In this document: positions 1 to 64,000 of the stretch, one piece after another
How the letters are laid out: each line of letters begins with the position of its first letter
Numbering within the stretch: position 1 is the stretch's first letter
Assembly: GCA_003290165.1 (NCBI GenBank)
Contig: QNQO01000506.1
Span: forward strand, 1 to 64,000
Direction of reading: 5' to 3'
DNA: 64,000 nucleotides
DNA from: Berberis thunbergii
Taxonomy: Eukaryota > Streptophyta > Magnoliopsida > Ranunculales > Berberidaceae
The notes under the pieces: model-generated
The model's input: only the letters and a program-made list of their open reading frames with translations
What the model was told of the DNA's origin: nothing
Database searches by the model: none
Position numbers and translations under genes: made by a program

Positions 1-183
1 CTTACCAACTTATCACCAGCATGTTATATCGCCATACTTTAAACCCAAGAAAAATACTTCAAATTGAAGGATTTTCATCACAATATTTTGACATTAATTT
101 TTAAACTCATTTTTCATGCAATCCTCACTGTAGATGTATTGATGATAGTAACTGGGTTAGGGTGCATGTCTAATCTGATGCAG

Positions 184-2263
184 GGTAAAGTGCCATTTAT
201 ATCGAATGATGGAATACACGAGCTCCACATTTCATCTTCGCATTGGCTCTTTCGCACGTGCTCTATTGCGTTATTACAATGGCTTTGAGTGGCTTAAGGT
301 ACGTACGTACTTCCTGTATTTAATTTCTCTACTTTTTTCTTACCTGAAAAATAGCTGCTTGCTAGCTAGCTAGGGGATCACTTACTCCCATAATGATGCA
401 TTCAGATTGAATCAAACTATTTTCTTGCATGTTGCATCGCATTCCTCTCAATAGATAAATAATTAATTAGTTATCTCATATTGCAGATGAAAAAATGGAA
501 AGCCTGGGAGAAAGAAACAAGAACAGTGGAGTATCAATATATGCATGGTAATCGAATATTTCAAATTTTTATAGAATTATCAAAAAATTCTCCATCTTGA
601 ATAGTCGAATTTATTAATTCTATTTCATATAGAAAGAAAAAAAAATGTGCGACATATGCAAGAATGTCTACTAATAAATGTTTTCCTTAAATGAAATGTG
701 CGTTTGTACGGCAGATCCAGAGAGGTTTAGATTTGCTAGAGACACATCGTTCGGGAGAAGGGCACTTAAATTTCTGGAGCAAGTCACCCGTTCTCCTTTG
801 GATTGTAAGAGTAACCTTTTTTTTTTGTTAAATAATATATTTGATCATGAATTCAACTCTATCATACATTTTTCTTTGAATTTCTGCAAAGTAAATGATA
901 AGGACGTTGGTGCTTGATTTGATTGCAAATTAATGAATTGTGTGCTGATAAAAACAAATTTTGCCTATTTAAACAAAATATCTGTGACGCCAATGTTATA
1001 TTATCGGAGATATCAATTTTTATTTGATTCATTTTGGGTAGGACGGCTGACTAGATGTGTAATTAATTTCTATAATTTTAATTATTGACGTATCAAGTGG
1101 ACAACTCACCTAAGTTATATTGAAAAAAGTTGCAATTCGCTCCAAGTAGATTGAAAAAGACATAGTTTGACTTGTGAATCAACAATTGGATACCATTCGT
1201 AAATTAGATAGTGATGACTGCTACATGATTAAGTCCAATTATTATATGCATGATTGATTAATCTAGCTAGCTAACAGTAGGTTGCTTATTGTTTCAGGCA
1301 TGTTTCTTTAGACAGTTCTTTCGATCTGTCCCCAAGGTCGATTATTTGACTCTGAGACATGGATTTATAATGGTATGTCGATCGTACTTGTATTTATCAT
1401 TCGTAAAAGTGACTTAATTATAAAAATAAAAATTAAAATTAAAAATGCTTATGATTGACAGGCACATTTGGCACCCCAAAGCGCAAATAAAATTCAATTT
1501 TCAGAAATACATCAACAGATCACTTGAAGAAGATTTCAAAGTTGTTGTGGGGATCAGTCCTGTAATTTGGTTCCTAGCAGTGCTGTTCTTGCTCTTCAAC
1601 AAAGATGGTGAGTTGCATAAATGCATGTGAGCCAGGCCCACAAAGTAGTGGGCCTGTTGTCAATGTCATCGTATGGGCCTAATCTCTTTCTCTCAATTTT
1701 GTGATGAACAGGATTGTATGCTTATCTGTGGATACCCTTTTTGCCATTGATTGTAAGCATCATTCTACTTCATAAAGTTTTGGTTATTTTGATGTGTTAC
1801 CAAAACTACAAGTTGAACGTGGTTACTTGCCCTTGTGCAGATAATTCTATTAGTAGGAACAAAACTACAAGTGATCGTAACAAGGATGGGACTTAGAATT
1901 CAAGAAAGAGGGGATGTGGTGAAGGGTGTCCCAACAGTTCAACCAGCTGACGATCTTTTTTGGTTCAGCCGCCCGCAACTCATGCTCTTCCTCATCAACT
2001 TTGTTCTATTTCAGAATGCCTTCCAAATTGCCTTCTTTGCATTTTCATGGGTAACAAATTGATCCTTTTAACTTCTCTTTAATTAATTCCATGTCTAAAT
2101 GTATATATTAACAGTTTTATAAAAATCACACTTGCAGTATAAATATGGCTTCCGATCTTGCTTCCATGAAAAGTTGGCAGATGTTATCATCAGGATTACA
2201 ATGGGTGAGTCTAAACTATAATACAACATAAAGCATTGCCCAAATTAACGCTGTATGCAAGTA

Positions 2264-2298
<35 letters not shown>

Positions 2299-2970
2299 AA
2301 TTTAGCTAACTAGACCATATCATTGGTATTGTTTTGATCAGGGCGCTCATACAATTCCTATGTAGCTACGTAACGCTTCCTCTCTATGCCTTGGTCACAC
2401 AGGTGAGAAATCAAAGGACCAGATTAATACCTATGTAACCCTTCATTTTAACATTTCATGATTCTAAACACCCTTCTACTAAAATTGTACAAACAGATGG
2501 GTTCTACAATGAAGCCTACAATCTTCAACGACAGAGTTGCCACAGCTCTAAGAAACTGGCACCATACAGCAAGAAAGCAAATCAAACAAAACCGTCGGTC
2601 AGCTACTGTGACACCAATGTCAAGTAGGCCAACAACTCCTACACACAGCACCTCTCCGCTCCACCTGTTACGTTATTACCATAGTGAAGCATCTAGTCCG
2701 CAAACATCCCCAAGGAGATCCAACACCGACCAAGGTCATTGGGAGAGCGAGCCTTCTTCCCCAATGCAGCAACCCAGTGATGGTTCATTGTCGCCTCATC
2801 ACCGTACCCAGAATGATCAGCAAAGAGATGATGCTATCACAGATATTAGTTTGTCTGATATGCCTCCTCTCCCCATACCCATAATAGCTCAACATGAGAT
2901 CATCATTGGCTCGAGTGACCAACACGAAATTAAAATTGGTTCTAAGGAGTTCTCTTTTGACAAGAGATAG
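184..2970 (+). pseudogene. MLO: MLO-like seven-transmembrane protein, clade V type, 3' part with four frameshifts
   Basis: Ten exons can be read at about 184-298, 487-547, 715-804, 1298-1372, 1462-1607, 1712-1752, 1841-2050, 2138-2204, 2342-2402 and 2497-2970, with normal splice signals. They carry MLO hallmarks in order: [108 protein letters not shown] and the calmodulin-binding segment after it. The C-terminus ends in EFSF plus DKR; a D/E-F-S-F box is typical of clade V MLO proteins linked to powdery mildew susceptibility. Family members are plasma-membrane proteins. The reading frame breaks near 230 (one T missing), 761 (extra G), 1483 (extra G) and 2342 (one G missing). Upstream exons lie outside the window. 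Pseudogene or assembly indels are both possible. Confidence 0.88.
2268..2295. repeat. (TA)n microsatellite in an MLO intron
   Basis: About 28 bases of alternating T and A lie in the intron between the MLO exons ending at 2204 and starting at 2342. No function is implied. Confidence 0.9.
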
Positions 2971-4124
2971 CTAAATTGATTTTGTTCTTCTCAATTCCTT
3001 GTGGCACAATTGAGTTCAACAATGCATTAATTTGTAATATAGGATCTTATCATATTGGCAAATGCCGCAGAAATGGTCATCGTTTGTAGCTATAGTGAGT
3101 ACCTGACGCAGGGAAAGCCAGGAATCCACAATGTAATGAGGATTTTGTGCTTATTTGTATTTATGCAGGACTAGGTTCTGGGTAAATGTATTTTTTTTAG
3201 TTGTATATTGTTCCTTACTATAGCTTTATAATATTCATCAAAAGAAAAGAAATTAACCTTATCACTTTGCAAACATGCATTCCAGTAAGAAACTTTTCAC
3301 TTGTGAAATAGTTGAGAGTCACATGAACTGTGTCAATATTGAATTGAGATCTCGCATATACCGTTACCATGGTGTAGCATACAGAAATTCACTGCTGACT
3401 AATGTCACAGTCGTCTATTGATTGTGGAGTAAAGATCATCATCCAAACAGTGGCGTAGATGATCTATAATTTTGACATGATAAAACAAAGGTTTATAGTA
3501 CTTTTTAGTGAAAAATTGTACTCAAACAAAAAGAGAAAGTTCACATTGAATGATTCAGAATGAAGAGTTAGACCACTCCAAGAATTTGATTGTTTCATGG
3601 TAAAAACTCTGTTCTATAGAGGAACAAATTCTTGCATTAACTGAAGATTATAACATGCAGGTCAGTCCTCAGAATAAGAAATTTTAACACAATGGTCATT
3701 TTATCTCACCTCAAGTTCAATCCACACATGACAATCATATTCTAATAATTATACATGCAAGCGAACTCACATAGATTAGTGCACTCAGCATGCAAGCAAG
3801 TCCGCATACTAGCTAACGTCATACCCAAGTAAGTATACAAGTAAGTCTATCATATAAAGAATAAGACATCATCAATTATTTAATTATTTTATTTATATTT
3901 TTCGACAATGATGCAATATACGTGGTCCAACCAAAAGGTTTAAATGAAAGCCTGAGAAAGATTTATTTTGGTTGATTTGAGTTTATTTTCTGTTATAGTA
4001 ATGTATATCTATTGTAAATATTACACATGAATGGTCTCCTAATAAATACACAATGTGTTCCACCCATTTTAATGCTTCAACCATCTATTAGTACATTTCC
4101 CCCATGAGATGGGTATCATTATAA
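2971..4124. other. MLO downstream and intergenic DNA
   Basis: AT-rich sequence after the MLO stop codon. The first 200-300 bases are probably 3' UTR. No coding region is recognised. The stretch contains the first copy of a direct repeat (3573-3690) and ends where the poly(T) tract of the LINE begins. Confidence 0.5.
3573..3690. repeat. Direct repeat, copy 1
   Basis: About 110 bases match 7033-7142 in the same orientation, with gaps. Both contain TTCTTGCATTAACT followed by GATTATAACATGCAGGTCA. The LINE and the foldback element lie between the copies. Confidence 0.7.
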
Positions 4125-4955
4125 TTTTTTTTTTTTTTTAAATTAACCTTCAGTGGGGAGGGGCAACTATGGAATGTCAGACATTCATTACTTATCAAAA
4201 ATTGACTTACAAACGCTACGGAAGTACATTACGACGTTACCCATATTAAAAAACCAAACAAAATTTAGAACAAAAATTGTCCTGAATACAGTTGCCAGAA
4301 TACAAAGCTAATACTAACAAGAAAAGCTGAAAACCCAAATAGGAAAGAATCTAACCATTTGCATCCTGAAAGGAGACAAAAAACCAACATTACCCGTCTG
4401 ATTGAAACACTAGACTGCCCAGCAAGCCAGCACGCTGCAACGCAGAACACGCTGAAACCAACCAGGACAGCACGCTGAGGAGCAGCAGCGCACACTCTGT
4501 ATACAGGGCTCACTCTGTTCTGCAGCGTGCAGAGATCGACCCATCCGCAGTTTCGACATTGAAACGTAGCAGCAGGTCGCCACACGCAAGCCTCGGCAGC
4601 TCAACTCCGAAACACCCAGCACATCACACGCCTACACATAAAACAACACCTTGGATCGCCGCAGAGCCACCAAAGAAGCCAGCCTTGCTGACTGGTTTCA
4701 GTGTCGGACTCTGCCCATCAAGTTCAACCATAACCGTTCAAAAAAATAGAAAAACTGCATCTACTCTTCCCCGTGGCGTATGTATGTCATATGCCAACGG
4801 TCAAGCACATTCAAGCCTGCCACTCTCCTAGGAAGATCATTCACATCGAAAGAGACAGTCCTATGATCTCGCTGTGCTCTATCTGCTAACGCATCCGCCA
4901 CCGCGTTGGCATCTCTATAGATATGTGTGCAGGCTAGAGTCATTTGCACCGCCAA
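4125..4955 (-). mobile_element. 5'-truncated LINE fragment with RNase H remnant
   Basis: On the minus strand, 4761-4958 encodes THIYRDANAVADALADRA. This is the H..R.aN..AD.LA motif of the RNase H (RVT_3) domain found at the end of plant L1-type polyproteins. About 600 bases follow it without a clear reading frame, then a poly(A) tail, seen on the plus strand as a T run at 4125-4139. The insert is bordered by CATTATAA at 4117-4124 and 4956-4963, which fits an 8-bp target-site duplication. CATTATAA also occurs inside the neighbouring tandem repeat, which weakens that call. Only the 3' end is present, as usual for incomplete reverse transcription. Confidence 0.68.
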
Positions 4956-5090
4956 CATTATAACTTAGTAGTGGGGTACATTGGCCTTAGTAACTTAGTA
5001 ACTTACTAACTTAGTAACTTAGTAGTGGGGTATATTCGCCACCATTATAACTTAGTAACTTGTCCAATTCAAGTAGTGGGGTATATTGGC
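4956..5090. repeat. Short tandem repeat array (AACTTAGTA / AGTGGGGTA units)
   Basis: Three irregular units share TAGTGGGGTA followed by ATT and GCC, separated by runs of the 9-base motif TAACTTAGT. The array lies between the LINE and the foldback element. Confidence 0.7.
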
Positions 5091-5123
5091 CTTTAAAACA
5101 AAAATTATTTTTTTCGGAAAATG

Positions 5124-6297
5124 ACTTTTAGAGCCTACTTTTTCACAAAATAGGCCTTTTAGATACCATAGTTGATGTAATGACTAATTTGTGCCTATTT
5201 TTATACTTTTATGACCAACAAAGACTTTTTTATTAACCTAAGTTAACCCATAAAATTAAAAGACATCTTTATCATTCCTAAACAAATAGAAAACCCAATT
5301 TACATTTTGATGACCAAGAATGACTCTTTTATTAATGATTTTAATTATTATCAACTAATTGTTTTCAATGGTTGGCTAGGCTATATAAGTTGATGAATTT
5401 TTTGCATTTCATTTCTACAATCACTTCTAAAACATATTTAATTGAGCCAAAGTATCACAATTTTTTATTATTTATTATTTATTATTTTTATTATTGTTTT
5501 ATTTTGTGTGTGTGGGGGGATCATAGTCCTTACCTATTAATGGAGCCAAAAATATCATTAACTTGTTTTTTTTTATTATGATTTTTTGGTGGGCATGATT
5601 TTAGCTATGAAAATATCATAGTGTTTACCTCTTAACTCAAATTGTTAACAACCTCAAAACTTTAAATGTCAAAAAATTAAGAAAATTAGTCTACATGAAC
5701 AATACTCAAGTTTTTTTTTTCTTACAAAAATAAATATTTGTGAAACAGATAGTGGATTCAACTATCTATCATTTGGGATACATCAAAGCTGGCAAAATCA
5801 TTTCAAAAAGTAACAGGTGAAGTTGAGGAGGCTGCCATGAACAACAAAAAACTATGACTGATCATTGCAGTGAGATAATGGGCAATAATAATAATAAATA
5901 TAACAATAATAATAAATAAATAAAATATTAAATAAATAAATAAATAATTGGAAAAATGTGAATACTTCTGACTCCATTATACATGTTTTGGAGAATGATT
6001 GTAGAAATAAAATTTCAAAAATAATCAAATTACGTAGCCTAACCAAACCAGTGAAAATAATTGATTAGTCATAATTAGAATCATTAATAAAAAGTCTTTA
6101 TTGGTTATAAAAGTGTAAAAATATGTTTTCTATTTATTTATTATGAAGGGTAAAGGAGTCTTATCATTTTATGTTTTAACCTAGGTTAATAAAAGATACA
6201 TTGTTGGTCATAAAAGTATAAAACAGACACAAATTAGCCACTACATCAACTATGATACCTAAATGATCTATTTTGTGAAAAAATAGGCCTTAAAAGT
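5124..6297. mobile_element. Foldback DNA transposon (MITE-like) with ~400-bp inverted arms
   Basis: The left arm (about 5124-5510) is the imperfect reverse complement of the right arm (about 5885-6297). Both arms contain the motif TTTTTCACAAAATAG near the outer end, then ATAGTTGATGTA, TACTTTTATGACCAACA and TTATTAACCTA. The centre of about 370 bases is AT-rich with no coding capacity. The ends read roughly ACTTTTAAGGCCTA. I could not fix a target-site duplication, so the superfamily (Mutator-like or hAT-like) is open. Confidence 0.8.
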
Positions 6298-8593
6298 TTT
6301 TTTTTCCTCCCTTTTATTTGGTGTTTAGTTATTTGATCTAGGCATGCATAACTTTTTTATAGTTACTAGGGCTAGGGGGAGGGTGCTAGCATGACCATTT
6401 CTTTACTACAACACTTCATCGGATGATTACAAAGGAAATTGTTTAAAGCTAGAAGTAAATGTACATGTGAGATGTGGGAGACTCATACTAAACACACTGA
6501 AGGTGATACAATTCAAAGGAGATACATGGATGTGTTATCGAAAAAAAAACACAAATGAGGCCACTATGGCTTTTGGTGCAAGATAAAACTCTTAAAGATG
6601 GGCAATTTGTAAGACTAGACCTGTAGGGGATGGCTTGCAGAGGAATTAGATCCATATAGACTTTGTCAGTAAGTCGGGTCCTAGACTGTCATGAAAATTT
6701 TATATTCTAGGATGTGGTGATGATTAGCGTTTATAATAAACTATTATGTGTTCAACACCATTAATGAATTAGGGACTAGTCAATCACTGTGTGATGATCT
6801 AAACAAACGTCTTCCTCAGACATTACAGAGAAGGTGGAGATATCACAAATTGGGGAAGGATACTAACTTTGTGCCCTGTCGCCTATATGTGGCCGAGTCG
6901 GGGTTAGATTTTCTCTTTTTCTCAACCTATGCCTTGTATAGTTCTTGTAATCATGCCAGTAAACAACTCAAGGGTTGAAACATACGGTCTAAAGAAAGTT
7001 AAGTTTACAACCCTCTAACTCAACTAACTTCAAACAATCAATGAAGTCAAGATTTTGATGGTTTCATGGTAAACTCTGTTCACAAATTCTTGCATTAACT
7101 AAGGATTATAACATGCAGGTCAATCGAGAGAATGAGAAATTTCAACTCTAATGTCTCTTCACTTGGTCTAGCTATTACATTTCAAAGTTCTCCATTTTCA
7201 TGCTGTAGTTTCAGTTTTCCAAAGTCTCCAAAGTCCTCATCAAGTTACAGGATGATGATGTTTATGCAGTGTTTCGCTTTCATTACTGATCATACCCAAC
7301 TGTAAGAAAGAACAATTCATGAATCTATTTTTGTTTTCAAGTAATAGTGAACATTAGCATACATTTTATATTGTCGTGTATCAAAATCAGAAATATAAAT
7401 TTGAGAGCATGTTAGTCCTTGCACTGGATGCATTTCACATTTGCCTTTTTCCAATATTGACACAATTGCTAGAGGCCTATTATGGATATTAATGAGGAAA
7501 GGAAACCTTGAAGCATCTGTTAGGAATGCGATAATGTACTTTGAAAGCTCAATCAAATCCCAAATTTGGTTTTATCTTGTCCATAAGAGATGCTTACAAG
7601 TTCTGTGGGATTGGTTACAACTCAATAAATACGCGAAACTAACATGTGTCATGTGTGTCGCAAGTGATCTCGAATATAATCATTCTTCTCTGCCTTCCCT
7701 ACACAACCACATCTGTTATATCCACCAATACAATGAAACTAATGCAGGGATTTATGAGAAGGTTGAGTCAACAATTTTATGGAGTTGTATGTGTTGGAGT
7801 TTTGATCGTTGCAACCACTGTGTATCACTTTACCCATGTAAAAGAAGATCAATCTCCTCACCATTGCAAGCCATCCATGTATGCAACTTGAGATGTTGAC
7901 AATTTGACATGGTGCGTGGGGCTGTCTTTGATTACCCACTCCATGTCTTTGTCATGAAATTAACTTAACGTGTAACTTGTTAATTGCTGAATCCGGTTAT
8001 TCTTCTCTTCCATATACATCTACTACATGTACCATAGTAATATTATTTATTTAATTTCACAATGATTTTTCAATGTCGTTATCTTAAATAACGAAATGCG
8101 CTAAATATTTGGTGAACTGATCTCCATAGTAAATACCAAATCATCGTCACAGAAAATTGGTTATTCATCTCTATGTTATATCCGTAATAAGAATTTGTAA
8201 AATGAAAAGTAAGAGTAGCGAGTGTGAGTAGCGAGTGTGTGTATGTGTTAACAACTCCCCTACTCTTTTTAACAAAAAATAAATAAATAAATAAAAAATA
8301 AAAAGCTGCCCTACATTTTCAGATTTTGGAATATTTGCACAAATTAAAATTCTTCTTTAAGATAAAGATGAAAGTGAGGCCCCTCATAATTCATAATTAG
8401 GCATTTGTTGGGAGACAAATCCAAAAGCGACTTGTTGAAGAGTCGAATCATGAAGCTGGAATACTAACTAGTCTCTCACCCAAAGTCATAAAATTTCACA
8501 AAAGGTAATGAAAATACGGTCTGATTCCTAAATTAGTAGAATTGAAAACTTGGGGTAGACACGATAACAATACCCATGTCGAACAACAATACT
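6298..8593. other. Intergenic DNA, no recognised gene
   Basis: Several open frames of 60-150 codons occur (for example 7441-7899), but none matches a family I know or shows a consistent exon pattern. The segment includes the second copy of the direct repeat at 7033-7142. A short hydrophobic frame at 7735-7891 (GVVCVGVLIVATTVYHF) could be a membrane segment but has no supporting context. Confidence 0.4.
7033..7142. repeat. Direct repeat, copy 2
   Basis: Matches 3573-3690 in the same orientation. It lacks about 15 bases present in copy 1. Confidence 0.7.
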
Positions 8594-8779
8594 CACTATT
8601 AAAAAAATCCCCTTTAACGACGATTCGTAGTGCGATGAGGGAAGTTTTTTCGCTCAAAATTATCTTGGCACGACGACATATTTAATATCGTCACGCTTTA
8701 CAAAAAATAGCTAACTATTTAACGCGACGAACTGTTTCGTCGCGTAAAAACCTCTTTCGCGACGAAGTTAAAGCCTTTC
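8594..8779. repeat. CACTA left subterminal repeats (outer part)
   Basis: Degenerate copies of CGACGAA / TTCGTCGCG in both orientations. These are probably transposase binding sites. The block is interrupted by the MITE at 8780 and resumes at 9823. Confidence 0.75.
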
Positions 8780-9822
8780 GGGGGTGCATTGTATATGGAT
8801 TCTTATGGAATTGATAAATAATTTTAAAAGTCCACAGACTCTTTAAATTGTCCACGGACTTCTGCTGATTTCTTAAATCTATAAACTTTTGCTGCAGACT
8901 TTCTAGAGATTTATGAAAATCCATGGACTTTGTATGAATGAATTTTACAGATTTCTAATTATTTGCAAGATAAAAAAGAAATTGGTAATGACATATCCTC
9001 TAACAAACCAAATATATTAGACATTAGAGCGTAAGAAATTTTACAAACAGCTGGTGGGCCTTATTGCTTTGATGGATTTTGTTTATTATTAGACATTAGA
9101 GAGTAAGAAAGGGAACATCTGCAGATTGAAAATGGGTTTTGGGTTGATTCATCTTCGTCTCCCTTGACTCTCCTGAATCTCTTGTACAGTAACACAAAGA
9201 AAAAACACATAGACAAGAGGGAACAGGAAAGTAACACAAGGGTAACATGGGTTCAACGATAGATGATGGAGATTGTAAGAAAGCCATGAAATTCGTTCAT
9301 TTACAGAGAAGAATAAGAAGATGTGATAAAAGAGAGTTTTTGGTGGAGTGTTGTGTATTTTGTATAAACGTAAAGGCAGGTCAGTCATCTCTTTCTCTCT
9401 CTCTCTCTCTTGTGTTTATGCAAAGATAGAAAAATAATCGAGAAAACAAGATAATGGGAACCAACCTCTTTGCGGTTGGCACAAGGAAGAACTATGGGAG
9501 ACTTTTTTCATGTTGAAATCTTTGATATGGAGGCTGACAAACTATTGAACTTTGTTATTTATACCTAACACTACAAAGTTCATGAGAATCCAAATCCATA
9601 AATATGAATGATATTTTGAATACCCTAAAACTTTTGTGGACTTTCTGAAATCCATATTGAATACCCCTAGATTTTGTGGATTTCAAAAAGACTTTTTAAA
9701 ATTCTGATTGAATACCCCTAGACTTTTGTGGACTTTTTAAAATCCAAATTGAATACACTTGAATTTTCAGAATCCATGGAATTTATTAAATTGCCCACAA
9801 AATCCAGATACAATACACCCCC
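8780..9822. mobile_element. MITE with GGGGGTG termini nested in the CACTA left end
   Basis: The element begins GGGGGTGCATTGTATATGG and ends with the inverse of GGGGGTGTATTGTATCTGG. It is bordered by TTC on both sides (8777-8779, 9823-9825), a 3-bp duplication. These ends and the 3-bp duplication resemble PIF/Harbinger-type MITEs, which more often duplicate TTA or TAA. Subterminal tandem units of about 60 bases containing GAATACCCCTAGA lie at 9600-9780. No transposase is visible; a short (CT)n tract sits near 9393-9410. Confidence 0.75.
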
Positions 9823-10260
9823 TTCGTCGCATACCTAATATGCAACAATGTGTCGTCGCTTAAAACCAAATATTTTGTCACCCTAAAATACCTAAGGCTA
9901 CGTGTCGACTACTTTGAAGGACCAAATTGAACATCCTCGGGCGACAAACTGTTTCGTCGCCTAAATATATCTTACGCGACGAACAGGAAGCCGTCGTCAC
10001 ATAAATAATATGCGACAAAGTATTGTCGCTTAAACCCAAATATTTTGTCGCCTTAAAATATTTATGGCTATGTGTCGGCCACTTTGAACGACCAACTTGA
10101 ACATCCTAGGGCTACAAACTTTGTCGTCGCCTAAATATATCTTACACGATGAACTGGAAACCTTCGTTGCATAAAGTATTCACAATAAATAATCGTCGCT
10201 TAAAGCGAGCAGGTTCATCGCCTAAAACATCCTAGGGCGACGAACGGGGTAGTCGCACAA
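9823..10260. repeat. CACTA left subterminal repeats (inner part)
   Basis: Two longer tandem units (about 9870-9990 and 10050-10150) share CTACGTGTCG-like, CTTGAACATCCT-like and AAATATATCTTAC motifs. Each also holds several GCGACGAA / TTCGTCGC motifs. Confidence 0.75.
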
Positions 10261-10626
10261 GCTCTGACCTATTCATCTTATCCACGAATTAGAATAATTA
10301 GATCTGCGTTTTTAACTATTTTCTCCTTTCATTTTATTCTTTTTCTCTGCTCGATTGATTTCTCTCACTATATACTCCAAGCTTCCAGCACTTAATTAAG
10401 CTTCGTCCTCTCTTTGCGTCGCTGGCGCCGGCCACACCTCCAATCGTCTCTCTCTTTCACTTGGAGAACGGTGAGGAAATTGCTAATTTTTTTTATTTTA
10501 TTAGAAATTTCATGAAATTAGGTTGCTATCATGTGGATTTTTGGGAGTGTCTCACATTGTTTTTCGAGTGCATACTAGATATTTATTAATTAATAATATC
10601 TACATCGTCTACTTGAAGAATTGTAA

Positions 10627-12957
10627 TTGAGATGTTGCCGAAATTTTTCCACATTGAAACCTAATCGCATTAGTGTCGTTAACTCTCTTGAATTCTCATG
10701 TTTTGTTTATAAACTGAAAAAAGGCGTAATGGAAAGACAGTGGATACAAAATAAGGACAAATGTTGTGATAAATATTTAAATTGGATCGAGAGCTTCATT
10801 GAGTTTGCAAGGGCACATGTCACTGGTACGACGAATCATATCAAGTGTCCGCATTAATGTTGTAACAATTGTTTGTGGCAGACATTCAATATGGTTCGAT
10901 ATCATTTGGCGAGGTATGGGATGATTCAGAATTATACGAGATGGATTTATCATGGGGAGCAACGAGAATTTGGTTCGACTTCATCGAATTCCCAGCCACT
11001 TGTGCCGCACATTGATGAAACGTCCATGAATGATAATGACCAAGTTATGGGTATAATAATTGACGCTTATCCATATGCATCGATGAACGAAGATGGCATT
11101 GATGATATGGTAGAAGATACCGTATCTCCCAACATGCTGCAAAGTGAAGAGTTAAAAAACTATGAAAGACTGTTGAAACAAGCCCAACAAGCATTATACC
11201 CCGGTTGCACAGAGTTCTCCCTACTTACTGCCATTGTGGAGTTGATGCATTGCAAAGTGAAACATCATATGTCGAATAAGTATTTTTCTCATTTAATGGG
11301 AATTATGAAGCGGATGCTTCCGAAGGAAAATGTTTTGCCTGAGGATTATTGTAACGCCCAGAAATTGTTGAATGGTCTTGATTTGGGGTATCAAAAGATT
11401 CTTGCTTGCAAATACAACTGTTCATTATTTTATAAGGAAATTGAAGGGATGGATGCATGCCCTGTGTGCAATGAGCCAAGATATAAGCCTAATTCTGGTA
11501 ATAAAATGAAGAAATTCCACAAAAGGTTTTGCGTTATCTTTCACTGAAGCCCAGATTGCAGCGACTGTACATGTCGATGCACACTGCGAGTCATATGAGA
11601 TGGCACAAGGAAGGAAGGGTTGATGATGATTTTTTGAGACATCCTGCTGATGGAGAGGCTTGGAAAGCATTCGATACTATGTATCCCGATTTTGCAGAAG
11701 ACCCCGCAATGTCAGATTGGGGCTTGCAACTGATGGATTTAATCCGTTCGGGAATATGAGCTCTACTCATAGCACCTGGCCTGCCATTGTTGTTCCTTAT
11801 AACTTGCCCTTTTGGATGAGTATGAAAAAATAATTTACAATGATGACTTTATTAATTCCCGGTCATCCCGGAAAGGACATTGATGTTTATTTGCGGCCGT
11901 TGGTTGATGAGTTAAAAGACTCATGGAAAAATGGTGTACGTACATTTGATAAGTCTATCGACACAATGTTTATGTTGAGAGCAGCAGTGATGTGGACTAT
12001 ACGAGTCGAGAAGCATCGTCAATTGTTTCCTGAATGGTTTCGCAAAAATGTAAGCTGATAACTATAAGAAAATTTGATAATATTGCATTTTTTTTATAAT
12101 TGGTATTCAACAAATATATATATATATGAAGGAAGTAAATTCGCCTCTTTACGATGATGTTACATTTGAAGGAAGTAAATTGGTATTTAAAAGATGTTAC
12201 AATTGGTATTTAAAAGATGTTACAATTGAAGGAAGTAAATTCGCCTCTTTACGATGATGAATTATCAAAACTGGCGAGAGGTCCTATTCGATCTGAAACA
12301 TTTTTGGGTTGTTATGTGAATGGTGTTAAGTTCCTGTTATCAAGCGAGATAACAATTTGAGCACTCAAAATAGCGGCGTATCAGTACCTGGGGACGGCGA
12401 CACCGCCGATGTTGATTTCTATGGTAAACTGACATCTGTAATTCAATTATTATACAAATATCGTTGCCAGGTGATTTTATTCAAGTGTCATTGGTTTGAT
12501 ACAAACCCACATAAAGTCAGGAGTATTAAACGAGAATATGGTCTAGTAAGTGTGAACACGAACGCACTTTGGTATGAGCATGATCCTTTTATTTTGGCAA
12601 CTATGGCAAACAATTTTTTTATCTAGATGATCCTAAAGCCGGTGATGGATGGAAAGTAGTCCAGACGATCCAACACATAAGTATATGGGACATTCCTGAA
12701 AAGGATTCTGATGACCACAGTGATGACAACACCGCTGATCAAGAGAATTCATCTTCAAGCATTCCCATTATCCAATAGCCATTTGAGTTATTTGTCGAAC
12801 TTCCTCCGATTGATGGCGAATATGATGTTGAGGTATCACCTGCAAAAGATGGAATTTTTGGAGAAATTGAGGAAACCATGTCAGATGAACTTGAAGAATA
12901 AGTCGAAAGTGATTACTCTACTGATTCAGATTAAATAGATTTGAAGGATTATAATTT
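10627..12957 (+). pseudogene. TNP2-type CACTA transposase, degenerate and internally deleted
   Basis: Order of family blocks: a transposase-associated domain from about 10729 (WIQNKDKCCDKYL, then FIEFARAHV); TNP2 N-terminal block YHLARYGMIQNYTRWIYHGE (10903 on); the stretch with MLPKENVLPEDY and DACPVCNEPRYK (to 11547); KPRLQRLYMSMHTASHMRWH (11546-11605); HPADGEAWKAFD; and PGHPGKDIDVYLRPL near 11868. A DUF4216-like segment (NSGVSVPGDGDTADVDFYG, then DPFILATMANNFF) covers 12357-12626. Frames change at about 11530, 11760 and 11830, stops interrupt it, and the segment between the DIDVYL block and DUF4216 is much shorter than in complete TNP2 proteins. A working copy would cut and rejoin CACTA ends. 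Confidence 0.85.
12120..12262. repeat. Local duplications inside the TNP2 remnant
   Basis: GAAGGAAGTAAATTCGCC plus CTCTTTACGATGATG occurs twice, with two copies of TGGTATTTAAAAGATGTTAC between them. The duplication lies in the deleted part of the transposase gene. Confidence 0.75.
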
Positions 12958-13137
12958 GTTAGATCGTTTACAAGATGTTAATAATATTATGTATTTTGTT
13001 AGTTCATTTAATTAATTTTTTTAATGTACTATGAATTTTTTACCATAAATTTGTTAAATGAATGTCGAAGTTCAATTAATTAATTAATTAATAAATGATA
13101 TAAAATTTTCCTCCTAAAATAAGCAAATTTGATGTTT

Positions 13138-13330
13138 GCACGACGACATTAGAATATTTCGTCGCACAAAATGCTCCCCCCTTAAAAATCATGGTGCATG
13201 CTTCTGGCGCCAATGTTGAAAATCAGCACGAAATTTTGAAAACTAGCACAAAACAAAATGGTGTGAAATTTTAAAAACTAGCGCGACAAATTCTCTGATA
13301 TATGGCGATGAAGGGTTCGTCGCGCAAAAC
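13138..13330. repeat. Internal cluster of CACTA subterminal motifs
   Basis: GCACGACGACATTAG, TTTCGTCGCACAAAA and GGTTCGTCGCGCAAAAC resemble the motifs at both ends of the element. They lie just after the TNP2 remnant, where a shorter CACTA copy would have its right end. Confidence 0.65.
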
Positions 13331-14070
13331 CGGTCGTTTTAATTAGAATCGTTTTTCCATTGCTAGCCCAATCAAAGCCATTTTGTTAGATTGTTTCGTT
13401 GGCAGAGAAGAAGATATCTCATTTCCTTTCTTGTTGAAGGTAGTTGGCAGAGAAGAAGAGAAAATAACAAAATTTCATGGAGGCTTTCATGAGCAAAGAG
13501 TAGAAAGAAGAGAAAAAGGCAAGAAGAGAAGAGGAAACGCAATAAGGGGGCTGCTGCTGTGTGATTGAATCTGCTACTATGCGATTGGGTCTGCTGCTGT
13601 GTGATTGGGTCATTTACGTGAGTGAGTGACTCGCACTAACTCAAGTAACTCATCAATCAAATCCCTCTCGATCTCCATTTTTTTTCTATATTTATTGTCT
13701 TGGATTCAACACGATGCCCTGCTGTTTGATTTCTATGTTAATAACAAGAAGATTTCTTTGTTGTTGTTTTTACCTGTAATCACTACTATGTTCTTTCTTG
13801 GTCTGCCATTGATCATATTTTTTACGAATTGATCATGTTATGGTGTTATATTGATGGATTTTTTTTCATCATGAATTGCTCAAATCTTGTGCCATGGGTT
13901 TTTTTTTCCAGTATACTTTGATGGGTATTTTACTATTTGTCTTAACGAGTTCTCAAAAAGTGTTAATTTCCTCTAGAATGGAGCTTTTGATTTCTGGAAT
14001 TAAAAGTGTTAATTTCCTCTAGAATGTCAAGTATTCTTATGCACCATGGCAAGTGATTTATGGGAGTTAA
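13331..14070. other. Unassigned CACTA cargo DNA upstream of the BUB3 fragment
   Basis: No recognised coding sequence. GTGTTAATTTCCTCTAGAATG occurs twice (about 13958 and 14007). The purine-rich stretch at 13400-13540 could be an untranslated exon carried with the BUB3 piece, but nothing proves it. Confidence 0.35.
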
Positions 14071-14365
14071 GACAAAACACTGAAGTGTTGGGATCCAAGA
14101 GGCACAAATGGAAATGAGCACACTCTTATTAGGACATATCCACAACCTGAGCGAGTTTATTCACTTTCCCTCGTTGGACATCGAATAGTTGTAGCCACTG
14201 CAGGAAGACATGTAAATGTCTATGACCTAAGGTATATGTCAAGACCCGAGCAGTGGAGAGAGTCTTCATTGAAGTACCAAACTAGATGTGTGCTTTGTTA
14301 TCCCAATGGGTTAGGTTTTGCTCTTAGTTCTGTAGAAGGTTGGGTTGCAATGGGTTTTATTTGAT
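14071..14365 (+). pseudogene. BUB3: Captured fragment of spindle-checkpoint gene BUB3 (WD40 protein)
   Basis: One continuous frame reads [11 protein letters not shown], then [60 protein letters not shown] and [12 protein letters not shown], ending in two stops. This matches the central WD40 blades of plant BUB3, the mitotic checkpoint protein at kinetochores. Only about a quarter of the roughly 340-residue protein is present. It sits inside the CACTA element in the same orientation as the transposase genes, without N-terminal or C-terminal exons, so it is a transduplicated piece and not a working gene. Confidence 0.85.
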
Positions 14366-14419
14366 GATCCTAGGTAACATGCTTAGTAATTTTTTGTAAA
14401 AATTTTAGGTATTTGTTTT

Positions 14420-14583
14420 GCTTTCAGTCATGATGGTTTTCAAGAAGTTCAAAGTCATGTCAATGTACTAGAAGTATATTTGAATAGCCTGCGTTCCATG
14501 AAGCAAAAAAACATTGATCAACATGTGGTTCATGATGTGAAGCTAATTGTTCCACACCGTGTTCATATCCCGTTGAAAGTAGT
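14420..14583 (+). pseudogene. Possible second captured exon, family not recognised
   Basis: A stop-free frame reads CFAFSHDGFQEVQSHVNVLE, then VYLNSLRSMKQKNIDQHVVH and DVKLIVPHRVHIPLK, preceded by a TTTGCTTTCAG-like acceptor. Composition is protein-like and unlike the surrounding AT-rich DNA. I do not recognise the family. It may be another host exon carried by the CACTA element, or chance. Confidence 0.35.
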
Positions 14584-15473
14584 GATCCATGCAAAAATAT
14601 TGATTATGTTATTCTAATTTTTTTTTGTCTATGTGGGGTTGTTGTTTTATCTGGAAGACATCTTTCACTTTCACTATAATGCATTATCTGAAACTCAGCA
14701 GTTGGATACAATTTTTTCTAGTGTGTTGTTCTCTAAGGGGTTTTAAACAGTACTAAAGCTTTGTGTTTTTCGCGTTACACTTTGTATTCGCAAATCAAAG
14801 TTTAGGAATACAGTTTGTGGGGCCTTTCATTAAATCCTATGAGTTGTTATCTTTTCTTTTGTTGAATCTTTTGGCATCAAGCAGGAGTTCGTTCAAGTTT
14901 CATGGAAGTATTTTCCTTTCATGAATGGTATTGGTAGGTGGGTAGCAAACTTTTCTAAGTTATAGCAGGTTGGTTTCATTTGTGTAACTGATAATAGGGA
15001 TTTTTTTTTGCTAACGTAAGAGTTTAGCTTAGCTAATGTTTGAGTTGGTTATGAGTCTGGGATTGAACATTGTATGTAGCCTCTTAAATACTGAAATAGT
15101 TCAGATTGAATTATGAGTTATTAATGGAATGAAATAGTTATTAATGGACTGAACATTTTGAGTTGATTATGAGTTGAATACTGAAATAGTTCACTTAGAA
15201 TTTTCATTTGCAGATATTTTCATTTAAAATTGGTTCCTTTTGTCAAATAGTATAAGTTTTTATTGAATTGAGCTCGATTTCAAATATGATTTCAGTCCCA
15301 AACTCATAATCAACTCAAATAGTATAACTGAAATCATATAGCAATAACTGTCACTCCTAGTGGTTCCACACGATTGCCTACGACCTACAACAAATAAGTA
15401 AATTCGAACCCTTGTTCATTATTCCTTTCTTTTCTTCATTTACTTTTTTTTTCAAATACTTTGTTTTCAAATT

Positions 15474-16460
15474 TAAGAGTTTACATGCTTCCAACTGTCC
15501 CCCGGGAACTCATTTACTGCTAAGCAATTCATTCCATACATCAGAGGTGATATCCAGTATCCCCATATCCACCACTTCTTCACCTCGTCTGTAGTAAATA
15601 TAGAAAATTTAGTTACCTGTTAGAGTGTCCAATAGGGCATAGAAACATGACAATAGGATGACTTACCTCTTGATAGAATAAATCCACCCAAAACCATAAT
15701 CACGAGCAATGCGAATGACCCAAAGGTGTTTGCAACAATCATGTTCCTTCCTAAGGCTGCAATGAATCTGAACAGTCTCGAAGCAACCTGGTTTATAAGT
15801 AGGAGCTGAAGGTATTGTCTAAACAGTCTACAAGAAAGCAACTTGATCAGTTATTGGTTGAACATACAAAAGAGACAAGTCTTAACTCTTGAAACATAAT
15901 GGGCACATGCCTTACAGTTTACGTAATTTGAGTTTTTACCTCTCAACATTTATATCAAACCCAATGACATAGTAAGTAAGGAACACCCAAACACCGACTT
16001 TGATAAATGTTATGGGAATCTTTAGAATCCATGTGGGGAGTGAATATGCCCATGTGGGATAGGATAAGAAATTTCTTTGCTTGTAAAAGACAGGCAGCTT
16101 TGCAATAGTCATTGCAAGCTCCGAGAACCCATTAAACATAATCATCACAAGACTGAAAAATAGTGCACCCATAAAAATTCCACCATCAGTTGTGTTATTG
16201 CGGTGTATCTTAGTTCTTAGGAACAGAGTCATCGTGATGAATGCCATGAGTATAAGCTAAAACAAGAAAGAAATTTAGGCATAGTTAGTAGAGATGTGGA
16301 ATTTGATAACAGTGTTTGAGAATGATTTGCTACTCACTTGTGTCATCTTGAAAATGTAGACGAACGAGTTCCTTTTCATCAGTAAATATTCTCTTGAGAT
16401 ACAAGCTTTCAAAAGTTCCTTCTTGCCAACACCATACTTCTTAGTTGTCAAAGCTGCTGG
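15474..16460 (-). pseudogene. Captured fragment of a PDR-type ABCG transporter (first membrane domain), introns kept
   Basis: Read on the minus strand, four exons join in frame: PAALTTKKYGVGKKELLKAC to FVYIFKMTQ (from about 16460); LMAFITMTLFLRTKIHRNNT to YYVIGFDINVER (about 16258-15940); LFRQYLQLLLINQVASRLFR to VMVLGGFILSR region (15827-15667); and DEVKKWWIWGYWISPLMYGM to NEFPGDSWKHVNS (15588-15474). This is the ABC2-type membrane domain that follows the first nucleotide-binding domain in full-size pleiotropic drug resistance transporters. Splice sites at 15827, 15667, 15588 and 15940 look usable and the frame is unbroken, so capture was at DNA level and fairly recent. The ATP-binding domains are absent, so it cannot transport. 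Confidence 0.87.
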
Positions 16461-17265
16461 GACTGAACTCAAATAGTATAAGTTCAAATCTGACTGGGAA
16501 GTAGTACCTCTGATTTCTATATGATTTCAGTTATTGCTAAATTATCTTTGCTGGTGGTTTTGATTGCAAAAATCTTTGTTCAAGTAGTACCTCTGAATGC
16601 TATATGATTTCAGTTTTTGCTAAAGTGATTACTGTAAGTAGTATTTCTGATTTTGAATGGTGTCATTAATTATACAAGGAACTCGCAGCCATTGAAGAAA
16701 GGTTTTAAGTTCAAATTGGTTTTTTTTAAGGTACAAGTTTATCTTCTTTTTTCCAACCAAGATAAGTTGTTGCAGACTGTTGTTGAGCTCTTAAACTCTA
16801 GTTGAAACCTTCCCCAAACCCTTGCCTTCAGTATTTGCTTGGCCTGCAGTATTTTCTTGCCTTCAGTATTTGTTTTGGATTTCTGGGAGAGGTAAAGGAA
16901 TGTGAGAAATTATGATTTTTTTTAAACAATCTATACTAAATTGAATCTATGTTTGAACCATTTACTAGTTCCAACCGATTTTTTGGCTTATTGAGTTAAG
17001 AATGAACATGCCCAGTCATGTTATATTCTTCGTTGCATTTCTTCATATATCTCCTCTACATTTGTTGTTGAAATTCAAAATTGTTTTGTTCTTCTTCCCC
17101 ATTTATCCAGTTTTCTTCCCGAACCTTATGAAATTCAAGTTTTCTCTTTCATTATACATTGTATAGTTCATGTATTGTTTTATTCGATCTTCCACTGATT
17201 GCATCTATTTATTTTGTCTTCATGTTACTTTGTAATTGTTGTGTTGTGTTTTGATTATTTTGGTT
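16461..17265. other. Unassigned CACTA internal DNA
   Basis: AT-rich sequence between the ABC fragment and the second transposon gene. Motifs of the type AAGTAGTACCTCTGA and TATATGATTTCAGTT recur at about 16500, 16580 and 16640. No coding region is recognised. Confidence 0.4.
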
Positions 17266-19060
17266 CAGATGGCTTATTTGATATCAAGAAAACGTAGGCC
17301 TGTAATTGTTGCTGATAGTAGTTTGGTCGCCGCTCCTCCTCCCAACGTAGCCCATTCCGCCATTAATGCTCCCGATACAAGGGTTGCTTCTATCAGTACT
17401 CCACCAGCACATGGATCAAATGTTCCGGTGGTTGATCAATCTTCATCGTCTAGATTAGTTCCTCGACGAAGCGCCAGACGAACAAACCGTTGATCAACGG
17501 CTTCTGAGATTACACTTGAGACTGTAACCATGATCGGGGATGTAAACCCCTCCCCCCAAGGAGATGGAGAGCTCCATAGAGGTAATAAACTTAAGTTTTC
17601 CTCGTCATATTCGGCAAATTGAAAAAAAAAATTACAACAGTAAAGAAAACGAGGGTGACCTGTAGACAACTAAAATCCCAAAGGATCACATGAACCACTA
17701 ACACACGCATTCCCGTAGTGTGGGATCCTAGTCATCGTCGCTCGCAATCGGCGAAGATTAATAGCTTGTTGGTGCATGACATTGGTGCAATCATTTGCAA
17801 CCATTACCTGATGACGTCCTCATCTTGGAGTGAGGTCAAGCCCGAGACACAGGCCGAGGTGTTGGACGCGCTCACAGTAAGTTTTAGCCATTCATCTCAA
17901 CCTTTAATAATTAAAATCTTTATAATGCAGAAAGTTTTGAAGGTTTTGCATGTTTATGCTTGTAGTTTTACATGATTTGGTATAACTTATCTATTTGGGC
18001 CTTAATATTCTCTAATAAATATTATTTAAAATCTCAGGTTAACTTTGAGTATGACATGAATGATCCAAACATTCATGAATATATCACCGGTACATGCGTG
18101 GATCGATACAGGAATTGGAAGCATGATTTCCACCGATACTTCCAAATGTTTTTTGATCTGGATAGTGCTAAGGCACAACCCCCAATCGAATTGGAGCATA
18201 GGCCAGATGAGTGGGTGTGGTTGTGCGATCATTTTCGAACTCCCACATTTCTGGTAAGCATTAACGTTTTTATTTAATTAAAATAAACATATTTATTTAT
18301 ATATATGTAATAACGCATATGTTTAATATATATTTTGAATAATTATACAGAAAAATCTAAGGCGAACAAGGCGAACCGACGTCAAAAGAAAATTCTACAT
18401 CACTCTGGTTTATTGCCCTTTTCTTACAGGGTGGAGGAACGACGTCTAATAAGTGAACTCATATGTTTCATTTCATTATTTTATTTTTAGTCAATACATT
18501 CAATTAAATGTTTTATTAGTTGGTTTATTATTTTAACAATGTTTTGTAGGAGGGTTCAAAATTCTCAGAAATCGACATGTTCAAGGATGTTTATGCACTA
18601 CCTGGCAATGAGGTGGCTGTGAAGTTGCATGTAAGTTTTATTCTTTGCATGTTGTCACTTTTGTTGTTTTAAAAGTTATTAAATTTTAATAATTTTTTTA
18701 ATCAAGGAAACGATGGTGGAGAGACGGGATGCCTACATGGAGCAAGTGGCCTCGCAGCATCCTCCGGGAACTCTGTTGGAACAACTCACAATGGACGATC
18801 CTAATGCAGGATTACATATTTTGACGGAGACATTGGAATCGCTAGGTCCAAGACTCGGAAAGATTGTTCGGGGGATGGGAAAAGCTAAAGTTCGTGAGGT
18901 CAACACTTCATCTTCAGCTTCGCAGCAGTCAGTCGGAACCGTTTCATCATTACAGTCGAAAGTGGAGGAATTACATAATAAGTTAAATGCTGCCAAAGTG
19001 TGTGAGGCGGATAGGGAGGCCCGGGAGGGGGAACGACAAGTACAAGAGGCAATTAGGTAG
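17266..19060 (+). pseudogene. Transposase_24-type (Ptta/En/Spm) second gene of the CACTA element
   Basis: Coding blocks: 17266-17570 (basic, Ser/Ala-rich N-terminus with a stop after RRSARRTNR); 17720-17880 (SWSEVKPETQAEVLDAL); 18040-18252 (NFEYDMNDPNIHEYITGTCV, then DEWVWLCDHFRTPTFL); 18353-18450 (KSKANKANRRQKKILHHSGL); 18550-18630 (EIDMFKDVYALPGNEVAVKL); and 18710-19060 (ETMVERRDAYMEQV, ending in a coiled-coil-like stretch). The W..L..HF...F..KSKANK pattern with a following H.SG and a C-terminal coiled coil is typical of the plant transposase family found in CACTA elements. Introns separate the blocks; the stop near 17491 suggests the copy is damaged. Confidence 0.8.
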
Positions 19061-19379
19061 AGTATGTTATTAGGGGCTCTCCAGCAGTCGGGGATTAATT
19101 TGTCGAGCCTCCTGCTACTGTCAACAAACCATCATCAGCCACCACATCCCTAAAAAATGTACTGATGTGTTTTTTTAATTTGTAACTGATACAGTACGGT
19201 TTAAAAATTTTAATTTGTAATAGATACATTACGATTTTACATTATTAATTTGTAAAGTTAATAATATTTAACTAAATTAGCAAAACATTCCTATGCGTAA
19301 GACGATTCAATTAATAAATATTTCAAATTTAATTAAAATAAATATTTGAATTAAAAGATTTCAAAATTATTAAACAGAA

Positions 19380-19872
19380 CTTTAAGCGACAAAAATTTTT
19401 GTCGCATAAGAATAGATCAAGCGTGTCTGGATCGATGGAACCTGTGTGACAACATTACAGTGATGAATATTGTTGTCGCGTAAAAAAATCTTGCGCGATG
19501 AAAGGTTCGTCACCATTGAGTTAAGCCGACAAAGTCTAACGCGACGAAATGATTTGTCACGATTGAGTTATGCCGACAAAGTTTAGTGCGACGAAATGGT
19601 TAATCGCGTAAGTATATTTTGCACGAAGAACCATGAGCATCGCGCAAAACAGTATTACGTGACGCACCCTTTCACAATGATCTTTGTTGTCGTCGCTCAA
19701 ACGGACTCGGTAGCGACGAAGATTTATTTTCGTCACACAAACGCTTGCGAGACAGAGCTGTGGCGACAACCTTTGTGCGACAAATATTTTGTCACCCAAT
19801 ATTTATGGCAACGAAATGTTGTTTATAACGACAATTTTGACTACATCTCTAAAGACCTTTTTTTTTGTAGTG
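19380..19872. repeat. CACTA right subterminal repeats and terminus
   Basis: Dense GCGACGAA / TTGTCGC motifs in both orientations lead to the terminal TTTGTAGTG. They match the left-end motifs and define the right end with the ACT duplication. Confidence 0.85.
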
Positions 19873-20012
19873 ACTTGTCGAATCATCAAACATCTATCAC
19901 ATTTTTTTAGCTTATTCTACATGGAGAACTTATTTCATGTGATCCAACTTTCTAATTTACACTGCATCACATGTAAAGGGGGGTGGGAAATGTAATGCTT
20001 TATATATCACCA

Positions 20013-20022
<10 letters not shown>

Positions 20023-20056
<34 letters not shown>
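20023..20056. repeat. (AT)n microsatellite
   Basis: About 34 bases of alternating A and T follow a short A-run, outside the CACTA element. Confidence 0.9.
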
Positions 20057-20058
<2 letters not shown>

Positions 20059-21595
20059 CTCTTCGTGCCATCCAGACCGACTAAGTTACCTGCTACCACA
20101 CCCACTAATAATTCATTGACAAAGTTGAGTTGACCACCATGTTTCCCATCCCATCTTAATCAAGTATTATTTGAAGGCTTTTCTTTCTATGAATAATACT
20201 TGATTATATGCTTTACTTTGGTGGAATCTAATCTTTTAATTAATTATTTCATTTAAAAGAGCTTTGATTGGATCATTATTTAGTTCACCTGGACCCTTTT
20301 TTGAAAAGATTAGTGAATGATCTTACTTTCCTTTACATTTTTTTCTTCTAATTGTGTTAATAAGATGCTTTAACATCCATTATGCTCATGAACTTCTTGA
20401 AGAATAATGTGGACACATTTTCAGACTTTCACCATAAATGAAATGCATTTATACTTGAATATCAAATTAATTACAAGGTGGCATATACTTAATTTAACAC
20501 AATCAATTCAAACGTAAATATTTAGTTAACAATTCACAGTAATGACTATGAGTTATAAGTTCTAGTGTTCATAGATAAATATGTATTGGTAGCGTTTAAG
20601 AGGTTACATTAGATTGCATTGGTTACTCCGAATGCAACCGTAAATGAAATGTTAATTGGGCAAACATGTCTTAAGTTCTTAAATAGGGGTGGTAATTAGT
20701 GACCTGACATATCCCGACTTGCTCCATAGCAGGTTTGGGTTTGGAAAAAAACGTTTTGAAATGACATGACCCATCTAATTTGTGGTTGAGCTTGGGTTAG
20801 AGGCCTTGCATAATTAATACTTAATTGAAAAGCACATATATGTTTTTATGATAGTTATATCACTTTGACATGGTTATTTTATGGAATTGTGCCAAACTTG
20901 CACATAAAGTATGTACAAGCTTTAAAAAATGGCTTCACATGGTAAAAAAAAAAAAAATTCTAAAAGATAATAATCATGATCAAATGAGTGAAGAAAAGTC
21001 AACTCGACATGACATGGCTTAGAGTCCTATCGAGTTTGATATCTTTGACACGATTACTAAATGGGTCAAGTTTGAGTTTGACAAGTTAACACGATATTTA
21101 ATTTGACATAACTTGATTATTACATGACACGGCCGATTGCGACTCCTAACCCCCTACGCTTAGCCTAAACATGATTCTTAGTATTGAATTTTTTCTAATA
21201 ATTATATTTATATTAATAACAGCATCCAGAAGGGGATGAAACCACAACCACACAAGTAATACAATACTAAAATTACAACACATAACAAACAAAATATGTG
21301 TCATGAACGATCCAACGTACAACAGAAGGATTCAACATCTCCGCCTTCCGCCTTTCTAACATTTTCTTCGAAACAACCATCCTCAACCTGATCCATGAAA
21401 ATCGACAGAAGGTCCTTGAAACTGAGGCGATTTGTCGAAATATGAACAAAAGGAGCAAAAACGATAGTCATTGTATTCAAGCCGCTCCAATACCATCCTA
21501 CAAGAAAGCTCAAATCCAAAAAGTTACAAATCCACTGGGCTGTATTTGAATAGCCAAACCCCCAAAGACGAAAGGATGAAAAGAAGAAGAGAAAC
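20057..21595. other. Intergenic DNA with a possible degenerate MITE
   Basis: No gene recognised. At 20693-21155 the segment starts TAGGGGTGGTAATTAG and ends CTCCTAACCCCCTA, a short imperfect inverted repeat like hAT-type MITE ends. The flanking 8-mers agree poorly, so this is only a suspicion. Confidence 0.35.
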
Positions 21596-21769
21596 TAAAA
21601 GTGCAGAGTGAACAACAATAGTTTTGTGTTTCTTTCTATCTCTCTGTCCCAATATGATTACATTGTATATATTTACAAACCAAACAAATGAAAAACAAAC
21701 TACCCACTCCCACTTATTGTGCAGAAAACTACCCACTGACTAGTAAGCACGTATCTGATTATTCCCAAG

Positions 21770-24702
21770 TACCACTAGTCGTGCCTTATGTCGCTCAATA
21801 CTGCCATCCGAATTGTACTTGATTTTATAAACCCATTTGCTCCCAATGGGTTTCTTACCCGGTGGTAAATCCTCCACGGTCTATGTACCATTATCCTCCA
21901 ATGCTTGGATTTCCTCTTTCATGGCACTACGCCAGTTGACATCCTTTACCGCTTCAGAATACCCAGTAGGTTCACGACCTGCAGTCATAGCTGCGAGAAA
22001 ACGTCTGTGTTTCACAGTAAAGTTGTCACAATGTACATAATTAGTTATAGGATACGGAGTACCTGAGGTTCCTGAAGGGGGCGATGGCGACGGGACAGAG
22101 CCAAGTAGGCGAGTGGTGTGACAAATATAATTCTGCAAATGTCTGGGAGCCCGTCGATCCCTGGAAGTACGCTGGCCAGAACCAGAAGTAGTCATCGGTA
22201 ATGGGTCCGGCTCCACAGATGGTGTATCGACACAGACGCTCCCCCTGGCGTCCAATGTCGTGGTACTTAACTCAGAAGAGGCATCAATAACCAATGGTAT
22301 CCCGTCATCCACTGTGCCAGGTGCTGACTCTAACAAGGGATCATCGCTCATAGTAGGAGAATCAACAAATGGAAAGTTATCCTCACTAAAAACCACATCT
22401 CTCGAGACAAAGAATTTCTCGGTTTCTAGGTCATACAACCGCCAACCCTTCTTTCCGAAAGGATAACCCATAAGAGATACACCGTCGACTCCGAGGGGCA
22501 AATTTATCTGAATCACGAACTCTAGCATAACACAAACATCCAAAAACTCGAAACATGTTGTATGACGGGATACGACCAAATAGGAGCTCATAAGGTGTCT
22601 TTCCAGCCAAGATTGATGATGGAGTACGATTAATTAGATAAACAGCCGTCAAAATGCATTCTCCCCAAAACTGAATGGGAAGGTTAGCTTGAAATCTCAA
22701 AGCTCGAGCAACATTAAGTATATGTCGATGCTTTCTCTCTACTCGACCATTTTGCTGTGGCGTACCTATACATGAAGTTTGGTGCAAAATACCACAACCC
22801 TCAAAGTAGGATTTTAAACATGTAAACTCAGTTCCATTATCACTCCGCACAGTTTGAACATTAGTCCCAAATTGTCGACACACCATGACACAAAAATTCT
22901 TCAGCACACGACTCACTTCAGTCTTCTCAAGTAACAAATAAACCCAAACTGCCCGAGAATAATCATCCACAATTGTCAAGAAGTAAACCGCTCCGCAAGA
23001 GGAGGGAGTGCGATAAGAACCCCATACATCACAATGAATCAAAGAAAATGGCTCAGTTGCTTTAGTAGCACTAATAGAAAATACATCTCTTGTTTGTTTA
23101 GCTCTAAGACATATATCACAATGCAAATCAGAAACCCCACTAACATTAAATTTAGAAAATGATCCCATAACTCGATATGAAGGATGGCCAAGTCTTCGAT
23201 GCCATAATTCAGGTCCATTGTTGACGTCAACCTTGTAGGCCCGGACATTTGTCACACCACGTAGTATGTAGATCCCGTCGCAGTACTCACCCGCTCCAAT
23301 CAGGGTCCTCGAAGTGTAGTCCTGTATCACACATAACTTATTAGTAAGTGTGACAATATATCTTGTGTCATCAAGTAATTTGCCAACAGATAATAGATTA
23401 CAAGTCAATTGCGGAACAAATAAAACATTCCGCAATTCAATATTATTCCCGAGGATCACTGTCCCCTTTTTAGTTGCGGATGTATGTACACCATTTGGTA
23501 GCCCCACAAAGCAAGAATCTGCGACATCTTCGATATCAGTCAGCCATTCAATGCATCCTGTCATGTGATGCGAGGCCCCGGAATCAATAATCCATTCAGC
23601 CGAAGTCTTACCAGTAAGTTTATCAGCGTTTGCACACTTCTGGTTGCTTAACAAGCCGCGCAAAGTCTCCCATTGATCCTCACTCAGAGTACTCAGTCCG
23701 TGTTTGTCCCCATCAGTCAGTCCACCAGACGTGGTGTTTGCAGAGGATGCAAGTGCTGCGTTAGCCCTTGGAGCAATGCGACCACGTCCTGTCCCTCTAC
23801 GGCCAGCAGTACTGCGTCCTCCTTTCGGTCTGTCTCCCCACCATTCAAGATAGCCTATTAATCGGAAGCAGGAAGTCGACGCATGTCCCCCACGTCCACA
23901 ATTGCTGCACACATCAGTTTTACTCCTGCCGTCTGTCTCCCCACCACGGGATTGTGTTTGTGAATAAAACGCCACAGCGTTCTCACTTTTGTCATCTCGG
24001 TTTCGTGCAACATCGCGATGTCTCTCTTCGGTCACGTAAACACGATTCAGGTTGGGTAAAGGATCCAAGTTCAGAATTGTAGAACGAACAGTGCCAAAAA
24101 CCGAGTCTTCTAGCCCCATTAAAAACTGATGAACCTGCTCCTCCTCCCGTCGCTGAATCAGATTCGCAGTGATCTTGCACTTACATCCACTACAGTCACA
24201 CGTGAGAATCGGTTCGTAAATATTAATCTCATCCCACAACATCTTCATTCTCCCGAAATAGGCTGCCACACCCTGACCCTTTTGTTTACATTCAGCCAAT
24301 TCCGCTTTCATCTGCTGCAACCTTGGTCCATTGGCAACCGCAAAATCGCAGTTGAAGATCATCCCAAAGTTCTTTCACCATTTCCCGGTACGTTATGGTC
24401 GAACGTAGGGTCGGCTCAATGGTATTGAAGATCCATGCGACAAGCATGGAATTAATCATCCACCAATCTTCGATTTCCGAGTGATCTTCGGAAGGTTTTG
24501 TTATGGTTCCATCAACAAAACCCAATTTCTTCTTTGCCCGTAATGCGACTCGCACAACCTTTCCCCATTCTTCAAAGTTCGTGCCCTTTAACTGAACATG
24601 GGTCACGAGACTCCCTGGGTGATCTGCTGAGGTCAGTGTGTACGGCGTCATGCTTCCGTCAATCTTTTCTTTGTTCTTGTTACTGCCGGATCCGCCAGCC
24701 AT
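21770..24702 (-). pseudogene. Copia gag-protease-integrase polyprotein, truncated at start of RT
   Basis: Reading the minus strand from ATG at 24702: gag (GSLVTHVQLKGTNFEEWGK), zinc knuckle CSNCGRGGHASTSCF, protease WIIDSGASHHMTG, gag-pre-integrase LWHRRLGHPS, and integrase with CDVWGSYRTPSS, FLTIVDDYSRAVWVYLL, VRSDNGTEFTCL and GTPQQNGRVERKHRHILN. After the core comes the VFGCLCYARV block, a frameshift near 22480-22490, then GYPFGKKGWRLYDLE. The RT start ([40 protein letters not shown]) ends after about 50 residues. A Trp codon is a stop in NGT-stop-TVED near 21882. gag and protease frames overlap at 24292-24362, another frame change. No YVDD box remains, so transposition would need helpers. 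Confidence 0.88.
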
Positions 24703-24747
24703 GCCAGTTATTCAGACAAAATTGTTCACAAATTTGAGTCTGTAACT

Positions 24748-24761
24748 CTGCTCTGATACCA
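24748..24761 (-). other. Primer-binding site of Copia element 1
   Basis: TGGTATCAGAGCAG on the minus strand, directly inside the 5' LTR; complementary to the 3' end of initiator tRNA-Met. Confidence 0.85.
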
Positions 24762-25000
24762 TAAAAGTGCAGAGTGAACAACAATAGTTTTGTGTTTCTT
24801 TCTATCTCTCTGTCCCAATATGATTACATTGTATATATTTACAAACCAAACAAATGAAAAACAAACTACCCACTCCCACTTATTGTGCAGAAAACTACCC
24901 ACTGACTAGGAAGCACGTATCCTAATATAACCCACTGACTAGGATGCAATTTGTGCTGATAACTACCCACTCGTATCCTAATATAACTGATAATAGAAAC

Positions 25001-26411
25001 TCTGATTCTTGACAAAAATGAGAAGAGGATACCTTGCAAACACAAACAAAAAACCCACAATGGTAGCAACAACTGGTGATTACCCAAGAAGGGGACTACA
25101 AAAACCAACCAATTTTTTCCTCTTCTTCTTCATTGCAACTGTCCTTGAGGCTGAAATAACTAATATGATCAAAACCAAGTATCAGGTAAAATCCTAAAAA
25201 TGTATAGATATAGGAAAGTAAAGCGAAATTAAGAAAATGATACCTAGGAAGTTGAGATTAGGCACCCCAAATAAATGATGACAAACAAAGATAGGAGGGA
25301 AGTGGTGCGATGAAAGAACTTGGGAAATTAGGCTAATGATTCCAAACAATTTCAACCAGAATTCAAATCCATATTAGATCTAATGAAATGAACAAAAATT
25401 TCAACCAGAATTCAAATCCATATTACATAAACCATTCCAAAAAAAAAAAAAAAAAATTATTAATCTAACACATGTAACAAAAATTGTCTCGAGGAACAGT
25501 AGTTGCGCGTCTGTCATGTGAAACTTTTGTATTTCGAAAATTCCCTCGCCAATATTACCAATTTTCAAAACAACTCTTCATTTTTTTCCGTTATTCATCA
25601 CCATCGTGCACATGTGACCCACCAGACGCCTCTACCCTCCCTTTTTTCTCTCCCACCACCGCCCTCCCTATTTCCTCCCTCTGTTTAAACTCACCCGATT
25701 CAGCTCAACCCCACCGTGTTGCAACTCTGTGTGTGTGTTTGCGTGGGATATTGATGAAGAGGTAAGAGAGGACTGTATTGTATAGACAAAAACAGAGTTT
25801 GACCATGTGGGTTATCTCCAAAGGGCTTGGGCTTAAAATTTTCATGGCCCTATTGGGCTTGGACCTTGATAGCTTTATTGGGCTTTAGCTTATCAGTTTG
25901 GAACCTAAATTGTGTTAAACTATTTAACCCAAATCATGTATCTATATCAAAAATAAAATCATAAAAATGATACAAATTTTAGTTGATCTATTATTAAAAA
26001 AAAAAAATTTGATTGTATGCTCAATGGTTGCGACACCTTCATCATCATCAGCTCCAACTCCTTCAACAACCTCTCGCTCCCCGACGATACGTGTCGTCAT
26101 CCGCGCCAAGACCAAAGAGCTTCAAACTCTTCAGTAGCCTTCAAGAGGCACCCAATCCCTTTCGTCAATGCCTTCTTCCCCACAGCTAACACCACCACCA
26201 ATTGCCCCATCCCCTTCCTTTCTCACTACCCTGAATGAACCCACCACAACTATTGTCCCCTCCTTCATCTCTCTCTGTCTAAACTAAGTTATCTGCCACC
26301 ACCAAGACTGGCCGCCCCCTCCCATTTGATTCCCTCTATATTAAATTAGCCACCACCATCAACCCCTTTTCTCCCTTTGAATTCTCTGTCTAATGAAAAA
26401 GAAATGCATTT
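25001..26411. other. Intergenic DNA upstream of the LOG-like gene
   Basis: Contains a 28-base direct repeat (ATTTCAACCAGAATTCAAAT and following bases at about 25349 and 25397), an A-run at 25438-25456 and C/T-rich stretches at 25590-25690 and 26140-26390. Open frames here are low-complexity and match nothing known. Confidence 0.45.
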
Positions 26412-28410
26412 GAAATGGGCGAGGGAGGATGGAGCGCACCTGCAAGAGGTGACGTGGTAAAAAAAAAAAAAATGGGGGGAATCGAAAATTTGGGGGAGAA
26501 GGAGGGAAAATCGATAGATAAAGCTCTCCTCCCCTCCCCATTTTCCATCTTAGATAGAGAAGGCCCCCTCCCTCTCCTCCAAATGAAGCTCTCCCTCTCC
26601 ACCCTCTCCCATCATCGTCATCGACTCAAACGAAGGAGAAGAGAAGAAGCTCCCGAGGTAAGAGCTTCAATTTTTTTTTTTTTTTTTAATTTCAGCTTTC
26701 CAGATCTCTCACCCTCGTTGTTTAGGTTTAGGTTCGTCTTCGCTCCCGCCCTCTCTTTCGTTTTGTTGTTGATCGATCACGCGTTTGTACTTGAAATGCC
26801 TTTCGATCAATTTTGACCTAATTTTTAAGAATTGCTTACATGCATTTGGGGAAACTCAACCTAAATCCTCCTTCAAAAATTTCATCATTTTCTGTAGATA
26901 AATTTCAATTAAATCAATCACATGACCTAAGTTGCATCTGTATGACTTATATCTTCATCATGTAATACATAATGTTTGAATGTTTAGATATAGATTTTTA
27001 TATGCTTGCTCCTTTTGTTTTTGGTTAGGTATGGTACATTTGGTTTAACATGTATTTGTGTGATTCATCAGTTTTGTATGATTTTATTCACATAATTTGG
27101 TCATGTTTGGTGCAAGTATACAATACTTAATTGTTGGGGGATGCTACTTTTTTTACATCCACTTAAAATATGTATAAGGCAACGAAGTAGTTATTTGTTC
27201 ATTCAATCTGTCCGACAGTCGAGTATAAGTATGATTAATTCCACTTTATAATGCATTTAATCTCAGAATTAGGCTTTTAAGCTTATTTCGTCTAGTACAG
27301 AAGTAGAAGGATGTGGGGAGCTTATGTCAATGCTTTCCTTATTTCATGTATGACAGAAGTCGAGATGTGGGAAACTTAGTTTGACGTACATCAAATCATG
27401 TACTAGTATTTTGTTGAGGCAAGGTATTTTAGCAGGCCATAAAAAGAAGTCAAAGATAATTCAAATGTTAGTTATGTTGTTCTCTGGTTTCATCTTTAGT
27501 GCAGCACTTGTAATTCGCTTATGTTACTCACCCTACCTTTCTTTTCTTGGTTATATTTTGGTCACTTCCTATTCTATAGGCAAGTATGGTAGATTATGCA
27601 GACGGTGAGAGTTCTTCAGGACTAGAAGGTGACAATCAGGTTGCTTCAAACGTCAGTTTTTTGGCTCTAGATTTATCATCAGGCAGGTTGCTTCACCCTA
27701 CCTATCATTAAGCTTGTTGGGCTTTTACAAAAGACAGCTTGAAATTAGGAAATAAATGCTTTAAAAGATATTGGAAGCTTGCACTTTGATGCTAGCTAGG
27801 AGTGGGATTAAAAAGAATGCTTCAAGGCTTTAAGGAAGCTATCTTCTTCAAAGGCTTGAACCTACATAAATGGAAAATTTAACTCATTAGAAGATTGGGA
27901 CATGTATATTTTTGTATTTTTGACTAAGAAATTTGTCTTGTGGGGACCAACTGTTTTCTTCTTCTTTCTACTTTTGAAGCTTCCATTTATTGAATAAAAG
28001 AAGAAATAGATGAATGCTTGTGAAGGTTTCATGTTTGAACCATTAATGTCTCATAAGTAGTCCATCAGTTGAATACTAGTTGAAGTTGTGGTCTCATATA
28101 GGCATGTTGAATGGTGTAATTGAAATTGCTTCATGATTTTTAGCAATTACATGCATTTGTTGGTATTGAAATTCTCTGCATGAATTAGGATAACCAAAAA
28201 ACAAGTCCTGGGTCCCCAGATTCTTTGGATGAAGTACTTGGTGATTGTAGGAATGGAGGTAGTTCACCTGATTTTGCTATTGACAGGCCAGAAGTCAAGG
28301 TATCTCTATCTTGTTTGCATGACATACTACTTATATGGATCACATGAAACTGTTGTTTGTTGCTTTATTGTGTTATTGTTTATTATTATTATTAGTCATA
28401 CATAACTATG
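26412..28410 (+). repeat. Large inverted repeat, left arm (promoter-proximal part and first exons of LOG-like gene)
   Basis: About 2.0 kb matches the reverse complement of 31251-33255 nearly end to end. Landmarks in order on both arms: GAAATGGGCGAGGGAGG, a GT donor after CTCC[C/A]GAG, TTTGGTTTAACATGT, the frame GILAGHKKKSKIIQMLVMLF, and AGTCCTGGGTCCCCAGA (mutated on the other arm to TGAGTCCCCAGA). By eye the arms differ by roughly one base in 20-40 plus small indels. The arms are separated by about 2.8 kb. Confidence 0.93.
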
Positions 28411-30061
28411 ATAATGCATCCAATATGCACCTTCCACCAACAAAATATATGGCTATATGTATATCCTGATATACATCCAATATTCGGGGCGGACAGCCTC
28501 TGTCCAACCCAACAACTAGTTGTTTTGAAGCTGAAATGAAGCCTTCCAACCTAAAAACTTCTACATTCTGGCATTTTTCTATTGGAGCAAATTCTTATCC
28601 TCCATATATCCAAGTTATACATGTCATTGTTAGTTAGGCTCTACTGCTAATGTTAATTAACCCAACAGAGCTGATACCTTTGGTTGAGGAGATCGCATTT
28701 AGTCATCAATCTCAACATTTCTATGCAAACTACCTCTATCAACTTTGCAAATCTTCATGAAGAGTTTCTTTCAGCCAAAGACTGACACCTACTTTTGAAA
28801 AGACATATCTTGCTTTACGAGCAAGTTATTCTTCAAGCGGGAAGTGTTTGCATAGAAACAATGTATGACATGCTTTTATTTATCTCATAATCTTTAGTTC
28901 AATTTCTATGACTTTAGGATCTTCCTCTTCTTTATATTGGATGTTTTTGAAAAACTCATTGAGCAATTTGGTGTTGTTGAAAAGGTGAGGAAAGAGATAC
29001 AAAAATGCTACGAACTGATACACAGGCTTGGAAGAGGGGCCATCTACCTTGGTTCCTCTAGAATGGTAGATCATCCACATTATGTTCAGACACTAGAGTT
29101 GGCAAAAGAGGCAAGTAGTCCATGAATACTCTCCCTCATATTCCTAAGTTGATTGCTTTGACTAATTAAATTCAGACCCAAAAATCAATGAACATTTCAG
29201 ATGCAAGTATGTATCTCGACAACTATGATTTATCACATTAACATACAGATAGAAATGTGTTACAAGATTTTATGTGCAGTCCTTGTTATAGATTTCAAAC
29301 CTTTTGGATTGCACCACATGGACGGGAGCTAGTCCAGGTCTCATGGATGCTGCAACTAAAGGTGCTTTGCACGCAAACAAGTCAGTTGGTGGGTTCAAGA
29401 TAGGTAAAGAAGCCAACGAATGGACGAGCACGAACTTCCATCCATATCTGCCTTCTGAAACTTACCTTACATGCAGGTAATTAGCTTCCTATTATCATTT
29501 ATTCATCCTAGACTTTTTCTGTCCTATTTCAGAAATATTTGTTATGTATTTAAGTATTTCCTTATACTATCGTAAGAAATGTAAGTGTTCATGACAGTGA
29601 AGTATAAAACTCACTGACAAAAGGGTAAAAACATTGATCCTCATAATCTGCACTCAAAGCATAGGTTTTTTACTACAAGGAAACATGGCTTGGTCGATGC
29701 TGCAGTGAGGGCTACTGTGGGTGACAGGACTGCGGTAATTGCCCTACCGGGTGGCATTGGCACTCTAGATGCGATGTTCGAGATTCTTGCTCTGATTCAA
29801 CTAGAAAGGATTGGATCGAAACTACCTGTACCCTTCATTGTGATGAACTATGACTCGTTCTATTCAAAGTTACTGGCTTTCCTTGATGATTGTGAGGATT
29901 GGGGTACTGTCTCTAAAGGGGAGGTAGCATCACTGTGGAAGGTCTGCAATGGAAATGATGATGTTTTGGAGTACTTGGCAGAGTTCTATAATATTCAGCT
30001 GCGTGAAAGAAAACATGAAGTTGCACTCATGAGCGAGTGTAGAATTAGGCCATGTACTTGA
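27586..30061 (+). CDS. LOG-like / lysine-decarboxylase-like Rossmann protein (putative cytokinin-nucleotide phosphoribohydrolase family)
   Basis: Exon model: non-coding or leader exon ending 26657; 27580-27630 with ATG at 27586; 28189-28299; 28918-29110; 29292-29476; 29665-30061. Core blocks: FGVVEKVRKEIQKCYELIHR, GAIYLGSSRM, LLDCTTWTGASPGLMDAATK, VGGFKIGKE, ETYLTCRFFTTRKHGLVDAA, ALPGGIGTLDAMFEILALIQ and DCEDWGTVSKGEVASLWKVC. This is the TIGR00730-type Rossmann family, which includes LOG enzymes releasing free cytokinin bases. The RK pair (TTRKHGL) is kept, but PGGxGTxxE reads PGGIGTLDA: the expected Glu is Ala. The intron after 29110 starts with GC (GAG|GCAAGT). Exon 28918-29110 stays open only if one base near 28937 is extra. 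Functional status is uncertain. Confidence 0.78.
28411..28917. other. Intron of the LOG-like gene, outside the inverted repeat
   Basis: Unique sequence after the end of the left arm. It contains a nearly palindromic pair around 28735 and 28845 (CTATGCAAAC / GTTTGCATAG). No other feature seen. Confidence 0.5.
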
Positions 30062-30816
30062 CTGCCAAATATCTTGCTATAAATATGTATCTTTCACCGA
30101 ATGGATTACATCCAATTATTCTGTTTTCACCATTGAATGAACTTGAAAGTTTATTGGAAATTTAACTTTTGGTGTCACTAGAAGCTCTCTCTCTGCACTT
30201 GGCAATGATAGCGAATGGATTGGGAAACTGGAAAAGAAATCTAAAGATTTGAAATAAGATTATAGGAAATTGCAGCTTTCTTTGTTGGATGATGACTAAC
30301 TTTGTGTTCTCTACAGTTTTCTTTGGAATCATAATAAACTGGAGGTAGGTTACTAAATTTAGGATGACACATGTCAACCATCCACATTGAAAAGATGGAC
30401 ATGCAGGCGTATTTATGAAGCCTTACAGTGAGTTACTTTCATTCAAACTCGCAGAGGACCCGCTCCAATATTCAGGGAGAACAAGCCTGAAGTAATCTTT
30501 ACAAACCTGTAGCTTCCATAGAGTCTAAATGAAAACCTCTCTGTATCTTATATAAACTAGAGAAGGTAACAGGACTCTACAATTATCTGTTGAACAGATC
30601 TCCAATGAAAAATGAATCTTCAATTAAAAAGGCATTTATTGCAACAAATGAAAAACATCCTTGTGCAGTTCCATTATCTACTATGCAGAAAAAAAGGTTC
30701 CCAAAATTGCTCCTCCAGAAATTTACATAACCCAGAACACTAAAACTACAAGTTCACTCTGGAGAATTTCAAGAAGCAACTTGATGAATGAAATGTCAAT
30801 GACTGATTGGAGGAGA
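30062..30816. other. LOG-like gene 3' flank
   Basis: Probable 3' UTR for the first 100-200 bases, then AT-rich DNA with no recognised coding region. Confidence 0.45.
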
Positions 30817-31034
30817 TCACTTTTTTAGCTTTGGTAGTGATTGGCAGAAGATAGAAAAGTCCCTTGTGAGGTGATCTGGCAGTGGGAGTGCAAAGGGCAG
30901 GACGTTGAATGATTTCGTTCTGCTGCTTGTTGCAGATGGGTAAGCAAGTGCTGGTCGCTGCTTGTTCATCCTGTCCATGAAGAAAGAGAAGGCTCCAAAG
31001 GTGAGGCAGCTCTGCAGAAGAGCCTGTGGTGCAC
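30817..31034 (-). pseudogene. Terminal exon of a TIM17/TIM22/TIM23-family gene (HP30-like), isolated
   Basis: On the minus strand, after an acceptor TTTTTGTAG, the frame reads APQALLQSCLTFGAFSFFMD, RMNKQRPALA and a final FALPLPDHLTRDFSIFCQSL PKLKK. This resembles the C-terminus of plant HP30/TIM22-like proteins, preprotein and amino-acid transporter family members of organelle membranes. No upstream exon is found in the adjacent right arm of the inverted repeat. It therefore looks like a gene truncated by the inverted duplication or an isolated fragment. The family call rests on remembered C-terminal similarity and is moderate. Confidence 0.5.
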
Positions 31035-31250
31035 CTACAAAAATGATTTGTTCCAAATAAAGCTCGGCTCAGCAAACATATAACAATAAACTTTTTCAGT
31101 GTTGTCCTCAAGAAAATTTGTTATGAAATCAATAACTTGATAGATAATGCACGCTAAACAGGAGTAACAAGAACAATATGAAACACAAATTTCATCATAT
31201 AATCAAACATATTACATTAGGTACATAGTACAACATAAGGTACTTATTAG

Positions 31251-33255
31251 TCATAGTTATGTATGACTAATAATAATAATAAACAATAACACAATAAAGC
31301 AACAAACAACAGTTTCATGTGATCCATATAAGTAGTATGTCATGCAAACAAGATAGAGGTACCTTGATTTCTGGCCTGTCAATAGCAAAATCAGGTGAAC
31401 TGCCTCAATTCCTACAATCACCAAGTACTTCATCCAAAGAATCTGGGGACTCAGGACTTGTTTTTTGGTTATCCTAATTCATGCAGAGAATTTCAATACC
31501 AACAAATGCATGTAATTGCTAAAAATCATGAAGCAATTTCAATTACACCATTCAACATGCCTATATGAGACCACAACTTCAACTAGTATTCAACTGATGG
31601 ACTACTTATGAGACATTAATGGTTCAAACATGAAACCTTCACAAGCATTCATCTATTTCTTCTTTTATTCAATAAATGGAAGCTTCAAAAGTAACAGAAG
31701 AAGAAAACAGTTGGTCACCACAAGACAAATTTCTTAGTCAAAAACACAAAAATATACATGTGCCAATCTTCTAATGAGTTAGATTTTCCATCTTATTTAG
31801 GTTCAAGCCTTTGAAGAAGATAGCTTCCTTAAAGCCTTGAAGCATTCTTTTTAATCCCACTCCTAGCTAGCATCAAAGTGCAAGCTTCCAATACCTTTTA
31901 AAGCATTTATTTCAAGTTGTCTTTTGTAAAAGCCCAACAAGCTTAATGATAAGGTAGGGTGAAGCAACCAGCCTGATGATAAATCTAGAGCTAAAAGACT
32001 GACGTTTGAAGCAACCTAATTGTCACCTTCCAGTCCTGAAGAACTCTCACCATCTGCATAATCTACCATACTTGCCTATAGAATAGGAAGTGACCAAAAT
32101 ATAACCAAGAAAGGAAAGGTAGGGTGAGTAACATAAGCGAATTACAAGTGTTGCATTAAAGATGAAACTAGAGAACAACATAACTAACATTTGAATTATC
32201 TTTGACTTCTTTTTATGGCCTGCTAAAATACCTTGCCTCAACAAAATACTAGTACATGGTTTGATGTATCAAACTAAGTTTCCCACATCTCGATCGACTT
32301 CTGTCATATATGAAATAAGGAAAGCATTCACATAAGCTCCCCACATCCTTCTACTTCTGTACTGGACGAAATAAGCTTAAAAGCCTAATTCTGAGATTAA
32401 ACGCATTATAAAGTGAAATTAGTCATACTTATACTCGACTGTCGGACATATTGAATGAACAAATAACTACTTCGTTGCCTTAGACATATTTTAAGTGGAT
32501 GTAAAAAAAGTAGCACCCCCCAACAATTAAGTATTGTATACTTGCACCATACATGACCAAATTATGTGAATAAAATCATACAAAACTGATGAATCACACA
32601 AATACATGTTAAACCAAATGTACCATACCTAACCAAAAACAAAAGGAGCAAGCATATAAAAATCTATATCTAAACATTCAAACATTATGTGTTACATGAT
32701 GAAGATATAAGTCATACAGATGCAACTTAGGTCATATGATTGATTTAATTGAAATTTTTGAAGGAGGATTTAGGTTGAGTTTCCCCAAATGCATGTAAGC
32801 AATTCTTGAAAATTAGGTCAAAATTGATCGAAACATCTAAAGAACGAAAGGCATTTCAAGTACAAACGCGTGATCGATCAACAACAAAATGAAAGAGAGG
32901 GTGAGAGCGAAGATGAACCTAAACCTAAACAACGAGGGTGAGAGATCTGGAAAGCTGAAATAAAAAAAAAATTGAAGCTCTTACCTCTGGAGCTTCTTCT
33001 CTTCTCCTTCGTTTGAGTCGATGACGATGATGGGAGAGGGTGGAGAGGGAGAGCTTCGTTTGGGGGAGAGGGAGGGGGACCTTCTCTATCTGAGATGGAA
33101 AATGGGGAGGGGAGGAGAGCTTTCTCTGTCGATTGAAAATGGGGAGAAAGCTCCCCATTCCCTCCTTCTCCCCCAAATTTTCGATTCCCCCCATTTTTTT
33201 ATTTTTTTACCACGTCACCTCTTGCACGTGCGCCCCACCCTCCCTCGCCCATTTC
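31251..33255 (-). repeat. Large inverted repeat, right arm (reverse copy of the LOG-like 5' region)
   Basis: Reverse complement of 26412-28410. It includes copies of the first exon with its GT donor, the 27580 exon (at about 32054-32010, where the start codon and GDN-Q context are still visible but altered) and the 28189 exon (about 31476-31366). The CT-rich segment that would lie at the transcription start is also present (33010-33190). Transcription from this copy would run leftwards, antisense to the LOG-like gene's 3' half. Confidence 0.93.
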
Positions 33256-33442
33256 CTCGACATCTAGAATTACTCTTTAAATTTATCGCAATTACTCTTT
33301 CCATTTTATTAGCCACGTGGTACAAGTGAATTCATTTGTACAAGCCATAGTAAAAAATGTCATTTTTGGGTTATTTTTTTATTAGTATATATAAATAATA
33401 AAACTTATAAATTAGTTTAATTTTATTTTTTATGTTTACATT

Positions 33443-34180
33443 CACTACAAAATAAAATTCAGCAACAACGGTTTACCGTTGCTAAGTATCAAAAAAGTGT
33501 AGCTAAAATTAATCGGCAACAGCTCAATGACCGAAGCAATATCGTAGCTATTTGAATCATTGCTCCAATATAACAGCAACGGTATACTATTCCGTAGCTA
33601 ATTGGCAGCGGCTAAAAACCGTCCCTAAGTTGCAAAAATTTTGTCGCTAAACAAATTTGAATTCCAAGGTTTTATTTGAGACAGCAGCAATGGCGACAGT
33701 TTTTAAAATGTTTGAGGCGACTAAGGCTAATGCAAATTGACAAAATAGAGACGGTTTTTGCCGTGGCTATTTAGCGACGGCTTTAAACCGTTGCTAAGTT
33801 GCAAATTCTGAGACGACTGCAGCTGTATCAAATTGACAAAACGGATACGACATTTGTCGTGGCTATTTGGCGATGACTTCAAGCCGTTGCTAAGTTGCAA
33901 CTTCTGAGACGGCTGCAGCTGTATCAAATTGACAAAACAGAGACAGCATTTGCCATGGCTATTTGACTATGACTTCAAACCGTTGCTAAGTTGCAACTTC
34001 TGAGACGACATTTGCGTACGGCTTCAAACCGTTGCTAAGTTGCAACTTTTGAGACGACATTTGCAAAATAGAGACTGCATTTGCCATGGCTATTTGGCAA
34101 GGGCTTCTAACTGTCGCTAAGTTGGCAAAAATAGAGACGACATTTGCCGTTGCTAACACTAACTTGTTGTAGCTAAAAAA
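33443..34180. repeat. Left subterminal repeats of the second CACTA-like element
   Basis: Units of about 105-110 bases contain GAGACGGCTGCAGCTGTATC, TTGACAAAACAGAGAC and AACCGTTGCTAAGTTGCAAC, repeated from about 33750 to 34120. The core GCTAAG / CGACGGC recurs in both orientations. Confidence 0.85.
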
Positions 34181-34850
34181 ATTACTAATGAAAATTTATT
34201 TTTTTATAATGAAATTAGTTCTTTCTATTAATTTTCAGATTTCTCATTTTTTTTGTCATTCAAAAGAAACACTTCAAACCTGAACACAATTATATTAATT
34301 TTCACTGTAAATGATGACTAATATACAAACCTTGTTCGTATAATCAATAACTTGTCCATTACAAAAAATATAATCCCAAACAACTTTATACTCTATCAAC
34401 CTCAATTTGAATTTATATATAAATACAATTTCAATTTGAGATGATAACTCACTTAAAACTTAAATAACTATATAAATCATAGTGATTGTCTATGGGACAT
34501 ACAACAAAAACTATACATACAACAATTCATGTGATTTTGCACACCATATCGATCATCCCACAAAATGTGTTCTACTTCAAAATTTCATATCTTCCACTTC
34601 AAAACCAATATCAATTCAGCAACATCTAAACCTGTAAATTTTGAAAAAGCAGTGCATGAAAAACGTATTGAATGCTTACGCTATGTAATACAAATCTCAT
34701 AAAGTTGCACATTCAAATGGAAACTCTAAGTCACAACTAAGATGTCTTTTTACATTGCTAATCAACATCTTATTAGATAGAATAAAATATTCTTTTCTAT
34801 TTTGAATTAGCGCATTTGAAGAATCGACAAAGGTAAGCGGAACATATTAA
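34181..34850. other. Unassigned internal DNA of the second CACTA-like element
   Basis: AT-rich, no recognised coding sequence or repeat. Confidence 0.4.
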
Positions 34851-34859
34851 CAAGTTGAA

Positions 34860-35190
34860 ATAAAGAAATTTAAACGCTACAATGCTGAAATTTAAACGCT
34901 GAAATGCTAAAATAAATGTTGAATGCTGAAATAAACACTAAAATAAATGTTGAAACACTGAAATAAATTCAAACAGCATACTAGCATTCAAACAACATTC
35001 AAATTAGCATTCAAACTAGCATTCCTACTAGCATCATACTGGCATTCCTACTAGCAGCATACTGGCATTCAAGCATACTAGCAGCATATTGGCATTCAAG
35101 CATACTAGCAGTAGACTAACAGCATACTAGCAGTAGACTAGCAGCATACTAGCAGCAGCCAAGCATTCTAGCATACTAGCGGCATTCAAA
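34860..35190. repeat. Minisatellite, two unit types
   Basis: First part: repeats of AAACGCTGAAATGCTGAAATA-like units (about 34865-34975). Second part: variable units built from ATACTAGCAGCATACTGGC and CATTCAA (about 34980-35180). The sequence is low-complexity but ordered. Confidence 0.8.
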
Positions 35191-35539
35191 TTGAGCAGAG
35201 AAAGTAATTATATTGCATATCAGAATTATGGCAGAATGTTCAACCAAGTTGAGCAGAGAAAGATAGGAAAGTTACGTTATTATTTGCTTATCTAAAGCTC
35301 ATAATTCAACAATCAATAAGTTGAAAGTAACATCCTACAAAATTCAAGTGTTTCCACTTAGAAAAAAAAGAAAACATGAAAATCTTATCATAAACTCAAT
35401 TGGGTATATAATACATGGAATCATATGCTACTAGCTACCATCATCGAAAAAAAAGTTAAAAAGATGTAAGATGCAACACAAATCATTTGTTAATTGCTTT
35501 TAACATATATGTGAATATGTACTATTTAATTCAGGTGCA

Positions 35540-36088
35540 ACTAATGAGATTAAGAAGAAACGGATGGTGCTTCCATTTAAACCCCCTTGCAATGGCATTT
35601 GATACCCTGAATTACTATGTCAATATGTCTCCTGTAAGTATTTTAGTTTGTTTTTACAAATAGAAACCAACATTTTAATCCATATTGGCAATAATATTTT
35701 TCAAATAAATAAAACTTATCTCACCAGTGATTGGATTTGTTTCTGTAGGAAATGAAGCAACAAAGAGAGGCACGGGACAGACTCCAACTTCTCCATGGAG
35801 TGAGTGAAAGAAGTGATGGATCTAGTTGAACTAGACAATCTCAAGGATGCTCTTGTTGGTGTACCGAGAGTCACTGGACTCTCAACTGAGCAAAGAAAGC
35901 GTCTCACAATTGTTGTTGAACTTGTAGCCAATCCTTCCATCATTTTCATGGATGAACCTACTTCAGGTCTAGATGCTAGAGTTGCAGCAATAGTTATGAG
36001 AACTGTTCGTAACACAGTCAATACAGGAAGAACCATGGTCTGCACCATTCACCAACCTAGCATTGACATCTTTGAGTCTTTTGATGAG
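35540..36088 (+). pseudogene. Captured fragment of a PDR-type ABCG transporter (second nucleotide-binding domain)
   Basis: Two exons: about 35540-35633 (KKRMVLPFK, then after a one-base shift PLAMAFDTLNYYVNMSP) and 35749-36088 ([98 protein letters not shown]). These are the linker, ABC signature, Walker B and H-loop of the second ATP-binding domain of a full-size PDR transporter. The Walker A region is deleted: LLHGV jumps straight to the VKEVMDL block, with a stop in the joining frame. The piece would follow, in a normal gene, the region captured by the first CACTA element at 15474-16460. Confidence 0.87.
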
Positions 36089-36332
36089 GTAAGATCTCAA
36101 GTTCTACCATTGTATTAAACACTAACACCCAATATCAAACCTCCAAGTCTTTTTTTAACTAATATTAGCTTCTTATGGCAACAGTTACAATCAGAATTTA
36201 TCAGACTAACCATACAGGCCAGTGTACAGTCACTTGGCAAATAGAAAGGGAAGCAACTAAGGAAATAACAAGCAACAATAAACACAAGGAATCGAAAAAC
36301 AATACCTGAGCAGCATCTTTGAAAAACAATAC

Positions 36333-36467
36333 CTGAGCAACATCTATACTGTCACGATGGAATTGGCATATCTTCCTAAGAGCCGAAACAACATTGTCGT
36401 ATGCCATCACATTATCAGAATGTAGAGCATTGGGATGTCTTACCACCACATTTATTCTTGAAAGAGC
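36333..36467 (-). pseudogene. Captured exon of an importin-5-like (karyopherin beta-3) gene
   Basis: On the minus strand, after acceptor CATAG, the frame reads ALSRINVVVRHPNALHSDNV and MAYDNVVSALRKICQFHRDS IDVAQ up to a CAG|GTATTG donor. This matches the C-terminal HEAT-repeat region of plant importin-5 (IPO5/KPNB3), a nuclear import receptor. The last 25 bases with the donor are duplicated at 36306-36332. Only this exon is present. Confidence 0.78.
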
Positions 36468-37232
36468 CTATGTTGCATGCAGAAGATTCAGTGAGACATG
36501 ATATAAGCAACAATGCCATGTGAATGATGCATTTTGAGATGGGTTTCTGAAAACAAACTTGATCAAAAACTTGAGATCGAAAAATCATTACTACAATTAA
36601 TGCTCAACATTGTGTGCATGTGAAAAGGTAAGACCTTTTATTCAGAGTGCAACTTAGGATTTTTGATAAGTACAAGATCCAAAACTTATCACTTCCTTTT
36701 CGGGTTATAAATAAAAACCTTCAATATACAAGTTTAATACCATCAATCAGATGATCATGGACATCCATCGGGTTAAGGTTTGCTAATAAGTAATAACGGC
36801 AAACCTTTTTGTCAGCCTCATCTTGAGCAAACCTATCATGTGGAATGTATACACCATTCTTTTCTTGTGCTGCTCGAACATTTGTTACCAATGTATGGGA
36901 TCTTTTAATCAATGTTCTTGGAATTTTTTTCAATCAAACAATTGAAATTAAAAGGTAAAAGCGTCGTTAAACCTTGTTTCATTCTTTCCATTTCCAGGTA
37001 CGGATCCTTGAGTAACATGGTCTTGGAAATTTTTTGGTTTGCCTGAAAATGATATTGCACACTATTAACAGAGATTAAGAGAATACTTTCTTGTGTATTT
37101 CATTGGAAGTATTACATGTATTTATATACAAACTATTAAATCTAAACTAGGAAACTATATCAATTAGAATCTCTAATTGACAGCCTAATTGCCAGCCTAT
37201 TGACAACTATATACACACCGTAACACTCCCCC

Positions 37233-40200
37233 TCAAGCTGGAGCATAAATGTTAATCATGCCCAGCTTGTTACAAAGATAGTCAACCCGAACCCTATTTA
37301 ATGCTTTCGTGAAGATGTCCCCTAGTTGTTCTCCAGTTTTCACATAACCAGTAGAAATCGAGCTTTGTTGAATTTTCTCACGAATAAAATGACAATCAAT
37401 TTCAATGTGCTTAGTCCGTTCATGAAACACAGGATTAGATGCAATATGAAGAGCAGCTTGGTTATCACACCACAATTTCGCTAGTACTGTAGTTTTAAGT
37501 CATACTTCAGTCAAGAGCTGATATATCCAAATTATCTCACATACAGACTATGCCATAGCTCTATATTGAGACTCTGCACTGGATCTTGACACAACGCTTT
37601 GCTTTTTACTCTTCCATGAGACCAAATTCTCTCCAACAAAGATAGAATAACCTGAAGTGGATCTTCTATCCATTTTGGAACCTGCCCAATCGGCATCTGA
37701 AAAACATTCAATATGAGTGTGCCCATGATTTTTGTACACGATACCTCGTCCTGGTGCTCCTTTCAAGTAACCCAAAATTTGTTTTAACGCTGCCCAATGA
37801 TGAATTGTTGGGGATGACATAAACTGATTGACAACATTGACTGAATATACAATATTTGGACGAGTCACGGTAAGGTAATTCAACTTCCGAACCAACCTTC
37901 GATATCTTTCAGGATTTTCAAATGGTTCCCCCTCTTCTGTAAGGTGTACATTTGGAGTCATTGGAGCACTACAAGGCTTTGCTCTCAATTTACCTGTCTC
38001 AGATAATAAGTCAAGGACATATTTTCTCTGAGATAGAAATATACCTTGTTTACTCCGAGTGACTTCAACTCCCAAGAAATACTTTAACACCCCCAAATCC
38101 TTCGTGTGAAGCTGAGTATGAAGGAAAGATTTAAGAGATGAGATTCCTCTAGTATTATTTCCAGTAATTACAATGTCATCCACATACACAACTAACAGAA
38201 TGATACCAGCTGCGGATCGTTTGTAGAATACAGAGTGGTCAGACTAGCTTTTCTTCATACCAAATTTCTCAACAGCATGACTAAACTTTCCAAACCAAGC
38301 ACGAAGACTCTATTTCAAATCATATAAAGATTTTTGAAGTCGACAAACTCGCCCTGACTCCCCCTGAGCAACAAAACCAGGAGGTTGCGCCATATACACC
38401 TCCTCCTTAAGATCACCATGAAGAAAAGCATTTTTGATATCAAGCTGATGTAAAGGCCAATGATGGGAAGCCGCCATGGAAATAAATAATCGAACAGAGG
38501 TTAACTTTGCAACCGGAGAGAAAGTGTCAGGGTAATCAACCCCATAGGTTTGAGCATAGCCCTTTGCAACAAGACGGGCTTTCAATCGGGCAACTGACCC
38601 ATCTAGATTGACCTTAACAGCGAAGACCCATTTGCAACCTATAGCCCTTTTATCTGAAGGTAAATCGACCAGGTCCCAAGTACCATCGTCATCTAAAGCA
38701 TTCATCTCCTCTATCATTGCATTATGCCAATCAGGATGAGATATGGCTTCACGAACAATTTTAGGAAGAGAGATAGAATCAAGGGAAGCAATAAAAGAAC
38801 ACGAGGAAGACGACAAGTTATTATAAGAAAGAAAGGAAGAAATAGGATAAGCACACTGGCGTTTACCTTTGCGCAATGCAATAGGAAGATCATCGCTCGG
38901 GACTAGATCTGATGGCGAAGGAGCAGGTGCAAGACATGAATCAATAGGTGGACGCCTGAAGTAAACCTGAATAATAGGAGCCTTGACAGGAGTTGGTTCT
39001 GAGACAGGTGCTGGTGCCGAAACAGGTGCCGAGACAGGTGTTGGTGCCGAGACAGGTGCTGGTGCTGAGACGGGTGCAGAGGATGTGATGGAATAGACTA
39101 ACAAATCATCATCCTCCCCCTGGCGACTGGGAACGGATGAAGAAGAAAAATAAGGTGTGTCTTCCAGGAAGGTAACATCAATTGAGACTAGATATTTGTT
39201 AAGATTGGGACAATAACACCTATAACCCTTCTGAAGACGAGAATAAACGAGGAAGGCACATTTCAAAGACTTGGGATCTAATTTAGTGACATGCGGACGA
39301 AGATCCTGAACAAAACAAGTGCTACCAAATATTTTCGGGTCAACAGGAAACAATGGCTTATTGGGAAAAAGGATTTTGTAAGGTATCTCACCATGAAGAA
39401 CAGAGGAAGGCATGCGATTAATGAGAAAACATGTTGTAGACACTGCATCGGCCCAAAAAGGTTTAGGAACATTCATTTGAAATAAGAGAGCTCTTGCCGT
39501 TTCAAGAAGATGTTTGTTTTTACGTTCTGCCACACCATTTTGGGATGGGGTATCAACACACGAAGTTTCATGAAGTATGCCATTTTGAGTCATAAGAATG
39601 AAATAAAGCTTGAGTATATTCTCTGGCGTTATCACTTCGCAAAGTACGAATTGAAACATTAAATTGAGTTTTAATTTCAGCACAAAACACACAAAACAGA
39701 TAAAACAACTCAGAACGACGTTTCATGAGATATAACCAAGTGACACGAGAATAATCATCCACAAATGTAACAAAATACCTAAAGCCAGGTTTAGACAAAA
39801 TAGGACAAGGACCCCAAACATCATAATGAACTAATTCAAAAGGAACACTAGCACGTTTATTGACTCTAGGACTTGAACTAAGGCCATGATGTTTTGCAAA
39901 CTGACATGACTCACAATTTAATGAAGACACCTTATTATATTGAGGACAAAGCTTTTTGAGTAAAGGGAGAGACGGATGACCCAACCTACAATGAGCCTCG
40001 AAAAGAGACGTGACACTAAAGCAAACAATAGAACGCGGTACCGATCTATCAAGAATGTAGAGGCCTCCAGACTCATGTCCTTTACCAATAATCTTCTTTG
40101 TCATAAGATCCTGAAATAAATAATGATCAGGATAAAATGAGACACAACAGTTAAGATTACGAGTAAGTTGGCTTACAGAGAGCAAATTAAAGGATAAATT

Positions 40201-40677
40201 AGGTAAATGTAAGACAGAAGACAGAGATAGCGAGGGGGTAAGGTTGATGGTGCTAGACCCGGGAACACAAGATGGTGACCCATCGGCTAAAGTGACGGTA
40301 GAAGTAGAAGCGTAGGATTGAAAAAAAGAAAATAGACTAGAATTACCTGTCATATGATTTGTGGCACCAGAATCAATGATCCACTTGGAGGATGATGAAA
40401 GAAGACATACATCGGGTTTACTAGAATCAACAATAGATGTGACAGAAGGAGATGAAGACTGAAGTGATTCCTGATACTGTGAGAACTTGGCAAATTCATC
40501 AATAGAGATAAGGACCGATTTGTCAGAGGCGTCAGTAGTGACCGCAATATGATTAGACGATCTCCCAGGTGCGTAGCTGTTATTTCGACTTAGCAAAGCA
40601 CCACTAAGCTTATGGTCCGTAATTTTAGACATCACAGAAACCAGATCAGATACAACGACTGACTTTGTTTCAGCCAC
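37233..40677 (-). pseudogene. Copia polyprotein (protease-integrase-RT-RNase H), gag mostly absent, frame-broken
   Basis: Minus strand. 40677-39568: protease WIIDSGATNHMTG, gag-pre-integrase CHLGHPS with CESCQFAKH, and integrase HYDVWGPCPILSKPGF, FVTFVDDYSRVTWLYLM and [13 protein letters not shown] frame change near 39600-39690 leads to 39692-38310: [34 protein letters not shown] and RT start [60 protein letters not shown]. After a stop and frame break, 38189-37548 has the RT active site YVDDIVITG and RNase H DADWAGSKMDRRSTSGYS. The tail [20 protein letters not shown] and GDIFTKAL follows (37475-37233). No CCHC zinc knuckle was found upstream of the protease. Confidence 0.9.
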
Positions 40678-40839
40678 AACAGGTCAAATAGGTCAGAACT
40701 CGGAATTAAAACCTCCAAAATCAAATTTTACAAATGGGGTTATTAGAAATCGTGCAAAATATCCCCCAAATCAAGAGAAATCAGGAAAGAGGCTTGAAAA
40801 GCAGACAAGCAGAGGATGGATAAACCTGGTGAGGGCGAA

Positions 40840-41147
40840 CGACGGCTGGAAGATCAGCTTCGATCGACTGGAAGAGTTGATCGGTGACTGGAAGAGTCGA
40901 TCAGTGATTGGAAGGGTCGAACGGCGGCTGGAAGGGTCGATCGACTTCGATCGATGGCTGGAAGAGTCGATTGACTTCGATTGGTGAGTGGAGGGTCGGA
41001 GTCGATGCCTGTCGGAGGGTCGAACGACTTCCAGGAGGGTCAAAAGATGCCTGTGAGAGAGAGATCGACGCCTATGAGAGCCAATCTGTTGCTAGGAAGG
41101 TCGAACGGTCTTTGACCGGTGCCTGGAAAGATAGATCGGTGGCCTAG
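40840..41147. repeat. GGAAGAGTCGATC-type tandem repeat in the Copia leader
   Basis: The region between the primer-binding site and the protease frame contains about eight irregular copies of GGCTGGAAGAGTCGATCG, several followed by ACTTCGATCGATGG. It occupies the place where gag should be. Confidence 0.8.
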
Positions 41148-41209
41148 GAGTTCGAACTGCGGTGAGACCCTAACTTCAAACTTCGAATCTCAATCTCAAA
41201 CCCTAAGTA

Positions 41210-41221
41210 GCTCTGATACCA
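41210..41221 (-). other. Primer-binding site of Copia element 2
   Basis: TGGTATCAGAGC on the minus strand directly inside the 5' LTR; initiator tRNA-Met type. Confidence 0.85.
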
Positions 41222-42307
41222 TGTTAACAGAGATTAAGAGAATACTTTCTTGTGTATTTCATTGGAAGTATTACATGTATTTATATACAAACTATTAAAT
41301 CTAAACTAGGAAACTATATCAATTAGAATCTCTAATTGACAGCCTAATTGCCAGCCTATTGACAACTATATACACATCGTAACACACACCTTCAGTAAAA
41401 AAAATAAAAGATATATATTTTGAGAGAAACCAATTGAATGACAGAATTGAGTACTCATACAAACCTCTGGCTTGTTTTTAATGTTTTTGGCACGACAAAC
41501 ATAATCAAGTGTGCTTAAAGTTTCTTCCAAAGAGCGCCTTTTGGATGATCCTCATTCCAGGAGATTATAAATTTCATTTGTGTTGTGCACAACCTCTTCT
41601 TCAAGTCCTCTTACAATCACACCACCCCTTCCATCCTCCATCAATGATAATGGTTTCCTTTGTCTATCATCCCCATATCTAACTGAATCTTCAGGGGCTA
41701 ACAAATCAGTTATTTCTTCATTGTATAACTCCAAGAAGGTAACTTTCATACTAAAGTCTGCTTTTTGTGCTTTTAATGCATCAAATATTTGACGTACTGC
41801 TCTTGGAATAACCCCAGCCTCAGCAGACAATTCTCCTCCTTGGTAGGAGACAATGAATTACACAACGAAATCAAATATGGAAATTTTGTAATTTAGAATA
41901 TCAAAAATGTAAGGTAGTTCTTTCTATAGATATACCTTAGTTTTACCCCCTCCATCGTGTATGTTTTACCGGTGCCTGTCTGCCCATAAGCAAAGACAGT
42001 GCAATTGAAACCCTCAAGAACTTCATTCACAATCAGGGAAATGGCATGCTCATATATCGATCTTTGCTGCGTTTTGGGCCCAAAAACCTTTCGAGTATTT
42101 CAAAATGACAAAAAAAAAGATAACTAATCAATATTCTTTTACCAGGAAAGCTGCTGATTAGATAGTAGACAACGAAAGTTCATACCTTATCAAAGGTGAA
42201 AGCTCTGTCTACTTGCTTGTTAGCTGCATTGTGCATAACAGTAACTTCTCTCCTTTTTTCATTACAAGATATCACCTTTGGAATGTTGAATCTTTGCTCA
42301 TCATCAC

Positions 42308-42943
42308 TTAATACCCATAATCCACAATTTTGTTAAACAAATCCATAGCTTCATCTACCTTACCATCCATACAAACCCCTTTAAGGAGAGTGCTCAATGT
42401 AACATGATTGGGTTCAAACCCACGCTTCAAAATGTCCCCAAGAACAGCAAAACCAACATCCGCTCTACCCAAATGACAATAACAATTAATCAATATGCTA
42501 AGTGCAACAATGTTGGAATGAATTCCTGAAGAACCCATTAACTCGAACAAGGATAAAACTGTGGGGAAGTGTTGCATTTTCACAATTGCTCCTAACAATT
42601 GAGTGAAAGGGTGAATTGAAGGCACGGGTCTTGTCTGAAGCAGAGTGTAGAACAACCCCATTGCCTCTTCAAGGTTGAGGGTTCCAGATTTGCATAAATC
42701 CCTCACAAATGATTCAGATACAAGTAGATCTAAGTGTTGTGTATTAGTGGTGTTGAAATGAAAAAGTGAGAAATTTGAAAGTGGAGAAGATAAAAAAAAA
42801 TTGACCTTTGGGTGTTGATGAACACAGATGAACACGACATGAGCTGACTTTCTGAACATCACCATCAACCAGAAGCATAGAAGAAGAAAACATTTCACCT
42901 GAGCGAAGAAAGTAAAACGGTTTCTCACAGAGACACTAACCAA
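42308..42943 (-). pseudogene. Captured N-terminal fragment of a P-class PPR gene (Rf-like)
   Basis: Minus-strand frame of 211 codons. The second half contains pentatricopeptide units: PSIHPFTQLLGAIVKMQHFP TVLSLFELM, then SNIVALSILINCYCHLGRAD, and PNHVTLSTLLKGVCMDGKVD EAMDLFNKIVDYGY, where it stops. The organisation (short N-terminal leader with VNFFLSSPLSNFSLFHF, then AMGLFYTLLQTRPVPSI) is like Rf-type mitochondrial PPR proteins, which normally have 10-20 repeats for RNA binding. The kinesin piece begins within a few bases of the stop codon, so two unrelated captured fragments are joined directly. It could be translated as a short protein but lacks most repeats. Confidence 0.82.
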
Positions 42944-43049
42944 TCATCTTCAGAGTCGTCATTCCTGAAACACAACCAATTTCGCCACAAAGAAGAACAC
43001 TGACAGAACACAAAAACCCTTACTTTCTGCGTCCTTCCTCTCCCTCTCT

Positions 43050-43200
43050 CCAAATCGCTTTCTGCGTCCTCTCCCTCTCACCAAATCTCTCTGCGTCCTC
43101 CCTCTCCTCTGTGTGGTCTCTCCTTCGACCCCAAATCTCTCTGCGTCCTCCCTCTCCCCTGTGTGGTCTCTCCTTCGACCCTAAATCTCTCTGCGTTTTT
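43050..43200. repeat. Tandem repeat CTCTCTGCGTCCTCCCTCTC
   Basis: About three copies of a roughly 62-base unit containing GTGTGGTCTCTCCTTCGACC and CAAATCTCTCTGCG lie upstream of the PPR fragment, probably in its former 5' UTR. Confidence 0.8.
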
Positions 43201-44579
43201 ATTCTCGACTCCCAAACCTATTCGCGCCCAAATATATATCATTTTTTTAATTAATTTTTTTTGTGTATATATTATTTTTTTCAAAAAAATTCATAGGGGA
43301 CGGGGTAGCAACCAATTTTTTTTTTGTAAAACTTAGCAACAACTAATATGCCGTGGCAAATGTTTTAATTAGCTACAGTTTGTCTTAATGATGCCACTCC
43401 CATAGTTTTTCCAAATTATGGCATTTGGTCTAACACAAAGTTTTACCTCCACAAAATAGGTATATTGTTAGTGTTTTTGCCCAAATAAAGCATTGTTGCT
43501 TTGGTATGCTGTGGAGAATGGTGGTCACACCAGGTAATTGCTTTCAGGAAGAACTGTTTAGAGGTGTGGATGTATTTCATTTAATTCAAATTTTTCAGTG
43601 GAAAGTATTATGGAAAGAAGTGTGTCTAGAGAATCTAACAAGCAATTGTAACCACCCTTTGGTGTTGCATCTTATGCTTCAAATGGTCACCAAACAACAA
43701 AGACACCTTTGTTCATGACAGATTTTTCTTAAAAGTAAATGTTAATCATTTTGATTGCAAATTGATTTATTAAAAAATCCATTTCTCTATCTGATAACAC
43801 TTCAAGTAAAAATTTGATAGTTGTTTTCTTGCACCCAATGAAAGCCTTGCTCAAGGGCTCTCACCTCTTGGTTGGTTAAGTTCTCAATTGGGACAACATT
43901 AGTGGAAGAGGGGAGACTGCACCACTGGCCTCCTGACACCACATCCATTGTCCCCAATGCTTGTGGAAACAAAGCCATTAAAAGCTTATTCAACTATTTC
44001 ATACTGTATTTTGATCCTTCTATAAGGAAATACGACTATATATTGAAGTTTGCTAAACCATCAAGTTCTCTCTAATTGGGGTTTCTAAATTCCACCAATG
44101 TAACAAAAAAAAAAAAAAAAAAATAAAGCAGGCCATAGAACGCAAACATTCACATTTTGAATCACCAAAATCTTCAAATTTCAAAGAAATTAAAACCATT
44201 TCACAGCAAAATTGAGCTCAAACAATCAAAACCCAATAACAAACAAATGGGGTTATATAAAAATCTCACATGCATCTTAGCAGCACTTGCACATTAGTCT
44301 CTCGATCTCGATCATTCCTGTTTCCACCCCCATCTACAATCAGACTGGTGTCTCCCCCTTCTTCGCCTAAATCGTCCTCCTTCTCATAATCTTCTTTTCT
44401 TCTTATCCTTCCCTTTTTAGCTCCTACTCGGCTTCTCCTTCTCTAATTTTGAAAAGAAACAAAGAAAAGAGCAAAAATTGGGTTCTTCCTTTGGATTATC
44501 CTCATCCGTTGATCACAACAAATAGTAGATCAGATCGCATCCATTGGATTATCCTATAGATTGATACCAAAAGCAAAAT
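43201..44579. other. Internal DNA of the second CACTA-like element, partly unassigned
   Basis: One copy of the subterminal unit is at 43285-43390. At 43802-43993 the minus strand encodes PQALGTMDVVSGGQWCSLPS, VPIENLTNQEVRALEQGFHW and VQENNYQIF, which looks like real protein but I do not recognise the family; it may be a further captured exon. An A-run lies at 44105-44123. Confidence 0.4.
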
Positions 44580-44614
44580 TAGGGACGGTTAATATACTGC
44601 CCCAAATGTTTTTT

Positions 44615-44662
<48 letters not shown>

Positions 44663-45990
44663 GAAAAAAAATCAATTAGGAACGACTTATACCATAGCAA
44701 CCAATTTTTATATGTAAAACTTAGCGACAGCTAATATACCGTGGATAAATATTTTTTGTTTATATATTCAAAAAAAACCATTAGGGACAGCTTATACCGT
44801 AGCTACCAATTTTTATTTGTAAAACTTAGCGACAGCTAATATACCGTGGTTAAATATTTTTTGTATATATATATATTATCAAAATAATCCATTAGGAACG
44901 GCTTATACCCTAGCTACCAATTTTTAATTGTAAAACTTAGCGACAACTAATATATCGTGGCTAAATGTTTTTTATGTATATATTTTTTTCAAAAAAAAAC
45001 CCATTGGGGACGGCTTATACCGTAGCTACCAATTTTTATTTCTAAAACTTAGCGACAGCTAATATACCGTGGCTAAATGTTTTTTGTGTATATATATATT
45101 TTTTCAAAAAAAATTCATTAAGGACAACTTATACTGTAGCTACCAAATTTTATTTGTAAAACTTAGCGAAAGCTAATATACTATGGTTAAATATTTTTTG
45201 TGTATCATCATCATCATCATCATCATCAAAGCCCATTTTCGAGATTTTCGGGGTCGACTACATGGATTTTGGTTCTCCAAGCAATGCGATCTTCCCACAT
45301 TTCCTCACTTAATCCAAGCTTAATGATATCTTCATTCACCGTCTTCATCCAAGTTTTCAACGGTCGTCCCCTCCGTCTACACCATCCATTAACTTGTCAA
45401 TCTAAACATTTCTAATTGGCGTCTTGTTTGGTCTCCTCCGCACATGACCAAACCAAGTTAAACGTTTTTCTCTAATTTTTTCCTCTATGGGCGCTACACC
45501 TAAGTATCTCCTAATTCTTTCATTTTTAATTTTATCCTTACGAGTTTTACCACACATCCACCTTAACATACGCATTTCTGCTACTGCCATCCTATGCGTA
45601 TGTTGTCCCGTAGTAGCCCAACATTCTGAACCGTATAGCATGGCTGGTCGAACAATTGTCTTATAACATTTCCCTTTTAGCCTTGCAGGCATCCTTCTAT
45701 CGCATAATACTCCTGACGTCATTCGCCATTCGCAAATTTTGTGTGTATATATATATTAAATTCATTAGGGATGGCTTATACCGTAGCTACCAAAATTTAT
45801 TTGTAAAATTTAGCGACAACTAATATACCGTCGCAAATGCTTTAATTAGCTACAATTTGTTCTAAATTTAGCCACGGTTTTCCCGTGACAAGCACAATTT
45901 TTATGATTATGATCTATGTCAGCTACCAAAAGCATTAGTGATGACATTTTGCCATCGCAAATCTTTTAATTCAATATTAAAAAAGTTTGT
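44580..45990. repeat. Right subterminal tandem array of the second CACTA-like element
   Basis: About six units of around 112 bases begin at roughly 44665, 44780, 44890, 45005, 45118 and 45765. Each has GGCTTATACCGTAGCTACC, TTTGTAAAACTTAGCGACA, AATATACCGTGGCTAAAT and a (TA)n/T-rich spacer. The array is interrupted by the LINE at 45204-45736. Confidence 0.9.
45204..45736 (-). mobile_element. RTE-type LINE fragment, 5'-truncated
   Basis: Minus-strand frame 45722-45402 reads GVLCDRRMPARLKGKCYKTI, VRPAMLYGSECWATTGQHTH, VAEMRMLRWMCGKTRKDKIK and EKIREKRLTWFGHVRRR. This is the conserved C-terminus of RTE-clade reverse transcriptases. The 3' tail on the minus strand is (GAT)n, typical of RTE elements. 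TTTTGTGT at 45196-45203 and 45737-45744 is a plausible target duplication. Only the last part of the RT and the short 3' UTR remain. Confidence 0.88.
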
Positions 45991-46146
45991 GCAGTGCCTA
46001 TGAATTAAATTCAAGTTTACCATGCAAGGTGCAACAGATGCGTCGAAATTTCATAATTAAAATTTTGTTTACATTTATCGATTTACACAAATAAAGTAAA
46101 AAAATATATATATAGTATATACGCTTCGTCCACCCGTAGTTTAGAT

Positions 46147-46688
46147 TAGGGGTGGACATGGGTCGGATGAACCTCATCTCTATCTCATCCCATTCGTTCG
46201 GGATCGGGACGGATTATACCTCATCTCGACCTCGTCAAACCCCAAACGAATTCGAAATGGAACCGAACGGGACATGATGAACATGTACTAAATAGTCTCC
46301 AATCTCAAATGTGAACAATCATGAAGTTTCGTAAGTTCTATTTGACCTAATATATCCAAACTAGAGTTTCTATCTAAACAAAGAGTATCAAATGAAGTTT
46401 TTAAATTTTCAAATAGTAGATGTTTTGATTTAATTTCAACACATCATAAACTTTTATTTAGAAGAGTAGTTTGATTAAAACTAATAATAATAAATATTAA
46501 ATAAATAAGTTCGGGACGGAATTAGAAATCTCTATCCTGATCTCATCTCACCTTAGATCGGGATGAGACGAGATCATGATGAGTTTGATCAATTCAAAAA
46601 ATACCCAACATTTTTTGAAAAGGGATTGGACGGAATTGAGACAGGACCGAAACAAAATCAAGATCAAGGGATGGAATCCCCAACCCTA
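46147..46688. mobile_element. hAT-like MITE
   Basis: Begins TAGGGGTGGACATGGG and ends CCCCAACCCTA, an imperfect terminal inverted repeat. The flanking 8-mers GTTTAGAT (46139-46146) and ATTTAGAT (46689-46696) agree at seven of eight positions, fitting an 8-bp hAT duplication. Internal sequence has repeated GGGATCGGGACGG / CATCTCATCCC blocks and no reading frame. Confidence 0.72.
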
Positions 46689-46902
46689 ATTTAGATAATA
46701 AAAACTCCCCAATATAAGCAAAGTCTGTATTTTAACCCAACAAAGAGCCAAAACCAAAAAAGTGCAAAGGGCAAAAGCAAAGTTTGGCAGATTACTTCAT
46801 CCCCCACCGCTTCACTGACTGCTTCAGACGTTGCTGTTTGCGTGTCAAACCGAAAGCAAAGAAACTCTCTGTTTTGTGTGTGTTTTCAGATATAAAAGCC
46901 CG

Positions 46903-46919
46903 AGAGAGAGAGAGAGAGA
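46903..46919. repeat. (GA)n tract upstream of the E2 gene
   Basis: AGAGAGAGAGAGAGAG about 155 bases before the start codon, probably in the 5' UTR or core promoter. GAGA tracts are common there in plants. Confidence 0.8.
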
Positions 46920-47074
46920 GTCTATAAGGAACAAAATCAATAACTTCAAGTGACCCCCACCCCCAATTCACTCTATTTCTTCCTAATCTGTAATTCAACT
47001 CTAATTCTCTCATCTTCTCCTACTTCTTCTTTTTGAATTCGAATCGAAATCGTGATCGAAGTCTGACGTTGGTG

Positions 47075-50000
47075 ATGGAGGTCAGAAATATCGTTGGGAC
47101 AGACAACACACACCCATCACCACAACAACCATCATCGAAGCAAGTAAAGGCGTCTCCTAACCCCGTTGACACTAATTCGGTCACCCAGAGGTTCGTAATT
47201 CACAACCCCACACCTCAATTTGCTGTTTTTCTTGTTCTTTGGCGTTTGAATTGAATTGGGTTTTCACAGTTTGGTTGATTGAGTTCTCTTTTGCAGGCTT
47301 CAGAAGGAATTGATGTCTCTCATGGTATTTTGTTCTGCCATTTTCTTTAATTTCATTGTTGATGGATCTTCTTCAGTCTAGTATTGATTTTTCGGAATTG
47401 GATTTTTTAGTTGAATCTGCATGAAATATTTGATTTTTGTTAGACTGAATTGGGTTTTCTCTACTGTTGTTGTGGTTTGTTGAGTTGGGTTCTAAGGTTT
47501 GTGTTTCTGAATCTGAGGAAAGAGAGGAGAATTCAAGCAAAATTGAATAAAGAGTTTATGTTCTGTTGATGTATAACCTGAAAGTCATCGTCTTTATCTT
47601 TTTCTCCTACATCCCAATGAAGTAATGTTCAAGGGTTTGCCTACATAGATGGAGATTGGTTTTTCTCCTAGAAATTGAATTGCATGGTTCCATTTTCTAG
47701 GGGTCAATTTGGCCATACCAAATTCCGTATTATGTTTATGGTTGAACAACAACAAGGAATTGAATTTGCGAGTCATGAAATATGTTTGGTAATCCCACAT
47801 AACCCAACCTTGTGGCAAATTGCCCCAATGCCATTCCCGTTTCTGCCTTGGTGAGTTTTTGTGGACTCTAGTTTCGCTCCATTTGCTGCATTTGGGCAAA
47901 GGACTGAAAAGGCGCAAGCAGGCTTTCCCTGGAAAGAGATTTGTTAAAAACCTTATTCTTGTCTTAGTCCAAACTATATGAGGAGCTTGGAGCCTGTCCC
48001 ATTGAATTTTTAGTTTAGATGGAGTTCGTTATGGTACAGTCATGGTTGGTCTATTCTGTTTTATCTCTTGACCAGGGCGCTTCATTTCCCATTTTCTACT
48101 ATATTTGATCAGTCCATGTAAAAACTAAATTATTCTATTTATATACATCTTGATAAATCATATAGGAATTTGGCAGTTGGTTCATTCAAGTTTCACATAT
48201 GGGTTGCATGGAAATCTTATTTGCGGACACTTTTTAAATGAGAGAGATGGATCAGCTGACCTATGGGGTTTTGCCAATGACTATTGCTTGTGAGATTGTT
48301 TATAGTAGTCTTCTCACTATTTAAAGCACCAGTACAAAAGTTCATTCATTTTAATATTTTTAGCTCAACAAATGGTTTAAAACTAGAAGCATTATAGACT
48401 ACATTTTCACAGTTAATTTATGAAGATTTTTAGGGACGAAACATTGTAAAATTGACAGACTTTTAGTGGATGTGGATATGATATTATACTGATGAGATCA
48501 TTCTTACCCATGGCTTTCCTGTGGATGGGAACCCATAGGTAAGGGGATCCCTCTCCTTAAAAAGAGTACCCAATTAAAATACTCCTGATTTTCTATGGAT
48601 GATAACTTGAAGAAGTTTCTTTTTCATGGCATTGTTACAAGTTCTCCATCTTTTAGAATATAAAAATTGAAAAAAATGTCTGAAACTCAATAAAATTAGG
48701 ATTTTAAATCAATGTGAAGCTACGTGACATACAGATTTTAAGATATCATTGATGTTATATGTGGTTGGCATGCCTCTGGACACTCCTCAAACAGTTCCCC
48801 GAACCATTTCTCTATCTTTTTAGCGATTGGAATGATGAACAAAAAGGTTAATGTACTAGGTTGACCTCTGTGCTAATGAATGTAGTTGTCAAAGGATGAA
48901 CATGTCTACGTTTCTTTTTTATTGTCGACATTAGTAATGAATAGAATGGAGGGTGTGAAGGATGACCATGATTTCATAATACAAAAGAACTTATGAGTTC
49001 TGATTTTGAGTAATAATTCAAATGATTTTCATTTACCGTTAATTGAATATTCAAAATAGATATAGTCCAATAATACAAAAGAACTTATGAGTTCTGATTT
49101 TGAGTAATAATTGAAATGATTTTCATTTGCCGTTAATTGAATATTCAAAATAGATATAGTCCAACGACTAATATTTCTTAAAGCAGATCATTTGTACTAC
49201 TGTAAGTATCTGTTGAATGAAATTTCTGCTTTTAGAGCCATATAGCTGTATCCCTGTTAGTTGTGTGATCTCTTCATCTGCAAACTCGGTTTTGTTTTGT
49301 TATCAATATATTTGCCTGTGTTGTTTTGCTTTAAAAAAATGATGCTTGTAACTTTGTACTCCCTAGTTGTATTACATGCTTTTGATTTGTGCATATAGCA
49401 TTGGATCCCTCATGCACACTTTTTTTTTGTTTTTGACAATATTCTGTTTTATAGATGAGCGGAGGCGATCTTGGAGTATCCGCCTTTCCTGAAAGCGAAA
49501 ACATCTTTTCCTGGATTGGCACAATTGAAGGTGGCAAAGGAACTCCTTACGAGGGTTTATCATACAAGCTTTCTTTGCGATTTCCTCTGGACTACCCTTT
49601 CAAGGCCCCACAGGTGAAATTTGAGACCATGTGCTTCCATCCTAATGTTGACCAGTATGGCAACATCTGCTTGGACATTCTTCAGGTATCATTGTCCTGT
49701 CTGCCCGCACTCAGTGCATCACTCTAACATAGACACATCCTATAGACATTTCTAGGGAAGCTGAGTTTACTTTCTTCTTTGATCTCTGCAGGACAAGTGG
49801 TCATCAGCTTATGATTGCAGAACTGTTCTCTTATCCATTCAAAGCCTACTGGGAGGTCTGGTGTCTCTTATACTTTCGTTTTTTGATCATTTGTCTTTTT
49901 TTTAACTTCTAATCTTTGCGTGCACCTAAGCATCTCTTTTTACTTTCTTGCATGCAGAACCAAACATAGATAGTCCTCTCAACAGCTATGCTGCAACACT

Positions 50001-53000
50001 CTGGAGCCATCCAGAAGGTCAGTCGTACAAACATTTTTGTTCATCTATTGTTTCATAGTTCTAGGTGATTTGAAGCCACATAGGATCATAATGAGTACAC
50101 TACATAAATGGTGTTTTGGTGCTCCATCCAGTGTTAGTGAATCGTAAATCGTTTTGTAAATCGTAACGTGTAAGATTTAGATTTAATCGTAAATCGTATC
50201 GTAAATCGTAAGATTTTTTAATTATAATTTATTTATATATATATATATTTATATATATTTACTTCATTTAGGAATATATCATTTCTTTTTACTTACATTA
50301 TTTGTACTCTTTATAGGTTTCAAAATTACCTGAAACTCTGAGGGTGTATTTAATATTTTAATTAACTTTAAGGATGTAAATATGATAAATTAATAACAAA
50401 CAATTAATTAGGGGTCCCTGACCCTGACCTTTGTATATAAGGAACATCAAAAATTTATTCTCATTTTCACAACACAACCCACAACACACAACACACAATC
50501 GATTCAACCTACAGACCTACACAACGAAATCGAAATCGAAATCGATTCAACCTACAGTCATACACAACAAAATCGAGATCGATTCAACCTACAGTCCTAC
50601 ACAATCGATTCAACACACAATCGAAATCGATGCAGCAGAGAGTTGAGATGCAGTCGCAGAGAGATGTCGAGAATCGAGATGCAGCGAGGTGTCTTCTTCT
50701 TCTTCTGGAGCAGATCTGATGCAGCGAGATCCAGATCTGAGAAGGTATGTTCGTTCTTCTTCTTCTTCTTCTTCCCTGTTTGTTTCTGGGTTTTTTTTTT
50801 TTTTTTTTTCTATTGGTATTCCCTGCTGACTCTGATTCTATTGGTATTCCCTGAGAAGGTATGTTTTTTTTTGTTTGATTTTGCTTCTGTTTTTTCTTCT
50901 TCCCGATTTCAATTGGTTCTGCTTTTTTTTTTTTTGATTGTGCGAAACATATAAATCGTAGATTTGTTCTTCAATCGCGATGTACGATTTCACTGCTGAC
51001 TCGGTGACGATTCAGTCCGATTTGGATGAATTCCGATTTTTGGGTCGATTTAAACCGTATGCATGCCGATTCGATTCAGATCGGCGATTTGAATCGCGAT
51101 TTGGACCGATTCGTACAACACTGGCTCCATCAACTTGCAAACGTGTTTTTTTCTTTTCTTTTTGCAGAAGGCAAGTTGGGGTTGAAAGGACTCCACCCTA
51201 TATCATCATCAAAGCCCATTTTCGATATTTTTGGGGTCGGCTACATGGATTTTGGTTCTCCAAGCAATGCGGTTTTCCCACATATCCTCCCCTAATTCAA
51301 GCTCAATGATATCTTCATTCATCGCCTTCATCTAAGTTTTCAACGGTCGTCCCCTCCGTCTACACCATTCATTAACTTGCCAATCTAGACATTTTTTAAT
51401 TGGCGCCGTGCTTGGTCTCCTTCGCACATGACCAAACTAAGTTAAATGTCTTTCTCTAATTTTGTCCTCTATGGGCGCTATACCTAAGTATCGCCTAATT
51501 CCTTCATTTCTAATTTTATCATTACGAGTTTTACCACACATCTATCTTAACATACGCATTTCTGCTAATGTCATCCTATGTTTATGTTGTCCCGTAGTAG
51601 CCCAACATTTTGAACCGTATAGCATGGCTTGTCGAACAATTGTCTTATAGCATTTCCCTTTTAGCCTTGCAGACATTCTTCTATTGCATAATACTCCTGA
51701 CGTCATTCTCCATTTCAATCAACCAACTTTAATACATTTTCTCCAATAGCTCAATTCTTTTGAATTATAGATCCTAGATATCGAAAAGTCTCACACTCGG
51801 GGACCTTTACACCTTCGATCTCAAACACAAGCAAACAAAGGCGGACTTGCCCACACCCCAAAACAAGAGGAAAAACACTAGGCAATCTAGGGATCACTGC
51901 ATCATTGATCAACCTCTCACATTGGCACCCTAGCTACATCTTACATACCATTTCCCTTTAAGAGCCCTGGTCAACTATCCTAGAGAGCTTTTTGACTAGA
52001 GGAGCGAACATCAAACGGTCCACACTTGTTTTCTTAGCTATCTAGTAGATTCTCTATAAATGTGAGAAAAACACGCCTCTTGGAACTTTGTTCTTACTTC
52101 CTGAATACTGTCCATGACCTCCTAACAACTGTCCAACCTCCCAAAAACTCTCCAACACCTCCCAACACCTTCAAGGAGCCTAGGTTCTTTTACAAATGAT
52201 ATCCACCGCTAGCTCAGAATTTGATTGCACCCAAACTCTTTGGTACTCAAGGTCAGCAGCAACTAAGAGGCCTTGAAGCACAGCCCTCATTTCAATAAAA
52301 AGATTGTTCTTCACATTACAGTTCATAGAGTACATCATTAGCACCTGTCCCTGATTAACCCTGAAAAGTGTGGCTCATAGTTGTTGGAGAGAGCCATCAC
52401 TTCAAAACAACATCCTGATGTTTGGGCACCCATTTACAGAACTTTAAAACAGAATGTTGGGGCATCCCATTTACAAAACACAATATCTGAAAGGAAAGAA
52501 AGAAAGTATGAAAAATTCAAGCACTTATGCTTAAGCCTCACTTGAATGAGGAATATGAACTTTTGTTGAGCTCTAGTACTTTATGAGTTTAAGCCTAACA
52601 CCACCAGTATCTTGACCACATTTTTGTTATTTTCAATTTTTTGAGTTTTCCAGAATGTTCTTAGAGATTTTTGTTAACAGAAAACCCTAAATGCTTCTTG
52701 TAGTAATCATCAATTCATCATTAAACTTTACCAATCATTTCAAGTTTATATAAAAAAATTTATGTATGTAAATCTTTTCATGAAATGTTACATTCTATTC
52801 AATTATGGTTAGAATAGTCCACGGTTTCTTTGTTAGATAGGTTGTTTTTATTGTTTTTCTTTATGGGTATTATACACAGATGCTTAAGATGGTCATATTT
52901 TGACAATCACCTAATCGACCAGTATATGTTATACTGACCTTAATTATTTCTAGTTATGCTTTGATATAATTACGTACTTACTATCTTGTGTGTCATTTGC

Positions 53001-53506
53001 TTAACTTAAACTTGACACTAGTAAAGGACTAAAGGTTTATCATTGGAATAGAGGTGACATCAAATTAGCTTAGTTTAACTGTTAGTGTTTCTTTGTAATG
53101 TTTTTTTAAAGATATTTATGTATGACATGTTCATATAGATGCCCGCGCCTCACTAGATAAACCGCTGTAGTTTCAAACCTTTTTTTTTCAATAACCTTGT
53201 GCGCATTAGCATTTGAACCCTGATGGATGGATGGGCACATAAATAAATTTGCATTTCAGTAGCATTAGTGGCTACGTAAGACTGAGATTATTACATGTTC
53301 ATCATTGAAATTTTACTTTTTACCCTTTTAATCTTTAGATGTTACAATTACCTGATATAAAGTCTCAACTCTTTTAAATGTTGATACCATGATCCAATGT
53401 CAAGCTACCTGACAAACTTCTAAATTCGGATCTCCACTTTGGTCATGCAGAGTACAAGAAAATGGTTCAGAAGCAGGTTGTGGATGGGGAAGCCTTTGAC
53501 AGCTGA
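47075..53506 (+). CDS. UBC20: Ubiquitin-conjugating enzyme E2, UBC19/UBC20 (UBE2C/UbcH10) type
   Basis: Six exons join without a frame break: 47075-47190, 47297-47324, 49455-49685, 49792-49855, 49958-50017 and 53451-53506. The N-terminus is an unstructured extension rich in Pro, Ser and Gln (MEVRNIVGTDNTHPSPQQPS), as in UBE2C-type E2s. The UBC fold follows: LQKELMSLMMSGGDLGVSAF, PESENIFSWIGTIEGGKGTP, DYPFKAPQVKFETMCFHPNV, the HPN motif, catalytic Cys in GNICLDILQDKWSSAYDCRT, and LLSIQSLLGEPNIDSPLNSY. The short C-terminus ends VDGEAFDS. Orthologues work with the anaphase-promoting complex to ubiquitinate cyclins. All splice sites are GT-AG. The last intron is 3.4 kb because of a hAT-like and an RTE insertion. 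Confidence 0.93.
48977..49164. repeat. 94-base tandem duplication in E2 intron 2
   Basis: Two adjacent units, each starting TAATACAAAAGAACTTATGA and ending ATAGATATAGTCCAA, differ at about two bases. This indicates a recent duplication. Confidence 0.9.
50129..51123. mobile_element. Non-autonomous hAT-like element in E2 intron 5
   Basis: Ends are CAGTGTTAGTGAATCG and the inverse of CAGTGTTGTACGAATCG. The 8-mer GCTCCATC flanks both sides exactly (50121-50128, 51124-51131), an 8-bp hAT duplication. Subterminal arrays of GTAAATCGTA near the left end and GATTCGAT / CGATTTGAATCG near the right end are probable transposase sites. The middle holds CGAAATCGAAATCGATTCAA repeats and C/T-rich stretches but no transposase. 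Confidence 0.9.
51202..51830 (-). mobile_element. RTE-type LINE fragment, second copy, in E2 intron 5
   Basis: Closely similar to 45204-45736 in the same orientation, with a short (GAT)n tail at 51202-51210. It extends further 5' with coding traces EIEGVKVPECETFRYLGSII, which precede the GVLCDRRMPARLKGK block in RTE reverse transcriptases. The frame is interrupted by several stops, so it is older or more decayed than the other copy. Confidence 0.85.
51831..53450. other. Remainder of E2 intron 5
   Basis: AT-rich with no recognised element or gene. The acceptor before 53451 is preceded by GGTCATGCAG. Confidence 0.5.
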
Positions 53507-54018
53507 TCTGGAGTTTTTAGATTGTGCAGAAGACGTCCATCCTGACATTCTAGTAAAGCAATGCAAAACTTCGAGAAAGAATGCTTCATTCAAGAGTACA
53601 TTGAGAAGAATGTCGTAAATGTCAATAGCAGGCTTTCTTGGGTTAGAATCATCCCAAAGACTAATTCATTTACAAATCCACTTTCCAGTGATATGGACTG
53701 TCCAAATGGTTGAACTTTGTCAATATCATCTTATATAAAATGCACTCAAACTTCTTGATAGGTTTATATTTTTGATGGTGTCTTTTCTGCATTTCATGAA
53801 AATTTTCTTGACTATATCAACTATTCCTCTCACAGGGTTACCAAACCATTGTAGTTATCGTTGAGTTGGGAAGGATAAAAATGGATTTTGACCTTAAATC
53901 AGGAAAGGGTTGCAGAACCTATTCCTAGGAACCATTTGGGATGGATCATCCTTTAATCATTCTCCCCCAAAGCATGAATCAATAGGTTTTGCTCAAGTGG
54001 TATATTTTTTTTTTCTAG
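53507..54018. other. E2 3' UTR and flank
   Basis: Probable 3' UTR of 200-300 bases followed by AT-rich DNA up to the target duplication of the LTR element. No polyadenylation signal was assigned. Confidence 0.45.
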
Positions 54019-54442
54019 ATTTGTGATGCGGGTTTTTAGGGTTCATAATTTGGGTTTCTAGGATTCCTAATTTGCTCTCAAAGTTATTTATCAAATAACT
54101 TATTCGTAATTTTTCAATTTAATTATGATTTTTTAGTTTCTTTTTAGGATCAGACTTTACTTTTTAATTAGGGGGCCTTTTTAGTTTTATTTAATTAGGA
54201 CTGCTTGTTATTTTAGTATATGATTATACTTTTTTTTTTAGGAATATGCTGCTTATTATTAAAATTATTTGAACATTATAAATAAAGCTCTTCCTCAATA
54301 TTGTAGGTGACTTTTAATTTTCATAATTTTGAATTGACATTAGAGATATTTCTCTGTGTTTTGGGCGATTTTTTTGTGTTCTTTTCTGTGAATTTTCTGT
54401 TAGAGCTAGTCTGCAGGATAATCGCTATTATGCTCGGCGTCA

Positions 54443-54457
54443 GTTGGTATCAGAGCT
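54443..54457 (+). other. Primer-binding site of the KEULE-carrying LTR element
   Basis: GTTGGTATCAGAGC right after the 5' LTR; initiator tRNA-Met type. Confidence 0.8.
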
Positions 54458-54493
54458 TCAACATCTTCTTGGAGTGAGATTTCATCAGTTTTC

Positions 54494-55560
54494 ATGGCTC
54501 GTGATCGTCGCGAGCAGGTTCTAAACGAGGAAGTCCTTTACCGTGATCGTAACATTCAGGATGTGATGATTGAAGATTTACATAAGCAAGTTGCAGAGTT
54601 AACCTAGCGTCTAATGGTGCAGGATTTCGAAAATCGTGAGATGAAAGATCACGATTCTGATTTCAATTTCAAAAACCCGTATCACAATCATGCTCGATTC
54701 TGGAAGCGTCGTGGTCGGGAGGATCGTCATGGAGACCTCGAATTCAGAATGAATCTGCTCGAGTTTTTGGTACGTTACAGGCCGAATGATTCATCCCGTA
54801 TGTTTTAGTATAAGGAAGTCCAAGATCGTGTCAGGGTGAAATTGATCACCATCAAAGTCAAAGGCAGAACATTTGTGTGGTGGGAGCAGTTGAAACGAGC
54901 ATGACACAGCAGGGCAAGGCCAAGATCACTAATTGGGAGAAGATGAAGGGTCACTTCCTTCATTACGGCTACACTTAATCCTTATTTCAACAACTTCACT
55001 CGTTGAGGACCGGTTCTGAAGCCTACCAGCGTGCAGTTGCTGTGGAGAAACAATAGAACAGGAGACCAATGATCATAAGTGATCAAAGCAGTCAGCCAGT
55101 TCGCCCTCACGAGTTTCGTTCTACCCAGCAACCACCACAAGTTACTTCTAACTCAAATATTAGATGTTTTCAGATGTGGTGAATAGAAACATAGAGCGAA
55201 TGAGTGCATGAAGCCCACTATTCAGAAGGGAAACAGTCTCTTGATTGAAGAAGACGTGGTAGATGAAACTGAGGAGCTTGGAGAGCCTGTGTATAACGAT
55301 GATGAAGATGGAGATATGTTGTATGGAGATGGCCATGAGACTCTGGTTGTTCGTAAGATTCTACTGACTCCCAAGGGTGATTCAGGGGACGATTGGTTGA
55401 GAACCAATATTTTTCACACGACTTGCACAGTTGCAGATAAAGCTTGCAAGATGATCATTGATAGTGGCAGTTGTGAGAACGTAGTGTTTGAAGCGGTTGT
55501 TCAAAAATTGCGGTTGAAGATAGATTGTCATCCCAAATCGTACAAATTGTCGTGACTGAA
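54494..55560 (+). pseudogene. Gypsy-like gag and protease remnant
   Basis: From ATG at 54494: MARDRREQVLNEEVLYRDRN, then DLHKQVAELT and a stop. Further on: YKEVQDRVRVKLITIKVKGR followed by TFVWWEQLKRA, the capsid motif of Gypsy gag. The protease region lies at 55208-55554 with ACKMIIDSGSCENVVFEAVV and KSYKLS before the break. Several stops and frame changes are present. The zinc-knuckle region near 55170-55210 is damaged. Confidence 0.8.
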
Positions 55561-55570
55561 TAAATGCAGT

Positions 55571-56483
55571 GAGGAGCTCCAAATGGTTCGCTACCATGCT
55601 GCCAAGTCCCTTGATTCGTCGACAATTACTACGTTTCGGGATTTGGTTCCAACAAAGCTTGCTGCTTTTGTATGGAACTGTCTTTCCAAATAAGAAACCT
55701 CTATACCCAACTTCCCTCATACAGAAACATGCGAGTTGCTTATCATGGACAGATCTATAAATCAGTTTGCCCCTGTCATACATGAATGGACATATGATGC
55801 CATGTGCCATGATTTGTTAGATATGGAAGGAAATAAATATGTTCACGAGATTCAAAGCAAATCAGGTGGCCCACCTGAGAAGAAAGAGGTGTTGTTGGAA
55901 GACCATGATCCTGTTTGGCTTGAGCTGCGCCATGCGCATATCGCAAATGCTAGTGAAAGATATGAGAAGATGACCAACTACGTTTCAAAAAACAAAGCTG
56001 CTCAAATATCTTCAAGGAGTGGTGGTGAGCTGTCTACACGAGACCTACAGAAAATGGTTCAAGTTTTGCCACAATACAACGAACAGATAGACGAACTTTC
56101 TCTCCATGTAGAGATTGCTGGAAAATCAATAAAATTATCAGAGAATTAGATCTTAGAGAACTTGGGCAACTGGAGCAGGACCTTGTCTTTGGGGATGCAG
56201 GGACAAAAGAAGTAATCAATTTCCTAAGAACAAAGTAGGACGCAAGTTGCAAAAATAAATTGCAATTGTTAATGATTTACTCATCCGTATACCCTGAGAA
56301 GTTTTAGGGTGACCAGAGTTCGAAGTTGATGCAACTGGCTAGATTATAGCCTGAGGATATGCATGTTGTGCACAACATGAGATTGCTTGAAGGAGCAGCA
56401 TCACCAGATACGGAAAAGACCTCAACAAGGGTTTTTCTATTAAGTTTGATGTTTAGAAGAAAAAGTATGCAGTAAATGAGACA
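55571..56483 (+). pseudogene. KEU: Processed SEC1/KEULE-like (Sec1/Munc18) fragment inside the LTR element
   Basis: One nearly continuous frame: MVRYHAAKSLDSSTITTFRD, LVPTKLAAFVWNCLSK, stop (55691), [100 protein letters not shown], a one-base shift near 56130, [28 protein letters not shown], LLMIYSSVYPEKF-stop-GD, PEDMHVVHNMRLLEGAA, and SIKFDV-stop-KKKYAVN (near 56450). Order and spacing match the middle of plant SEC1/KEULE, which controls syntaxin-mediated vesicle fusion in cytokinesis. About 300 of some 660 residues are represented. No introns interrupt it although plant SEC1 genes have many, so it came from spliced RNA. Four or more stops show it is dead. Confidence 0.9.
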
Positions 56484-56498
56484 TGCCATTTAAAACTA

Positions 56499-56728
56499 AT
56501 GACTTCTTCCCATATGCAGCCCATGCAAATGCGTACTAGACAAGTTATTTCACCAATAGGCCAGCCATCAAGCGATATAGACGTAAATCCATATTTGTCA
56601 GCGGAGATGCAACAGCTAGCAGAGTTTTCTAACCTGATACCGGAGGATCTTATTCCTGGGCTGCCGCTAGAGGATTCCGTTGAAGCTGTTGTGAACTCGA
56701 GGACGAGTTCTTTTCAAGTCGGGGCGAT
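56499..56728 (+). pseudogene. 3' coding tail of the LTR element
   Basis: Frame MTSSHMQPMQMRTRQVISPI followed by SSDIDVNPYLSAEMQQLAEF and VVNSRTSSFQVGAIDAG, which runs into the 3' LTR. The V-N-P-Y-L then N-S-R-T-x-x-F-Q pattern resembles the extreme C-terminus of Gypsy polyproteins (NVxDLSPY, LRTNPFQxGG). Confidence 0.6.
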
Positions 56729-57135
56729 TGATGCAGGAGGGTTTCTAGGGTTCCTAATTTGATCTCAAAGTTATTTACTAAATAACTTATTCATAATTTT
56801 TCAATTTAATTAAGAGTCTTTTTAGTTTCCTTTTAGGATTAAGCTTTACTTTTTAATTATGAGTCTTTTTAGTTTCCTTTAATTAGGACTGCTTGTTATT
56901 TTAGTATTTGATTATACTTTTTCTTTTAGGAATAGACTGCTTATTATTCAAGTTATTTGAGCACTATAAATAGAGCTCTTCCTCAATATTGTAGGAGACT
57001 TTTGATTTGCATAATTTTGAATTGACATTAGAGATATTTCTCAGTGTTTTGGACGTTTTTCTTGTGTTATTTCCTGTAAATTGTTTGTTAGAGCTAGCCT
57101 ACAAGATAATCAATATTTCACCCAACGTCAATTTG

Positions 57136-59139
57136 GTGAGGTCCAATGTTTCAAATCCTCCCCAAAAGCACAAGCAATGGTTTCATTTTGCTATCTTTGT
57201 TATTTACAATTTGTTTTTTCCTAGCTGTCTAGCCTGATATTTAGCTTGTGAGTATATTACAAGTCTAGATGCTTATGTTCTATTTGATGATAAGAAATAT
57301 TTTAGCTATACTATTGTAACGCTTGAATCCTTGGATGAAAATTGAAATGTCTTCTTAAACTTTAACTTTTAGATTTTTCATTTCTCCCTCTCAATTTTTT
57401 TTTTATTTTTATAAGCAAAAGGGGCTCCTCTCTAATATTGATTAATACATAAGACCCTAATATTTGAATTACATCTAACTTTAAAATTTTTCACTTTGCC
57501 CTTTACATTTCATACTTTTTACAATCAAAATTAGTCTCTTTTAAACATTGACTAATTATACTTAAAGCTCTGGCATAATTTATTTGAAGTCCCCAATTAT
57601 CCGTTTTTATGATAGTGAGAGTGTTATTTTTTCTCACAATGTTTTATTCCATAATATTCTTTAACATTTTAAATTAATTAAATTAAAAATATAAATAATA
57701 TTTATGATTATTTAGTGTATGAATATTTAGTAAAATCTCCTAAATTTTTAAATTTTAGAATAAAGTATACTGAATATATGAGCACATGGAGCGTGTCCAC
57801 ACCCTATTAGCTTTGAAATTAATATATGAATATCTTTGTAAAATATATCTTGGTATACAATTAATTTTATATAGAATAAATAATTGTTTTCAATTTGATG
57901 ATGAGCTGGTGGGAATGAAAGGGGTAGGTGTTGCCAAAGGGGATTGTTAGTAACACCTACCATATGGATGAAAGCCAACACGATTAAGAGCCACCACACC
58001 CAATTAGTATGCATCCTAAGAGCCACCATGCTCACCCACCATAAGTCACCAATGTGTGGTAAAAAATATTTGACTCGAGCTTTTTTTCTCACACTGAATG
58101 AAATCTAGGTTCCTTTCAATTGGAAACTATAGTCCTTGTGAGAGAAAGACTCGACTTCAACTTGAAACCATCGTTAATCAATCAAAATTTTCTTCCATTT
58201 GTTGTTCTTCAAGGAATTATTTCATATCAACCTGAGATTATCTTCAATTGACTAAAAAAAAAATCTTGGGTTACTTTTTAGTTCGATTTTAATCCCACAT
58301 AACTTTTGTCCAAATGTGAAATTGATTGTTGTTTCAATTAGAGTGTAAATTTTTTATTTGTCTTGGTAGGGTTGATTGTATATTTGTAATGCATTTTGAG
58401 CATGTTGTGTTTGATTTTTGTGTTGTTTATAATATATGTTTGGTGGTATGTAGTAGTTGATTGTTAAATGGATTTTGTGTTTTTAACGGACCCATGGTCT
58501 GACTTGTTTTGTTTGCATGTGGAGTAGAGCTTAATTGATCATTTGCATGAATTCTACAAGAGTGGAGTTAACTTCTAGTTTCATTTTCAATGTTAGAGTG
58601 GTTTATCTTTTCGAATGTACTTTTCATTGTGGAAAGAAAATGTACTTGTATCAACAAGACTCTTTCTACTATGAAATTATAAACAGTGAGTGTTCTATTT
58701 TAGCAAATTGTGATTTGCTCCTTAATTACAATCGTAAAATTTTACACGTTATACCTTGAACCTCGTAATATAAAGATAAATTGTTACCTGTGAATATCCT
58801 GTAAAGGATCTAGAAGTAATTGGGGGATGGTAATCCTTTGCAGTGGAAAACATTAAGCTACCACTGATCCATGGTGTATCGTCACTTGTACGTGTTTCCT
58901 ACAATCTAGCTTGTAGCAACTTGGTAACTATGGGACGAGGATGATGAACAATTTGGACACGTAGTTGATTGAAATAATTTTGACAAATTAAGCACTAAGA
59001 TATTGGATTATCAATGGGAATATATGAAGCTTATTATGTGCAATTTTCTTTTTTCCCAATTAACAAATACATTCTTTTAATATAGGATATTGAATAATTA
59101 AAATGAACTGAGACACATACTCAAATGGAATCTTGTTGA
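57136..59139. other. Intergenic AT-rich DNA
   Basis: No gene or repeat family recognised. Short open frames (for example 57748-58092 minus, 58535-58759 plus) are AT-driven and match nothing known. Confidence 0.45.
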
Positions 59140-59520
59140 TTTTGGTGAGTAAGACACACATATAACTAAACTGGGTGTCTCGTTGTTCCGCAATACTTCC
59201 TTCTCATTTGTATGTCTAACTAAACATGCGTTTTGTTTGTTCGAATGTAACACTAATGGCTTTGTTGATTAAGACACTAGGCTCCAAGATCCACATATAG
59301 ACAACTTGGCCCTATGGTTGTTATGAGATACTTCCTCATTAGTCGTATGTCTGACTTAACATGCTTTTTGCATGGCCGAATGTAATAGTGGTGGTTTTTT
59401 TTATAACCAAGACACACATACGGTCAAGCTGGTCGTATGGTTGCTCTAAGATACTTCCAAACTATCTATGTGTGCTTTAACATACTTTTTCGATGGCCGA
59501 ATGTAACACTTGTTGCATAT
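59140..59520. repeat. Imperfect tandem repeat, three units of ~125 bases
   Basis: Each unit has AAGACACACATA-like, GGTCGTATGGTTG-like, GATACTTCC, ATGTCTGACTTAACATGC-like and GGCCGAATGTAA-like blocks, at about 59150, 59265 and 59400 onward. Confidence 0.8.
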
Positions 59521-60160
59521 GGATCAGGCATCAAATTCAATAATTTTCATTACATATTTTACTAGTTATCTAATTGAAGAAAACTAAAAAAAAAGGACAA
59601 GACACTAATAACAAATTAGTTTGTATTGAACAATATGTGTTTTCACTTGCCCCCACTTGATTTTTTAAATTTGTTTTAGTTAGATGAAGGCCACGAATAT
59701 TGTGAATGAAAATGGTAATCTGAAGGAGGGGCCAAATGCAATATTATGGGTCTCTTACCATCATATGAGCGGGTGCTACTGACAATCCCCTTGCAAACAC
59801 TCCATTCATTTGTTGATGCTAGTGTCAATTTATTTCAGGAGATTACAAATTTGTTTTGGTTTTTTTTGCATTATGGTGAGAGACCTATAATGTTGCACTT
59901 GGTTCACATGAAAGTTGAAAACTTGAAATACACAAAAATATAAAGTATTGGGAAACTTCTTGAAAAAAAGTATAGCTGACTATCAATATTTTTTATTCTA
60001 CTATTTGGTCTTATGAATTGTCTAAATTACCCTTGATTTTGTAGCAAGCTCACATATTGTGATGTAAGATACGTCAAATCTCGTCTCTCATTTCTCTTTT
60101 TCATTTATAAATTTTTTCTACTCTCTATTGTGAACCATTAATTATGAGTTTTGCTAGCTA
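59521..60160. other. Intergenic DNA
   Basis: A frame at 59746-59943 is not recognised. Nothing else was seen. Confidence 0.4.
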
Positions 60161-60307
60161 GCGAGGAAACCAGCGAGGGGAGGGCGGTGGAGGGGGTGGG
60201 ACTGTCCATCTCCATTGGGATGTGCATGCAAAAAATGATGGCATAAATTTTGAGGGAGATGGACGGTCCCATCCCCTCCACCGCCCTTCCCTCACTGTTT
60301 TCCTCGC
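60161..60307. repeat. Short hairpin element with 53-base arms
   Basis: The arm 60161-60213 (GCGAGGAAACCAGCGAGGGG onward) pairs with 60255-60307 with only about five mismatches, leaving a loop of 41 bases. GC content is far above the surroundings. It is probably a very small MITE; the single long stem could also give rise to small RNAs. Confidence 0.85.
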
Positions 60308-60469
60308 CCACTTCCTCGACATTTAGAATTTCTGAATTATTAGCTTTCGGATTCCGACTCTCAGCCAAACTATCTATATGTTTTTCCTCCTATAATTGTA
60401 ATCGATTTACTCACAGATGAGGAAAAAAAAAGGGTTTCAAAAAAACAAGAGCAATCTCGACAATCCTTC

Positions 60470-63290
60470 CATCAACCCAAGGATCGTGATTTCGAGTTAA
60501 ATTCGGTTTTCTGATTTTATGAAATATTTGTTTTGTATAGAAATATTTTGATTTTAATTTCAAATTTAACAATATAAGTTATGCATTTTAAATTCTTAAA
60601 CACTACAAAAAAATCCCATACGACACATAGTGTCATACAAACCACACATTATATAAGAATCACTCGCATGACGACAAACTTTGGATACTAAAATAACATT
60701 ATAGCAGGTAAAAATATACAGAGATTTAAATTTTTAATTTTTAATTTTTAATTTCTCTTGAGGAGATTTAAATATACATAGATTTAAATATACATAGATT
60801 TAAATTTTAATTTTTCTCATGAGGAGATTTAAATATTTAAATATTCAGAGGAGTTTCCATGTGAAAAAAAATTAAAGATTTAAGATTTTGGAAGATATTT
60901 CATTAGCTTCAAAATAGAAAATATTTCGTAAATTTCAAGAAAAAAATCACATTCCTTGCATCAACGGATCAACCTTTTCAAGGATAGTAGCAGTTTTAAG
61001 CCCATTGGGTGTTTTTCACCATTGTTGTTGGGGGGTTTTGGAAGGTGGGATTGTGAGAACTTTCTAGGCTTCCATAACCTAGAGAGCTTTTGAGATTTTG
61101 TGTAATTTTTTCAAAAATGACACACTTGATAAACATGAGAGGACCTCCATGAGCTCTTTTGGGATTTCAAGTGCTCAAAATCCGGTGATAATATCTTTCA
61201 TGTTTGAGAGTCCGTTTAATGATGGAAAATGAAAAATGTATACAGATTGAAGTGGGTTTGGAAAAGAGAATGGGTTGAAGATTGTGGGGTTTTATAGAAA
61301 GCGTAGTGGAGAAATGAAGAAAACATCTTGGTGGTGGGCATAATTAGTTTACTTGTGATGGAGAATTGGTGGTGGGCTTATTGCATCTTATTTTCATTAT
61401 CACTTTCTCTTTTTCTTATTTGATTATCACTTTTTCTTTTTCTATTTGTGTTTTGTTAGAAAATATTGATTTAGAGTATCTTTGTAAATCAATTTTGAAT
61501 TGGGTTTGTGGTTGCAACCTTGGATATGGGGATTTCAAATGTATATTTATTTGGGGAGGTTTGGAGTTGAGCGTTTGTGGCTGGAAACACGGGAGTGGCT
61601 GCATGACATACATTGTTCTTCTTAAAAAAAATATTTGAAGAGCAAAACGTTAGAATAACATGTGAAAATTAAATATTGCTTAACAAAGGTGTTTGGGATT
61701 ATAGTTTCTAAATTTTCTAATTAGATCATGACACTAACTAATAATGCCTTATTGTCCCAATTGAAGAAAAAAACAAAACACGAGCTTGATGTTGGGTTGA
61801 AATACTCAAGTAAAAGATTTTGACGTCGGGCATAATAGCGATTATTCTGCAGGCAAATAACAACATATAATTGACAAAGAAGAATGCAAGATGATAGTCC
61901 AAAACACAGAGAAATAACTCAAATGTTTAATCAAATTACTCAAATCAAAGGTATCTATAAAATCAGCCCACAAGCCGGGTTTTATAGCTAAAAACTCATA
62001 AATACTGAAATTTTATCAAAAATGGCAACACCCCAATAATCATGCTAAAATAAAATACGTAATAAAATAAATATACTACCAGAAATCTAGCCCAAATTAG
62101 GTTCAGAATCACTTCCTAAAATATAATTGAAATATTACTATAAAGGAAAATAAATTACTAAATTTGTGGATTCGAAAGAGGAAATGGTGGATTTTGGCCT
62201 CGAAAAGATGTTCAACGAGCGTAGCTGGTTGACCAAGACGTGTGCGTTGAAAAGAACTTTTTGAATTGGGGTACTTTGCGCGATTCTGATACTCGTAGCC
62301 AAAGTTATGGCTAAAATAATAAAACGCATCCTAAATTGCCAAATTTGAAATAGAATTATAATTTCTTACCATTCTTGCGTTGATCTGCTAATTCGAGATA
62401 TTTTAGTGCTAATAACGTGCTATCTGACAGCTCAACATCATCTGACTCGGATCCTCCTGCATCAGATTTATATATGGGTGCTTTGGTGACCATAATAAAT
62501 GCACTCAAAATAATGATTAATCAAATTAATATAAGTAGATAATGTTTTATCCAAGGTTTCCATTGGTTGGTAGATCATTGAAAATGGATTAGTATTGACG
62601 AAGTTATCATTGTTTGAAAACGGTAATATTTGTTGAAAAACTAAGAAAACATGTATAAATGAATACTATGCAAGTTGATGAAGGTGACGACAGTTTGGTA
62701 CTAGGTGCGTCATGTTCATGATGAAATGTTATTCTTGATGACAAGACACAAAAACTCATTAAAAATTATAATAACCAGTTCAAAATTACAGTAAAATTTT
62801 CCTAACTGATATTAATATATTGGCACCGTTTATGAGGTATTTTTGTCTCGTCGTCAACTATAGTTTTTCATCATCGACGTGATGTACATTCGTCGCTTAC
62901 AAGGAATGTGATTTCTCAAAATATGTTGAAATTTCACAAAATATTTCCTCTTTTGAAATTACTGAAATCTCCTTCGAAATATGAAATATGTCAAAATTTT
63001 CTAGAGATATAAATATTTTTATCTATGTATATTTTAACAAGCTATAATGTTATTTTAATATCAAAAGTTTTTTATATGAGTAATTATGATGTAATATGTA
63101 ATATGTATAACACTATGAGTCGTATGAGAATTTTTATGTAGTATTTAAGTGTTTAAAATATATAACTTATTGTTAACTTCAAAATCACAACCGAAAATTT
63201 TGCGTTTTTTCTACACAAAACAAAATATTTCTTAAAATCGGGGGACCGAAATTAACTCAAAAAACAAAATCAAAGTCCTTGGCTGCTTAT
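60470..63290. mobile_element. Element with long degenerate inverted arms (Mutator-like or foldback)
   Basis: 60470-60965 is the imperfect reverse complement of 62915-63290. Shared blocks, left arm sense: GATTTCGAGTTAAATTCGGT-like, GAAATATTTGTTTTGTATAG-like, CATACGACACATAGTGT-like, ACTAAAATAACATTATAGC and AATCACATTCCTTG. The interior (60966-62914) holds a solo LTR (61821-62464) and otherwise no recognised coding sequence. No target duplication was found, so the class is uncertain. Confidence 0.72.
61821..62464 (-). mobile_element. Solo LTR, same family as the KEULE-carrying element
   Basis: Plus strand begins TGACGTCGGGCATAATAGCG, the reverse complement of the 3' end of the LTR at 54024-54442 (CGCTATTATGCTCGGCGTCA). 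It ends GGATCCTCCTGCATCA, the complement of the LTR start TGATGCAGG. GATTT flanks both sides (61816-61820, 62465-62469). At 644 bases it is longer than the 419- and 402-base LTRs. No internal sequence remains, as expected from LTR-LTR recombination. Confidence 0.88.
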
Positions 63291-63399
63291 ACAAAAATTT
63301 TCAAATAATGACTTATAATCACTTGAACGTATGTATTTTTTTAGTTTTTTTTCCCTCATTTTCTTCACTATACAAACAAAACTTTCAACCACCGAGCAA

Positions 63400-64000
63400 C
63401 ATCATTTTTGGGAAATTGTGTCCAAAAGTTAATAGGTCTAATTATCCCAACATTAAACCACATTAATAACTTAAATTATCTCAAAACTAATAACTTCAAT
63501 TGCTAACATTAAACGACCACTAATAATTTTAATTGTCTCAACATTAAACCACCACCGATGACAACCTTCCTTATAATTATAGTCTTAGAAGCAAATAATA
63601 TATGTTACATCAATGATAAAAAACTATTATTGGTAATGAAACAAAAAATATATTTTAAGAATTATCTTTACGTAAGGTGTATATTGACATAATTATGATA
63701 ATTTTAGAAAATATTTTTTGTCTTGTCTTTAATAATAACCTTTTGTCTTCGATGTAACGGACAATCCCCGTTTTTATTTATTATTTATTATTTCTTAAAT
63801 CAAGATGATAACCACTTCAACTTACATATTATACTTAAACAATTTTTATTTCTCATCTTATTCTATGCACTTTCAAACCTTCAACCACGAGTTAATACAA
63901 ACTTCGGGGAATCGTTTCTGACATTAATAGTTCTGATTGTTTCAACATTAAATCACCACTACTAACTTTAATTATCTCAATCAGTGTTCTAAAAATCGCT
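63400..64000. repeat. Dispersed short units near the window end
   Basis: Units containing AACTTTAATTATCTCAACAT and TAAACCACCACTAAT-like sequence recur at about 63430-63560 (three or four) and 63920-63985 (one or two). No gene was seen; the repeat continues past the window. Confidence 0.6.

Follow-up and report, generated by a model that had tools for sequence, protein, structure and literature searches.

Introduction

Capture of host genes by plant LTR elements has been reported repeatedly. Surveys in maize, in rice and sorghum, and of NLR genes in pepper describe pieces of host genes lying between LTRs (PMC2774510, PMC3726574, PMC5664825), the maize survey tracing 425 elements back to at least 189 captures (PMC2774510), and the pepper NLR captures are described as intronless (PMC5664825). 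The original prediction for the locus studied here had called such host transduction rarely documented, a statement at odds with the hundreds of captures in these reports. Pickup of spliced host mRNA by LTR elements is usually explained by transduction or by template switching (PMC13317346). Like the element described below, maize Bs1 is an LTR element with host gene pieces inside, in its case from three genes (PMC13317346), of which only exons are said to have been captured (PMC4717578). The capture of oncogenes by retroviruses, as reviewed, shares with the route proposed below the splicing of LTR read-through RNA to host exons, with capture following promoter insertion, and also loss of viral genes and a need for helpers (PMC4276931).

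Results

Structure of the element

The window, a 64,000-nucleotide stretch of Berberis thunbergii DNA, holds at 54024-57130 a single integrated Ty3/gypsy-like LTR element with a spliced SEC1/KEULE insert of about 900 bp. Its features are listed below.

54019..54023 (left) and 57131..57135 (right), no strand: target-site duplication ATTTG, exact 5-bp match
54024..54442, plus: 5' LTR (TGATGC...CGTCA), 419 bp
54445..54456, plus: primer-binding site TGGTATCAGAGC, adjoining the 5' LTR
54494..55173, plus: gag remnant, broken
55187..55573, plus: CCHC end and N-terminal part of the aspartic protease, last bases GAG
55573..55574, plus: left joint, GCAGTGAG / host exon
55574..56470, plus: spliced SEC1/KEULE cDNA, 897 bp, eight whole host exons and 11 nt of a ninth
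56471..56574, plus: alpha-mannosidase (GH38) cDNA fragment, 104 bp
56575..56664, plus: pre-reverse-transcriptase stretch (EMQQL..EFSNLIPEDL..GLP), position taken from annotated relatives
56665..56728, plus: short pol C-terminal remnant (NSRTSSFQ..DAG) and imperfect polypurine tract
56729..57130, plus: 3' LTR, 402 bp

The paired LTRs have TG..CA ends and lie within a short duplication; the primer-binding site that adjoins the 5' LTR is, we take it, of the initiator tRNA-Met type. The polypurine tract ahead of 56729 reads AAGTCGGGGCGAT and is imperfect. Between the two LTRs, 351 of 400 aligned bases are identical (88%, K2P 0.136). With the duplication, the LTRs and the primer-binding site in place and eight host introns absent from the insert, the prediction of one integrated LTR element with intronless SEC1/KEULE was borne out. 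There is next to no chance that LTRs were misassembled around a SEC1 pseudogene: the target-site duplication is exact, a second contig (C8158) matches 55399-57130 at 100% with agreement that continues about 100 bp past the element, and a separate locus (C183/C6547) carries the same SEC1-mannosidase joint between LTRs.

Searches with gag and protease returned 49 relatives (E <= 0.001, lowest value 2.5e-82) that bear the annotations Retrotrans_gag, Ty3_capsid, Asp_protease_2 or RVT_1. The element is Ty3/gypsy-like by virtue of these gag/protease relatives, reverse transcriptase and integrase being absent here and in the empty sister copies read. Compared with related proteins, 56665..56728 gave no match to reverse transcriptase, RNase H or integrase, and no match to reverse transcriptase or integrase was obtained anywhere in the element. 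The Asp_protease_2 match within 55187..55573 had an E value of 0.009, weaker than Pfam's cut-off, and the gag lacks about 51 residues that are found in several annotated relatives among the 49 related proteins.

Elsewhere in the window, 61821-62464 on the minus strand is a solo LTR (TGATGCAGGAGGATCC...CGACGTCA) belonging to a related family and flanked on each side by GATTT; its resemblance to the LTR studied here is confined to the U5 end (76% over 119 bp). By reading of the open reading frames, there are also two Ty1/copia-like polyprotein remnants (37548-40683 and 21881-24711, both minus), exons of a LOG-like gene (28898-30061, plus) and exons of a kinesin-like gene (41551-42099, minus).

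The SEC1/KEULE cargo and its host gene

The captured segment corresponds to residues 201 to about 500 of plant KEULE/SEC1 (tblastn E 8.6e-97 and 4.8e-39, query P0002), as the original prediction had expected of a translated search, and one open stretch of it matched Pfam Sec1 at 3.6e-36. The predicted presence of SEC1 thus stood, while its extent, given as 55571-56483, was corrected to 55574-56470, with 56471-56574 assigned to alpha-mannosidase. Plant KEULE proteins matched the segment at 71-78% among the 120 matches listed of 1,297 passing E 0.001. The named KEULE proteins nearest by identity were those of Ranunculus, Macleaya, Thalictrum and Malania (80-81%), with two proteins lacking a species name equally near, and the highest score among the matches listed belonged to a Brassica protein with a repeated stretch. 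A tree of these proteins did not place the sequence firmly, and the relatives obtained with a PPR query reached 60% identity at most. A KEULE scan of the genome_contigs set found no relative, nor did a gag-protease scan of the viral_contigs set.

The cargo contains two frame breaks, five in-frame stops and no introns. Because of these stops and frame breaks it reads as a pseudogene, and we imply no function for it; the idea of selection on the cargo was rejected for the same defects. A 7-base direct repeat, ATGCAGT, occurs on both sides of SEC1, which is within chance expectation (P 0.093).

The host SEC1 locus was found in the same 2.24-Gb genome on contig C908 (duplicate C9346), with a paralog on C6733/C210. 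The host stretch corresponding to the cargo covers nine exons, and the eight introns between them are missing from the element copy. The first intron within the captured stretch lies approximately at the position of Arabidopsis KEU intron 9, which falls after codon 264 by the numbers given in PMC11204279.

We compared decay of the cargo with the LTR clock. At near-invariant SEC1 sites 12 of 134 differed (9.0%), against 14.1% (9.0-20.1) expected, a count that sits at the lower edge of the range and in which four of the five stops fall in counted columns. On this count the SEC1 piece had decayed little before the window copy inserted.

Sister copies without cargo

A whole-element search of the 2.24-Gb genome, in which 40 of 5,067 candidates were scored, gave 97 matches. 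Among these, the left joint was reached at 31 places besides the window copy and its duplicate contig. At 21 of the 31 places the tail lies 323-335 bp beyond the left joint; the remaining 10 (C470, C8018, C125, C6102, C6243, C4153, C331, C6117, C127 and C7401) were all read and hold host sequence. In the empty sisters read, the tail goes directly into the LTR, without reverse transcriptase or integrase. The stretch of about 330 bp in six of them (L006, L008, L020, L022, L025, L027) consists of the remaining protease region and the pre-reverse-transcriptase stretch, and LTR K2P values for four empty copies were 0.058-0.089. The element was predicted to have exchanged its polymerase genes for SEC1. 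This did not hold: the empty sisters are already short and lack polymerase, and SEC1 replaced only about 330 bp. The prediction also included neither the second host gene in this copy nor the donor-like left joint and the other genes captured there.

We also searched for the 33-base junction itself. Allowing up to 3 mismatches and counting duplicate contigs, it was present at 1,049 places; a reversed control gave 0. Eighty of the 95 exact copies were read, and these comprised 76 empty copies, three with LON and one with a kinase, i.e. captures in 4/80, in a sample that favours well-kept copies and in which the LON copies on C371 and C7593 are probably one locus on duplicate contigs.

The missing introns would also suit a processed SEC1 pseudogene, made by LINE machinery and inserted into an existing LTR element. 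We consider this very improbable, since the insert is a slice from inside the coding sequence that passes into another gene at about codon 500 and has no mRNA 3' end or poly(A), since the 330 bp or so were replaced and not added to, and since other genes use the same base.

The left joint resembles a splice donor

At the point where SEC1 starts, empty sisters read GGCAGTGAG/GTAACAGTAG, i.e. GAG/GTAACA, with GT at the joint base in 72 of 76 empty copies and GTAACA in 58 of 76. Four captures share this one base: SEC1, LON, UNC13-like (followed by TOPLESS-like) and a CDK-like kinase (C99). The C99 kinase copy reads GGCAGTGAG/GATGATGAGG, and three further kinase copies read GGCAGTGTG, with GTG replacing GAG. 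In the listed captures the joint lies at GGCAGTGAG or 1-2 letters off, and this pattern gave no joint in L017, L024 and L026. The bases that follow the joint (GAGCTC, ATCATA, CTTGGA, GATGAT) are unrelated and have no common identity.

In the host genes the inserts begin at intron ends. The host SEC1 intron ends ctcgcag/GAGCTCC on C908 and C9346, and ctcgcag/GAGCTTCC in the paralog on C6733. The LON insert starts ATCATAGCATTGCC, and the LON paralog on C23 reads cgtatcag/GTCCTAGCATTGCC; the LON acceptor rests on this paralog, the captured exon being absent from the 2 kb examined of the closer LON gene (C960). For the UNC13-like capture, the host on C13 reads ggacag/CTTGGAAGACGC, with letters identical to the start of the insert, and three further loci agree. 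Thus the insert begins exactly at an intron 3' end in all three captures tested (SEC1, LON, UNC13-like) of the four known at this base. To us the left joint looks like an element splice donor joined to a host acceptor, the terminal GAG of 55187..55573 presumably being the exon side of that donor. Against this, the putative donor, GAG/GTAACA, fits only 6 of 9 positions of the donor consensus. All four captured exons are in frame with gag-protease (phase 0), and this agreement carries little weight because phase 0 is common among plant introns.

It could be argued that template switching between packaged RNAs made both joints, that the left one is a hot spot for such switches, and that element and host RNAs were never spliced together. 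Template switching is a published mechanism of capture (PMC13317346), and the right joint of SEC1, with its 9-nt identity, fits it. Against a double switch, four unrelated host sequences sit at the same base without common identity, and 3/3 tested inserts begin precisely where a host intron ends, opposite the GT of the element. We therefore regard a double switch as improbable; a two-step capture of the retroviral type appears to fit the pattern better.

At the host loci (L036-L039) we looked for family elements up to 1.5 kb ahead of the captured SEC1 exon and found none, which lends no support to cis read-through. This result, together with the use of several different host genes, speaks for a left joint made by trans-splicing of separate element and host pre-mRNAs, and not in cis from an upstream insertion. 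Upstream insertions may, however, sit farther away or have been lost, and read-through RNA is spliced in cis far more often than RNAs are trans-spliced; we hold the trans route to be possible though rather unlikely.

The right joint and the alpha-mannosidase fragment

On its right side the SEC1 sequence enters the next exon by 11 nt and then changes to alpha-mannosidase within a 9-nt identity. Host SEC1 exon 9 and sister L042 both read AAAGCATGC there, and the window AAAGTATGC (56462-56470). Host SEC1 exon 9 starts AAAAAGCATGCTGC, where L042 reads GCAAAGCATGCAGTAAATG and the window copy AAAAAGTATGCAGTAAATG. From this alignment, the putative switch point lies in AAAGCATGC, mid-exon.

Pfam gave no match of its own for the 56471-56574 fragment, which we take to be alpha-mannosidase because in sister L048 it is continuous with a GH38 stretch. 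Three sisters (L042, L047, L048) have the mannosidase stretch ahead of the tail, and about 32 bp of it that L031, L042 and L048 retain are missing from the window copy. An earlier reading of 56478-56540 as diverged element sequence was superseded by the alpha-mannosidase identity. The right-joint identities of the LON and TOPLESS captures are candidates, judged by eye.

Other captures and their spread

Further copies with the same LTRs and the same host junctions had been anticipated. A second SEC1-mannosidase locus (L031, on C183, duplicate C6547) has its own LTRs (K2P 0.065), the same right joint and flanks ATTTC/ATTCC that are 4/5 alike; its gag-protease is missing, so this copy does not show the left joint, and the expectation held for the right side only.

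UNC13-like followed by TOPLESS-like sequence occurs at two loci (L009 on C6243; L018/L019 on C470/C8018). These two names are presumptive, given from the look of the sequences; Pfam gave only weak WD40-type matches for the TOPLESS-like piece and none for the UNC13-like piece. LON protease (Pfam PF02190, 5.9e-14) was captured in L012/L013 (C6117/C127), L015/L016 (C125/C6102) and further places, and the CDK-like kinase (Pfam Pkinase, 1.2e-11) in L010, L011, L014 and C99. L048 combines NOP14 (Pfam 1.1e-30) with GH38 (7.8e-20), and L042 holds a WD40 piece that is presumably UTP4-like. The SEC1, UNC13 and LON chimeras each occur at at least two loci and hence moved after capture. The NOP14 chimeras (L067, L068, L017) join inside gag near window position 55009, close to the gap of about 51 residues in the family's gag, which indicates that the protease donor is not the sole entry route.

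Some copies have additional features. L033-L035 (C5090, C3368, C26) are mosaics of a shortened gag, a SEC1 piece, further coding pieces and serine carboxypeptidase (1.4e-5), followed by the tail. On contigs C3 and C4756 a 270-bp part of the LON chimera repeats every ~2.53 kb, as in a tandem array. After the host exons, LON and kinase copies L015, L010, L011 and L014 have sequence like CACTACAAGAAAA, presumably a CACTA-transposon-like end.

Discussion

Judged from its sequences, the family is probably large, non-autonomous and Ty3/gypsy-like, and was without reverse transcriptase and integrase before SEC1 was captured, the capture proceeding by splicing from the donor and then by template switching. 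From what can be read in the copies (a common donor base, host exon starts, missing introns and second loci) we infer splicing in vivo, packaging and an order of events as follows. A 5' splice donor, GAG/GTAACA, would be located in the protease part. An LTR-driven transcript would meet a host gene, by read-through or in trans, and splicing would join the donor to a 3' splice site of that gene, so that the product is an RNA of LTR, gag, pro and host exons. Since such a chimeric RNA still has its 5' end, primer-binding site included, it should be packageable, alongside ordinary element RNA and with proteins provided in trans. On the 3' end of the ordinary RNA, reverse transcription would start and then jump at a short identity to the host exons; the jump would provide the absent tail and 3' LTR, and the DNA would insert with a 5-bp duplication. 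The chimera could be recopied and may gain further genes; the cargo here consists of SEC1 exons joined on the right to an alpha-mannosidase fragment that is found also in other chimeras of the family.

More broadly, and with somewhat better than even confidence, we propose that the family works as a built-in exon trap in which host exons are joined, time and again, to the protease donor by splicing, after which a template switch closes the element, yielding amplified multi-gene mosaic subfamilies. If true, this would be a plant counterpart of retroviral oncogene capture, for which a detailed two-step model exists, and one that is habitual in a single lineage. The two ends are separate, the left one having a fixed donor and the right one a switch guided by identity, and one genome offers natural replicates, which makes the mechanism directly testable. 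The process is also a possible route for fusing unrelated exons, such as SEC1 with alpha-mannosidase, UNC13-like with TOPLESS-like, and NOP14 with alpha-mannosidase. Such chimeric copies may pass for genes in annotation.

At the level of titles and the beginnings of abstracts, we found no fixed-donor capture family in the literature. The soybean TRIM element GmaRetroS15 is likewise a small LTR element with captured host exons; it is of a different kind, and a fixed joint does not figure in its description as cited (PMC4717578). In the maize survey, under its conditions, no element combined pieces of two or more standard genes, in contrast to the multi-gene mosaics present here. Unlike Bs1 as described, this family has many copies in which different host genes were taken up at a single fixed, donor-like base. 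These comparisons fit a division in which gene capture by plant LTR elements is the known part, and the fixed splice donor, its use with several genes, the multi-gene mosaics and the amplified chimeras are the new part. Unlike in retroviruses, the capturing element here is a plant Ty3/gypsy-like one, capture recurs at one base, and the chimeras have been amplified as subfamilies.
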